A stretch of DNA of 64,000 bases from Naematelia aurantialba (lineage: Eukaryota > Basidiomycota > Tremellomycetes > Tremellales > Naemateliaceae), in the NCBI GenBank assembly GCA_021527695.1, contig JAKFAO010000009.1, positions 1,116,001 through 1,180,000 on the forward strand, written 5' to 3'. The position numbers and the translations under genes were made by a program. Positions 1-64,000 of the stretch are shown in pieces. The notes under the pieces are model-generated. The model worked only from the letters and a program-made list of their open reading frames with translations. It was not told the DNA's origin and searched no databases. Position 1 is the first letter of the stretch, and every line of letters starts with the position of its first letter.

Positions 1-604
1 TCATGCACAAGCCACACCAACTCCGATATAGCCGCCATGGAAGCCACACCTTTTGTCCATCGATGCAGCCGAGTGCCACCACACCACTCATCGAGTCACA
101 GCCACTCATTGAGGTACAGCCACCTCCTGCCACTCTGCCATCCCGCTTGCCACTCTGCCACTGCGTTGCGATGGCAGTATGAGACGGGGTCAGTATGGGA
201 CGGGGACAGTATGACACGGGAGGCAGTGTGTATGGTATACGGTTGTCCACACCCCTCCTGCGAGACTGGCGACAAAAAGCGTGAGCGACGGCGATGCAGC
301 ACGGGAGTCTGATCGGCGGGGGTACTCGTACTCTCCGCCGCTTCTCCCTCCTCCGCACCCGCACCCGCTCCCGCATGTGTCCTGTCGACCGGTCTCACTT
401 GCCAGCGTTCGATGCTGACTGTGGTCGACACTGACGCTCTTCTTCCACCGTCCATGTCCCGTCTAAGCTCACAAGTTGTGTTCTTGTCTCTCATTGAGTG
501 CCTTCTCTCCATCCATCCTCTACCTATCTCCATTCACCGTGTCTCAGTTGATGCGTTCCTGCGCGGAGTGAAAGCTCCGTCGCTCCCGAAGATGGAGACA
601 GCGA

Positions 605-692
605 GGGGACGCTCTGACACTCTGACACTCACGCTCTGACACTCTGGCACTTTGATACTGACGGGAAGGACACCCACTGACGCTCTGACACT
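605..692. repeat. Degenerate tandem repeat of GCTCTGACACT-type units
   Basis: Several imperfect copies of a short CTCTGACACT-like unit run through this stretch, interrupted by diverged copies. No gene or regulatory role is visible. Confidence 0.55.
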
Positions 693-1180
693 GACAAAGC
701 GGCACTGCTAATTCCATTCCAGGGGACTGACTCGCTCTGCCCCGGGACCAGGGATATGGAACAGACACGGCACGAGACGAGACGAGACACGCCCAGGAAC
801 CTCTCCCGATCTCCGTACTCCTGGGTACTCGTAGTACGCCGAGGTACGCTACGTCCAAGACAAGGCACACGAGGTACCCAACATACGCAACGCCACGAAA
901 GGTTACCGGTGTTGGGCGGAGCTTGGACGGCGCTTGAACGGTCCTTGGACGGCGCTTGGGCAGCGGAAGGTTACGCCCCTCGACGCCATCGGCACCGCCA
1001 CCGAGCATCCACTCGCTTGGCACTCTCTCACTCTCCACATCCTTCACGCTTCACTCTCCGCATCACGGTTCACCCTGTGCGCTCCGTACTCTCCGTATCC
1101 TCAAATATCCAGGCTGCAAGGCGGCGCCGCCCTGGCTGCCTCGGATGACTCCTGGCGGCTCGGACGACTGGCGCGGTATG

Positions 1181-1316
1181 AGAAATTCAGTGTCCATATG
1201 AGAAATTCAGTGTCCATACGAGAAATTCACTGTCCATATGAGAAATTTAGTGTCCATAGAGATTTAGTGTCCGTATGAGAAATTCACTGTCCATATGAGA
1301 AATTCACTGTCCATAC
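1181..1316. repeat. Minisatellite, 20-bp unit, about 7 copies
   Basis: A 20-bp unit of the form AGAAATTCAGTGTCCATATG is repeated head to tail. Copies start at about 1181, 1201, 1221, 1241, 1259 (shortened), 1277 and 1297, and differ by single bases (CAGTG/CACTG, ATATG/ATACG). There are no spacers between copies. Confidence 0.85.
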
Positions 1317-1831
1317 GGGAAGCCGCCTTCTACCACCTCGGAACGTATGGCCGCTGCAACGCTCTCTGGCGGCTCGCATGACTTATGCTGCCTCGGCACT
1401 TCTCGCGGCTCGCATGGTGATACCTGCATTCAGCTCGCCAGTGCCACATTCAGCTCAGTGCCCAGGTTCCAGAGCCACCTAGGCGCCGGTACTCGGATGT
1501 TTCAGAGAGCTCATTGCGCTCAGAGCCACTGTGCGTCCTGGCGTCGGCGTGCACAGCTGCATGAGACCACAACAAACGGCCAGCCATGTTTCACTCCGGG
1601 GCATCAATCGTAACTCGTCGTTTACACACCACTCGGCCCCACCCGACCTCTGCGAGCCTCAAACCTGCCGCCGGCGCCTCAACCTCCAGTCCCCATCCTA
1701 CCAGCCGGCGCCCTCGACCGTTTTGCATTAATATACATCGCGCTTCCATTCTGCTTCTGAAACCCATCAGCATCACCACGGGCGCACGGAGACGATGGGA
1801 AGATTGTCCTGAATATTATTCGGTAAAGCGG

Positions 1832-3352
1832 TCACAGAGGCGCTGGTCGGCGCATATGGCGTTGACAGGCCAGGCAAGTTCATAACGACAAAGACAAGGG
1901 TGGTTATGGGCCGTGAGTTGCGGGAAAGGAAGAGAAGGGGAAGGGGAAGAGGGGGAAGAAAGACAAAGGGAAGGAAGAAAGAAATGGGAAAGAAAGAAAT
2001 GGGAAAGAAACCGAGGGCGGAAATAAGACCGGGGAAGAAAGAGGAGAGCGCAACAACTCACGAGAGAACAGCGCAAACCCCGCCGCGAGGAGCACTGCCA
2101 GCACTCCGAGCCCAGCCAGCGCGACTACGCTCGCCTGCCAGGCAAACGCCGGCCCGTGCCCTGCCGCCGCTACCGCCGCCTCTGGATCGTCGTTGAGGAT
2201 GATGACCGAGACGTCGCCCTTTTCGTACTTTTCGTACCCGTGTGGCGAGGCGTCGTCGGGCGGCGGGGAGAGTTTGCCTCGTTTGGTCGGCGAGGAGATC
2301 AGTGAGTGGAGGAATGATCGGGGCGAGCGGGTGGTGTGGGAATTGGTGGAGCGGGGGGTGTGTGGGTTGGCAGAGCCTGGGATGTGGGAGATGGGCGATC
2401 GGGTGTTGTGGCTGCTGGCGTTGGCGTTGGCGTTGGGGAGGCGAGCAGGGTGGGGCGCGTGTGCGTGTGAGATTTTGTGTGAGCCTGGGGTGGGGGATCC
2501 TATGCTGGGTGGTCGGGTGGGGAGAGCTGAGCGAATGCTATTGGGTGACCGCGGGAGGCGGCCTGACGATGTGCTGTTGCTAGGCGATCGTGGAAGGGCA
2601 GAGGGTGTGGGGTAAGGATGAGATGGCTCGATGGTCGGGACGAGATGCGCATAGGCGCCACTGGCCGCACTGGCACTGGTGGCACTGACCGTGCTGGGCG
2701 GGGTGGTCGCCCTGACCGCTGGGGAGTGTGGATGATCGGAGATCGTCGGGATCGCTGCGTGATGGGCGGGCGGGGCATGCAGCAAGCTGGCGTACGGTGC
2801 GGAGGGGAGGTACGGATCGAGAGTCGAGGACCAGGGCGTTCGTGGGAAACCCCGCGTGGACGGCACCGCCATCGACACGCCGCTGGCCAACACCCCCGAC
2901 ACGCTGGGTGTTGCGACCGTCGACGTCGACGTTGACGTTGGCGGCTGGGTGTTGCGCACGCAGGGACCGCCAGGGTACGCAGGGTACGTGGCGTGTGCAG
3001 GCGTGAATGTCGATGCGTGCTCTTGCCGCAGCGCTGCGAGTCGAGGCGTGGCGGCGGCAGAGTGGCTCCGCAGGCCGGCGTCGTCGGAAAACCTGCGCGA
3101 GCTCATTGATCCCCCGGCACCAGCCACCCTTTCCGGCCGATACGATACGTTGCTCGCACGACCCGCTGCACCATCGTTCCCACCCACACCCGCCACATTG
3201 TCTGTGAGTATGTCCACGCCCGCTGGCCGGGCACAATCCAGCTCCCCGTCGCCTCTCATCAAGCGCATGGTGGTTGTGTCGCCGCCGCCGCCGCTCACTC
3301 CGGGACCCAGCGAGTGTCGTCGCCTTTCGTCTCTGGTGAGTCTCGTGGCCAT
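1832..3352 (-). CDS. Ser/Pro-rich protein with a C-terminal membrane segment (hypothetical)
   Basis: I do not recognise the family. The ATG at 3352 (protein begins MATRLTRDERRRHSLGPG) is preferred over an in-frame start 80 codons upstream, which reads like untranslated sequence. Residues 1 to about 395 are rich in Ser, Pro, Thr and His and look disordered. Near the C-terminus is one hydrophobic segment (ASVVALAGLGVLAVLLAAGF). I infer an intron from 2061 down to 1843: donor GTGAGT, a long polypyrimidine tract and no AG dinucleotide until the acceptor CAG. The exons would be 2062-3352 and 1832-1842, giving 433 residues and a tail of only a few residues after the membrane helix, as in tail-anchored proteins. 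Without splicing the frame runs to 1904 and adds about 45 Phe/Ser/Pro residues read from the pyrimidine tract, which seems unlikely. Confidence 0.55.
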
Positions 3353-4919
3353 CGTGATATCGTCTGCGGTCGAGTCCAAATCAACGCTGCGTCTGTATCG
3401 CTGCCCCTCGTCGCATCGGAGTGGAACGGACTCGCCGAGGAAACAAGTCGGGGAATGTATAGACGGGGAGTAAGTATAGCACTGGGTAATGTGATGTGTG
3501 CCGAGAGTAGGAATCTCGCCGTGAATCAAAGAAGCACCCTTCGTCCAAACACTCTCTCGACCGCCCGCCAGGTCGAGATGGATATTATTCACAGAGTCAG
3601 AGGACCGAGATTAGAACGATTACAATGAGACATTTCCCACTAGTAATTTCTCATCGAACTCCGGACATTTTTCCTTTCTATTTCACAAAACAAAGCGGTG
3701 GTGGTCCCAAAAAACAGCGCGTCGAGTGACGTAGCAAGGCACGCTAAGGGGGAAACGCCAGGGGAGCGAGAGAGGCGGTGGCCCGCGGGCCGCCACGGCG
3801 CGCCGCTATTTGGCGTGTGATACCCCCGAGTTTCACGCTACTGCAATCGTGCCCTGGCTTCTCACCCTGCAGGCGACCGAGGAGGGAGGGAGGGGAGGAG
3901 GGAGGGGAGGAGGGGGAGGGGAATGCACCCTGGAGAGGGGGAGGCAGGAGACAGGAGGCAGGACGAAGGAGAGACTGGAGGAGGGTGCGCAGAAGCTTAG
4001 AGAGGCAGAAGCTTAAGTAAGGGGAGGGAGACAGCAAGCCGATCGTCGTCCGCAGGGACGAAGCGGAGGTCGAGGGGTTACGACGAAGACGAGGGCCCTT
4101 TGAGGCTGACATCATCCCTTTGTTTCCGCTGTGTTTGGAGTGTACCCTGCGGGCCAGGAAGCAGACATCCAGGGTGAGAAGCGAGAGTTCAGCTGCAACG
4201 TACCCTCCTGGCACATGACCGGGTAACATGCATTTGCAAAGGGGCTGCTACTAAGCTACTAACTCCTGGCCAGCACGGCAGCAGGGCGACGCGAGGAGAC
4301 GCCACTCACTGGGGGTGCTTGGCATGTACCCCAGCGTCGTACGCCAATTGTTTCTGGGTCTTGCTCGGTTTTGGTTGTTCTGGTTCCAGCGGCTGTAGCG
4401 GCTGTGTTACAGGCGCTGTAGCGACCGAGGTGACCGATCGAGCGGAATGGACACTTTGCGTGTCCGCGGGAAATGCGCAAGATATTACCGCTTGGCTGTC
4501 AATGGCACAATTCCGACCTAAGTGGAGTTTGCAGATCCTGACTAGGACAGGGGCGACCAGGGCGGGAGACGGCAGCGACGGCAGGTCGCTCGCTTGCCGC
4601 CGTCGGGCCGGGCAGCGTCTCGACGTCTAAACGAGTCTGGCCAAAGAGTAGCCATGCGCTCGAGCTATTTCCCCACTACGCGTGCCGACTCGACATGGCC
4701 AGGCAAGGCACGACGGGCTACTCAGAGGCGAACACCGTAGCATAGCGCCGATCCTTGCGACACCCGCAGCCAGCACTGGCGAAACCTGGGGGAAACTGCC
4801 AGGGTCCACTCGGAAGCTAGGGGCCGGTTATTCGGTAGAGTCTTAAAGTCCAGCTTGTCGTCGGAAGCAAACTCCGCTGGGCGGTCTGGAAGCGCCAGGA
4901 AACTCGGCGTGGTTGCTCT

Positions 4920-5010
4920 GGGCTCTGGATGGCTCTGGAATGGCTTTGGATGGGTTCTGGAATGGCCTTGGATGGGTTCTGGAATGGGCTGGAATGGCTC
5001 TGGAATGGTT
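4920..5010. repeat. Imperfect tandem repeat, TGGGTTCTGGAATGG-type units
   Basis: Units of about 20 bp built from GGTTCTGGAATGGC and GGCTCTGGAATGGC are repeated about four times with variation. No coding support. Confidence 0.6.
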
Positions 5011-5261
5011 CTCGTAGACGTCTACACTTTGCAAACTCGCAGCAAGACGCCACTGGAGCAAGCATGAGTCAAAGTAGATTCGGATCGACGATCAGTTACG
5101 ACCCCGGCCGACGACTGTCAGGCCGACAAATGTCAGGTTGATGATGATGATCTTCGATGATGGAGTTCGAGATGGGGGATGGCCGGTCGAAATGGCCGGT
5201 TGACCAGGACGTTGACAACACCTGCTGACGATCGCCGATAGCCCGTCAGAGTTAGGCAGAC

Positions 5262-5312
5262 AGGGTCAGGGAGACAGGGAGACAGGGAGATAGGGACACG
5301 GACAGGGACATT
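5262..5312. repeat. Short GGGAGACA tandem repeat
   Basis: Repeated GGGAGACA/GGGAGATA units, grading into looser GGACAGGA-type sequence up to about 5470. A simple-sequence patch in the gene-poor region. Confidence 0.5.
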
Positions 5313-8300
5313 AGACTGCGCAGATAAGAACGAGGTACCTGTAGTGCACGGGACGGGAGGCTGAACCCAGGTCGGGCAGGACACAGGACCAGGACGGACA
5401 GAACAGTAGGTGGACCAAGACGGACAGGACACAGAATCTAGGATACGGAAGATAGGATACAGGGGTAAGGTAGAGCTGTAAGGCCGTAATATTCGCCGCG
5501 GTTGCAGCTGTGGACAGTCGATTCCGCGCCTCGGCTCTGTCTTGTGCTTCTCCCTTCCGCTTTCTACTGAGGAGGCGTCGACACAGAGGCAGGCAGCAAT
5601 AGACGGCGTAGAATGCACACGATGGTGTAAGTGTCTCGTGCGTGCGACTTTCTGCACTCGCGGCATCGCCGATTGCGAAACACCATCGCCGTTATCATAC
5701 CGGGACGAGGCTACCACTCTGGCGCGAGCGAGTAGTACCCGTTCGGTGCCCTACCTGCGCTTCATTGTATAATACACTATAAGAATCAGTCCACTCATTC
5801 TACAATTAAACATACGTGGGATCTCCGAAATCGTCTCCGACAAAGAGCAAGACGAAACCTTGTTCCGCACCTCCACGCTTCCACCTACGCAGGTGCGTAC
5901 CTGGGATCTCGTATCCCTAGCTGCCCCAAGTCCTCCCTTCTCCTTCGGACTCGCTCCGTCTTCCCTTCTTCGGCCTCCCTTCCGCTTCCCTTCGTCGGAC
6001 TCCCTAGCCTCTTCCGTCGTTCGGACCGACCCACTATCCCGCGCCCGCCCTCTACCCTCCTTGTCCCCTCCAACACCCTGGCGAGTGGTACCTCCTCGCG
6101 GCAGGGCACGTGATCCATCGTACTAAAAGTCACTGAAATCGTCCTAAAAGTCACTGAAGTCATACTGAAGTCATAGCGTAGTCATATTCGTATTCGCAGC
6201 CGTGGTCGTAGTCGGAGTCACACACAGTCTGGTCCTCCGGAAACCAGCCGCCAAGCCCTGCCGTGCCGGCCTTTTTACATTCTCGGCATTACGGCAGCAT
6301 TTGTTTCCGACGTTGGCACTCGTCGACAGCCACAACGGCGAGCTGTCGACGTCGCTGCTGGCAACTACACCCGCAAGCTGTCCTTACGGCGCTCTGCGAT
6401 AACCATACGAGAACCGTTACAAACTCCCAAAGTCTGGATTCCCTCGTCGCATCGCAAGACGGTGCAGTCCTTGGATCTTGCTACATCCAGCTTCTCCGTC
6501 CAGCCACACTCGAGCCTTCCCTCGAGCGCAGTGCCCGGGTCCGAGTGTCTCGTCGGCCCCGTAGGTCTCGAATTAAAATACTCTACGACAGTACCAGGCA
6601 GTCCATTTGCCATCAGTCACCTTTGTATACATTTCAGCGACATCCCGCGCAACCCTCTTGGCTACGGGTGGACGTCCGTTCCCGGCACATAGGAGAAACA
6701 GAAATCGGGAAAAATAATTCCAAACGACGCAGAAAGTGGCCAGAGACAGTCGCGAGTGCGAGAGTCGACTGGTGGATATAATCGAGAATCGGCAGCGGCC
6801 TGTAGTCGTACTTCATTAACGATACAGTGAGCACCGCGACCGATCAGCGGATTGTGGGCGTCTTGCACCACGCGTTACGCTCGCTGGTCGTTTGAAGCAG
6901 CCGGCATCTGCTTCACCTATACCGTCATTACGGCTGGCCCGGGCGGATTCCCAATCGTCAATACTACCCCGTGCCCCGATCACCTGCCCCCCCGGGCTGG
7001 CCCCGCCTGCTTGGTCTCGCATAGACAAGTTGTGTACTTGCTACCCCTGTTGCCCTGCGTTGTGTCGTGTTGGTGTGTTCGTTGCGAGTCTATGTGTGTG
7101 CGGTTGCGTGTGGACGTGTCCATCGTCGATTTTCGTTCCGCATCGCAAACGCGATTTGGTCACCCACAGCAAAAGTAGACAGAGCAAAAGAGAGCACGAG
7201 CAAGCGAAACGAGAAGAGCAAGCACAACCAGCAGAGCGAGCCTAGGAAACAGAACAGCATCACGCGTGCTGGCCAGGCTCGCCCGACGGCAAGTGAGCGT
7301 CTCTTGCCTCTGTTGTCGGAGATCTGTACCCGTTGCCGACGACCTCGACTCGTTCCATCAACCAACCACTCTCTACCATGGCCAATCGAGATCCTCGTCG
7401 CCGCCTTGACCGAGCTCCACACCTGCGGTCTATCCTTTGTACCATCGCGGCCTCCCTTTCCCTGTTGCTTTGACGCTCCTTTCGGTCCCTGTCCCTGTCC
7501 CTCCCTTTTGGCTGTGTTTGAGTCTCGCCCCCGGGCGCGGGCGCAGTTGGAGTGTGATCATCAGAGCAGTGTCACGCGATGTCTGTTTTTCGGATCATTT
7601 CATCTCTTGCTCAGACTCGCGTGCGATCATCGAGGACGGGCTGACATTCAGTCTCTCAGTCGGCGTTGTCTCTTCACCACGACTTGTCGCACCTCGCGCA
7701 TGTCAATCCACGCAACGTCGATACTCGTATTGATCGCAAAAAAAACCTCGCACCACTCGTCTTAGAGGAGACAAACGAACAAGCTCGGCACTGGCGTCAG
7801 TCAACTCGACGTCGCACCGTGAGTTCTTTTCCGCCAGGATGAGTTTTTGGGGGATCGCATCCCCACTGCTTCGAAATCTGCGTCCGTCTCCGTCTCTCCA
7901 TTGTGTCCTTGGGAGTGCGTCTTTTGTGGCTTGACATACGCCCTGCGATGGCTCTTGCTACCGCCGTCCTATCTCCCGCGTCCTTGCTTCGCTGTTGCGG
8001 CTTGTCGGGAGACTCGACTCTCTTGTAATACTTGCATCCATCCTGTACATCGGAGCTTGGGGACGATGCGGCGCGGGTCGGAACTGAGATCTGGATACCC
8101 GTTTAACTCTGACCCCATCCCCCACATGTCCAGTTTTTGGTTGCCCCAGCTGGCCCCCTTTGGCGTCAACCTGCTGTCGTCCGCTCTGTCGCTTTCCACT
8201 CTGTTGCTTTCCGCTCTATCCCCTCTCAGCTGCTGCCCCCCCCATACATATACTCGCTGCTACGTAGAGCCTGCATGCTGCAACGTCTTTCTGGTCCGCG

Positions 8301-8629
8301 CGCTTCCGACAAAGACGCCATAAACTCGTATTCGCCCGGGGGTTCTTTTTTTCTAAACCTTTTATCGAGATACGTCATCCCTTTTTGGGAAATTATTCCC
8401 CCCCCCAATCCCTTTCTTTCCTTCCTTCCATTGTTCCTTGCTCCGTGTTGCTTGTACTGGCTGGTCCCATTCTCTCCTTTCATGCTTTGACACTTGTTCG
8501 TATCGACCTTTGTCCCTCTGCCGACGACAACTACCCCTCGTATCGACGCGCATCGCTCGACCGAGCTTCATGGCCTACATGTTATCGCACCGCTGACTCA
8601 TTCCCGTCTCAAGGCCTACGCAGTCCGAG

Positions 8630-11600
8630 ATGCCCTACGCCACTCCCACTTCAGCGCTACCCTCTGCTCCAGGTCACAATCCCGTCCCAGTCCGTAAGAC
8701 CAACGGCCACCTCACCCCTCCACGCCATATTGAGGATGTCGAATCTGGACCGAGCAACTACGCGACGGGACCGATGCCAGGCATACCGAGGCGGTCCTCC
8801 TCTCACCACGGTAGCGGCACGTCCACCCCTCGCCGCCTAGGCTCGCCCGCGCTTTCCAGGCAGACAAGCGCGACACGCCACTTGTCTCCTGCGTCGCGAC
8901 CGATGGAAGGTCTCCCTCGGCGTTCGCACTTGGGTCAAGGACATGGCGCCGTGGGAGTGCCAGGATTGCCAAGTGGGCGCGCAGAGGAACCAGACTCTCT
9001 AGGACTCAAGCTGCTTCCCTCCCCTACCAAGGCACCGACCATGCAGCGCGGCCTCAAAGATTCCATGAGCTCCACCTCGACCGTTGATAGCCCACCCCCG
9101 TCCACTCCCGCCGACGAGTTCCCAACTCACGACGACCCGCCACCGGACACTGCGAAACCCAGTCCTAGTGTGCCGTTTCCCGACTTTGAGCCGCCGCAGT
9201 TCAAGAACATTCATCACCACCTACCCCGCCTGATCTCTCCTTCCCATCCGACGCTCACCTTTCAGCGACGCAGCTCTTCTGAACGCAATCACGCGCACTA
9301 CCGCCAATCAGCACACGGCCACTCTGGCTCTCTGCAAATCAACCTTCCTGGATCGGTCTCGGCATCTCATCTCACTCCACATGCGCCATCATCCTTACCT
9401 CTCCGCCCGTCAGGGAGCATGGTGCGCAAAAAGTCGGGCGAAGTCGTCAAGCCGTCCCTCAAAGTTCGTTCCATGTCAACACCTGATCTGTCGAGGCAAG
9501 CGGACGGATCCGAACCGAATTCCCCAGAGGGCGAGTACGATCGCCAGTTTCCCGAGGAACGATCCAAGTCGGTGCGATTCGCAGGCGATAACGAGAATGA
9601 CGAGCGTGGCTTGGAGAACGTCGTGCTGTTCTTGCGCGAACAAAAGGTCACTGCAGTCAGCAAGGCGGCGGACGGCGGTGCACTCACCGAGACCGAGACG
9701 GAACGAGACAGCGAGAGGGATGCCTCGGACTTCGTGCAATTCCGAACCCGACGCAACGCTGCTGCTCGGGCGAGAGACGAAGAGGCTGGATATGAGCTAG
9801 AAGGCGGAAGTCGAGTGCCAAGGACAAGAGTCGATTTTGCACCTGATGGCAGGGCGTCGCTGCTGTCCGAGAATGTCGTGCTGGAACGCGTCGAGTTGGT
9901 CAACAACATGGGTCATCTCAGTTTGAAGGGCCAGGCCCTCGTGCGCAACGTCGCGTTCCAGAAATGGGTCGCTGTGAGGTTTACTATGGACCACTGGCAG
10001 TGAGTGTCTCGTTTCCTATTCAAAAAGTCTGTGCCCGAGGAGTCTCGTGACCAACGAGTCCCGCACCAAGACCCTCGCTCGCAAGAGGACTTGCACCCTT
10101 CGACACAGCGCCTGAAACATCTCGGACACCTGGAGCTGATGTGAACAGAACCGTATCGGAGACGTCTGGTGTTCACCTCGTGCACATTCCATCTTCAACG
10201 ACGGGCGATGAAGGATGGGATCGGTTCTCCTTCACCATCAAACTCGACGACTACAAGCGCAAGCTGGAGGAGCGTCAGCTCATCCTCTGCATTCGATTCT
10301 CGGTTGAAGATAAGGTATGGTGGGACTCGAACAACGGCATGAACTACAACTTCAACTTCAAGAAGCTTGCCCCGAAACGGCCACCGCGCGTCTCTGGTCC
10401 GGCGGCGTTTGGTGGTGGGTTTATGCGTCTCCATGACGCCGAGACTACGAATCTACCCGGCCTCAAGTCCAATCGACACGGTTCGACAGCAGCCGCAGAG
10501 ATTCATCGCGCCTTTGGCACGTCGGAAAAGACCACCGGTCCGCGCAGCTGGGTCTTTCCTAAACCGACTGACAGCGGGCCGCCGTCGGGTCGCGACTCGC
10601 CCGTTCCGTTGCCTGCACCAGCAGCTTCGTTCCGAGCGCCTGCGGTGCCCGATCCACACTCGTATCTTTCGTTGTCTGCCAAGTACTGCGCTCCATCGCC
10701 CCCACAGTCGCCACCAAAAGAGCACTCGAAACAGATTCTAAACGCAGACGCTCCTTATATCTTGTCCCCGGAACCTGCTATTAGCGAGAGCACAACCATG
10801 GTGAACACTGCGGATGTCCAAACGCCAGTGAAAGTCACCCCCGAAAAGGGTCACGAACGCCGCAGTAGCTGGAACGGTAAGCCCGGTGGCGACTGGGAGT
10901 CGTTCTCAAAAGCCATGGAGGCGGTCGAGTTTGCACACGACGACACAGCAGTAGACTCGACAGATGGCGAGTCGACACCGATCGCTCCTGGATCCCGATC
11001 CCCGGCTCTCAAGGCTGAGGTGGACAGCGCAGGCTCATCTCCAGAGGCTGCGCCGAGATCGCTGGGTCTGAAGCGGTCCGCGAGCAACTTGCGCGAACTC
11101 CTTGCGGATGGCGGCGGTCTCATCACGCCGCCCTCTAGCAACCTGTCCTCCCCGCCCTCGCCTGCTGATCCCGACCTTCTCGTTGTGCCAATCTCGCCTT
11201 CTCCCTCCATGTCTACTGGAGAGTCGTCGCCTATCAATACTATTGGTAGTGACTCGACTGCCGACTTGTCGAGCTGGAACAGCAGTGCCCCAGACAGGGA
11301 AGAGAGGGGCAGGCGGGCCTTTTCGCAGAGTGACTACAAGACGCTGAGCAACTCGTACCAGGAATTCGTAAGTGGTTCTTTGTGGTGCGACGTGGATAGC
11401 GCTAAAGCCGCTTACAGCTTGATCGCTTTTGCTTCTTCCAGTCACCGCGTGCGACGCCGATAGACGATCAAGTGTATGCTCGGTCCATGTTCATACCGAC
11501 GTCTGGGACTGCGTCGCCCAGCGGCTTCCCATTCTACTCTAGCAACTCGTCCAACTCGCCGCGAGGTACGCCCACCCCGACGAGGCATTACGACTCGGCG

Positions 11601-11747
11601 CAAGACGCATTCAACTTTTTCCCTCAAGAGCCGGTGCAGAATGGTGCGACGACACCGAGGGCGTCGCCTCCGATCGCTCCGCCAGCCTGGACGAGTCAGC
11701 TTCATGGGCCGACGGGGACGCCTCCTCCCGTAACCGAGGCGAACTGA
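8630..11747 (+). CDS. Protein phosphatase 1 glycogen-targeting regulatory subunit (CBM21 domain, Gac1/PPP1R3-like)
   Basis: This protein is expected to bring type-1 protein phosphatase (Glc7) to glycogen and so control glycogen synthase. The exons are 8630-9999, 10149-11367 and 11442-11747; both introns have GT-AG ends and join in phase, giving 964 residues. A Ser/Pro-rich N-terminal half carries the PP1-docking RVxF motif as KSVRF at residues 313-317. A CBM21 domain follows at about 415-525: it begins VVLERVELVNNMGHLSLKG, continues with AVRFTMDHWQT across the first splice junction, and ends with the hallmark WWDSNNGMNYNFNF. The C-terminal 430 residues are Ser/Pro-rich and probably disordered. 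The assignment to CBM21 plus RVxF is firm. Which yeast paralogue (Gac1, Pig1, Pig2, Gip2) it matches best cannot be said. Confidence 0.9.
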
Positions 11748-12906
11748 GGCGCGTACCAAGATTTTCACTCCCTTGAGCCACGGCCGAGGCTTTCTTGGGT
11801 CGTTTCTTTGCCGATTGTCATGTTGGCCGTGGTCGATTTCCCTGTGCCTCTCTATCTCGTGCTACGACCGTCGCACTTTGTTTTGTCGCACCGCTGTGAT
11901 GTGGTGACGACGTGTACGTTGGAATATGTTGGAACGGTTATTCACTCACTCGTTCAACCGATACAATCGATCGATACCCGTTCTGTCTGCTGTCGACTTG
12001 TCGATACCATGGATGCTCGTGATTGTCGACTTGTCGATACCATGATGCTCGTGATCCTGCTATCGTCCAACGGATGCTATCCCTACTTGTGATGTCTGCT
12101 ATCGTCGGTAGTCTTTTCTGCCTTGTCTCGTGTAGCCCTTTGACTGGATGCTTGTCTGACTAGCTTTTCTCGTTTGCCGAATAGAAAGACATGTGTTTAC
12201 TTTACACTTGGAACTGTTGCATAGCATGCATTGATGTTGTCTGGCTGTGGGTGTGCATGTATCTCGCCGCTGCAAGGAGGGTGGATGTGTAGACGGTGTG
12301 GATGGTAGATAGTATATAGATAGTAGACGAAGAGGCAGAGACAGAGATTGACACGTGCTCAGTCAGGCACCGCCAGACGAGACATGTCCGCTGCGTGTCA
12401 CTCTTTCAAATGCACATTGCTTGTCGGCGTCGGTTGATACTCGAGCTTCAGGCGGGGTATCCTAGACACCAGGGATACATAGTCGGACAGTGAGTCGCAG
12501 GATAGGCAAGGGAAGAGGTGATAGGTGATAGGTCATTGGTAAGGAACGGAAATAAGAAATCAGAAATAACAAAGAGGAAATTGGAGAAAGGAGAAAGGAG
12601 TCAGGAAAGGACAAGGCAGGGTGTCAAGGATCGACGGGAGCCGGCAGCTGCTGGGTCAGTGCGACATCGGTGCGGCAGTGCGGTAGTGCGCAGGTGGTGC
12701 CGGTAGCTTTTGCGGCGTTGCGGGCCATAGCGACGACGACGACGGCCAAACGACAAGACACACCACACAGCGACAAAGTCCAAACACTTACACAAAGACA
12801 ACGGCAAAGACATCGACAACGACATCGACAACGACATCGACAACGACATCGACAAAGGCAATACGACGACCCATCGACGAGAACCGTGTAACGGCGACCA
12901 CGCAGC
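11748..12906. other. Intergenic region between the PP1 subunit and ALG5
   Basis: Presumed 3' end of the upstream gene and promoter of ALG5. It holds a roughly 30-bp direct duplication near 11990-12052 (TGTCGACTTGTCGATACCATG core) and a simple repeat at 12811-12854. No gene is seen. Confidence 0.5.
12811..12854. repeat. Tandem repeat of CGACAACGACAT (12 bp, about 3.7 copies)
   Basis: Perfect 12-bp units lie about 50 bp upstream of the ALG5 start codon, within the likely 5' leader. Confidence 0.75.
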
Positions 12907-15129
12907 ATGGCGGTCGTCCTCGTTGCTGCGGTTGCGGCTGCGTCTGTTCTCGCGCTCATAGCGATCACGGTACGTCGCTGCTTGCTTCCAGCGCGCCGCT
13001 TGCTCTTCACTCACATCCATCCTCATGATCATCACACCATGTCCCCGCGCTGACGCCACGCCACCCACAGCTCCACGTCCTCCTCATCATCTTCACGCCC
13101 GTCCCGGCCACACTACTACCCGTCGCAAAACAATACACCACCACCCCTGAGTCTGCACCCCGTCTCCTGCCCGCCTTAGTCCAACCTCGGCCCCGAAGCA
13201 CCACTCCTGAGGACGCTGAAGCAGACCCGGCAAGCCCCGCAGGATGCACACTCAGTATTGTGGTGCCTGCGTTCAATGAGGCGGAGCGCCTCGGCGTCAT
13301 GGTGGACGACGCGATGGAATGGCTCGTCGATCCCAGATCCGCAGCGGCGCTCGCGGCGGCCGATGCAGCCGGGTGCATGTTTGGTCCCAGCCACGACTCA
13401 CACTCACCATCGACGTCGCCAGAGGACGGAAAAGACTTCGGACTGACGGAGGTCAGAAACAAGGAGTCGCTTGGGTCAAGCGAGCACGAGAAGGCAAACG
13501 GGCGAGGGCCGGCTCTCGGCGCCGACGCGGTAGTGGAGCTCCTGGTGGTTGACGATGGAAGCTCTGATGGGACTGCCAAGGTGGCCCGTGAGCTCGCTGC
13601 GAAATGGGCTACGGTCCCCGGAGCGGATAGGGTGGAGATCAGGGTAGTCCGGCTGTTCCGTAATGTCGGTAAGGGCGGGACCGTTCAGCATGTAAGCCAA
13701 ATTTGTACCTTCTGCCCAAGTCCTATGTCCTACGACCTCCTTCCTACCGCCTGCCTCCTATCACCTACCTCCTATATGCTGCTGCCCCTAGTTGGCTTCT
13801 CCTTGTCATGCCTCAACGCTCCTCTTCTCTCACCGCCTTCCTTGGCATCTCATGTGCTTTGTTCTCCGTCCCTCTCCAGTGGTTCTTATGGCCTCATTCC
13901 ATTTCGTCGCCTCCGCCTTCTGCGCTCCGAGACCGCCGTGCTCAGTCCCCACCGTCGCGTCCACCAACAACGAGGTATAAGAGTCCCAACAATCTTTACG
14001 GACCCTGAGTGGCGCAACTTGCAAGCTGACCATTGCAGGGCGTTCTGCACGCAAGAGGAAGGTACATCCTCTTCGCCGACGCAGATGGTGCTACGCGGTT
14101 CTCTGACATCGCTCACCTCTTGGCCGCCATGCGCGAAGTGCAGGATGAACAAGGGCACGGGATGGTCGTCGGGTCCAGGGCGCATCTCGTGACTTCAGAT
14201 GCGGTAGTCAAGGTGAGGGCATATCCTCTCGATTCTCCCTCCCTGCATACGTATACATGCCCTGCTGCTCTCCTGCCTCTATCCCACATCATCAGCTCCC
14301 TGCTGCTCGCATCCCGAATACTGCTGGTGGGACCGCAGAATTCTTGGATCTTCCAAGATACCTACCACGAAGATTGCAAAGCAGCTGACAAGGCATTCAT
14401 TGGTGTAGAGAAGCAAAGCGCGAAACTTTTTAATGCACGGCTTCCACCTCTTTGTCAGGACTCTGGGCGTTGGCGGGATCCGTGATACCCAGTGTGGGTT
14501 CAAGGTGAGCCGGTGTTCAGCGTAACTTCCCGTAGAAGTGCTGATTGTTGGTTCCTCTGCCCTGACTCGTGATCTGTGCCTTCGATCTGTGCCCACGCTT
14601 GCTCCTAAATTTCTGACCTTTCGTCCTTTCATCGTGTGCTTTCTTCTCGTTGCTGGTGTCTCCCCCGCGCGGACAGCTCTTCACGCGCCAGACGGCGGCT
14701 CTGCTGTTCCCCAAGCTCCACCTCGCCCGCTGGTCATTCGACGTCGAGCTCCTCCTCCTTGCATCGCTCATATCGCCTCCTATTCCCGTCAAAGAGGTTC
14801 CGGTGGCATGGCACGAAGTGAATGGCTCCAAGATCCGCCTCGGGTGGGACTCGATAGGCATGGTCCGCGATCTGCTGGTGTTGAGGGGGAACCTGTTTTT
14901 CGGCCGGTGGATCGTACCTATCAGGCAGCGGCCGCGGCAGCTTCAGCAAGCGCGCGGGGCAGGGGGTGCAGCTACAGACAGCGTAGTTGGGCAGACGGAC
15001 AAGCTGCGGCAGACGGAGCGAGGGAAGGCGGACAAGCTGCGGCAGACGGACAAGCTGCGACGGACAGACCAGTCGGGGCAGACGGGGATACGACCGGATC
15101 GGCCGGGTGAGCCAGTACAGTACACGTAG
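12907..15129 (+). CDS. ALG5: Dolichyl-phosphate beta-glucosyltransferase
   Basis: Makes dolichyl-phosphate-glucose from UDP-glucose at the ER membrane, the donor for the last steps of N-glycan precursor assembly. Exons: 12907-12969, 13071-13691, 14039-14212, 14409-14504 and 14677-15129, all phase 0 (468 residues). The first two exons give an N-terminal membrane anchor. The GT-A (GT2) signature follows: [43 protein letters not shown], then [12 protein letters not shown] containing the metal-binding [20 protein letters not shown] and DTQCGFKLF are typical ALG5 blocks. The family usually has about 330 residues. The excess comes from a low-complexity insert between the first two motifs and from a repetitive C-terminal tail after [10 protein letters not shown], encoded by a DNA repeat (14990-15087). 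The tail is odd and may reflect repeat expansion into the 3' end of the gene. Confidence 0.93.
14990..15087 (+). repeat. Coding minisatellite in the ALG5 3' end
   Basis: Imperfect copies of GCAGACGGACAAGCTGCG are repeated in the last ALG5 exon and encode a QTDKLR-like tail. The unit is not a multiple of the ALG5 domain structure and looks like a late addition. Confidence 0.75.
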
Positions 15130-15962
15130 AGCTAGGGGTCGCCATCTGCATTGTGCATGATCTGCATTGTGCATGATCTGCATTGTGCATGATCTGCATT
15201 GTCCGTGTCGTGGGTATACCAGCCCGCCTCAATCCATGTCAGAGTGAGACTGGCTGTGGTAGCGTGAGCAGCTTCAGCGCCGATCCCCCTGCTGCGCACG
15301 CTTGCGGGGCAGGGCAGGGAGGTTTGTTATTGTATCAAGGTGCCGGCGGCTATTGCCAGTCACGTTGCAGGCATGCACGGTCTCTTCTGTACTGGCAATG
15401 CTTGGACCGGGATCGGGGTGCGCGTGTCTTTGGCTGGACGGGTCAAGCACGGAAGGCCGCTTCACTCCTGCGCTGATCACCCGTGCACCAAGCACCCAAG
15501 TACGAGTGGCGAATGCTGATGAGTGGCGGAGTGTGCAGGTATCTCTTTCGCCTTGCGTTGCAGAGTTCTTAGGGGTGTTTACGATTCTCAAGTACAGTAT
15601 CAGTCCACGACGCACACGGATATAAATCCAACGCCGAATAGTTGCCACTGCTGGGATTAGGTTCACGAGACTGGCTTTGAAGATGGGACATTGGTAGGAC
15701 TTGGGAGATGGGTATGGGAGACGGGCATGGGCTGGACGACCCGCCAAAATTAGACACCCACGAGCGCCGTGGTGTTTCGTCTGCGCGGCTGTCGCGGGTC
15801 TGGTGAAACGATACATCATGTGCATCTATCGTAACCTGCCTACATGGACTGCGACGGCACAGCAAACGCACTGGCAATGACCATGGCAACGGCTAGGGCG
15901 GCGGCAATGGCAACAGCGAAGTCGACTGTCGCGCAACGCAACACCAATAGTTACCATACACG
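15130..15962. other. Convergent intergenic region between ALG5 and the SLC35F-like gene
   Basis: The 3' ends of two convergent genes. It contains a 16-bp minisatellite at 15144-15202 just after ALG5. No gene is seen in the remaining 750 bp. Confidence 0.5.
15144..15202. repeat. Minisatellite, 16-bp unit GCATTGTGCATGATCT, about 4 copies
   Basis: Nearly perfect head-to-tail copies about 15-75 bp past the ALG5 stop codon; the last copy is diverged. Confidence 0.85.
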
Positions 15963-17873
15963 CTACCCCTCCCCCTCGTACAACAACACACCAAAGCCGA
16001 CACAGATCATCCCCACGCCCAGGAGCGTCTGCAGATCCGGCACATGCCCCATCCACACGGCATCGACGATGGCGACGAGGCCGATCGTGAGCAGGTTCGC
16101 GACGGACGATGTGGTGGGACCCCAGATACCGATCAGGACCATCAGTCCGGCATTCTGCGAGCGGCGGCGGTGCGTGCAGAGTGCAACGTGCAGATGAAGA
16201 AGGGAATGGTGTGCAGACGTGCAGACGCGTAGAATGTGCCGAGGTGCCGACGTTTAGAATGTGCGGAGAAAGGAAGGAGGGCGAGCCGGTGTTGCAGGCG
16301 AATTGCAGTCGAATAGAGAAGCAGGCGAGCCAAGAAAATACCAAAAGTAAAGGTAAGCTCAACATCCTCGGACAGTTCCAAATCACGCACATACAACGCC
16401 CCGCCCCATGCCACCACGCCCAGCTCAGCCCACGTATCCCAGCCGCCCGGCCAGCGGAACACCTCGACCCCCGTCCAATGCAGAAGGGGGATTGGCACCC
16501 ACAGCATCACAGCCGTCGCGACGCCCAAACAGCTAGTCAGGAAATTCGCCAGCAGGGCAGGCGGGAGCGGCGGACGATGCTCCATGCCGGGATCTCGTAC
16601 CGTCAGTGTAGATTGGAGAGGGGTATCGAATGGCTGCTCCGGTTGCGACGGCGGCAGCGACGATGACGATGGCAACGGCGGGGAAAGGAGTGGCGTGCGT
16701 GACATGCGGCGGTCAGAGGGGGAAAGCGATGAACGCTGAGATCGGGGTCCACGGGCAGTACGGTATAGGGTTGGCGGGGGTGAGATGGTTCGTGATTCGG
16801 AAGACGTCCGTGCTTCCCCGGCGTCGATTTCAGGGGCAGCTTTGAGCGAAGGAGAAGGCTCTTCCAGCGGCTCCAGGGGTTCCAGCGGCTCCAGCGGCGT
16901 GGGAGAGAGGGCAGAGTAGTCGCTGGCATTATCGTTGTCATGGGCGACAGTATGAGACTCGGGCAACACCATCTTGTACACCACCTCGTACAGTCCTAGC
17001 AGGACGGCACCTGTTTCGTAAGCGTCAGTCTTGCCGACCGCTCGAGCTGCTGCATCTGGTTGGAAGACGGCCGACGTCCGACAGAAAGCGAAGAAACTTG
17101 CCAGCCATCATGACGAGATCGCCAAACACCCTGCTCCCAACGTCGGGGCCATCCTCCTCCCGCCGTTGACCCTGTTCACCCGCTCCGACATCACTGCTCC
17201 CGAGCCCGTCGAGGGAAATGACAATGACACCCGCAAAGGCCAGGGCGATGCTGCCTCCTGTGATGCGGCTGAGCGGCTGGCCGAGAAGGGCCATGGAGAA
17301 GAAGTAGGCGTGAAAGGAGCTGGTGGCGTAGATGGCGGTCACGTCCATCGCCGTCGTATATACCATCGAGACGAACCAGCTCAGCGCGGGAATGCTGACC
17401 AGCAGTGTGAGCCATGTGACGCGCCAACACCAGCTGCGCGCAATGTCTGCCCATCGCAAATGCCCGCGGGCGCCAGAATGGTAGTCGTGGACATAGTCGG
17501 GCGCGACCGTTGGCGCTTTCCCGAGCTGATGAGCGATGGTATGTAAGAGTCCCTCGAGGTACGTCGATATTGGTACACGGGGGGAGACGACGGCGAGAAG
17601 GAGCAGGTGTAGAGGGAAGATGAGCGAGAATGTGATATGCGTGAGGAAAAAGGTAAAGTACGGCTGGTTGTACCCCGCCTGCCCGGTGAGGTAGGATGCC
17701 ACCTCTGTCTGCGCTGCGGCCGCAATTACGATGCCGATCAAGATCAGTAATGGGAGTACATGGCGTCGCAGGGATCGAGGAGCGGCCAGCGAATGCACAG
17801 AGGCCAACGAGGCGAGTGAGGCCAGCGAGGGCCTGCGAGCACGCGCATGAGTCGGCAGTGAGGAGCTCGTCAT
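15963..17873 (-). CDS. SLC35F-like transporter of the drug/metabolite (EamA) superfamily
   Basis: A multi-pass membrane protein of 527 residues, probably in an internal membrane; the substrate is unknown. Exons: 17102-17873, 16391-17010 and 15963-16154. Recognisable blocks are SWFVSMVYTTAMDVTAIYAT, MMAGAVLLGLYEVVYKMV across the first junction, and NAGLMVLIGIWGPTTSS followed by VANLLTIGLVAIVDAVW across the second. These match the SLC35F/YML018C-type arrangement as I know it. About 130 Pro/Ser-rich residues are inserted between helices in the middle exon. The first intron (17011-17101) starts with GC, not GT (G|GCAAGT...ACAG|GT). The phase only works with this donor, so it is a GC-AG intron. 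The second intron (16155-16390) is ordinary GT-AG. The gene is divergent from POF1 with 343 bp between start codons. Confidence 0.85.
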
Positions 17874-18216
17874 GGCCTGCTAGAGTTGCCTCTGGCGGGT
17901 GCCAGTGGAGCGAGGTACACGAGGGATCATCGACACATGATGCAGGAGCGAGGCAGAGCTTGCGATCGAGCTCTTTTGGTGTGCAAAGCTCGCAACGGAT
18001 ACCACAGCGACAGCAAGACACGGTCAGACAGACTGGATGGCAAGGTTAAAATGCAACGAGTGATCGACCGTTTTATCTGGTCGCCTTGTCGGTACTCGTA
18101 CCTCTGAAGCATACTCTATGCACACCACCTCCCTAAGCCTGTCTATCGCCCGGACTCTCACCTGAAGCTGCCATATCGGCAGGCGCAGCTTCCCAAGCTG
18201 GCAGCCTAACGACATC
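17874..18216. promoter_or_regulatory. Divergent promoter region, SLC35F-like gene / POF1
   Basis: 343 bp separate the two start codons on opposite strands, so both promoters must lie here or overlap. No specific operator can be named from sequence. Confidence 0.5.
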
Positions 18217-19227
18217 ATGTCGACAGCGCCGGTGCCGACGCCGACATCGATCCCGACCTCTCTTCCCGCCGGAGCATTACACCTAACCCATCTCTCCCCG
18301 TCCACCTGGCCTCTTCCCTCTGCGTCTCCCTCCCCCTCCCCAGCCGCTACTTCCTCCTCCTCTTCCTCCTCCAACTCGCAAACATCGCCTCATACCCCCA
18401 TCCACATCTGCGTCCTCGACTCATCGTTTAACCCACCAACCCTAGCCCACCTGGCCCTGGCATCTTCTGTCCCCCCGCCCTCGTTGGCGGCGTCCGCGGG
18501 CCCATATACTGCCCGACTCCTGCTCTTCTCCCTACGTAATGTCGATAAACGACCCCAACCGTCTGACCCAACGCTCGAGCAACGGCTCGCGATGGTCCAC
18601 CTCCTTGCATCGCGAATGACAGATCTGCCCATCGCTGTTGGGGTGCTGGACGAGCCGACATTTGCTGGCAAATCGCTCGTTGTGCATAACTACCTGCGAC
18701 GGCTAATGGCAACGGCGACTAGAATGCCCGATACACATACCGATACGGCTGCTGCTACGACTACAGCTACGGGTACCGCTACGGTTACAGCTATGGATAT
18801 CGCTACGGATATGTCGCTTCAGCAGCCGCCAGTCCACCTGACGTTCTTGATTGGCACCGACACGCTCACGCGCTTCTTCGAGCCGCGGTACTACGCCTCC
18901 GCATCCGACAACGGCGGTATGCCAGGCGTGCTCCGGCGGTTCTTCGCCGACCCTCCAGACGGACAGGGATCTAGCATCGTCGCCGCCCGCCGAGGCGGGT
19001 CTCACCAAGATCGAACTGTAGAAGACGCGGTGCTGGCGAGCGACGAGGCGAAGCCGTGGGCCCAGGAGGGCAAGGTGTCGCTCCTTGGGAGGGGGGATGA
19101 AGCGTGGGTAGGGACAAGTAGTACAAGAGTCAGAGAGGCTGTCAAGCGGGGCGATCTGGCCGAGCTGCAGAGCCTGGTGCCTTCTGAAACAGCGCAGTAC
19201 GTCTTGCAGCAGGGTCTGTACCGATAG
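18217..19227 (+). CDS. POF1: POF1-like nicotinamide-mononucleotide adenylyltransferase
   Basis: A single-exon protein of 336 residues. It has the nucleotidyltransferase fold of the NMNAT family: FNPPTLAHLAL at residues 71-81 is the nucleotide-binding motif of the T/HxGH class, and TSSTRVREA at about 300-308 is the second conserved motif (ISSTxxR). The family joins NMN and ATP to form NAD; yeast Pof1 is reported to have this activity. The N-terminal 58 residues are Ser/Pro-rich. Residues around 170-200 are a Thr/Ala-rich insert encoded by imperfect GCTACG/GATACG repeats, likely a surface loop. The gene is divergent from the transporter on its left and convergent with the mitochondrial protein on its right. 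Confidence 0.85.
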   Translation: MSTAPVPTPTSIPTSLPAGALHLTHLSPSTWPLPSASPSPSPAATSSSSSSSNSQTSPHTPIHICVLDSSFNPPTLAHLALASSVPPPSLAASAGPYTARLLLFSLRNVDKRPQPSDPTLEQRLAMVHLLASRMTDLPIAVGVLDEPTFAGKSLVVHNYLRRLMATATRMPDTHTDTAAATTTATGTATVTAMDIATDMSLQQPPVHLTFLIGTDTLTRFFEPRYYASASDNGGMPGVLRRFFADPPDGQGSSIVAARRGGSHQDRTVEDAVLASDEAKPWAQEGKVSLLGRGDEAWVGTSSTRVREAVKRGDLAELQSLVPSETAQYVLQQGLYR

Positions 19228-19260
19228 AGCGTAAAGGCTAGAGCCTAGAGCCCAGACCAC

Positions 19261-19295
19261 TGAACACTGAACACTGAACACCGAACACTGAACAC
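19261..19295. repeat. Tandem TGAACAC repeat
   Basis: Five copies of GAACACT/GAACACC just after the POF1 stop codon, in the 3' flank. Confidence 0.75.
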
Positions 19296-19461
19296 GTAGA
19301 CACCCTGGCACATTGTAGACGGTAGAGGCACGAATAGACTGCAACAATGCATTTTGTTGTGCTACAGTAACTAAATGCCAGATATGCAGGATGCGGTCGA
19401 CAGCTTGGCTCGTCACCACGGCCGCCTCGACCATGCCATTTCCATGCCAGATCGACCCATG

Positions 19462-22275
19462 CTATGCTGATGACACCATGTCCTGCCTCTCCGTCTTTCG
19501 CTTCCGCTCAGCCTCTTTGACCTTCCATCCATGCCCCATTTCCAGCCGCATCAACAACGCCAACCGGTCGTCCGAAATCACCCCTGCCACCAGTGGAGGG
19601 AGCTGCTCCTTCCCCTGCCCCGGCAACGGCCACGATATCGGCTCGGCTTGCATCAAACCCCACGGCTCGACATTTTCTTCCGGAACGTCCATCAGCTTTC
19701 GCACCCAGTTGACCCTGAGCGGGAGACCACATTGCTCCATGTCCGATAATAGCGTTTTGAGGCGGTTACGCTGGCGCACATGGTCCTTCCCGACTAAGAC
19801 GCCCGGTTCGTTCAGTCCCCACCGCACCGACATGCCTTTCATTACCAGGTCGAAAATCTCTGTGCCGAATTCAAAGTCCCCCTTGGTCACTCGATGCCGA
19901 GCTTCGACGTAGACTGCCCAGATCATGTCTTCTGGCTCGGCGGGTTTATTCATCAACCGGTATATCGGAATGGGCCATTTAGTCCCGTTCAGACGATACA
20001 CCGTGTGAAGTCCCCAGATCTTGAGCATCGTCTCGAAATCGTCACGCCGGCGACGCAGAGCGGGAGGTACCCTTGCGGTTGGATCGTCAACGGTCTTGCG
20101 GTATATTGCTGCAGCTTGCCGCTCGGCTTTCAGAGCCAGAAGGAATATGCGATGACCGAGGATAGCCCAGTTGGATGTCGTCTCAACGGCGGCCTTTTCG
20201 ATCCCACGCAATATCGCGCTATACACTTCGGGACTCAATGCCCTGGCAGTTGGTCGCCCAGACCATCCAGGCTTGGCATCATGCAATTCAAGTAGCGTCT
20301 TGACCAGATCTTCGTTCATCCATTTGGCGAAGCCGAGAAATGGCAAAAGGCGATAGATTGTCTGACGCATGCGGTAGAACTGCCCGGTAGCCGCCAACGA
20401 GTCGAACAGAGCGACGATAGATGCCTCATTGGGCTCAATCTTCACCTCTTCTCCCGGCACAATCGCTTGCGCTATCCTGAGGCTGAGCGAAGACGCTCCG
20501 TCTCGATCGTCGTCCAACGGGATGGGTCGTCTAAACCGAAACTCGGCGTACTCCTCACCCGACTTTTTTGCTGATTGAACCGCAGGGTCGTTGAATTTTG
20601 GCACCTCCCATTTTCCCACTCCTCTCTCTCCGTGGCGAAGGGCGCGAGCGAGCAGTCGCTCTTCGCTGAGGGACGTCCTCTTGAACAGAACTCCCATCGA
20701 TTTATCGGTCAACCACCTCAGGCCCAGCTTTGCTGATCCGGCCATGACCACATTATGCACATTGCTCATCGACAAGGCAAACCTGCCAAACGAAGAATTG
20801 ATGTATGGCATCAGTTTTGCAAGTCCTTCGGGGTACCGGAGGCGATCGTACGCATAGCGCAACAAAACCATACAGCCGCGGAGATTGAGTGAACTGGTCA
20901 TGTATAGGTGTGCACCGGAGACCACACCGATTGGTCGCGGAAAGGGAACCGGCGAGAACGGCACCCGCCAAAGTAGAGAAGTGAGCGCAAGATGGACATG
21001 CGTCGAGGCTTGATAAGCCCATGCGTCGTCTTCTGGTGGAGGCGCGGTGAAGGATTCCGGATATATAGCCGGCCAAAGAGGACTCTTTGATAGCCTGTCG
21101 ATCAGGACGTTGCAGGCTATAGCCGGGATGGTGCGGGACAGCACCAGAGACGCTAGCATGGCACAAGCGCGCATCGAAGCGGCAAAGTCGGCAGGTGTGG
21201 CCTTGTCGGGATCCAGTTCAAGTGTCTCGAGAATCTGGGCCAAGAGGTATGGGCCCGGCGGCGGCACGAGCTTGGGAGGAGAGCATGGAACGGGGACAGG
21301 GAAACGGATGAGCTTCTCCCTGAGAGAAAGGTTGTGAGGATGCCACAGATCGAGGCGGTCGTGTGGTGACAGAACTTCGCCCGGTAGGGCCCATGATCGG
21401 ACATCTCGCCACCACATCTTGAGTAACGGGGATTTCCTCTCTCGCGTCTCGCGATCTCGTGGCGGTCCGCCCCCCGCATAGAAGTCGCTTGGATCTGCCC
21501 CACTTGCCACGCGACCCTCGGTCACCCATTCCTCCACCAGCCCGACATAGACCTTTGCAGCGATCGCATACTGCTTCTCCGCCAAGCAGTGCTCGACAAC
21601 CGAGTAATACACCTCGAGTGGCCGCGGATGACGGGAATGCTGCAGTCGGTCTAGGGTATGAAGAAGATTTCGCAGGAGGCGGGAAGGGGGTTTCGCTGCG
21701 AACTCGGCAAAGCTTGCTTCGTCAGAAGAAGCAAGTGTAGAGGTCTCGGCGGGGACTTCCTTGGGGAGTGGGGGTTCGATTGGGAAGATTGCTGCTAGGG
21801 TTTTCGGATGGACGAGTCCACGGGGATGCCGGGGTCCAGGTCGCATCACGGCACGTCTAAGCACTTGCCTCGTGATTGGTCGATCGGGTGTGCGACGGAG
21901 AAGGGTATGTAAGAGTATGTGAAGGTCTATTCGACCAAGACTCTCTACTGGAGGCAGTCCGGCCACCAGAAGCGCCCGCTGCAGAGTCGAATATGTGCAT
22001 CTCTCGTTGATGACCGACCGCAGCACTGTGCGCAGGTATCTTGCATCCGCGCTCGAACGACCTGCGTCTGCGATATCCACGCGGTCGTACGACTGTGTCT
22101 CGGCATCGTGTAACGGCTGTTGTGATGGGCCAGCGCCATACACCGCCCCCAACTCCTGAACGAGCTCCTCATCGGCCTCTTGTAGCGCCCTCGCGAGTGA
22201 TGATGCTGAGCGCGCGGCGATCGTCCATGTACCAAGGGCTCGAGAATGTGGCCTCAGAAAGGCCGACCGTATCAT
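19462..22275 (-). CDS. Large predicted mitochondrial protein (hypothetical)
   Basis: A single open frame of 937 residues without introns, unusual in this intron-rich window. The N-terminus (MIRSAFLRPHSRALG, then SASSLARAL) is rich in Arg, Ser and Ala and lacks acidic residues, as expected for a mitochondrial presequence. The rest is mixed alpha-helical-looking sequence with many Leu, Arg and Trp residues. Fungal mitochondrial gene-expression factors with helical repeats (PPR-like) often look like this, but I can point to no clear repeat motif, so no function is assigned. The start at 22275 is the first ATG and gives the presequence. The gene is divergent from the decapping-activator gene (564 bp between starts). 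Confidence 0.75.
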   Translation of the reverse strand: MIRSAFLRPHSRALGTWTIAARSASSLARALQEADEELVQELGAVYGAGPSQQPLHDAETQSYDRVDIADAGRSSADARYLRTVLRSVINERCTYSTLQRALLVAGLPPVESLGRIDLHILLHTLLRRTPDRPITRQVLRRAVMRPGPRHPRGLVHPKTLAAIFPIEPPLPKEVPAETSTLASSDEASFAEFAAKPPSRLLRNLLHTLDRLQHSRHPRPLEVYYSVVEHCLAEKQYAIAAKVYVGLVEEWVTEGRVASGADPSDFYAGGGPPRDRETRERKSPLLKMWWRDVRSWALPGEVLSPHDRLDLWHPHNLSLREKLIRFPVPVPCSPPKLVPPPGPYLLAQILETLELDPDKATPADFAASMRACAMLASLVLSRTIPAIACNVLIDRLSKSPLWPAIYPESFTAPPPEDDAWAYQASTHVHLALTSLLWRVPFSPVPFPRPIGVVSGAHLYMTSSLNLRGCMVLLRYAYDRLRYPEGLAKLMPYINSSFGRFALSMSNVHNVVMAGSAKLGLRWLTDKSMGVLFKRTSLSEERLLARALRHGERGVGKWEVPKFNDPAVQSAKKSGEEYAEFRFRRPIPLDDDRDGASSLSLRIAQAIVPGEEVKIEPNEASIVALFDSLAATGQFYRMRQTIYRLLPFLGFAKWMNEDLVKTLLELHDAKPGWSGRPTARALSPEVYSAILRGIEKAAVETTSNWAILGHRIFLLALKAERQAAAIYRKTVDDPTARVPPALRRRRDDFETMLKIWGLHTVYRLNGTKWPIPIYRLMNKPAEPEDMIWAVYVEARHRVTKGDFEFGTEIFDLVMKGMSVRWGLNEPGVLVGKDHVRQRNRLKTLLSDMEQCGLPLRVNWVRKLMDVPEENVEPWGLMQAEPISWPLPGQGKEQLPPLVAGVISDDRLALLMRLEMGHGWKVKEAERKRKTERQDMVSSA

Positions 22276-22839
22276 TCTCGCTCTGCCCCAAGCTCATCAG
22301 CTAGACTCCCTTGGCTGAGACCCATAAGGCATACCTCTACACGTCCCGCCATGTGTTCCCTGCTTGGTGTAGACTGATATCTCAGCACGAGCTCTTTCAA
22401 GGCTGCTTTGTATTTTGGATCACCGTCTGGCGACTTTCTCCGGCGCACACTACCGATGGCTGGCGTTATCAGGCTCAGTTGATAGTTATCAGGCTCACAC
22501 TGCCATTCATTGGCGGCCTGCTGGATGCGTTCCTCTCCTCATCTCCCAACTTATCCGACTCGGCTCGCAATAACAACAAATCGACTCTTTTCTCCAGTGT
22601 CCTTGTCTGGCAAGCACCTTGGAGGCTCCCGTACCGTTGCCCAATTGTGGCTCTCCAGCCCCATCCTCTCATCCCTCTTTTGTTCGTCCAAACACTACTG
22701 CAGACGATTCTGGTTTCAGGACAAGCAGGGCTCATCCTTGTCGGCTCCCAACCCCGCACGGGAAAGCATCTTTCAAGTAATTGTGTTGGTCTTTTGCATC
22801 TTCCTCTCGACCTGATTCTGACTTTGATTCGAAAACAGC
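22276..22839. promoter_or_regulatory. Divergent promoter region, mitochondrial protein / PNRC-like gene
   Basis: 564 bp between oppositely oriented start codons. The plus-strand half is pyrimidine-rich near 22540-22800, typical of fungal leaders. No defined binding site is recognised. Confidence 0.45.
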
Positions 22840-24404
22840 ATGACAGCTCGACCGAATATCATATTACATCAATCATCATCTCGCTCCCGCCACCAACCAA
22901 AGTCTTCGTCAGCGACGTCCTTACTGTCCATCTCGCGCACTTCATCCGGTCCCGGAACGCCTCGTCACGGTCGAGGCGACATCCCACGCCGAAAGTCCTC
23001 GACGTCAATCCGCCATCTATCCCCTAGCACACCACAACCACAACAATCTATGGTCGACCAGCTCATCACTGCTACACCGGGCAAACCTGGCAGGCGGCGC
23101 AAACTGCGCGGTACAGAGACCAGGAGCTCGGAACAGCGTCAACTTCACAATGCAGCCGATGTTGTGCCTTCGAGTGAAGATGAGGAGGCGCTGCTCGACC
23201 TGTTAGGCGTGCAATCTCCCCAGCCAATCTCCACCATCAACCACACTCCTGCCAGAGGTGTACTCCCTATATCCCGAAGCGACATCCAAGGAAGCAAAGG
23301 ACGAGCCGGGAGGAAGGGAAGAACTGATGTCGAGTCCGAGCCTGAAGCAGAACGACGACTGGCAACAGAACTGAAGGAAGTTGCGAGCCCCTCTCCTCGT
23401 CTCCGAGCGGCAAATCGCAGCACAGCGGCTTTACTGGATCGAGAGGTCTTGTCAGAAGGAGATGCATTGCGTGTGAATGGGAAGTCTGCCGATGCGTCAA
23501 CGAATACCAAGAAGGCGGGGCGGGGGGGCCGAGGTGGTAGGAAGCAGAAGGAGGCTCTTGCGGAAGGCGATTCTCCTGCCCCGGTACCCCAGCCCCGCAC
23601 CACTCCATCCGGCATCAGCGCAAGGCGACCCCTGTCTCATCCGACCGCCAAACGAACAAATGCTACTCCATCGTTATCAAAGACAAAAGACCCGTTCGAG
23701 ACCGAATCTCTCAACAGATCTTTACCCGCTGATGAAATCTTGGGCTCCACATCAAGCGTGAATGGCGCGAACCGGAAAGGGAAGCAGGCAGGAAACGAGG
23801 ATGAAAGTGCCGTCTGGGAGATGCCTGACGGCGCTGGTCCTACAGCTGCTCAGGAACTCACTGTACGTGCATCGTCATCTCAGCGGAATACTCTGACGAT
23901 CCGTAGTGGCAGCAGAGACTAGAATCAACGCTCGCATCTGATTCTCCTCGTCGCTCAAAACAGGCGTCGGCCAATGACCGCAAGGCCAAGACTCGTTCTG
24001 TTGCCGGACCGCCGACGCCTACGTCTCGCAACCCTCGTCCGACCCACGAGCGACGCGCATCTCTCGACACTGTTCCCACTGTCCCCGTATCTACACCTAT
24101 CTCGACTGTACAGACACGTTCTTACTCTGCATTCAACGAATCAGACCCACAGCCCTGGTACACGAGTTTCAACGCCAGCCGCACACCTCAGACGCCCGTG
24201 AAAATCGCTACTGCCCGTCCTGTCCAGCCAGGCACAGCGTTGCCACTGATAAACGGCGACTTTCCTCGTCTGAACAAGGGCCCAGTCGCTGCTCTCAGCG
24301 GCAGCTTTGGGACTGAAAAGGGCGGATCCATGTACGCCGGCCCGACGTTTCACAATTCGCCCAGCGCGGCAAGTCTACCCAAACCCGACATGGACGATTT
24401 TTGA
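22840..24404 (+). CDS. PNRC/EDC-type mRNA-decapping activator
   Basis: Exons 22840-23862 and 23907-24404, separated by a 44-nt intron, give 506 residues. The protein is low-complexity and basic (Ser, Arg, Lys, Pro). Two short motifs identify it. LTWQQ at residues 340-344 is rebuilt exactly across the splice junction. A C-terminal YAGPTFHNSP...SLPKP block begins at about residue 484; it matches the PNRC/EDC short linear motif that binds the Dcp1 EVH1 domain and stimulates Dcp2. The expected role is therefore to activate 5' cap removal in cytoplasmic mRNA decay. The family call rests on these motifs alone, since the remainder is disordered. Confidence 0.75.
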
Positions 24405-25289
24405 CCAGTCACGGGTACGACTCTGCTTTCCTGTTTGTTGTAGTGATGTTTTCTTGTTGTACTGTCTCGCTTTCACGCTCGATCATCAAGAGCCGTCTTA
24501 AATCGTGCTCGACCTGTCCGTTATCTCGACGTTTCGTTTGGCTTCATTTCTCGACTGGACCATTTTTGTCGACTGGACCATTTTTGTCCGACACGAATTG
24601 AAATTTAAATCAATGTCATCCTTTTCTCAAATCCTCGCACTATTATTCTCGATCGTCGCTTCATCCACACAATCCTGGCGACATCGGACACCACTCGTCA
24701 TTGACATGTCTAGATATCGCCGTCACCCGATATCGAGGGCGGCGGGAATATGGAGCTGGCAGACTGGGAGGGAGTGGGAGGGAGTGGGAGGGAGTGGGAG
24801 GGAGTGGGAGAGATTGGGAGGGAGTGGGAGGGGGTGGGAGGGGGTGGGAGGGGGTGGGAGAGAGTGGGAGGCAGCGGGAGGCAGTGGGAGGCAGTGGGAG
24901 GCAGTGGGAGGCGGCAGAGTCGTAGTGGATGTGGCTGGTCATGGTTGTGGGTGTGGAGTGGGTCGAGGGCGGGAGCAGGCGATGGAGGAGCAGTAAGCAA
25001 GGAGGACGGCGGGCACGGAGGCAGTAGGTAGTTCGCTCAACCGGCTATCTCGTGGATGTGGAGTGATGCAACCATCAGTCCAGCTCTGTGCACCTGTCGC
25101 GTGTTGCGTTTTGCTTGGTGTCGTGCTGACTTGGCACTTGGAGATTCATAGCCACCTCCGCAGTCGCACTCGATGCTTGCTGCCTCGGGCGGAGTAGAGT
25201 GGGAAAGGAGAAAGGGGAGAGGAGGCTGAATGAAGCAGAGGAGAGATGCGTATGATAATGCATGATGCTGGATGCACGCTGCAATGCAT
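24405..25289. other. Convergent intergenic region with a G-rich minisatellite
   Basis: Separates the 3' ends of the PNRC-like gene and the mitoribosomal gene. Apart from the repeat at 24764-24911 I see no gene. Confidence 0.55.
24764..24911. repeat. G-rich minisatellite, 10-bp unit GGAGTGGGAG, about 15 copies
   Basis: Head-to-tail 10-bp units with variants (GGGGTGGGAG, GCAGTGGGAG, AGATTGGGAG). Nearly every unit supplies one or two runs of three or more G on the plus strand, so the array fits the G-quadruplex sequence rule many times over. Confidence 0.9.
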
Positions 25290-26925
25290 TTAGACGATGA
25301 GGGCGCTCCTCTGGCCGACTTTTTTCCAGTCTAAAAACTTCCACCAATCACGGGCGTACTGCCGCCTTGCCCACACGCCGTACTTGTCACCTAGGTACGC
25401 GTGCTCAAACATGCTCAGGACCGCCAGCGGCGCGGGGAACGCCGTTGAGCTCTGCGGCGACGCGCGGAACAGCGGTTGCGTCTGCGTCGACGGCGACGCG
25501 GTTGAAGAGGGGTCTGTCGAGGGGTCTGACGAGGGGTCCGAGGAGGAGGTCGACGAGGAGGTTGGCGCGGCGGTCGCAGTGGCGTCCCCGTCTCCGTCTC
25601 CGTCGGCGGCGGGGGGCGGCGAGCCGGAGCCGGAGCCGGATGTGCTTGGGAGCGCAAAGACAGGGAGCTGGTCCCGGCCCCGCTGGGCGCGGTTGTGGAT
25701 CAGCAGAGTGCCTGCGGCGAATGTCGGAACGATGTCAACGTCGGCGTTGTTCTCTCCTGATCGGACAAGCTGAACTGATCAGTGACTATCTTCATCGCCG
25801 ACACTGTAAACACTGATATCACATCATTGCAAGCACAAAGCACTGCAAGAAGCATTACAGGCGCACGTTCCGTTCCTTCGCAGTGACATTCGGAAGAGTC
25901 GGGACGCTGTGTCGGCGTGGTCGATAGGGCAGGAGGAGGAAAGAGAAGAGCGCAAGGAAGACCGCAACGCACCCAAAGCCAGCCGGGACCAACCATGCCC
26001 TCTGCGTACGCCTCTACCTTGTCGCCTAGGTCTTTGTAGATCTCAGGGATGGCTTGTGGTTCGTCGCCGTGCTGCGCGCGATCAGCTCACGCGGTAGAGG
26101 AGGGCCAACGAAGAGTTGTAGCTATATTTGGGGCACATACAAGGGCGAGAACGACTGATAATAGGAGGGAACATTACGAGAGACGATGGAGAGGTAACGA
26201 CCGGAAGCGGAGAGGTAACGACAGAAAGCGGAGAGGTAACCAGAGGCGTGACACTCACAAGGCCCTCGAGAAAGTAACTGTTGTTCAAGAGCAGACTACC
26301 ATAGTTAAACGCCAGCGTCAAGTTGGCTTCGCGGGCCGTATACGAGACGAGGTGGGTCATGTCGAGTCCTGAGCGATCCCATTTCTGCTTGACATCCAGG
26401 AGTCCTGGATTATCTGCGTCTCGTCAGCGATGGCCGTTGCTGCATCCGACCCAGCACCCAAACGCCCAAACTCTCAGCACCTAAACGCCAGAGCTCCCAA
26501 ACATCCAAACACCCAGATCCCAAACACCCGAGCAGCCAACACTCAGCCTCGTGAACCCGGCCTGTAGATCCCAAGTAGACAATCAGAAGAGAGAAAATCG
26601 GACGAGCAAGAATGCCGTGGAACCAGACAATCCACGCTGGATACCGTCGTGACGGATGACGGCGCAATCCACTTGATATCGCGCAAAGAGCACGCCAGAC
26701 ACACTCACTGCGGACCTCTGCTTGCAGCCGCTCCCACAGCCCAGTCTGCCACTCGCAAACATGATCGATATTCGCCTTTGGCAAGAAATCAGGTATCCCA
26801 CCGAGAATACGAGGATCGACCGACATCGTGTTCCCCGACACGGCGGCGCGGGGCAGCGACGTGCTGAATGCCCGTCTGGACGATGAGCCCAGCCCTCGCA
26901 GAAGGGTAGGAGCGGACCGTGACAT
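25290..26925 (-). CDS. Mitochondrial small-subunit ribosomal protein, Fe/Mn-superoxide-dismutase fold (mS42/mS43, Rsm26/Mrp1-like)
   Basis: Exons: 26709-26925, 26259-26413, 25973-26071 and 25290-25769 (316 residues). The Arg/Ser-rich N-terminus, containing RRAFSTSLPRAAV, is a mitochondrial presequence. Conserved blocks are PRILGGIPDFLPKANIDHV, LAFNYGSLLLNNSYFLEGL, GMVGPGWLWLVRSG (joined across an intron) and MFEHAYLGDKYGVWARRQY. These follow the SOD fold order of the fungal mitoribosomal proteins mS42 and mS43, which are structural and not dismutases. Between the third and fourth blocks lies a roughly 60-residue Ser/Thr/Asp/Pro insert (DPSSDPSTDPSS), absent from enzymes of the fold. I cannot decide between mS42 and mS43. 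The start is 235 bp from the stop of BFR1 on the same strand. Confidence 0.82.
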
Positions 26926-27159
26926 CCTAGCACTGTTTCGAGTCGACAGGAGATGCTCGTAGAGATTTCGATGCTCGACTTGGCTGGAAAAGTTGGCAGC
27001 ATAGGCAACTATTCATTTCGAAACGAGAATGACACCGTGGGAGATTACTTTCTCACATCACAAAGAGCTCAGCCCAGTGGCTCAAGTAGGATATGCATGC
27101 CGCTCGAGCGTCCCATCAGGGCCAAAGTCAGACAAGTTCCACTAGAAAGAGATTCCGCA

Positions 27160-29153
27160 TCAATCATCGTCCTCGGACGCTTTAATCTCCTCCAGCGCAG
27201 AATCGACGTGTTTCACCTCATCGTTTGGCGAGGCGTCGGTCGGCAACTGTGACATGTCAGTCGGGACACCAGCCATGGCGCAGCATGATACCGCGACGAG
27301 ATGCCACTTACCTGCAAACCGTCATCCTCGACAGTCTCCTGCCCAGTCGCTTCTCCCAAGACTGCGACAGCTGAAGCAGATCAGCACCGTCCATGAAATT
27401 GACTTACTATGCGTGGGCTCGTGCCTGCCCCCGTCTTCCACTGCCTCATCCGCGTCCTCAAGCGCCTCGGCAGAAGGCTCATCATCCTCTGCAAGGATAG
27501 CATTCTTTTTCTGCATCTTCGCGACCAGCTTTTCCACCCGTTCAATCTCCGCCTTGGTCTTTTGCTCTGAATTAGCCTCGAACCACGCCTTCTTCGTCTC
27601 GAGGTCCTCGATGGTCCTCTGGATGTCCTGCTGACCACTTGGCGGGGGGATGCCCATCGACAGCAAAGCACTGAGCAAGCTCATTGGGAGATTGACAGCA
27701 CCTGACGGCGCGGGGGAGTCACTCTGCGGCGTAGTGGTACCGCTTGCCGAGGCCTTCTTTCCCTTCTTCTTTCCCTTGCCACTTCCGCCGAAGAAGCCAA
27801 GTTCCTCATCTTCATCCTTCTTCTTCAAAGTCATGCCCTTGAAGTCGCCCTCCACCTTCCGTACCTCGAGTTCCTTGACACCAGCAAGGTGAGACTGCGC
27901 CTTGCCGCCAGCGTTCGTAGCCGGGACCTCGCCGCCGCCGTACTTGCCCTTGAACCAACCGATGAGAACAGCGCAGTCCTCAATCTCGGCTCGGTACGCA
28001 GGCATTTTCGCTTCTTCCCGCAGTTGAGCGATCTCTTCATCCCGCCGGACCGCATCCTCCTTGGCCTTCTCAGCCTTGTACCGGTCCTGTCGTGCCTGTC
28101 GATCTGCTTGCACCTTTGCCCAATGTCTAAGGGATGAGCTGCAGGGCTAGAGTGTTGAGCAAGGCACTAACCGGTCATTCTCTTCCCGATATTTTTGTGC
28201 GGATTCTCGCTTCTTCCCGTAAAGTTCATCCTGCTCCATCAGCTGCCGGGTTTCTTTAGAAACCAGAAGGGACAAACGAGCTGTGCGGAAAGAGCATTCC
28301 TTTCTTCAAACAGTTTGTTCCTCTCCTCGTACGCCTTGTTTCCCTCCTCCCTGAGCCCGTCCATCTCCTGTTTGAGAGCGTCAAACTTGTCGCTGACCTT
28401 GCGGGCCTCGGGGTCGTCGAGCTGTTTCCGCAGCTCATCAATACGAGCTTTATCAGCGGCAATGGCATCGTCGACAGAGCCGGAAGCCTCGAGTGTCTTG
28501 CGTGCGCGACGGAGGTTGGAGATTTCCTGCAGTGCTTTCTTCTCGTCGACAAGCTTCATCGAGCCAGATTCGACTTGCTTGTCCAGATCGCTAAATTGAC
28601 ATCAACCTTCACAGATCACCACTTTATGCAAGGAAGCACTCACGCAATGCGCTCGTCAATCTCCGCAACATTGCGATAGTTCTGTTTGCCCCTCGACGCT
28701 TGCACGTCCTTGATCTTTTTCTGCACAGACTCCTGGAGCCGCTTCATTTCGTCAAAGATCTTTTGGCGGCTCGCCTTGAAGTTTCCCTGCTCAGATCGAA
28801 GAGCATCCATCTCGCTCTTGATCACTGACCGGCGGTCGTTTGAGCCGGGAGCTTGGGACAGGGAGATGCGAGAACGGACAGCATCCTGAGACACATGAGC
28901 ATTCCATCAACGAGGACCTCGATGGTATCAGGCAACAACGCACGAGCTTGCTCTTGATAGCAGCAATATCCTTGTTGTAGCCATCTTGTTCAGCATTGTA
29001 GGCCGTCTGGTCAGGCTTGCCAAAGCTCTTCTTCTCTTCCGTGGCAGCAAGCGGTGCGCTGGCAGTCTTCCCATTCCCATTGGCGTGAGCAGGCTTTACG
29101 CCTGCCTCCTTCTTGCCCGCCGAAGGCTTCAACGATGAAGTGGGAGGTGGCAT
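27160..29153 (-). CDS. BFR1: BFR1-like RNA-binding coiled-coil protein
   Basis: Seven exons: 28944-29153, 28644-28885, 28278-28590, 28172-28242, 27408-28126, 27312-27370 and 27160-27246, giving 566 residues. In yeast Bfr1 binds mRNA on polysomes at the ER and is linked to secretion and P-body control. The sequence shows the family pattern: a basic N-terminus, then SFGKPDQTAYNAEQDGYN, then long coiled coils (NYRNVAEIDERIADLDKQVE, DELRKQLDDPEARKVSDKFD, and ELYGKKRESAQKYREENDR). Further on are IEDCAVLIGWFKGKY, a Lys-rich KGKKKGKK patch and an acidic C-terminus ending in SEDDD. The start was placed at the first in-frame ATG (29153); upstream sequence lacks one. The third intron is only 35 nt. Confidence 0.88.
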
Positions 29154-29516
29154 GTCGGGAGACGGCTGACGAGGCGCAGACGGACCGCCGGGGTCTTTCA
29201 AATGCGGAAACGGACAACGGTGGAGAAAAGGTCGAGGTCGAAAGTTGGATTCGTGTCAGGTGGGCGACCACGTGAAACTGCCGAGTTGGTTAGGCGTGCA
29301 AGTGTGAGCCAATCGAGTTTTGGGGTATTGTTTTGGCAAGTGCACGCAGTAGCGGTCTCTCGGTATGCATTAGGACGACATTGTGAGCCCACACAGTGCA
29401 AGAAGAGATGTCAGCATGCATCCCCCGGTGCTGTGGTGGGCGAGAAATGAGACTGACAATCGACTCTGTCTATTGAATCACCATATATATTTTGTGGTAA
29501 AATGTGGTTTCTGCTC
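29154..29516. other. Region between BFR1 start and tRNA-Trp
   Basis: Presumed promoter and 5' leader of BFR1 on the minus strand and upstream flank of the tRNA. No further feature is seen; a short upstream frame (ATG TCG TCC TAA, minus strand) lies in the possible leader. Confidence 0.4.
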
Positions 29517-29601
29517 GGACCCCTAGCTCAGTTTGGTAGAGCATCAGATTCCAACGTTTGGAGTCATCTGAGGGTCGTCCGTTCAAGTCGGGCGGGGTTC
29601 A
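29517..29601 (+). tRNA. tRNA-Trp (anticodon CCA) with an 11-nt intron
   Basis: A full cloverleaf can be drawn: acceptor stem 29517-29523 with 29594-29600 (one G-U pair), D arm GCTC/GAGC at 29526-29542, anticodon stem TCAGA/TCTGA at 29544-29548 and 29567-29571, five-base variable loop, and T arm 29577-29593 with TTCAAGT loop. The anticodon CCA is at 29551-29553. Eleven extra bases (29555-29565) follow A37, the normal place for a nuclear tRNA intron. The intron contains TTTGGA, which can pair with the anticodon region, as usual in pre-tRNAs. The discriminator is A29601. Confidence 0.92.
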
Positions 29602-29603
29602 GC

Positions 29604-29617
29604 TTTTTGTCGTTTTT
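29604..29617 (+). terminator. RNA polymerase III terminator of tRNA-Trp
   Basis: A run of five T starts two bases after the discriminator base and a six-T run follows a few bases later; T-runs of this length end Pol III transcripts. Confidence 0.8.
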
Positions 29618-29873
29618 TGTTCTCTCTGGTGCTTACGCAACGATTTGCACTTGTTGTTTCCCTAATGTACCCAGCGCTTGCGTATGGCTGACTAGCTGCC
29701 TTAATCCTGGCCTCCATATACAATGCAGATGCATCTAGATAGGGCTTCTTCCAAAACATACCCTCTTTCAATGGTTCAAGCGAGGAGGCGGCACGTGACA
29801 TGGATTTTTCTGAGCTCTGCTCAGTCCAGTCGTCTGCAGTGATGCATGGTTGATTTTATCATTGTTCAACGAC

Positions 29874-32092
29874 ATGTCGGACACTGAGATAGATTCGGAT
29901 ACCGAGCTGGAGCTTGCTCTCCCCTCAGTGGATGCTGAGAGCTCCTCCGGCGCATTCTCGAAAGCCCACCATGCTTCCGCCCCACTCGAACCGAGCTCTG
30001 GACCTGCTGCTGCGTCAACTGGGCCTCCCAACGAGCTCGCAAGTCGTCCCACCGCGCCCTTACCAGCTCGCCCCCTGTCAACCCTTTACGCTTCTCCAGT
30101 TAGGGATGCCGGGTCGTCGTTCAAGCTACCACCCAACCCTAGTATCCCGCAAGATCTGTCGTTGATCATGGAGATGGTGGCCGCGAACGAGGTGGTGGGC
30201 TCGCTGCCTCCCATCGCCATGACAGCTGCGGAGAAACGACGCCTCGTCGAAGAGAGCATCCGGAAAGGAAAGGGGAAGGGAAAAGCGCCTTTGCCTGCGC
30301 CAGCATCGGATAGCTCCTCAAGCAGTGAAGAAGAGAGTTCAAGCGAAGAGAGTTCAAGCGAGGAGGAGAGTGCGAGTGAAGCGGCTTCGGCGGCGGGGGA
30401 TGATGTGCCCATGACGGACGAAATGCATGCGGAGCTCAAGCGTGGGATAGATCTGCTGGAAGGTCGAGGGCTGGTCTCGGACGGTGAAGGCGACGAATTC
30501 GAATTTGGATCGACCGTCGCAGGGTCGCCTAGGGAGGATATGCTCCGATTGCACGATATGATGGACGACGATGACGACGGCGGTGCCGCCGGACCGATCG
30601 TATCGACCCACGAAGCGCCTTTACCAGCGGTACCCCAACCGCCGATGCTCAAGCTCCCAGAAGGCGAGGGGCTCAGCTTGGCGGGCGACGTCGTCAGTTG
30701 GATGAGAGAGAAGAAGGTCGAGGCGTGGTTGGAGAAACGGGCAGCCATGGCAGCGCTGAGCCGTAATGGTGCAGACGCCGAGTCTCATATGGGGGAGAAC
30801 ATTCTGGGAGTAGGCAAGACCACTACCGATGGTACGGGCGCTACGGAAGGGGCACGAGGGGTCAAACTGGAACCTGGGGGCGTGGAGATCAAGAAGGAAC
30901 AAGATCAGCTTGCGAGCGTCGACGTGAAGGTCGAGAAGGAACAAGGCCAGTTCGAGGGCGAGGGCGTCAAGATCAAGGTGGAACCACCAGATGTTCAAGC
31001 CAACGACGAGCAACATTGTGGCAGAGAGGCACACGTCACCGAGTCGCTGCTGCGGTGTGGACAGGTCAAGTCCAACCAGCCTCAAGCAGGCAACGAGTCT
31101 CTCGCTCTACCGGCTGTCAAATGGCCGACTGCAGACGGCGATAATGCCGTCATGTCGAGCCCTAAGAGAACTCGACAAGATGCTCGAGCGGCAACGTCAG
31201 CGTCCGCGGAACGTGAACGCGAGCCGAAATTTATTTCGGCCGGTACTGTCATTGTGCGGGCGATGCAGAGCCGGCCTGGATCGGGCGACGACGGTTGGCT
31301 GGAGGAAGGCAGCGTTCTCTGCTGGGCGGACGGAAGGGTGCTCGGTACTGTGAGTCCGGGAGTCGTTTACATTCTTCAGTCACAGTGCCCAGTCACCAGT
31401 CACCAGTCACCAGTCACCAGTCACCAGTCACCAGTCACCAGTCACCAGTCACCCAGTCACCAGTCCTCATTTGCCACTGCCCATTCCGGATCATATTGAC
31501 TCTGAACTCTGGAACGTCTATTGTCGCACGACATACCCGCTGAGCATACTTGCTAGGTATCCGAGACATTTGGACCCCTCACATCCCCGTTCTACCAGAT
31601 CCGCCTGCCGCCGCCTCCGCACCCTTACCCCGCCGCAACCGACTTGGCGGCAGGGACCACGCTGTTCTACCCTACCAGCCCGGCCTACCGGTCGTTTGTC
31701 AACATGCACGCTGTGCGGGATTCGCGCTTCAAGGGCTCCGACGCATCGAATATCTTCGACGAGGAGGTCGGCGAGGACGAGCAGGAATGGAGCGACGACG
31801 AGGCCGAGGCCGAGGCCAAGCGCCGCAAAAAGAACAAGCGCGCAGACAGTAGAGCGCGAGGTCGGTCCAGCTGGTCTGAGCGCGGCGGTTCGGTCGGTCC
31901 CGCGGGTTCCGGCACGGGCTCCAACATGACCCCCACCCGCGGCGCATATGGCAACGACAGCACCAGCAACAGCTTCCATGGGAGTATTAATGGGAATGGA
32001 TATAGTCATCCGTCGTTACCTCCCAAGCCGCATTTCGACTATCAGCCAGGAGAGGAATACGCAGGATCCGAGACTGCAAGCCTGTACGGCGG

Positions 32093-32130
<38 letters not shown>

Positions 32131-33221
32131 GCAGGGAGGGCGCCTACGCTTCTTCGGAAGCAGGCTCGACCGCAAGCGCACGGGGCCGGCCCAGACCTGC
32201 GCCATACGATATCGACGGGGACGCAGCTACCGGGCTCAACATCGACGACGGCCTGCTTGCTGGTCTTCGTCTTCCACCAAAACCGGCCTTCAGCGCCGAC
32301 GTGCCTCTGCCTCCTTTGAGTTCGAGTCTCAACTCGGCTCCAGTCCCCCAGCGGGACCCCGACCACGTTTACGGTCAGAGTCATGGTAACGGTCAGAGTC
32401 ATGGACACGGTCACGGACACGTTCACAGTCATAGTCGTGGACACGGTCAGAATCACGGTGACGGTCAGAGTCAAGGCCAGGGCCGACCGCGCGGCACAGG
32501 CCGCGGTGGGAGAGGACGAGGCGGGCGGGGAGGCGGAGGCGGAGGCGGAGGCGGGCGAGATCGGGATCGAGATGCCAAAGGAGGCGGAGCGAGGAGTCGT
32601 CAGCAGCCGCATCAGCAACAGCAGCCGCATCAACAGCAGCAGCCGCATCAACAGCCGCAGCCACAACAACAACATCGCCAGCAGGACAGACGGGCCTCTG
32701 GCGAGCGTCACGAAACCTACTTCCCCAGTCAAGCAGGCTACCAGCCCCCCTCGCCGAGCAACATGGACACCACCTTCCGCCCGGTATTGCAGCAACACTG
32801 GCATCCCCCACCGACGTCTTCATCTCCCCCTCTCTCTCAAGGCAACACCCTGCGGTATCCCTCTCCACGCAATCCGAGTTTCGAGTCCTACCCAACCACT
32901 GCCAAGCAGACTTACCCTCAGCCACCTCAGCCACCTCAGCCACAACCACAGCAAGCGCCATATCAACCTGCCAGCCCTGGTTTCTACCCTAATTATGGAT
33001 CGACCTCCTCGCCATCTCCCCACATATCCCAACAGCAACAGCAACAGCCTCAACATCAATACCACCCCCTTCAGCAGCAGTACATTCCCGCACCCAACAC
33101 CCCTCAGGTGCCAGCTATCAATCCTCGCTTTGCAGCCCAATACCAACACCTCATTAACCCGAACATCGGTGTCTATGGAACGTGGCAGCCAGACGGAAAT
33201 CCCAATCAATATAACGGATAG
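29874..33221 (+). CDS. NAF1: H/ACA snoRNP assembly factor NAF1
   Basis: Exons 29874-31349 and 31557-33221 give 1046 residues, about twice the yeast protein (492). NAF1 binds the pseudouridine synthase Cbf5/dyskerin during assembly of H/ACA snoRNPs and is replaced by Gar1. The Gar1/Naf1 core runs from about residue 450 to 575: GTVIVRAMQSR, EEGSVLCWADGRVLGT, then across the intron VSETFGPLTSPFYQIRLPPP, and FYPTSPAYRSFV. An acidic Ser/Glu stretch precedes it and an acidic segment plus KRRKKNKR follows. The last 400 residues are low-complexity: a His/Gly/Gln run, an RG/GGRGRGG box, many Gln-Pro-His repeats, and a Pro/Gln/Tyr tail. ATG 29874 is chosen over a non-ATG upstream extension. The intron carries a minisatellite. 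Confidence 0.92.
31390..31463. repeat. Intronic minisatellite, 7-bp unit CAGTCAC, about 10 copies
   Basis: Perfect or near-perfect CAGTCAC repeats fill about a third of the single NAF1 intron (31350-31556). Confidence 0.9.
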
Positions 33222-33299
33222 ACCCGTTTCTGCATCCGGATCGTTCGTATCACTTGTAATACTGTACTATATGGCATGAATGCGTAATCCGTGCTATCG

Positions 33300-36200
33300 T
33301 TAATTCAGAGTACTCCGACTCAGGATCGATCGAATCTCGCGGTGCTTCTGCATCCACGCTGGAAAGTCAGTCCGGTCTAGGTCCACTCCCTCTTCTTTCG
33401 TTTCGAGTAAAAAGTTGGCCAAGACAATCAGTGTACCGTCTAGGAGAGCCCGTTAGCCATCGCTCTCACCCCTTGAGAGATCGCTCACAGCGGTACAGGT
33501 AATTCGTGGCCTGTCGCAGGATTGCATCATACTTCGACGACCCAGGGTCCGCGGCATCGACGCGCAGTTTGAAGCTGAGGTACGTCAGCTTGGTCCCTAA
33601 AAGGATCTCAAAGCTGACTCGTAGACAGCCTTCCGCAAATTCTGGACGCCTTCCATCAGGTTGATCGCCCGGTCCGTAAGCCACTTTGCCTCTTCGCAGA
33701 AATCAGCCACCAGCCACGAGGAAGCCGTCAGGACGCACGTTTACCATGACTGAGCACTGTGACGAGCTGCAAAATTGTCTTATATTCCCCTAGACCGGTA
33801 AGCCATCCGTCATAGCACAGAGCATTCTCACCATTGAGATACTGTGCTGACTCGGCCTCGATTCCTGTATGCTGAGCCTCTTCGTCCTCGATCTCTGCTG
33901 TACGCTCCAGAAGCATATCTTCGCGGGAGATGGTGGCAATGAGTGAAGCTGTGATCATGCCTGTTGTGGTCCGACCGCGGCCCATCTGACAGTTGAAACT
34001 GTGGCGATGTAAGCTGGTGTCTTGGAATATATAGATTTGCAAGAAACTCACACAAAGTCCTCTTTGGCTTTGAGACCATAGGCAACTCTTCCTACAATGA
34101 CCTGAAGCGCAGCGGGCAATGGGGCCTGTTCATCTGTCTGCAATTGTCAGTAAGAGGCATGGACGTCAACGACTCACAATTGCAACACGCGCATAGTCGA
34201 CCTGAAATCCGTCCCGGATCACACCTTCATACAGCTCTCGTGGAGTCATTACCTCGCTCTCGGTGACAGTCTCCCAGATTGGGATGATCTCGAAGATACC
34301 CGGCTTGGTCTCTACCTCGTCGTGCAGCAGCAGGCGACCGTCGCCCGCTCGAATTTCCTTCAACACATCTTCTTTCAAGGTGACCTCCATCCGCTCGACA
34401 ACGGAGGACTTGACTCCAGTTATTCTGTTCCCATCAGATCTGCAGATAATCAGAGCAGAAATGCTTACTCCACATTCGTCAAAGGCTTATCGACTAAGCG
34501 AAGAACGTGGGGACGGCCGGTGACATATAACACAGGCTCCTCTCGTAAGGATGTCCACATGACTCTACGAGGTCCGCCAGGGCCAGCACCCATCTTCTCC
34601 AGAGCATTGCATAGACTGTACCGTCCATCAGCCGGGCCAGCAAGTGCAAGAATAGAGAGTCTCACCCGTCAGCGCTGGGCATGCCGGTACCGTATACATG
34701 TTGGCTGTCGCTTCCGCTGTCTGTGGCTGTCTCGGGCGGTTGTAGACAGTCAAGCGGAACCTTTCGATAATTTGCGGCGCCGTCCACCCGCCTGGACCAA
34801 TGAATAAGCTGGACTTCATTGGATGACGCTAAACTGACTCTGGTAGTGTCTGTTTTTGCAGCCCAGAGAAGAAGTCTGATTTGAGAATCTGCGTGATCGT
34901 TAGCCCCTCCTCCCCTAGCATCGGACTATGGGGCTCACCGTCTGAGCCGATAGGATGGCACCACTACGAGAAGCTACTGCTTGAGAGACTTCATCCGGAA
35001 GCTGATATACGCTTAGCATGTCCAACGAACGCATAAGAGATACTTACAGCCATTCCCTGCGCAGGATCCATACGATCAAGGGGCGTCAATCCTGTCAATC
35101 CTCCATGGACGAGTTCGGACTCCAAAGTCTTGAAAACGGGCCGGTGCCGTACAAACGACTCAAAAGAGTACGGGTTCTGCTCTTCGGGTGAGGTATCATC
35201 GAGATATGCCTGGAAGAGAAGTAGATGGTAGTATCGACGCAAGTGATAAATGCCTATTCAGTGTCAGCAATTGCCTCAAGTTCAACTCACCTTTCTCAAT
35301 GGCACTCTGCTTGTCCTGAGGCGTCTTGGCTTTCTCCGCCTTCTCGCGGAAGTCTTCGATGGCATCACGAAGGTTGAAATGTGTCGCAGCAGCGTCGATG
35401 GCCTCGTCAACGACCTGGAAGATCGTCAGTCATACACATTACTCTAAGGGCCCACCTGTTTAACGTCAAGACCGTTTCGGATAAGGCGTAAACAGCTGTT
35501 GATGATCTGCCAGCTGGTTTTCGGGGTAGATGTCGTTGTCCTTTGCATGCCTGGTCTTGTTCGGGACGGGGTTGGAGGGACTCGCGCTGGTTCACCTCGT
35601 TTAAGCCAGCGCTGAATGAGGAGGACAATCACGGCTGTTGTTGAGCTTCGTCCTCGTCCCAGTTGATCATTCAAAATGAATGCACTCTGCTCCAGGTCGG
35701 TGTGCATGCATAGATTTAACAGCTCAGTGATATCGTGAAACTGTCATCAGCAACTCCTCGTCTCATCCACTCACGTCTGGAGACGATTCAGAAGTCACAG
35801 GTATACGAACAAAGGTCAAATTTAGGTCTTGCAAGTTGTGCTTGACATTGTCCATGACCTCGCGTATAGATGCCACATCTTCCTTGTCTACGCTCTCCCA
35901 CAAAGGAACAACCTCGCCATCGGCAGTTTCGGTATGAAGCAGGACTCGTCCGCTGAATTCTGATACTTCGGCAATGACATCGCTCTTCAGTCGTTCTTCG
36001 AGTACTTCGAGTCTAGAAGCGGAAACGCCAGAATAGTCGCGCATATTTCGCAGAGCAGTGCCATCTCGACGGAGACAGTAGGGTGAGCCTGTTAGCGTGA
36101 GTGCTGAGTTTTCCGCGTCGGTGCGCCTCTTACCGTTGATCATGACAAGGGGTTCCTCACGCAGGCATACCCAGATGACCTGTTTCGCTGCGGGTGTCTT

Positions 36201-39200
36201 TTCTTGGATGACCCTCAAGATGGTCAATATCGCGTCCTGGGTGGGTTGACCAGTAGCGTATATTGGGCTCCCGCCGCGTATTTGCCGAAACCCGACTGCG
36301 CCTCGAACACCCTCGGCTGAAGGCGCAGACTCAGCAAGCCAAAGGTCAGATTTCTCAATTGTCAGCTAATTTGGCTCTTCCAAGCCACTCGACTCACTAA
36401 AAGTGTCGATGCCCGAAGCATGATGCCGCTACGGTTCTTGACCACATGATCTGCCCACTCGTCACCTAAGACCTTGCCTCCTTGTATATCGAGGTCTCCT
36501 TTGCCCTGCCGATGGCGAGCCGTGGGACCTTTGACAAAGTCGGATGTTCGAGATATGACGCTAAGGTCGTTCACAGGTGCGAATGCTGATAAACGGTTGC
36601 CAGCCTGTCGACGGATCAGTTTGATCTGGCTGCAAAATAATCAGCAATAGTCTGCATCATGGGGGAAATGGATTTACTTCCAAATCTCGGGGCGACCCTA
36701 GAAACAAATCAGCAAAGGCTGCGGGAGCACTTGGGCCATAGACTCACTTTCAGCCATGCTGAGAATGTCACGCCAGAATCGCCGGCATCCTCCTCTTCTA
36801 CGTACGCGGCGAAGACGATGAGATCAAAGTATTGCTCAAGCTAAGGGCATAAGCTTCACCCAGTTGTGTAAACTAACAGATCTCAAAGCTTTTTCTAACC
36901 AGCTGCGTCGACCTTTTTCGTCCATTGCGGAAACACTGTACTTGATACGGTGCTCAATGACATTCTCCCTGAGGTTGACAACCACATCCGCTGCATATCT
37001 TCAGTTTGTGTCCTTGGAGCAGAATGTGGGCTTACAGATATCGATCACGTAATCGACCAAACGCTTCATTTGCCTTCCTTGATCCAAACTGGATAAAAGT
37101 GAGAGGACGATTTGATAATTGCCCATATGTGCTTTGCGCAGCTGCTCTAAAAGTTTTGGCTGTGATGCCAAGAGGTCGATGGCTGTCGTGGGGTGCCTGG
37201 AGGGCAGATCTGCAGGGGACTGTAAGCTCAGTCGTCATGCAGCAAGGTCAATCGCTGACTTCGGTCAAGGACTCTGGTGAGCTTGAGTAAACTTGTATTC
37301 AGCGATTGTTGTATAGTCGCCTGCTCCAGGAAATAGGCAGCTTGGGAACCAGTCGCGGGCTACCAAGCATTAGCGTGCCGTGGACAGGTTGTTTGGTGAG
37401 TCACCTCACTGTTACAAAACCTGACGCTCCTGTAGCCGAGGGGAATGGATCATCCAGACCCCGCAGCAGAAATTGCTTCCTCCGAACTAGGAGAGCGGCG
37501 ACCATGCCGAACGTTGCTGATGATGGTCAGCTAGAACTATATTGGTTGGATGTCAGCTCACTGCGAACCACACCCATGCCGCAATTGAAAACTAGCGAAG
37601 TGGTAAGCGGATCCACTCCCCGCAAGACCGATACATATGAATCGAGGTAATTGTCCTGAAACGTGTTCAGCGAGCTAACATTCCTCTGTGGAGGACACGT
37701 ACCTCGATAGGAGTATCCGGAGCAATCGGGATTCTCCAGTACTCGACTCGCCATCCCTCATGCTTCACGTCCTCCCACACCTCGCGTGGTGTGCGGATAC
37801 TGCCTTCATCGACGCTCATCCAAGTCGGCTTAATCTCGCCACTCGATACTTCGTTGTGAATCAATATCATACCACCGTATCTGCGGGCTTCATCCAAAAT
37901 ATCGAGTTTGAGCCGGCGCTCAATGTCTTCCAGATTTGTTGAGCGGCTGGAGAGACCGAGGATCTGAAAGGGGTCTGCCGCATCTCGAAGGACATACGGG
38001 CGTCCATTACTGCTTCCGTCAGCGGACACCAAGCTGCTTGACCGAAACACACCAATAGACTACCGCATGTCAGCTTATGGAAACCATGTGGAGTGCGACA
38101 CAAGGGCGACGAACTGAGGGTCTCTTCTCTCGTACTGAACCAGATCGCTCGTCCCTCATCAACCTCCGAGGACTCGCTCTCGTCAGCTCGATAGCGTGCT
38201 GGCTGAGAAGTAGTGTGCTCTAGCGGAATGGGGTTGCCGTTTGTTGATCCAGCAAGCTGAGAGTCCCAGCGAGACAGCGCAGGTGTTGGTAGGTGCGGTT
38301 GGCATCGGAGGATGGTGAGGATGGACTTTAAGCCCGGCACAGTTGGCTGGGCTACCTGTGGAGGTCAGCCTGTGCGGCGAGATGAGGAATGAGAGGAGAG
38401 ATGCGGAGAATGTTTGTGCAGGGGGTGAGAGGCGGTAATGAGGGAGTAGTCGGCATGGGGAGGAGGGAAAGAGACAAAGAACGAGCACAGAAAGAGAAAG
38501 AGAAAGAGCAAAAGAAAGATGAAGAGAAAGAGAGAGAGAAAGAGAAGAGAGAGAAATAGAAAGAAGGAGCAAGAACAAGAGAAAGAGAAAGAAGAAGAGA
38601 AAGGAGAAGACAGTAGGTGGCGAGGAGAGCTGTGCCATGAAGGACAGCGGCGACCATCGGTAGCTTGACATCAAGAGCATATCCGGAGTGGGACGGCGCT
38701 CCGATGAAAACAGGGCTGCGGAATCGCTTGTCGAAGGCCACACTCACTCCATAGACATTCAGACCCTCTTCGTCCGGAGCGCGAAAGTTGGGTGCGCCCT
38801 GTATAGTCAGGGAGAGATCGAGTGCTCGTCCATCAGGATAATGATCTGTCGTCTATCAGCTTCCTGAGTGTAGTCTCTCGGGCCTCGAGCTAGTGGGTTG
38901 TGACTGACCAGTCTTGAGTATGAAGCTATCAAGACGTGTCAGCGCTTGAGCCAGTGTCACCGTCAAACCACTCCCAGGGAGAGAGAGAGTGAACGTAGAA
39001 AGGTCGGAGACGGAAGATAACAGGAGGGCATGGGAGCAACGGAAAGACAGGGCAGTAAGGGAAAGATGTGGGAGCGATGGAGAGACATGATAGAAATGGA
39101 AGGACACTTCAGAAACGAAGGACACGGCAGCAATGACAGACATGGAGCAAAGAGCCAGGCAACCTACCCTCTGGCAAGCACACCCCCCGTCCGGCGCTTT

Positions 39201-39703
39201 ACCACCCCATCCGCCTCTTGTCTCAGCCGCTCCTGAATCCCAAGTACACGGCTCTTTGGTCTCTCCGCACCGTGGCTGTCCCTCCTATCCCTTTCGCCGA
39301 GGTATCGCGCCGACCCAGCCCTTTCCGTCCCCTTCTGCAACCGACCAGGCAGTATCGGCCGCTCTACCTCGAATGATCCCCGTCCGGGCGTCGGCCCTGC
39401 AGAAAATGCAGCAGTCGTACCGACAAGAGGCGAAGAGCGCGCTGGCAGGTGGGCGCTAGATGACGATGCCGGGGAGCGTGGGGAACGGAACGCGCTCGAG
39501 GTGGTAGGAGGGGACGCAGAAGGAGACGCCGACGGAGCCGACGACGCTGATGAATGGACAGATGGTGCCTGAGAACCAGAAGCGGCAGGAGCAGGAGACT
39601 GTGGAGCAGGAGCTGGAAAAGGGGAAGTAGGAGCAGGAGCTGGGGGAGGAGCGGAGATTGGGCCGTCCGGCGATGGGCTTGAGCTAGGACTGGGCTGTGT
39701 CAT
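33300..39703 (-). CDS. Paladin-like protein with three PTP-like phytase domains (30 exons)
   Basis: Exons, 5' to 3': 39168-39703, 38909-38925, 38748-38845, 38115-38355, 38053-38059, 37703-38009, 37562-37655, 37410-37516, 37273-37359, 37036-37219, 36878-36990, 36748-36840, 36678-36697, 36398-36629, 36134-36353, 35775-36088, 35456-35740, 35291-35414, 35048-35253, 34939-35001, 34839-34888, 34666-34791, 34469-34615, 34178-34439, 34052-34137, 33832-33998, 33745-33789, 33619-33691, 33489-33574, 33300-33439. They join in phase to 1509 residues. After a disordered Ser/Pro/Ala N-terminus (178 residues) come three tandem PTPlike_phytase domains (inositol-hexakisphosphate-phosphatase-like). Their P-loops are CGMGVVR (427-433), DQLGRGR (915-921, catalytic Cys replaced by Asp) and CQMGRGR (1343-1349). 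Each domain also has a REE...RPYVLR-type block. Substrate and function of the fungal members are unknown to me. It is convergent with NAF1 (78 bp). Confidence 0.88.
38053..38059 (-). other. 7-nt microexon of the paladin-like gene
   Basis: The exon TCTATTG is flanked by CTGACATGCGGTAG upstream and GTGTGT downstream. Joining it in phase between A (38115) and T (38009) restores REETLIYCNGRPYVLRD, which aligns without gaps to the REEPVLYVTGRPHVLR and REEPLVMINGSPYCLR blocks of the other two domains. No single intron with GT-AG ends gives an open, aligned frame here. Confidence 0.8.
38460..38600. repeat. Polypurine (GA) tract inside a paladin-gene intron
   Basis: AGAAAGAG-type simple sequence on the plus strand, hence a long pyrimidine tract in the transcript, within the 392-nt third intron (38356-38747). 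Confidence 0.8.
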
Positions 39704-40324
39704 ATCCCCGAGAAACCGAATTAGTCGAGAGTCCAGTAGTCGAGACCACGTTCGTTGACACAGGACACAACTAGACTCGAACACGAAGACGGCGATGAAC
39801 AAGGGGCAAGACCGCAAGAGTAGGGGATCAACGAGGGTCACGCGACTTGCCTGTCGTCGAGCAACGATCAGATGGTTATGCCAAAGGAAGAGGCACGGAA
39901 TGCAGCGAAGTCAGGAAAGGAATGCAACGTCAGGAAAGGAAGGAAAGAAAGATTGTATGATGGCACCGGTCACCACGGACATGATTGATGCGGAGCTCCA
40001 AGGCACGAGCCTTCGCTAACCGAGCCCTGGTGACGCCCTCTGTTTGGTAGGCTGCAGCATCCGGACAATGTACGACTGTAGCATGCCATCCACTACCAGC
40101 TACTCTGCCTTGCATCTGTTACTCGCAGATCCTCCCCATTCCCATCATGCACTTATCCACTTGTCCGCTTGCACAACAGGTCAACTCCCCTCATCCTCTT
40201 TGATCTGTATGACCCAATCGTGGTCCTCGTCCACCTGATGGCCGAACTCATCCTCGTCTCGCCTGCATGGCCTAACTCATCCTCGTCCGCCCGTATGACC
40301 AAACACTCATCCACCTGACCTAGT
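39704..40324. other. Intergenic region upstream of the paladin-like gene
   Basis: 621 bp holding the paladin-gene promoter and the 3' flank of SYF1. It includes loose CTCATCCTCGTCC repeats at about 40190-40345 that run into the SYF1 3' end. No gene is seen. Confidence 0.5.
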
Positions 40325-43300
40325 TTAAAACTCATCCTCGTCCATCTGGATAGCATCCGGATTCGCAGCCCCACCCTCGGCCTCGGCCTCACCCTCATCA
40401 ATCCCATTAACGTTCGTCTTGTTCAACGTGCTCGCCACAAACGCAGGCGCAGCGACCTTGCCAGCACCACCTGCAGCCGGCTTACTAGTCGCCATCTCGC
40501 GCTCCATAGCGGCCATAGGGTCGGCGGCGTCTTTCGCAGCGAGGTCAGCCGCGTCTGTAGGCTTTTCGGTGCCTTTGCGCGCGGCTGAGGCTTGCGCGGC
40601 GATAAAGGAGCCTTCGGTGTTGTAGCTCGCTTGGACGGCGCGCTTGATACGCAGCATTTCGCGGAAGGTGTCCTCCGAGCCGGTTTCGACTGGGTTGTCA
40701 ATATCATACTTGGCTGCCAGAGGACGCAATGGAAGAAAGAAAGAGAGAAAGAGAGATAACAAAGAGAGGGAGAGAGGGAGAGGGAGAGGGAGAGCGGGAG
40801 AGGGACGGGGAGAAAGGGAGAGAGACAGTGGGAGAGGAACGCTGGAACGACAACTCGGATGACCACCATGCAGGGATGACACCACGACTCACTCTCAAAG
40901 CTGTTCCATTCGGCCCAGAACGCCGGCTCGATACGCGGATCGCAAAACTGGCTTGCGTGCGCATAAATCGCTCGGGCCCTATCAATCTCCCCCAACTTGC
41001 GCTCCATCGCCGCGAAACGGCGACACATCTCCGCCGTCTGTTTATCCGGCAACGCCTCGATCGCTCGCTCGTATATCGGTCGTGTGGCCGGCAACCCAAA
41101 GTTGGCCGTCGCCTTCGCAATGTAGATCGTGTACATTTCAAACTTGTCCGAATCCTGCACAGTCGTAGCGGCGCGATCGTAGATCCCCATCGCACGTTTC
41201 GCCAGACCGTGCTCTTCTTCCAGCTTGGCGTACATCAGGTACAGCGGTTTACAGAATTTCGCCGGGCAGTTTTCCAATGCTTGTTCGAACAGATCTCGAG
41301 TGCGTTCCAGCTTTTTGCCACCGTACCGCTTGACAAACTTGGACAGGTAGATGTTCCAGATCTCAAAGGCGACAGGAAAGTGGAAGAGCTCGATGCCGCG
41401 CTCGTAAACCTGTGAATCTCAGCAAGTGTGCGAGGCTAAGCTGCACGAAGACACAACATAGACGAATACCCACCTTGAAGCTCTCTTCAAAGTACTTGTT
41501 CTCCTCGAGAAAGGCAGCATAGTTGATAATCGTTTGCGCATTCGCAATCTTGAGCTCCATGATCTTGTCGTACACGGCTTTCGTCGACTCGACCGTTCCG
41601 ATCGACTCTTCTAGGTCAGAGTAGAAGGACCATATTTTCAGCGACTTGAACAGGCGCTGCTGAGGAGATAGAGACTGGGCCAGTCAGTGCTGACTCGAAT
41701 GCTCGTAGGCTGGGTGCGCTCCACGGGGTGGACAACACAGATCCTTGTGGACAAACATGTCCTGGTGGACAGAGGTTCTCGTGGACAAACATGTCCTGGT
41801 GGATAGAATTCTCGGGTGGACACCACTAGCGACCACGCAAAAACTCACATCGTTGTAAAAGTCAACCTTGGTATTCCGCGGCACAGCGGTCGCGCGCTGC
41901 ATCAGCCTCACCGCTTCCTCGTAGTTCCTGCGTCGTCAGCGGCCACTAGCGACAAGGAGCTGATCCTGATGGAAGTAGAGGTGAGGTAAGGGTGGTGCTC
42001 TTGCCAAAGGGTAAGGGAGCAGGTGAGACGCGTTTCTATTAAAGGAAAGCGACGCCAGTGCTGGCTGGCTAGAGACGGCACTCACTCATTGCGCAACTCC
42101 ATTTCTGCCCACTCGCACCACACCTCTGCAAGCTCGTCGACCGCCTTGAACTGCACCTTGACAGCCTTTTCGAAGATCTTCCTCGCCTGCGCCAGGTCTG
42201 GCTCGTTCCGTGGTTCCTGCGTCTCCGGGTCTTTTGATCCTCCCTCTTCGTAGAATTTCGCGAAATTCACATAGAGCGGGTACAGCGGTCCCGTCGCTTT
42301 TTTCGGACTGATCGTCTCCAGCGCTTTGAGGTACGTCTCGACGACCTTCGCATCGTCGTCTCCATACAATGCCACCCGCTTCTCCCATTCTACCACTTCG
42401 TTCGGATTCCGACGAAGCAGCACTTCATTGACGAGGAACGGGCGGCGGTCCATGAGTTCTTCGAAAGCTTTCATGCGTGCGTCCAAATCCTGCTCGGTGT
42501 CTTCCACATCAAAGTCCTCGTCTTCAAGGTTATCCTCGTCCGCCAGCGCATCCATCAACGTCGAGATCATGGTCTCGGAGAATTCGGCATAGGCGTCAAA
42601 GATCTGTGTGAAATCGCGTATCGTCACTACCGCCGCTAGACCGCGTTCGAACGTGGCTGTTGCGCGTTCAAACTCGCCCCGCTTGATCCAGTACGTCGCG
42701 AGGCCGGTCCATAAGCGCCCAGCCTGGTCTTTGTACACTTTCAGCCCGTCTCGCTCCACGATCCCTTCGACATCCAGCAACCGCGGGTTGGATGGATCGG
42801 TGTCTTCGTCCTCGACGATGGTGGCCACAGGTTTGGCGGATGGCGCGTCTTTCGGCTTCACAATCTTCGGACCCCCCGTGTCAAGAGGCACTGGCGGCCC
42901 GGCGATCCGCATCAACCTGCCCTCTATACTTGCGGGCTCTTCGTGTTGTGCCCCTTCGGCACTCCCGTTCTTCCCAGACAAATTCGCGTCTACACTGGTG
43001 ATGGCTGCTTCTCCGTTCAGTTTTCCGTTGGATGCGTTGAGCGCCCCTCTGAGCTCCAGCGTCTCGTCTTCACTCATCCCCACGTCCTCGGCGTACTTCT
43101 CGACCAGTTCCAAGAAGTCGACGAACAGTTGGTACGGCGACTTGCCTTCTCCGGGAGTATAGAGATTTTTGGCGGCACGCCGGGCAATGGTGAGGAGGTA
43201 CTTGGCAGCGGCGAGGGGCCGTGGTGGTGTCGAGTCGAGGAGATATGCAATGTGCCGTTCCATCAAGCTCGAGTCGACCTGTTGTCTGTCAGTGGTTCGT

Positions 43301-44155
43301 TTTCGTGCTGGCCGCACGGCGATGAAGCGATGAGGAGGCAGCCGGAAAAAGATCAAGTCTCACCTTGAGGAATCGCCGCCAGACCCGTTCGCCCGCTTCG
43401 CCGCCCACGATCTCCGCCCATCTGAGGTACATGCTCCATACCCTCCCGTGCAGACTTGGCGGCAGCGTCCTGAGGGCGCGGTCGAACGTTCTCCGCGCAT
43501 ATGTGCGTTTGAACGGTGCGGGGCAATTTGGGTGGAAGATCATCGAGAGGTGCATCAACCACGGCACTGGGAGGTGCGAGAGCCACGCGAGCATGCGTTC
43601 TCCCGTCGCGAACAAGCTCCTCCACTCTTCGTAGCCTACCACTCCGTCGAGTCCGCCTTGCCATTGGTTGGCATCGTCTACGCCCTCGAGCAGTTCGGCC
43701 ACGTTGGTCTTGTACGCGGCTCCTCGTTTTGCCTGGTGCTGCCTCGCTTTCTTGGCCTCCTCCGTCAAACTGCCTAGGACAAAGCCTTGTCGAGTCGCGA
43801 GATACGATCGCCAAAGCTTGAAGCTCGTGGGGAAGATTGCCAGCGCTCGCTCATAGATACACACGAGCGACTGCAGCCCCTCGCGTTCGACATGGCTCGC
43901 CAGAGGACCCAGCAGCTTCTCCTCGGCCGAGAGGGGGTCGGAGCGTGGAGGTGCAGTCTTGGCGATGCGGTCCTTGATCTGCGAGGTGTATGATAACCAT
44001 GACCGGAGGTTTTCAGGGTTGTGCAACAGATCTTCCTCGGTCGCTAGATCGGCGGAAGAGACGAGGTGGGGGTGAGTGAGCGGGGTGGGAATGGGATATG
44101 TGAGTGGGAATCGAGAGGAGAGGTCGGAGAGAAGGGACGGAGTGGGGTCTGACAT
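40325..44155 (-). CDS. SYF1: Pre-mRNA-splicing factor SYF1 (XAB2 orthologue)
   Basis: Exons: 43364-44155, 42086-43278, 41849-41927, 41474-41659, 40893-41409 and 40325-40713; 1051 residues, somewhat longer than yeast or human (about 860). SYF1 is a HAT-repeat scaffold of the Prp19-associated (NTC) complex in the spliceosome. HAT-type helices are visible throughout: ENLRSWLSYTSQI, SLVCIYERALAIFPTSFKLW, VYERGIELFHFPVAFEIW, ARAIYAHASQFCDP and similar. The late block GSEDTFREMLRIKRAVQASY is diagnostic. The extra length is a Lys/Asp/Pro-rich insert at about 335-410 and an acidic C-terminus ending DEDEF. The start at 44155 is the first ATG and gives a typical N-terminus. The fifth intron (40714-40892) contains a purine-rich simple repeat. 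Confidence 0.93.
40735..40830. repeat. Polypurine (GA/GGA) tract inside a SYF1 intron
   Basis: AGAGAGGGAGAGGGAGAG-like simple sequence on the plus strand occupies about half of the 179-nt fifth SYF1 intron, giving a pyrimidine tract in the transcript. Confidence 0.8.
41741..41811. repeat. Direct repeat in the third SYF1 intron
   Basis: Two adjacent copies of a 35-bp unit with the core GTGGACAAACATGTCCTGG inside intron 41660-41848. Confidence 0.7.
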
Positions 44156-46076
44156 GGCGAGCGGGACGGGAAGACTGCCAACGCCGCAGTGTAGGATGGA
44201 AACCAGAGCCGCTGAAGGATAGAAAATGGTTGAGAGATGGGTTTTCGAATGGACTGCAAGGAACTCATGTATGGGAGGACCAAATAAACTTCAAACGAAT
44301 GCTTAAAAGCTGCCAACCTGACGGACGAGTAGCGAAGCACACCGTTTTGCATACATGCACGGACGTCTGGTGTCTCCTGATTCTTTATGCATACAAGATC
44401 AGGCTGTCAGCGTCTGTGGAATCTCTGGGATGAGCACCCGAAGATGTTTCATGATGCTCATATGCAGAGCAACCCCACAATGAGTGGTGGTTCTCCACTC
44501 ATCCCTGGCAGCGAGTGTATCGTAATATATGCTGGAGGACCACTGCGGACGTTTCGTACTTGTGACAACGTCAGTCGAGATCCAACGATTCAGCCTGCAA
44601 GGGGTGAAATGCGGCCATAGTCGGGTGGACTCGTCGCTGGGCTATCAGTCGGCGGGACTGCGTCCCTCGCCATTAGCGTGGTTTACAAACAGGTGGCGCC
44701 GTAGGAAAACTTTAAAACCCGTTGTTGCTGAATACGACACTCTGTGCGCTGAAGGGTATCGACTGATCATGGCTGGACTCGATCTCGCGTTCAGAAATAG
44801 AGGCGAATGGAGTGCGGATCCCGCCTGTCATATGCCCGAGTCAAATAGAGGTCGAGATCGTGCCCATTATTCACGCTGCTGTACGTGGTGGGAGTGAGCA
44901 GGACCGCGTCACTATCTTGGTTGCGGGATACCATTGCATAGCAAACATGAGCAACCGGTTGTAGCATCAACGAGACAAAGAGGGAGAATCACGGGTACCT
45001 ATGGGCTAGCGCAGCGCCGTATGAGCGGCCACGCACCCTACGCTGCAACGTCGTAGGAAACTTCCATGCGACTGGGCAGCCACCAAGCAGCGCGGGGCTC
45101 TGCGCAGCTCGAGTTGAGGATCCTCGACAGTTGGTACAACTGGCGACACGATGTTGTGTGCCCCTCACAAAACTCCAAGCTGCTCCACGTGCCGCTGTCC
45201 TGAGACGCGTCCGACACGTGGCGCACGCGTCGCACACGGCGTTCCTGGTTCCCAAACGCTAGTTTTCTCCATCTCCATCTTGTCGTTGGATTCCACCCAT
45301 TTCCAACCCACATTCGCTGGGCTGCAGAGGGACAAAACGATTGCAGTGAAGCTCGAGTGAAGCTGGGAGTAGTAGCATCGACAAAAGACGGCCGTGGTGG
45401 CCTTTTGATCAAACGCTGCTCGCTCGGGCAGGCGTTGGATGATCGCGTTTCAAAAGTTGATCAGCCGGATGCTTTTGTCCGGTTTTCCCGATACCTCTTT
45501 GCTTCCTTGACATTGCAACTCCCTATCGTAGTACAACGCCCTGGAGATGTCAGCATTGTCCGCATACATACGACAACTGGCAGAGTGTGCCGCGTAGAGT
45601 CGTCCGTCGTGGGAACCTGGAGTAGCCCAGAGCCAAAGCCAAAGCCAAACAGCACACAAAGGCTTTGTGGGCAGGCACCAAAGTCTGACCTTGAGACCGC
45701 GCCTCGGGGCAAAGGGGGGGGGGAGTCCGTTTCCCCCCTTCTTGTTGCCTCATATAATCCCCATGGCATCTTCTTGTTCATCCCTACTCTGTAATTCCTG
45801 ATCGTTGGTGGCATTGTTCCCCCTCCCATTCATCCATCCATCCGCAGCCCCCTAGCACCCTCTTTCTCCTTCCCCTCCTCTCTCCACTCTCAGTAGTCTA
45901 CTCGTGCTCTCTACATTCCTTGGTAGATCATCATTCAACCTGACGCGTCGTTGACAACTTTCTTCCTTTTCAGCGAGCGACATTTCAATCTTCCAACTTG
46001 ATCCACAGCCACAAACGCCTCGCAAGGCCCAACACAGACCCAGACTACCTGACTAACGGAAACGAAACGAATCGAG
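44156..46076. other. Long divergent intergenic region, SYF1 / chitinase
   Basis: 1.9 kb between divergent start codons. No credible open frame or RNA gene is recognised. The right end (45720-46076) has a G-run (45712-45722) and pyrimidine-rich segments typical of a long fungal leader, so the chitinase may have extended upstream control. An undetected ncRNA is possible. Confidence 0.45.
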
Positions 46077-47048
46077 ATGATGCAGAGCTACGTACTGGCG
46101 ACGATGGTTCTGCTCGCGCTCGTGTCGGCTGGCCCACACGACGCACTCCACCGCGGCAGCGTGCACAGGCGGCACCACGCGCGCAACAACGCCCTGGCCC
46201 CGCAACAACGCCCTGGCCCTGTGAGACGCGACGACTCTACTACGACCACCAGCTCGACCGACTCTGCCTGCACGCTGGGCGATTGGCAGTGTGTAGGTAG
46301 CGAACTACAGCGTGAGTCTAGCGCATGACCAGCACACGGCTCGTGATCAAAGCCCGAAGGAGGTGCTGATGCGGCGTCCAGGGTGCTACAACGATCAATG
46401 GAATCTCGTTCAAAACTGCACGGGAACCAACATCGTCTGCGCGTGAGTCGTTCTCTCCAGCGTGCTCATCGCTGTCTGCCTACGTCTCCCCTCTGCGTCT
46501 CTCTCTGTATCCCGAGTCAGCCCCCATGCTGTACTCCGTTGTCTTCCCGAATTGCTCTACCCAAAGGCGGCATAGATCACCGCGAAGCACCCCATTCAAC
46601 GCCCATCGCGCTTCTTGTGCGCTTCAAAGGGACCCTCTTTTGGCCACCACCGGGCATCAAGAGAATCCCGAGCTGATCCCAATAGCGCTTTCGACGACGT
46701 CACCGGCTGTGTATGGACCTGGAATGTCCCTTCAACGGACGCTACTGCGAGCGCAAGCGCCAACGCGACTGCGACCTCATCAGCAGATCTGAGCACTCCT
46801 TCGACTGGTTCGGGGAACGACACGACGACCGGCGATGATGGCGACGATTGTGATGATGACGGTGACGGTGACGATGATGAGTGAGTATATATGTGGGCTC
46901 TACTCTGAAATTGCGGGCTGACGAGAGTAGGGATACGAGCACAACCGCTTCTGCTGAGACCGCATCTTCTACGAGTACTTCGGCTGGAACGGAGGGTACC
47001 GGTGATGATGACGATGACGATGATGACGGAGATGATTGCGACGACGAC

Positions 47049-47083
<35 letters not shown>

Positions 47084-48998
47084 CGACGACGACGATGATG
47101 ATGATGATGACGACGATGCGTAAGTCTGCATGCGAGCAAGCGGATGTGACTGACAAGAGACGCAGCACCTCTGCCAGCGCCTCTGCAACTGCGAGCTCGT
47201 CGATCGGCGACAACCTGTGGGTTGGAGGCTGGTACACCCAGAGTGACAGCGCTTCCGCGCCGTCCGCTTCTGCATCAGCCAACGCGTCGAAAGGCTCGTG
47301 GGACTCTGCTACTGCTACTTCCAGCGGCGATTGGGACTCTGCCTCATCGTACGCGCCTGGCGCGACAGGTGAGTTCAGCTTTCCACGCTGTTCACCCCTA
47401 TTTTCTACGCGCTAGGACCACGCTCATTATCGCAGCTTCTGCCACCCAGTCGAGCAAAGCGTTGAACGCCACTGCGTCAGCGAATTCGACAAGCAGTCAT
47501 CGCCACGGCCACCATTCGTCATCTGCATCCGCATCTGCATCTGCGACGGTCTCAGTCTCGTCAAACGGCACCGCGTCCACCAATGGCACGTCCACCAACG
47601 GCACGTCCACCAACTCGACGTCCGTGCCTCGTTATGTGATCTACGCGGACGAGTGGCTCGACGAGATGCCTTCTGTGTCTGAGCTCGGCGCGTATACCCA
47701 CTACATCCTGGCGTTCTGGATGTCAACCGAGGGACCGGTAGATAACGCCGAAAACTGGCAGTGGATGGATTCCGACACGAGACAGAGCGTGCTTGACGAG
47801 TACCACGCCGCGGGCATCAAGTTGATGGTTTCTGCGTTTGGCTCGACTGGTGAGTGACCTGGATTCGTCTTCAAGCTTTTCGTTTTCTGCTCCTTCATAC
47901 GACTTCAGGCTTGTTATGTCTGAAATGAAGAGCAAGCGGCTTTCATAGAGCTATGCGCTTGACATGCCGTAGACTGAGGATCAGCAAACTGACTAGCGCA
48001 GACTCGCCCACAAGCAACGGTGCCGACGCGAAAGAGACCGCGCAAAATCTGGCCCAGTTTGTCATTGACTACGGCTTTGACGGCGTTGATATCGACTACG
48101 AGGACATGGACGCAATGAACTCGAACAAGGCGGAAGCATGGCTCATCACGTTCCAAACTGAGCTCCGCAATCTGCTAGCCGCGCCCTACATCATCAGCCA
48201 CGGTATGTGCCTCCACTTGATGCAGATTCTTCAGTCTCCTGACTGGTGCATAGCACCTGTCGCGCCATGGTTTTCGCCAGGGTCAGAGTACGCTGCCGGC
48301 GCCTACGTGGCGATCCACAAGGCCGTTGGCTCTGGTATCGACTATTACAACGTCCAGTTCTACAACCAGGGCGAAGACGTCTACACCACCTGTGAAGTGA
48401 GTGTCAGCGTCGCGTGCATACGTGCACTGAGATATACACACTCCGCCAGTCAGGGAGCCGCGCTGACCGCTGCAGACTCTGTTGACCACGTCGGGCGGCT
48501 ACTGGCCCGGGACGTCGGTCATGGAAATCAACAGCAACGCCGGTGTCCCGCTCGAGAAGATTATCATTGGCAAGCCTCTGACCCAGGGGGCAGCGGATAA
48601 CGGGTTCATGGACGCATCCGTGCTGGGCAAGTGTGTGCAGGAGGGGATCGCTGCGGGCTGGACGGGGAGCGTCATGTTCTGGGAGTGGGACTCGGTGAGT
48701 CGAGATTTCGTCTTCGTGGTATTTCATCTTCAATGGCCACAATCAGAAATACCACGACCCGAGCCCTAAGCCTCAGGCTCCATGTTTTCCCGACAATTCC
48801 AGGTCCCAGTTCCCAATTCTAGTTCCCAATTCTCAGAGCCAGGTGTGGTCGGCGCTGACGGCGATAGTCTGCGCCCAGTATCATGGAGACGGTGCTCAAC
48901 CAGACCTGATCGGTGGTCGACCGTGGTCCAGCTTCGTGCTCAAAACATCCTCGCTTCGGCGCTTCCTTTCACTCTCAATCTCGGGTTCCTGTGCATAA
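46077..48998 (+). CDS. Secreted chitinase, glycoside hydrolase family 18, with Ser/Thr- and Asp-rich linkers
   Basis: Exons: 46077-46311, 46382-46442, 46686-46880, 46931-47119, 47166-47368, 47436-47849, 48002-48202, 48254-48396, 48476-48694 and 48747-48998 (703 residues). A signal peptide (MMQSYVLATMVLLALVSAG) is followed by a small Cys-rich module (CTLGDWQCVGSELQRCYND, then WNLVQNC) that resembles a substrate-binding unit. Next come long Ser/Thr/Ala linkers and two Asp-rich tracts. The GH18 domain starts near VPRYVIYADEWLDEM. The catalytic motif DGVDIDYE is complete at residues 459-466 (Glu 466 the expected acid). FYNQGEDVYTTC and GSVMFWEWDS are typical late blocks. Likely roles are cell-wall chitin remodelling or nutrient chitin breakdown. 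The last exon (84 codons) has little family support, and its end may be wrong. Confidence 0.85.
47002..47119 (+). repeat. GAT/GAC trinucleotide array encoding poly-Asp
   Basis: A mixed GAT/GAC microsatellite in the fourth chitinase exon encodes about 35 almost uninterrupted Asp residues and runs right up to the splice donor at 47120. A shorter Asp-rich array ends the preceding exon (46826-46880) in the same way. Confidence 0.92.
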
Positions 48999-49296
48999 CG
49001 ATCTTTACGACTCTTGCATCTATCTCCCTTTCATCTTCGTTTCCATCTGGCATCCGCATCGTCACTTAGCTTTGGTGAACCCATGTGCAGGCCGGACCTC
49101 GTACATGGTGCACGGGAGTTGCTACTCTCGTACGCTGGCCGGTAGTGTAGGTACATCTAGAGGCACCGCGGGAGGTCTACTCCAGGTGCGCTCTGTATGT
49201 AGCGTGATACTGCTCGGTGTGGGATGTAACGAGCTTGACGCTCTGCATTGTTGCGCTTGCGTTGCGCTCACTGACACTCTCATATGGCCTCAGTAC

Positions 49297-49420
49297 TTTG
49301 CACTTGCACTTGCACTGCACTTTCGCTGGCACTGCACTTGCACTTGCACTTGCATTTGCATTTGCACTGGACTTGCAATCACCCTTGCACTTGCAATCAC
49401 CCTTGCACTTGCACTGGCAC
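49297..49420. repeat. Degenerate hexanucleotide repeat GCACTT
   Basis: CTTGCACTTGCACTT-like units with insertions such as GGCACTG and CAATCACC, about 15 recognisable copies. Confidence 0.75.
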
Positions 49421-49589
49421 TGGACTCGCATGCAACGGTCCGCAACGTCGTATCGTAGAGTAGTAGTCATAGAACACAACATCGGGCAAAGGGTTGCCGA
49501 AAGCGGCGGATAATGGAGAGTTTGCCACCCGACCGAGAGGGTGGAGCCCCTCGATGGCGACATGGCTCGGCCGGGAGATTGCTCAGCAG

Positions 49590-49632
49590 CGTTGTCGTTG
49601 TCGTCGTTGTCGTCGTTGTCGTTGTTGTCGAC
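49590..49632. repeat. TTGTCG simple repeat
   Basis: Repeated GTTGTCGTCGTTGTCG units about 120 bp upstream of the ATX1 start. Confidence 0.7.
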
Positions 49633-49750
49633 TGTCTTCCGACTGGACGTTCTTACTTGACAAGCAGGTTCTAGCTACGCGGCTATATATCGTCTACACT
49701 TGGCGTTTGGCTCATCGACGCTTGACTCTGACGCTCACTCGGAGTAGTGG

Positions 49751-50555
49751 ATGAAGTTCATGATGGCTGTGAGTACACATTCTTGTTCTGTTTCTTCGCT
49801 CCTCCTTCTTCGCCCCTCCTTCTTCGCTCTTCGCTCTTCGCTCTTCGCTCTTCGCTCTTCGCTCTTCGCTCTTCGCTCCGATATGTCGGTATCCTACCTC
49901 TGCTATCTATCTCCGACTCACTCGCACCGCTCGCACTGCTCCAGTCACTCTGCTCCAATTCACTGCCTCTGCGCCACTCCCATCCAGAGACAACAACATA
50001 CAGCTTCGTCATCCGCAACAACTCGCATCGTGCCCCCCCCCCTCCCAGCTCACTGACGCCCCAGACCGCCCAAATCACCCCCGTCACGCACACCACCTCG
50101 GACTCGCCCGACAAGCCCGTCGTCCCCGCGTACCACTATGGCGCGACCATGACGTGCGGCGGGTGCGCGAGCGCGATCGAGCGGGTTTTGAAGAAGAACA
50201 TCGAGGAGCGTGAGTGCTGGTTACGTCACGGCGTGTTGCTTTCGCTGACCTGCTGACCTGCTACTTGCTGTCGTCTTTATCTCTCCTTCTTTCTTCCATT
50301 GCCCTTCTTTCCCTGCTTTCTCTCCGTCCATCCTGATGTTTCCGTCCTCGCGGTCCTTCATATCCCCTGGTCCGCTACCGACAACCCACAGCCAACGCAT
50401 TCTCCGTCTCCCTGCCGGACCAGCGCGTCCTCGTCTGGGGCGTCAGCCTCCCGCCTTTCGAGGTCGTCACGGAGAAAATCGCCAAGACGGGCAAGAAGAT
50501 CCTCTCGAAGGAGGTCATCACGGACCAGGCCAAGCTGGATGCGCTGCTTGCGTAG
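49751..50555 (+). CDS. ATX1: Cytosolic copper metallochaperone
   Basis: Exons 49751-49768, 50065-50209 and 50392-50555 give 108 residues. ATX1 carries Cu(I) to the Golgi copper ATPase Ccc2. The heavy-metal-binding motif MTCGGC is at residues 35-40 (Cys 37 and Cys 40), followed by ASAIERVLKK. The rest of the small ferredoxin-like fold is visible as RVLVWGVSLPPFEVVTEKI and AKTGKKILS; the Lys-rich C-terminal part matches the family. The first exon encodes only MKFMMA. It was inferred because the frame before MTCGGC lacks another ATG, and the GTGAGT donor and CTGAC...CCAG acceptor join in phase. The protein therefore has about 28 extra residues before the motif, compared with the usual handful. 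The first intron (296 nt) holds a microsatellite. Confidence 0.85.
49821..49877. repeat. Intronic heptanucleotide repeat CTTCGCT, about 8 copies
   Basis: Perfect 7-bp units inside the first ATX1 intron, forming part of a pyrimidine-rich tract. Confidence 0.9.
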
Positions 50556-51093
50556 TCTGAGCTTCCTGTTCGCCTGCACCCGCCTGCGTCCGCCTCGCCG
50601 TTGTCTGTTGTCTGACGTCTTCCCTCTCTCGACTCGCCTTGCGATCCTTTGTCTCTCTTCCTTGCCTCGTTTTCTTCCTCGACCCGCTTCCGTCTACGCC
50701 GCTTGCCCCTCGACTGCTGTGCATCTCCGCTGCTTTACATCTCGCCCTTACCCACTTTTCTATCCTACGCCGTTCGCCTGTGTTCGAGGACGCACCAAAG
50801 GGATTTGAATGGGACAGATCTTCAGAGTGGAGCTAGCAGAGTATGAGTTGGGGACACACGGAGGATTTAAGATACATGCAGGGATGTAGAGTAGACAGTC
50901 TGTACGCTCGAGTCGATGTGACTGCATGTGAATACAACCATCGCTCAACCTGTCGACGCCGCGAATCGCAAGAACAACAGTCTACTTCTACATTTAACCC
51001 AGGTAGATACTTTACATAAGTCCAGATCGATACTTTACATCTCGTGTCCGTCTCCATCTGCCTCACCAGCCCAACGCCGTCTGGCACCAGCGA
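50556..51093. other. Convergent intergenic region, ATX1 / ERV-type oxidase
   Basis: 538 bp between stop codons. It is pyrimidine-rich just after ATX1; no gene or RNA is recognised. Confidence 0.5.
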
Positions 51094-52864
51094 CTATCTC
51101 TCCACCTCGCGTTTTTCCAAGGCGCGTTCCTCCAAGTTACGTTCTTCCAAGGCGCGTTCCTCCAAGTCACGTTCCTCCAAATCGCGCTCTTCCAAGTCGC
51201 GTTCTTCCTCGCGCTCCGAGTCGCGTTCTTCCTCGCTCTCCGAGTCACGTTCCTCTTCCTCGCCGGTGTCGACACCGCGCTCCTCCATATCGACATCGCC
51301 TTTCCAGCCAAACCTGGACCCTCCCAGCTCTGAACCCAACTGCGCACCGACCCCCACCCCGCCCGCAGCTTCGGCAGCCCCGCGCCCGCCCTCGCGTTCC
51401 CGCCCCCTCTGCGCCGCGACCTCGCCTTTCCAGCCATACTTGGACCCTCCTAGCTCCGAACCCAGTCGAGCCCCTGCTCCTGCGCCACCACCACCACCAC
51501 CACCACTACCACCACCACCACCACCACCACCACCAACACCAACGCCACCAACACCAACACCAGCAGCAGCAGCAGCGGCGGCGCCGCGGCCGCCCTCGTC
51601 CTGCCATTGACCTCTGGCTTCCCCCCACCCGGGCGTCTCTGCCATATCCGCCTCGAGCGCTTCCGTCCCGGTCCCGGTCTCGGCATCCACACCCGCGTGG
51701 ACAGTATCCACCTCGTATGCGTCCTCGTCTGCTGCAGCGGTACGTGAAGCCGCAGTGTCGGGTGCCGCACTAGCCTCGGGACCACAGCCGCAGTCGTACG
51801 TCTCGTCCAGCGTCAGGCAGTCGAACTCGGGTTTCCCCAGGCGCGCATTGACGAGGTTGTGCACGTGGCACAGCCAGAGCGATGCGGATTTGCGCGACGA
51901 CGTCTACGCGAGCAACACCACACGGCGTAGGGGGAGAAGAGCAGGCGGAAGAGAAGGTAGGAGGAGGCAGGTCAGCGTCAGAGGAGAAGATACGAGGCGG
52001 CAGGTCAGCGCATATGACTAGCTGGGAGACGGCGTGGACTCACCTGCGGAGGGTACTGCTTGAGCAGTTTCTGAAACTCGGAGGCACATTCGCCGCAGGG
52101 GTACAAGCGCGAGAACAGGTGCATGTACGATTTGAGTGCGAGGCGATCGTCTGCGGTTGGTTCCTGGATGTGTGAGCGGGGATCCCACAGAGACAGCAAG
52201 CACAGAGATGTAGCATGGCGTGGTCATACAGTACAACACACCACAGACACAGCCAGTGCATCGTAGTGTGGCAGTAGGAGCGATGGCGCGCACCAGACCC
52301 GCACGTGTATCGTAATTGGTCGCAGAGACATGGAACAATGATGGACAAAGCTTAAATTCGACTCACGTCCGGAAACCGCATCGTCATGAGGTGCAACACC
52401 CTCCACGCCGCTCGGCCCAGCTCGGCCCTGTCCGCTGGTCAGCCATGTCGCCATCGCTACGGGCACCCGGATGGAATGCGCCGCCAGACGCACTTTGCAG
52501 TCTCGTTTCCCAATTTCGGCATGATCACGCCCCCGCCCAACATACCGTCGTGCAGCGCGAGCGCTGCCCCGCTTGTTGTACCTTTCCTGCCGGGGACGAT
52601 CTCGTCGTCATCGAGACGCTCGCAGTCGTCGCCAAAACACACTTCGTCACGCCATGCCCTGCCCTCCTCCTGTTCGAAATTAGGCCGGACAGGCCGACGC
52701 CAGTGGTCCGAGTCGATCCCGCCGGCCTCGTAGGCCCGGTACTCGACCTCGCCGGCGCGGGGCGGGTTCTCTCGGTCCGGGTAGAATATGTATAGCGATG
52801 CGAAGAAGATGACAAAGATGATGGAGAGGACGAGTCGCGGCAGCCGCCAGAAATGCGCTAGCAT
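51094..52864 (-). CDS. ERV2: FAD-dependent sulfhydryl oxidase, ERV1/ERV2 family (probably ER-resident Erv2 type)
   Basis: Exons: 52494-52864, 52367-52427, 52044-52163 and 51094-51903 (453 residues). The enzyme makes disulfides using O2 and FAD. The N-terminus has one hydrophobic signal anchor (LVLSIIFVIFFASLYIF), which points to Erv2 in the ER lumen and not mitochondrial Erv1. The Erv domain runs LGRAAWRVLHLMTMRFPD, then LKSYMHLFSRLYPCGEC with the active-site CGEC at residues 167-170. It continues with SLWLCHVHNLVNARLGKPEF (FAD-binding helix) and a closing DCGCG. After the domain comes a tail of about 220 residues unlike known Erv proteins: a poly-Gly stretch and a charged array of EERDLEERDLEER repeats encoded by tandem DNA repeats. 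Erv1 versus Erv2 rests on the signal anchor. Confidence 0.87.
51108..51250 (-). repeat. Coding tandem repeat at the ERV-gene 3' end
   Basis: About eight imperfect 15-bp units (GAGGAACGCGACTTG-like on the minus strand) encode the EERDL/EERAL/EERNL repeats. A second array, CCACCA on the plus strand at about 51487-51540, encodes the poly-Gly tract. Confidence 0.85.
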
Positions 52865-53684
52865 CGGACACAGTCGACGAGTCGACAACCAAGGTGATAC
52901 TCGAGTATGAAGAGGCCGTCTTCTCACACACTTGTGCTGGTAGCCCGTGCCGTAGTAGCGTGTAGCCAGAGATGAGTCAAGGCCAGAAGTCGAATAACGT
53001 CTTTTAGAAGTATCCGCTTGTCCTGCTGCACTGCTGACCTCCAGCAGTGTCGTGAGGAGAGAGAGAGAGAGGTGTCTCGACTGATCCCACAGATCTCGGG
53101 CTACTGGAAAGGAAGACCAAGCAACTGATAATGACGTGGCCAACAAAGGGAGGAGGTTGGCACGTGGCTCGTGTCGGCGATCGCCGCCAACGGCTCAGCG
53201 ACTGGAACAAAGAGGTCCTTGAACGCCATGGCTTTGACGTCTACAGCAACCAATGACCGAGGATGCTATGCATGCAGCGGTGTGCACGATGCCACTACGT
53301 CTGCCGCTGGGATATACACACTGCCATGCAAGCATATGCTCCCCCCTGCTGCAATTGCCATTATCAACACGCGCTCTCATTAGTCTCGACGCGCTTTTTT
53401 TTCCCAGTGTCAGGGGCCAATCTCGCGTTGGCTCTAGGTCCCCCATTTGGGTCCCTGCGATCTTCATCGTCTTCGTTGCATTTCGGTATTGTTCTCTGGC
53501 AACATCCACTAAGCCAACATGCTTGGCAGCTGCGTATCCTGACGCCACATCGACGACACGGTCCTGCATCAACACAGAGCCTGCAGCGCTCCCGACTACT
53601 CGACGCGGGGACGCGCCGCGTCTCGCCATTAATCATATCTCCTTTGACCCCCCTTCGCCGCCGCATTCGCAGCAGCAGCAGCGA
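52865..53684. promoter_or_regulatory. Divergent intergenic region, ERV-type oxidase / 1241-residue protein
   Basis: 820 bp between divergent start codons. An open frame from 53253 runs into the next gene, but its first 144 codons have untranslated-region-like composition, so the segment is treated as leader. No operator is recognised. Confidence 0.45.
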
Positions 53685-56600
53685 ATGCGCTCGCCGACCT
53701 CGTCAATGGGACCGAGGCCGGGGCCCTTGGCCGCGCCAGTGCCCGCCTCGTCCCCGCCGCTACTTGCGAGGTCCTCGCGGCCGTCGCCATCGCCATCGCC
53801 ATTGACGGCTGCTGGCGCTTACTCGAGCGCGTCGGGCTCGACTTTCGACTTTCGCTCGAGGATGCCATCGAGCCCTGGGTCTTTGATGTCTGCATCTGCA
53901 TCCGCATCTTCGTCATCTAGTGCGAGTCTGGCCGCGTCGGTCCCGAGCAGCGCTAGCGCGGGCTCACTGTCCGTGTCCCGCGGTAAAGGGCGCCGCGAGA
54001 GGGGGGAGACGGAGCCGCCGCATGCCAAGGTGGTCATGCTGGATGAGGGCGGGGGCGGCGTCGGACCCACAACCGTGGGCGAGGGGAGGGGGGCCAAGCC
54101 GTCGACCCCATCGTATGCGCCGCCCAGGCGGCCACTCAGTCCGCACCAGCTGGGCCGTATAGCGCAGAGCTTTGGGATCGTCATTCCCTCCCTCCCGCAC
54201 TCGACGTCCTCGTCCAGTCTACCCCCGCTGTCCCCCGGAGCGTCGAGCACGGCGTCCACCTCCCGCCCGAGCTTCTCTAGCGCCAACACCCTCCGTCCCT
54301 CGCCGTACCTCCTCGCCGTTGTTCCGCCTCTATCGCTACTGGTCTCCGTTCCCGGCTCCGACGAACCGCACGATCCCGAGCAGCTCAAGGACCGGCAACA
54401 CCGCTGGAAACGCGGCAGGCTCCTGCCGCTACAACCCACGATGGGCACCATGTTGCTCGCCATTGCGCGAGAGTATGGCCTGCCAAGCGTGGCCGGCATC
54501 AGCCTGTACCTCGTCGATTCGACCGGTCACGACCGGCAGGCATCGACTTCCACCGCGACCTCGACTTTAGGATCGCCCGAGGAGAGGCTCGGACCGCTGA
54601 TATCCAGCTCGACGTGGAGCACTCTCTTCCCGACTTCCTCTAGCTCGCAGCCTGCATCTCGCGCGCCCACACCCTCTGAAACACCGCTGAAACGCTTCGA
54701 TCCCATCTTTCCTCCGTCACCGTTATCCTTGCTCGAGAGTTCGCAGGACAGTACGAGTAACAGCAGTCACAACACATCTACCGATCCATCGCCGACCAAA
54801 CCGCCATTATCAGCTCGCTCTCAGTTCTCCTTCTCATCACAGCTTCCGCGGACGCCCGTGTCACCTCGGTTCCCGACGAATCCCGTCGTCGGCACTATAG
54901 CGTTCGACGTCGATCCGCATGCTCCCTGGCTGAGCGACTACCGCCGGTCCGGCCGTGGCCGAGGTCATAGGCGGCAGATCTCGACGGCTTCAGAAGGCGG
55001 CGGCGGCATGCGCCTGCTACGCCTGCCTGCGCAGGTGCATAACGCTCGGCCGCGTTTCCTGCGCGAACTGGACCAGAACCAGTCAGACCCCTTTATGCGC
55101 CTAAGCGACGAAGAAGACGACGCCTCAGCTTCCGCCTCGCGCGTTCCTTCCTCTGTCCCGTCACCAGAGGATAGTCGGGCCAAAGCAGCGCATCTCGATA
55201 GATTCCCATCGGCTCACAACGGGCCTGGGCGACATGTGAGCATACGGCCGGCCGTAAACCAAGCGCTATCGACGTCGGCGAGTCTCGATTTCACCGACCA
55301 CTCTGGGCCGGATGAAGGCGAAGCCCAGGCCAGCGTCGGAAGCCAGGGGCTGCGCGAGCCGGAGCGCGTGGCGAGTGAGCTCCTGGCTAGTCCGATCGAG
55401 CTTGAGAATGCGGCATTGCAGCGCATACGTGTGGAGAGCAGCGATAAACGAGGGAGCGGTGTCGTCATGTCGGAGGAGCTTGACGATTTGGAAAAGAGTA
55501 TGTCTCTGTCCTTGATCCTCTGTCCTTCCTCTCCGGCGAAGTGCGGCCATACCTCCCCTCTGCTCTAGAATATGATACTGCAGGACGTAACACTCGGAAG
55601 GGACAAATCGTGACAAGGCTGACGGTTTCTAGTGATGCGCCAGCTATCGCCCCGCGAGATCCGCCTGACCTCTCCCCGCGTGCTCACGCCGCGCATGGCG
55701 CAAAAAGTCGCCCAGTCGCAATCCCAGCTCAGCACCCTCGCTCTACCGCTTCCAGGCCCAAGGCGGCCCGGGACCTCCCCTCTCGCCGGCTCGTTCACAC
55801 ACAACGCTCGGACCGTGTCGGAGCCTTCGAAAGCTGTGTGGCCTGCGGCCCCCAGACCATCCCTTCACGACATGTTCCGCTCGCCCTCTTCCTCCGCGTC
55901 CACCTCGTTCTCCTCCCCCTCTACGCTTCGCGATGCCTCTGGTGCTGGGGCCGGTGCTGGCGGTGGCGGCACGTCCGCGTCTGCGTCCGTGGCGATGGCG
56001 AAACCGGTATCGGAAGAGACGTTGAGGCGGATGCAGAGTGACATTTCGTCGCCCGACCCAAATCGAGGAACCAGCGACTGGCGTCCGCGCAGACCGGCAC
56101 GTCCGCCCAGCCCAAACCTGCAGCATCAGCGCACGATATCGCATTCCCTCAGCCCGGAGGCGGTGGGCCACCTTCGGTCGCCGAGGGCGATATCGCATCC
56201 ACTCAGCCCGGAGGCGGCAGGCCAGCTGCGGGTTACTCAGGCAGCGGGGTCGGCTGCTGCAGGGGCAGGGACGACGACTGACAGGGAGGGGAGAGACGAG
56301 AAACGGAGGGGGTCTATCAGTTTGAAGGGGTTTAGAAGCGCGCGGAACCTCAGCGGGTTGTTCAAGGGAGAGCGCGAGCGCGAGCGAGACAGAGAAAGAG
56401 AACGAGAACGGGAGCGGGAGCGGGAAAGAGACAAGGAGCAGAAACAGCATAGCCACAAGGTCCCGGACATGCCAGTGGCAAGACCGTCGGGTAGCAAGGA
56501 AGCGGCGGTGGGGCTGTTCAAGCATCCTGTCGAGACGACCTCGACCTTTCCGGGACTGTCGACGCGTACGTCGGAATTTGGCATGACCCCCAACCGCACG

Positions 56601-57545
56601 TCTCCTGCATCTCCGTCTGCTACGGCAACGACGACGACGGCAGGCGCAGCAGTGGCGGTGACGACGGCAGGCGCAGCGAGGGCGTCGACAATGTCAACAA
56701 TGGCGACGACGACAGCGACGAGCTCGTCGCGGCGGGAAGGTGGTGTGGGGCGATCGGTATCGTCCCCGTCGAGTGCGTCGACCCTGCCCTCGAGGTTGCC
56801 GTCGTCTTCGTCGACACGGTCGTTTGGGTCCAGGTTCTTGCATTCTAGTTTTTCGTTTTCCCCCAAGACCTCCCACCCGGACCCGTCTTGCGGCCAAAGA
56901 CAACCCTTTGGCCAAGGACATCTCCCCGGCCAAGGACAACATCCTGGTCAAGCACAACATCCTGGCCAAGTACAAGTACAAGCACAAACACAAGGCCAAG
57001 TACAAGTCCACGGACACGGACACGGACAAGGCAAGTCGCCCAAGCACGCGGGCCACGGGCACAAGTCGGTATCGATCTCATCACCGATCCTAGACCTGTC
57101 CAACTCGCCACGTATAGACGGAAAGGGCAAGACCGCAGGTGTGGACCGATACGGAGAGGTCGCCGATGGTCAAGGTGCCAATGGGGATAACGGTCCGGGC
57201 GGCGTGCCGCGCGTGCCTTTGGGCGGCGGAGGGGGAAGTGGAATGGGAGGTGGAAGTGGAAGTGGAACAGGAGGGGGAGGTGGAGGAAGCGGAGGTGGAA
57301 GTGGAACAGGAGGCGCCGAGCCAACGTCGCCTGCGAGTCCGAGGAGCGTGAGGAGGAAGCCTGTGCCGGGACTGGCCCGGCAGGGCTCGGACGGCGCCAA
57401 CGTTTTCGACGTTCCTGAGGTTCCTGACGTATCGCACGTCCCTGCGGACGGGGGGGACGAGCCAGGTCTGGAGCGACCGGGCAAGGGGTTTGGGTTCGTG
57501 TTGGACGATCCGCCGAAGAGACGAGCGAGAGGCCATGCTCTGTAG
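53685..57545 (+). CDS. Large disordered protein, function unknown
   Basis: Exons 53685-55497 and 55633-57545 (joined in phase as GAAAAG-ATG) give 1241 residues. I do not recognise the family. Most of it is Ser/Pro/Gly-rich. A few segments look ordered and may be conserved: SPHQLGRIAQSFGIVIPSLP, LQPTMGTMLLAIAREYGLPS followed by VAGISLYLVDSTG, GTIAFDVDPHAPWLSDYRR, RPRFLRELDQNQSDPFMRLS, and LDDLEKMMRQLSPREIRLTS with SPRVLTPRMAQKV. The C-terminal half carries repeats: an Arg/Glu run (about 15 RE/RER units at 56370-56435), a Gly-Gln-His run, and poly-Gly/Ser. The start ATG at 53685 is chosen because the upstream part of the same frame is not protein-like. The short ordered blocks suggest a scaffold or signalling adaptor, but that is only a guess. 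Confidence 0.72.
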
Positions 57546-58060
57546 GATCTAGAGAGTCAGATCTGTGCGTGTAGAGCGGTGGCTTTGCGCTCGAGACCTC
57601 AAGACCGTTGTGGCGTCGGGGCGGTAGACACGAGATATGTTGCATTAGGTAGGGCAAGGGCATGGCAAGCATGGGCAAGGGATGGTGGTCAGAGGCGCGA
57701 AGGGATATGTCGTTTCGCCTATCAAGCTGATAGGGCCACACACGTACAGTTGTATCCACATGCATCAAGCATGGTATAATGCTCGTCAACCCATATGCTT
57801 CAAGCACGATATCAAGGCCGTCAGTCAGACGGATACATGTCCACCGACCACATCGCTCACTCACGCACTTACTCACTCGTCGTAACCCAGCTTGACATCA
57901 TACTCACTCGCCGTAACCCAGCTTGACATCAAAGCTTCTCCTAATGACGTCTGAATAACTTACGAGCCCGTATCAATGACTGAGCATATCGGAACTGATA
58001 TCGATCACAATTACGACTATACATTGCTGCCCGCTGTTAACCACTCGAATTGCCTGCCAC
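57546..58060. other. Convergent intergenic region
   Basis: 515 bp between stop codons. It holds a 33-bp direct duplication at about 57868-57935 (CTCACTCG[T/C]CGTAACCCAG core). No gene is seen. Confidence 0.55.
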
Positions 58061-59895
58061 TCAACCCCTACCCGCATGGCGCCAGAACAGTCGCGTGCTG
58101 TTCTCCCAAGCCGCATCGGCGACCTGGTCCACCGTGATGCCCTTGATGCCAGCGACGACGTGCGCGATCGTGATCACCTGATCGCGGAACGATCAATCCG
58201 TCAGCTAACACGGGGAAAGTCTTCGAGGGATCATATCGACTGCTATCTGGTCGCTGGTGCAATTCGCCTTTCTCGCCACCGCCTTCTGGCCTCTCGTCCT
58301 CATGGTGCGAGTCACCCCTTCGCACATGATTCTCATTCGCGCTCATGCAGATACGCGAGCCGCAATGGCAGACCACAGCCACAACTCACCTCGACAGGCT
58401 CGCAGCGCCCTTTGACGCCCTTCCCAGCCACAAACTTGTCCGGCTTGGACACTTTGTCCAGCACGCCTTCTTTCGGTAGGTGCGAGAACGATGCGTTGCT
58501 ACTAGTGATGCTACACCACGGCGCGTCTGCCGCTGGTCAGCGGCTGGCTACTTGGTGATCGAGCGCATTGGTCGATTGCAAGGAGATATGCACAAGGACC
58601 TACCTGTCTCCAAGAGGAGCCTCTCTAGCGGGACTTGCCGTACGACAGCTACGTTTTCGGGCGTCTTGAGCGAACACCCGTTGATACCTATGTATAGGCC
58701 CATGTCGACCTGCCATACAATGTCAGCGCCTGCAACCCTGAGCTCCTCTTCTCCCTCTCCCTTTCTTGCTCTCTTGTCTATTTCTCTCTCTCTTGCTCTC
58801 GTTCTCTGTTTCTTTCTTGCTGCTTTCCCTGTTTTCTCTTTCTTCCTTTCCCTATTTTTGTTGCAATCCCTTCCCTCCCTGTAGTCTACGACTCCCGGTC
58901 CTTCCTGCTTGCCGCCAACAACTCTTGACATTCCACACTGACCAGCTCGCGCATCTCCGCCTCCGTCCCCGTAAAGCTATGCACCACCCCACCAGGCCAG
59001 TCAGCCCCCCACCCCACCTCCTTCAACATCCGTACCAAGTCGACATGTGCATCCGGAGCCCGAGAGTGCAGGAATAGCGGCAACTCGTGCGTTTTGGACA
59101 AGCGGAGGAGGGCCGGCAGATGCCGGAGCTGGGTATCTCGGGGGGCAAAGTGGAGCCGGTCGTAGTCTCCATACCGTGATTAGCGGGAGCAGATGTCTGG
59201 GATGGCTGGGCGATAAGATTGAAGTGGGGAAAGAATCTCACCAACACCAATTTCGCCGATGGCCAGGATGCGCCGACTGCCCCCTTCACCTCTATCGCTG
59301 GCAACGAGCGCAGATAGGTCAGACAGGTACGCATCTGCGCCTCCCGCGCGTCTCCCTGATCCCGATCCCGATCCCTTGTCAGAAGACAGGGCGTATGAGT
59401 CAATCTCGCTCGTCGATGTAGGATGGCAGCCTGCCGTGCAATGCAGGTCTGTGGCATAGCGATCAGCGAGACAGTCCGTAACCCATAGCCAGCAGTGAGA
59501 AGGCAGAGGCGGAACGTTGAACAAAACGTGGACAAGTAGAGGCGTACGCACTGTATTTATTGGCCAGGGTTATGGCAGAGTGCGACTCCTCCAAAGATGT
59601 ACCGGTGATGAGAATACGCTCCACCCCCTTCCCTTTGGCACGGGAGAGGACCGCGTCAATGTCCGAGGGGTGTTTTTGGCGGCCATGGTAAGTGCCAGTG
59701 AATTGGGGGTCGGTAAGGTTGACCGCAATGTCTATTATTTCATGTAAGCATGCACTCTACATGCAGCCTGTGTGATGGGAGCTCGAAGGCTGCGGAATGG
59801 ACTACCGAAAAGAGGAACACAAGGCAAGTTGAAATTCGAAATGCAAGGCATAGGGCAGGCTGTAATAGTGGAACGTGCTGACCTGCAAAGCGCAT
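58061..59895 (-). CDS. TatD-family metal-dependent deoxyribonuclease
   Basis: Exons: 59883-59895, 59552-59731, 59242-59448, 58943-59166, 58604-58709, 58390-58526 and 58061-58177 (327 residues, normal for the family). TatD enzymes are TIM-barrel nucleases needing divalent metal; eukaryotic members act in DNA breakdown during cell death and in repair. Motifs in order: [15 protein letters not shown] (like the MRFIDIGANLTDPMF start of eukaryotic TatD), [32 protein letters not shown] with the metal-binding Glu, [29 protein letters not shown], and LLLETDAPW with the conserved Asp. The first exon is only 13 nt (ATGCGCTTTGCAG); without it the protein lacks an initiator Met and the family N-terminus. 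The fit across that junction is exact. Confidence 0.9.
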
Positions 59896-60137
59896 GGCTT
59901 GGCTCAGCCTTGCAGCAGAATAATGAGCGCGGCTCAACGCTGTCTGCAAGTTTGACACGATGAGCGGCAGCTTGATTAAGAGGGACAACTGTCTGTCCGT
60001 AGTTGACAGTCAAAGCAGGACAAGAACTGGACATGCAAAGTGGAGGTAACAGCGGGGCTCGATTAAAGTCCATCCGTGTCACGCGTTTCGGCTGTTATTA
60101 TTGCTGTTTCGCCTCTGCAACGTCCAACCTCGTCAGC

Positions 60138-61185
60138 ATGCAGCAATATCAGCCCTCGCCCTATCAGCAGCAGCAATACATCGCCCAGCAAGGGCAAATT
60201 CACCCAGCAGCCGCAGGCTATTCTCAACAGCAGCAACAACAGCAGCTACAACAACAACGCATCTCCCCACATCAAGAGCCCCCACAATCTCCCCATCCTG
60301 CCATGCAGGCACAGCAGCAACACGGTGGGATGGGCATGATGATGCCTGCGGACTTGGCGAATCTCGCTCAACAGGGGTACGCGGCTCAGCAGGCACAGTT
60401 GGCTGCTATGGCGCAAGCGAGGGGCGTGGGCGCTGCGGGAATGCAGGCGCAGATGTCTCCTGGACCGGCGGCGACCGGTCCACCGAGCCACAAGAAGAAA
60501 AAGGTGTGTTCACACTCTGCATATCCAGTTCCGTCTTGTCGTACTTGCCTCTCCATCTCTATGCGCCCTTTGTATCTCGCTGACATTGGTTTAAGACCCA
60601 GCCGCGGCCGAGTCCAGCACAGCAGATGATCCCCCGCAATACGGCACACCTTGCCCCTCCGCACTCGCAAGACCACTACGTCAAGAACGCATTGGCAGTC
60701 GAACGGGAGCGGGAGCCCTGGGCAGACGGGCTCGACGAGGTTGACGGGCGTGAGGTTGCAATGGGCCGGTTCAGACTGCGACAGGAGGTGTTGGCTGAGA
60801 TCTTCGGGCCGGAAAGTCTCAGTGCGTATCTTTCTCCTCACCCAAACTTTCCTCCTCCCTAGAGTCGTCCGCCCCCTATAATGTTTAATATATATAAGAC
60901 CCTCCGTATCGACGTCTGTTGCGGGGCGTGGGGCGTGGTGAGACTGATACCCTGCAGAAGACATGCAGGTCGAAGAACGGGATCCGTGGGAAGGACTAGG
61001 CATGGACGGCGAGACGCTCGAGGCCAAAGTGGTCAGTTCCATGGTGAAGCAGATGAGACGATGCTGATATCCTATAGGCGAGTCTGGAAAAGGAGAATGC
61101 AGATCTCGAAGCAGGTATGGAGGAGCACTTGGACGGGTGGCGGAGACAGATGGACGCTGTAGAAGAGCCAAGCTTGGAAGCTTGA
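60138..61185 (+). CDS. Gln-rich protein with a C-terminal coiled coil, possibly a chromatin-complex subunit
   Basis: Exons 60138-60503, 60596-60821, 60958-61031 and 61078-61185 give 257 residues. The N-terminal 120 residues are rich in Gln, Ala, Met, Pro and His (QQQQYIAQQG, YSQQQQQQQLQQQR) and end in a short HKKKK patch. The rest is charged and ordered-looking: QDHYVKNALAVERERE, then AMGRFRLRQEVLAEIFGP, then a predicted coiled coil LEAKVASLEKENADLEAGME. The combination of a Gln-rich arm with a short helical C-terminus recalls SWI/SNF subunits such as Ssr4, and the RFRLRQEVLAEIF segment is loosely like the Ssr4 C-terminus. I regard this as a weak guess. ATG 60138 is the start because upstream codons in frame are not protein-like. 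Confidence 0.68.
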
Positions 61186-61478
61186 GTTCAGTCTGGGCCG
61201 GCCAGCTCAGCCGCCAGGGGTATATGATAGGTCTGGCCGTCCGAGCTTGGGATTGGGAAGTCTATTGGCATATGCATCTCGTTGTACTGTTGATCCCCTC
61301 CGCTGCGCGCGGGCGATCTCAAGTCTCCCACGGTCGCCACCACTGGATGAAACACAGGTCATGTGGAGGTCCATCGCGTTGGGCAGTTGGAATGTTCCAA
61401 CTTTAAAAGCAGACATTGCATCTCAAGTGGTCCAGCCTTGCTAGGTTCAAGCGCCGTAGCCTACTTTTGCCCATTGAG

Positions 61479-64000
61479 ATGCGGCTACATCGTCTCCTCA
61501 TTGGCGCCGCGGCGCTTCTCGCGTCCTTCGCCGTCGCCCAGGACGCTCAAGCAGAGACATTCAAATACGAGGTACGTACCCCCTGTTCTTCCCCGCATGG
61601 CGAAGGTGCCAGTCAAGGTTGCTGATAATCGGTGCACAGTCCGACATATCGCGCCTGCGGTCCCTGGTGATCCACTCGCTGTACTCGCACAAGGATGTGT
61701 TTTTACGCGAGCTGCTCAGTAACGCCAACGACGCGCTGGAGAAGCTGCGTCTGACGGCCCTGACGGACCGGGATGTCATGCGTGCCGGCGAAGCGAATGT
61801 GACTGTTGAAGTGAGGCTCAATGAGGGCGGCACGACAGGTGAACTAGTCATCAGAGGTAAGTCTCAGCTTCGAGTCCGTTCGAGCACCGGAGGACATGTG
61901 CATAACTGGACCAGTGGAAGAGTGGGCGCTGAGCTGAGATGTACAGATACGGGAATTGGGATGAGCAAGGATGAACTGGCGAGGAATCTGGGAACGATCG
62001 CGAGGTCCGGGACGAGCGAGTTCTTGAAGAAGGCAGAAGAAGGCGGCGGAGCCGACGGTAACCTCATTGGCCAATTTGGTGAGCCCGTCCACCCCTACCT
62101 GGTAGTCGCTGCTGACGATCGATAATCAGGTCTTGGGTTCTACAGCTGGTAAGCCCGTCATGCCACATTTCCGCTTCCCCACGGCTGTCAGCCTGTGGTC
62201 ACCTTGCACTAGTGGTGACCTTTTAATTATGGTCACTTTTGTGGTGACCTTTTACTTGTGGTCACATTCCTTGTGGTAACCTTTCTGACGCTCCTCAGCT
62301 TCCTTGTCTCACCGACCGTTCGGGTCTCGTCCCTACCGCCAGCGACATCTGCCAACCCCAACCCAGTGCAGCATACATTCGTCTCTTCTGCCTCGGGCGA
62401 CTCGTTCGAGATCTTCCCTGATCCCCGCGGCAACACCCTGGGGCGCGGCACAGAGATCGTCTTGACCATCGAAGAGAACGAGCAAGAGTGGCTGTCACCC
62501 CAACGTCTGAAAGGACTCATGTATGCCGAGAATAATTCTCTTCTTCAGACGGGTCTCTGATGAGACGATTAGTGACAAACATTCCGTCTTTTCCACCACA
62601 TTCCCTATCTATCTGAAGGAACGCAAGACCGTCAATGTTCCTGTGCCAGCGCCAGAGTCACCTGTGGCCGATGGAGATGCAGATGAGCTGAACGATGATC
62701 TGGACTCGGATGATCAGACACCGAAAGAAGAGAGTTTTGAGACTGTCACCGAAGAGAACTGGGTTAGGGTGAACGACAAGGCTCCAATCTGGATGAGGTG
62801 AGTGGCTTACAGACACTAAGTCGTTCAGTACTTAGTGGACAGGGAACCCAAAGAAGTGACAGACGCCGAATACCGCGAATTCTACAAAGCTATAGCCAAG
62901 GACGATTCGGCCGAAACGCTGGGCTGGTCGCATTTCAAGGTGAGACTGTTTACTGGATATCAAGCGAGCCCAGCTGACACTGTCAAAGGGAGATACGGGC
63001 TCTGGCGTCTCGTACAGAGCAATCATGTATATCCCCGCCCAGGTGCCGCGCGACTTTTGGCAGTCCATGTCGAGCGGACTCAACAATGTTCGGCTGATGG
63101 TCAAGCGGGTCTTCATCACCGACGATCTCGGGGACAACTTCATTCCTAGGTGGCTAAGCTTCTTGAAGGTGACCGTAGATGGTGGGTTTCTTCTACTTAT
63201 GATCCAAGGTGGCATTGTTAACGAGTCTTCAGCGGATGACCTCCCGTACGGTTCCTTCGTCACACAAGTAAACTGTCAGCTGATTGCTATAGGCTCAATG
63301 TATCCCGCGAGACGCTGCAGAACCATCGATTCCTCCAGCAGCTGCAGCGAATCTTGATTCGCAAAGCCATTGATCTTTTCACAAAGCTTGCGACGGACGA
63401 ACCAGAGAAATTCAAAGCCGTGTCCGAGCAGTACGGCAATGCGCTTCGCATTGGCATGCTCGAAAGCCCGAAAGACAAGCTCAAGCTGGCCAACTTGCTG
63501 AGGTTCCAGAGCACACGATCAGATTACACTTCGCTGGAGGAGGTAAGTCCCGCTCATCTCAGTAGCGTATCAGATGCTGAGTTTGGTAGTATGTGGAGAA
63601 CCGCAAAGTGGGACAGAAGCAAATCTACTACATGGCTGGTGTCGGCGAGAGGCCCGAGGACCTTGCCAGATCGCCGTTTGTAGAGAAGCTCAAGGCGAGG
63701 GGATACGAGGTTCTCTTACTCAACCTCCCGTCGGATGAGCCGATGATGGAAGGTCTGCGAAATTACATGTGAGTTTTGTCATGGTATGAGTTCTAGCAGA
63801 AGTGGCTGATGGCATTAGGGGAATGACCACGCAGGATGTGTCAAAGAAGGGATTGAAGTACGGCGACGAGGACGAGGACGAGGCCGAGAAGAAGGAACTT
63901 GCCGCGCAGAATATTGCCTATCGGCCACTTCTTGAATGGCTGAAGAAAGATCTATCAGGACAGGTCTCGGATGGTGAGTACCGAATGACGATCACCACAA
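61479..64000 (+). CDS. ER-resident Hsp90 chaperone (endoplasmin/GRP94-like), partial
   Basis: Exons so far: 61479-61571, 61640-61856, 61947-62078, 62130-62148, 62299-62520, 62573-62797, 62843-62939, 62989-63181, 63233-63245, 63293-63542, 63590-63768 and 63819-63973; the gene continues past the window. A signal peptide (MRLHRLLIGAAALLASFAVA) sends it to the ER. The Hsp90 ATPase domain follows: LYSHKDVFLRELLSNANDAL, DTGIGMSKDEL, NLIGQFGLGFYSCFLV. The middle domain shows EENEQEWLSPQRLKGLIDKH, FSTTFPIYLKERKTV, EPKEVTDAEYREFYKAI, IPAQVPRDFW, KRVFITDD and DADDLPLNVSRETLQNHRFL. An acidic linker lies between the domains. Two exons are tiny (19 and 13 nt), yet both are needed to restore the family sequence. 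The C-terminal dimerisation domain and ER-retention signal are outside the window. Confidence 0.94.
63233..63245 (+). other. 13-nt microexon of the Hsp90 gene
   Basis: The bases CGGATGACCTCCC lie between acceptor TCTTCAG and donor GTACGG. Joined to G (63181) and G (63293) they encode ADDLP, completing VDADDLPLNVSRETLQ, one of the most conserved Hsp90 blocks. Confidence 0.85.

Follow-up and report, generated by a model that had tools for sequence, protein, structure and literature searches.

A predicted 7-nt microexon between two closely spaced introns in a paladin-like gene of Naematelia aurantialba

Very small exons have been described in fungal genes. In Fusarium, CYP621A is reported to contain an exon of a single nucleotide (PMC12940212), and the P450 genes of Phanerochaete chrysosporium are described as having microexons that encode 2-10 amino acids, the shortest exon being 6 bp (PMC1184071). 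Introns at neighbouring positions have been studied in Drosophila, where the coexistence of both members of a near intron pair was called very unlikely and pairs with genes holding both were excluded (PMC2891723). Here we describe a predicted 7-nt exon that lies between two short introns in a 64,000-nt stretch of DNA (the window) from Naematelia aurantialba, an edible jelly fungus. The gene that contains it is paladin-like; animal paladin (PALD1) has been described as acting in endosomal signalling as a phosphoinositide phosphatase (PMC7857541). Among the open-licence PMC papers listed for our queries, we found no earlier report of this microexon, nor of a microexon as the intermediate of apparent intron sliding.

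We built the gene model on the minus strand, from 39703 to 33300, using the conserved reading frame and comparison with homologues. The whole coding part and the two other very short exons discussed below are as follows.

33300..39703, minus strand: coding part of the paladin-like PTP-phytase gene, with 30 exons, 29 GT-AG introns and 1507 residues
38909..38925, minus strand: exon 2, 17 nt, carrying the last base of Gly, FILKT and the first base of Asp
36678..36697, minus strand: exon 13, 20 nt, carrying GRPEIW and two bases of Asn

A shorter version of this model, with 28 introns and 1468 residues, underlies the searches of Pfam and for homologues, as well as the donor profile and the stop outcomes reported below. 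In that version, Pfam finds three PTPlike_phytase stretches with an E value of 1.1e-134 and a score of 445 bits against a cut-off of 27, which places the protein in the family. The CX5R motif, which we take to be the catalytic signature of the paladin / PTP-like phytase family, reads CGMGVVR in domain 1 and CQMGRGR in domain 3. The counterpart in domain 2 is DQLGRGR, with Asp replacing Cys (ILNDQLGRGR, 35677-35648, minus strand), as it also is in Cryptococcus P0030, and the second phosphatase domain is likely a pseudophosphatase. A PDB sequence search with domain 1 gave no match at E 0.001. Among the matches listed, many homologues bear the name inositol hexakisphosphate-domain protein and a few that of Paladin (P0047, P0111), and the closest is a protein of Naematelia encephala, 90% identical across the region searched; compared with our model as it stood without its last exon, this protein is identical at 1208 of 1408 aligned positions.

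Introns in this gene are short, 26 of the 29 measuring 34-55 nt and the remaining three 63, 242 and 392 nt. The shortest, at 34 nt (35774-35741, minus strand), is supported by the homologous N. encephala protein, and the longest (38747-38356, minus strand) contains a long pyrimidine-rich stretch with CT repeats. The same-strand neighbour at 44290-40325 (minus) is the splicing factor gene SYF1, which is also split by introns; three ORF pieces of it carry HAT repeats. An ORF at 31557-33221 (plus strand) converges on the paladin-like gene; it runs for 554 aa from stop to stop and is of low complexity, rich in Gly, His, Gln and Pro.

The microexon and its surroundings read as follows, the positions of introns 4 and 5 being called site 1 and site 2.

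38115..38355, minus strand: exon 4, 241 nt, ending in REETL plus the base A
38060..38114, minus strand: intron 4 (site 1), 55 nt, phase 1, GTTCGT...CTGACATGCGGTAG, acceptor TAG
38069..38073, minus strand: CTGAC, candidate branch motif of intron 4, 9 nt before the intron end
38053..38059, minus strand: exon 5, the 7-nt microexon TCTATTG, carrying two bases of Ile, Tyr and two bases of Cys
38010..38052, minus strand: intron 5 (site 2), 43 nt, phase 2, GTGTGT...CTGACGGAAGCAG, acceptor CAG
38018..38022, minus strand: CTGAC, candidate branch motif of intron 5, 8 nt before the intron end
37703..38009, minus strand: exon 6, 307 nt, starting T AAT GGA, that is, the last Cys base followed by NGRPYVLR

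Direct reading of the DNA reproduced everything that the sequence-only reading had placed in this segment, namely the coordinates, the intron lengths of 55 and 43 nt, the CTGAC motifs, the seven bases TCTATTG and the restored peptide REETLIYCNGRPYVLR. That reading had also likened the block to its counterparts in domain 2 (REEPLVMINGSPYCLR) and domain 3 (REEPVLYVTGRPHVLR), and the 16-residue spacing is indeed identical. The frame leaves exon 4 in phase 1 and is taken up by exon 6 in phase 2, and the 7 nt bridge this difference. With its GT-AG introns and their candidate branch motifs, exon 5 falls within the usual description of a microexon: an internal exon that has splice sites of its own and is no longer than about 15-36 nt (size limits from PMC8831610 and PMC11121469).

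The splice sites around it are among the weaker ones of the gene. Scored against a donor profile from 26 other introns of the same gene, the donors of introns 4 and 5 reach +3.2 and +3.3 bits. In a ranking over all 29 introns, these donors are third and second weakest, respectively. Their acceptors rank fourth and fifth weakest of 29, and by combined site score the two introns are second and third weakest of 29. Because both donors and acceptors are weak, splicing of introns 4 and 5 may be inefficient. A loose CTNAN motif lies 8-12 nt from the intron end in 25 of 28 introns. The pattern AGTNTAYTGGT, which was picked after seeing the site, has a single occurrence on both strands of the 64-kb window, at the microexon. 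Its mean count in 100 dinucleotide shuffles was 0.12, with at least one occurrence in 12 of the 100, and its chance expectation by our own arithmetic is about 1e-4 per 98 bases of one strand. On these pattern counts and the independent contigs described below, we rejected a mere chance repair of the frame.

The three residues that span the microexon are conserved. At its position, [V/I]Y[C/I/L] is found in 114 of 120 homologues (the best 120 of 398), including those of N. encephala, which has IYC, and C. neoformans. Within the AlphaFold model of the intron-free relative P0121 (a partial domain, 57 sequences, mean pLDDT 75.4), these residues map to beta-strand 37-40, and the microexon would supply residues of that strand.

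An exon this small had been expected to be mis-joined by automatic annotation, and such errors are seen in relatives. Six of the 25 named Tremellomycete models among the best 120 are garbled exactly at the microexon block (P0005, P0009, P0011, P0015, P0017, P0030), a count that leaves out P0023 (IYCNSRPY). Indels no more than 4 residues from the microexon junctions occur in 5 of the 25 models, against a median of 1 of 25 over 29 junctions. By our own back-translation, P0005 (LTDGSNGR) would have retained the 3' end of intron 5, and P0011 and P0017 (LGDNGR) would use a donor shifted by 4 nt. The four garbled Kwoniella models are a weaker case that probably implies both intron sites. Most indels, in 12 of 25 models, fall at junction 8, which lies in a variable linker, and we take these as natural linker variation.

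The gene models also vary at other places. The 17-nt exon junction has indels in 6 of 25 models; the models of Tremella mesenterica, Papiliotrema laurentii and C. amylolentus carry extra residues directly after this exon, as if the next intron were retained, and in the Cryptococcus-like P0174 and P0175 both edges of exon 2 are apparently read through, as judged from their ORFs. The 20-nt exon 13 has zero indels at either junction in the 25 relatives. In the N. encephala model P0001, 15 additional residues (LVIMQAPSQPADVYR) stand where exons 21 and 22 join (34888-34666, minus strand), probably another annotation error.

Intron states in relatives were obtained by back-translating read-through ORFs of environmental contigs, an approach that shows only which splice sites the codons permit. 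With 184 residues around the junction as query, we obtained 58 short proteins, most of which we infer to be ORFs of genomic contigs that run into introns. A profile search from the exon 4 side returned 256 proteins, and 110 of the best 120, which we examined, were new. Among the 58 fragments, 24 carry a site 2 acceptor, the leading S of SNGR being AG plus T in our reading. Site 2 is absent in another 13, because their site 1 acceptor runs straight into YCNGR. One fragment, P0121, has neither intron, 10 end on the exon 4 side and 10 have no left context.

Among the best 120 homologues, REET at the end of exon 4 is the motif of Tremellomycetes and REEP that of named Agaricomycete and Dacrymycete proteins. 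REEP-type is a motif label for which taxa were checked by BLAST for P0183 and P0184, and a few named REEP fragments are chytrids (P0261, P0275). Of 21 REET-type fragments with an exon 4 side, 14 show the site 1 donor, 3 have site 1 only, 3 have site 2 only (P0174, P0175, P0178) and 1 is contiguous; P0030 also has site 2 only, by eye. All 17 REET-type fragments that have site 1 (REETL, one base N, then GT; phase 1) read through it with codons that would permit a GTRAG donor. The 102 REEP-type fragments comprise 81 with site 1 read-through, 19 that are contiguous and 2 that are neither, and in 16 of the 81 the frame stays open into VYI, with no site 2. All sequences in which we see site 2 are REET-type (Tremellomycete-like) and fall in groups near Naematelia, Papiliotrema, Cryptococcus/Kwoniella and the Trichosporonales, the Cryptococcus-like ones having site 2 only.

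A fragment with both sites should spell the microexon between two introns. We therefore asked of each contig tail whether its codons can spell AG/TNTAY(TG, AT or GY)/GT, the slashes marking the splice junctions, after a first intron of at least 33 nt. P0124, P0126, P0171 and P0177 have a site 1 donor followed by this pattern, with implied first introns of 50, 43, 43 and 55 nt. They are all four of the REET tails that exceed the length limit, from 14 with a site 1 donor and without a visible VYC; the remaining 10 gave zero matches and are too short for a fair test. REEP tails matched in 1 of 36 cases, 21 of the 36 being at least 27 aa long, and we take that match (P0222, GY form) as chance. For shuffled versions of the four matching tails, the rate of matches is 1.0-4.1%. 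We introduced the GY form once P0126 had been inspected; leaving it out gives 3 of 4 for REET and 0 of 36 for REEP. P0124 is readable through both introns and the 7 nt in one ORF, and in our reading its codons before the first acceptor are compatible with GCTGAC.

All four states, site 1 only, site 2 only, both and neither, thus appear to exist. The state with both sites, which corresponds to the 7-nt exon, would be present in Naematelia, the four environmental contigs and probably Kwoniella. Its conservation in relatives is read from the codons of the four contigs and, more weakly, from the four Kwoniella models. The expectation that other basidiomycetes share the split site would be borne out in this indirect way, by read-through ORFs and not by the genomic DNA of named species.

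How the segment is joined can be approached by enumeration. Within 38160-37985 we listed every GT/GC-AG combination whose introns measure 30 nt or more, and an open frame is kept by 22 of 70 one-intron models and 34 of 149 two-intron models. The sequence-only reading had stated that simple GT-AG removal breaks the frame, which is true of the 38115-to-38009 join but too strong as a general claim, because those 22 one-intron joins keep it open. A single intron from a donor downstream of 38115 (e.g. 38110) to 38013 or 38010 would replace IYC by SS or SSS; the join of 38110 to 38013 even gives the same protein length (REETLSSSNGRPYVLR), and some relatives' gene models, such as those with LGDNGR, look similarly joined. 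We nonetheless regard a single intron as extremely improbable: all 22 open models draw on six donors with scores between -1.5 and -8.5 bits, where GTTCGT reaches +3.2, and they lose the residues conserved in nearly all of the homologues, N. encephala among them. A cDNA containing CTCATCTATTGTAATGG would be incompatible with it. A two-intron model from donor 38135 has a similar donor score (3.37 versus 3.19) but deletes STREETL. The microexon model, whose donors are weak but acceptable, is the sole enumerated frame-keeping model that gives REETL and [V/I]Y[C/I][N/S]G with zero inserted residues, which supports the interpretation of the seven bases as an exon. Whether that exon would be included always or by regulation is a further question. 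Inclusion gives the full protein; skipping leads to a stop at residue 345, and retention of intron 4, of intron 5 or of both leads to stops at 319, 311 and 380, all four before the first CX5R motif. Because each of these mis-splices stops early, inclusion is probably constitutive. The same stops, together with the low combined scores of the two introns, could also suit a regulated switch, in which inclusion would depend on conditions and the skipped or retained forms would be degraded or yield a truncated N-terminal protein, and the 20-nt Xlr2 microexon of Trichoderma is reported to be switched by glucose (PMC11121469). Against such a switch, which we consider improbable, a length of 7 nt is not divisible by three; the skipped form can therefore be no alternative full-length protein and is not a usable one, as it would be for a switch-like microexon. 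Moreover, the weak donor of intron 4 is probably not conserved, because the relatives' read-through at site 1 is compatible with GTRAG throughout. The sequence, the phases, the splice-site scores, the homologue block and the stop outcomes can be shown directly, and splicing in vivo is what we deduce from them: very probably, the 7-nt exon is spliced into the mRNA, most likely by intron definition, from two occupied intron positions, and its inclusion is most likely constitutive. This would be ordinary intron definition, with introns of 55 and 43 nt that each have their own donor, branch motif and acceptor. Because each short intron carries complete signals, the 7-nt exon itself need not be recognised; it would exist because intron positions 7 nt apart are both occupied.

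The order in which these positions were filled we infer from the relatives' states. Site 1 is taken as the older position because REEP-type, Agaricomycete-like genes share it, and site 2 is probably a later gain that split 7 nt from the 5' end of the exon after it. Near intron pairs are defined as positions less than 32 nt apart among orthologues that are mutually exclusive within one gene; the two sites agree in distance but not in exclusion, both introns being in the window. The usual picture of intron sliding is what the Cryptococcus-like ORFs with site 2 only and the REEP-type ORFs with site 1 only would present, and one could suppose that a single intron slid by 7 nt and that the co-occupied cases are annotation artefacts. 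That both introns are physically present in the window, and that P0124 is readable through the pair in a single ORF, makes this very unlikely. Two histories then concern the age of the pair, and the tree, with 63 of 76 rows usable (13 unusable), 97 columns and 20 open forks, cannot decide between them. Tentatively, and with real doubt, we suggest that the microexon was ancestral to Tremellales and Trichosporonales and was later resolved several times by loss of either flanking intron; site 1 would have been lost in Cryptococcus and P0178, site 2 in P0122 and both in P0121. Site 2 might instead have been gained repeatedly in different lineages, the microexon then not being ancestral to these two orders. 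The poor resolution of the tree leaves room for this, as do patchy states within clades, where P0122 without site 2 stands beside P0138, P0141 and P0142 with it and P0121 has neither site. We think repeated gain rather unlikely, since position and phase recur identically at both sites, and loss of one site explains the patchiness, site 1 being common to the outgroup.

If the microexon was ancestral, apparent intron sliding would here be gain plus loss by way of a living microexon intermediate, and the usual assumption that so close an intron pair cannot coexist would be contradicted. The locus offers a concrete case of two spliceosomal introns that coexist 7 nt apart, with single-intron and intron-free states apparently kept in relatives, so that both the mutual exclusion of near intron pairs and the gain-plus-loss route to apparent sliding become directly testable. 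It also marks a spot of frequent errors in public Tremellomycete gene models, enough to affect alignments, and would serve well as a minimal substrate for finding the lower limit of exon size in splicing by intron definition.

Compared with known systems, the microexon appears real, ordinary in kind and better than ordinary in its comparative setting. Like Fusarium CYP621A, it is a tiny exon of a length that is not a multiple of three, lies in a conserved motif, is required for the frame and was found through homologues (PMC12940212). Plant microexons of up to 15 nt are likewise described as often mis-annotated, with gene variants that keep or lose the flanking introns, and are called conserved (PMC8831610); conservation of ours is read from codons and would have that limit. 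It differs from both in that CYP621A is a 1-nt, SRA-confirmed exon of an ascomycete P450 and the plant cases span many genes with RNA-seq support, whereas the Naematelia exon has 7 nt, belongs to a basidiomycete and is predicted from sequence. The 20-nt microexon of Trichoderma virens Xlr2 is also fungal and missing from its gene model, but its inclusion is reported to depend on glucose (PMC11121469), whereas constitutive inclusion is more likely here. The P450 microexons of Phanerochaete resemble ours in occurring in a basidiomycete, with small introns and a similar exon size; they belong to another gene family and, in the account given of them, carry no history as near intron pairs (PMC1184071). 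The Drosophila near intron pairs share the two close positions in orthologues, but not the coexistence of both introns in one gene, 7 nt apart (PMC2891723). The likeness to animal paladin (PMC7857541) is one of name, borne by the fungal relatives P0047 and P0111. Fungal microexons were thus already known, and our reading suggests that what is new here is another, conserved member.
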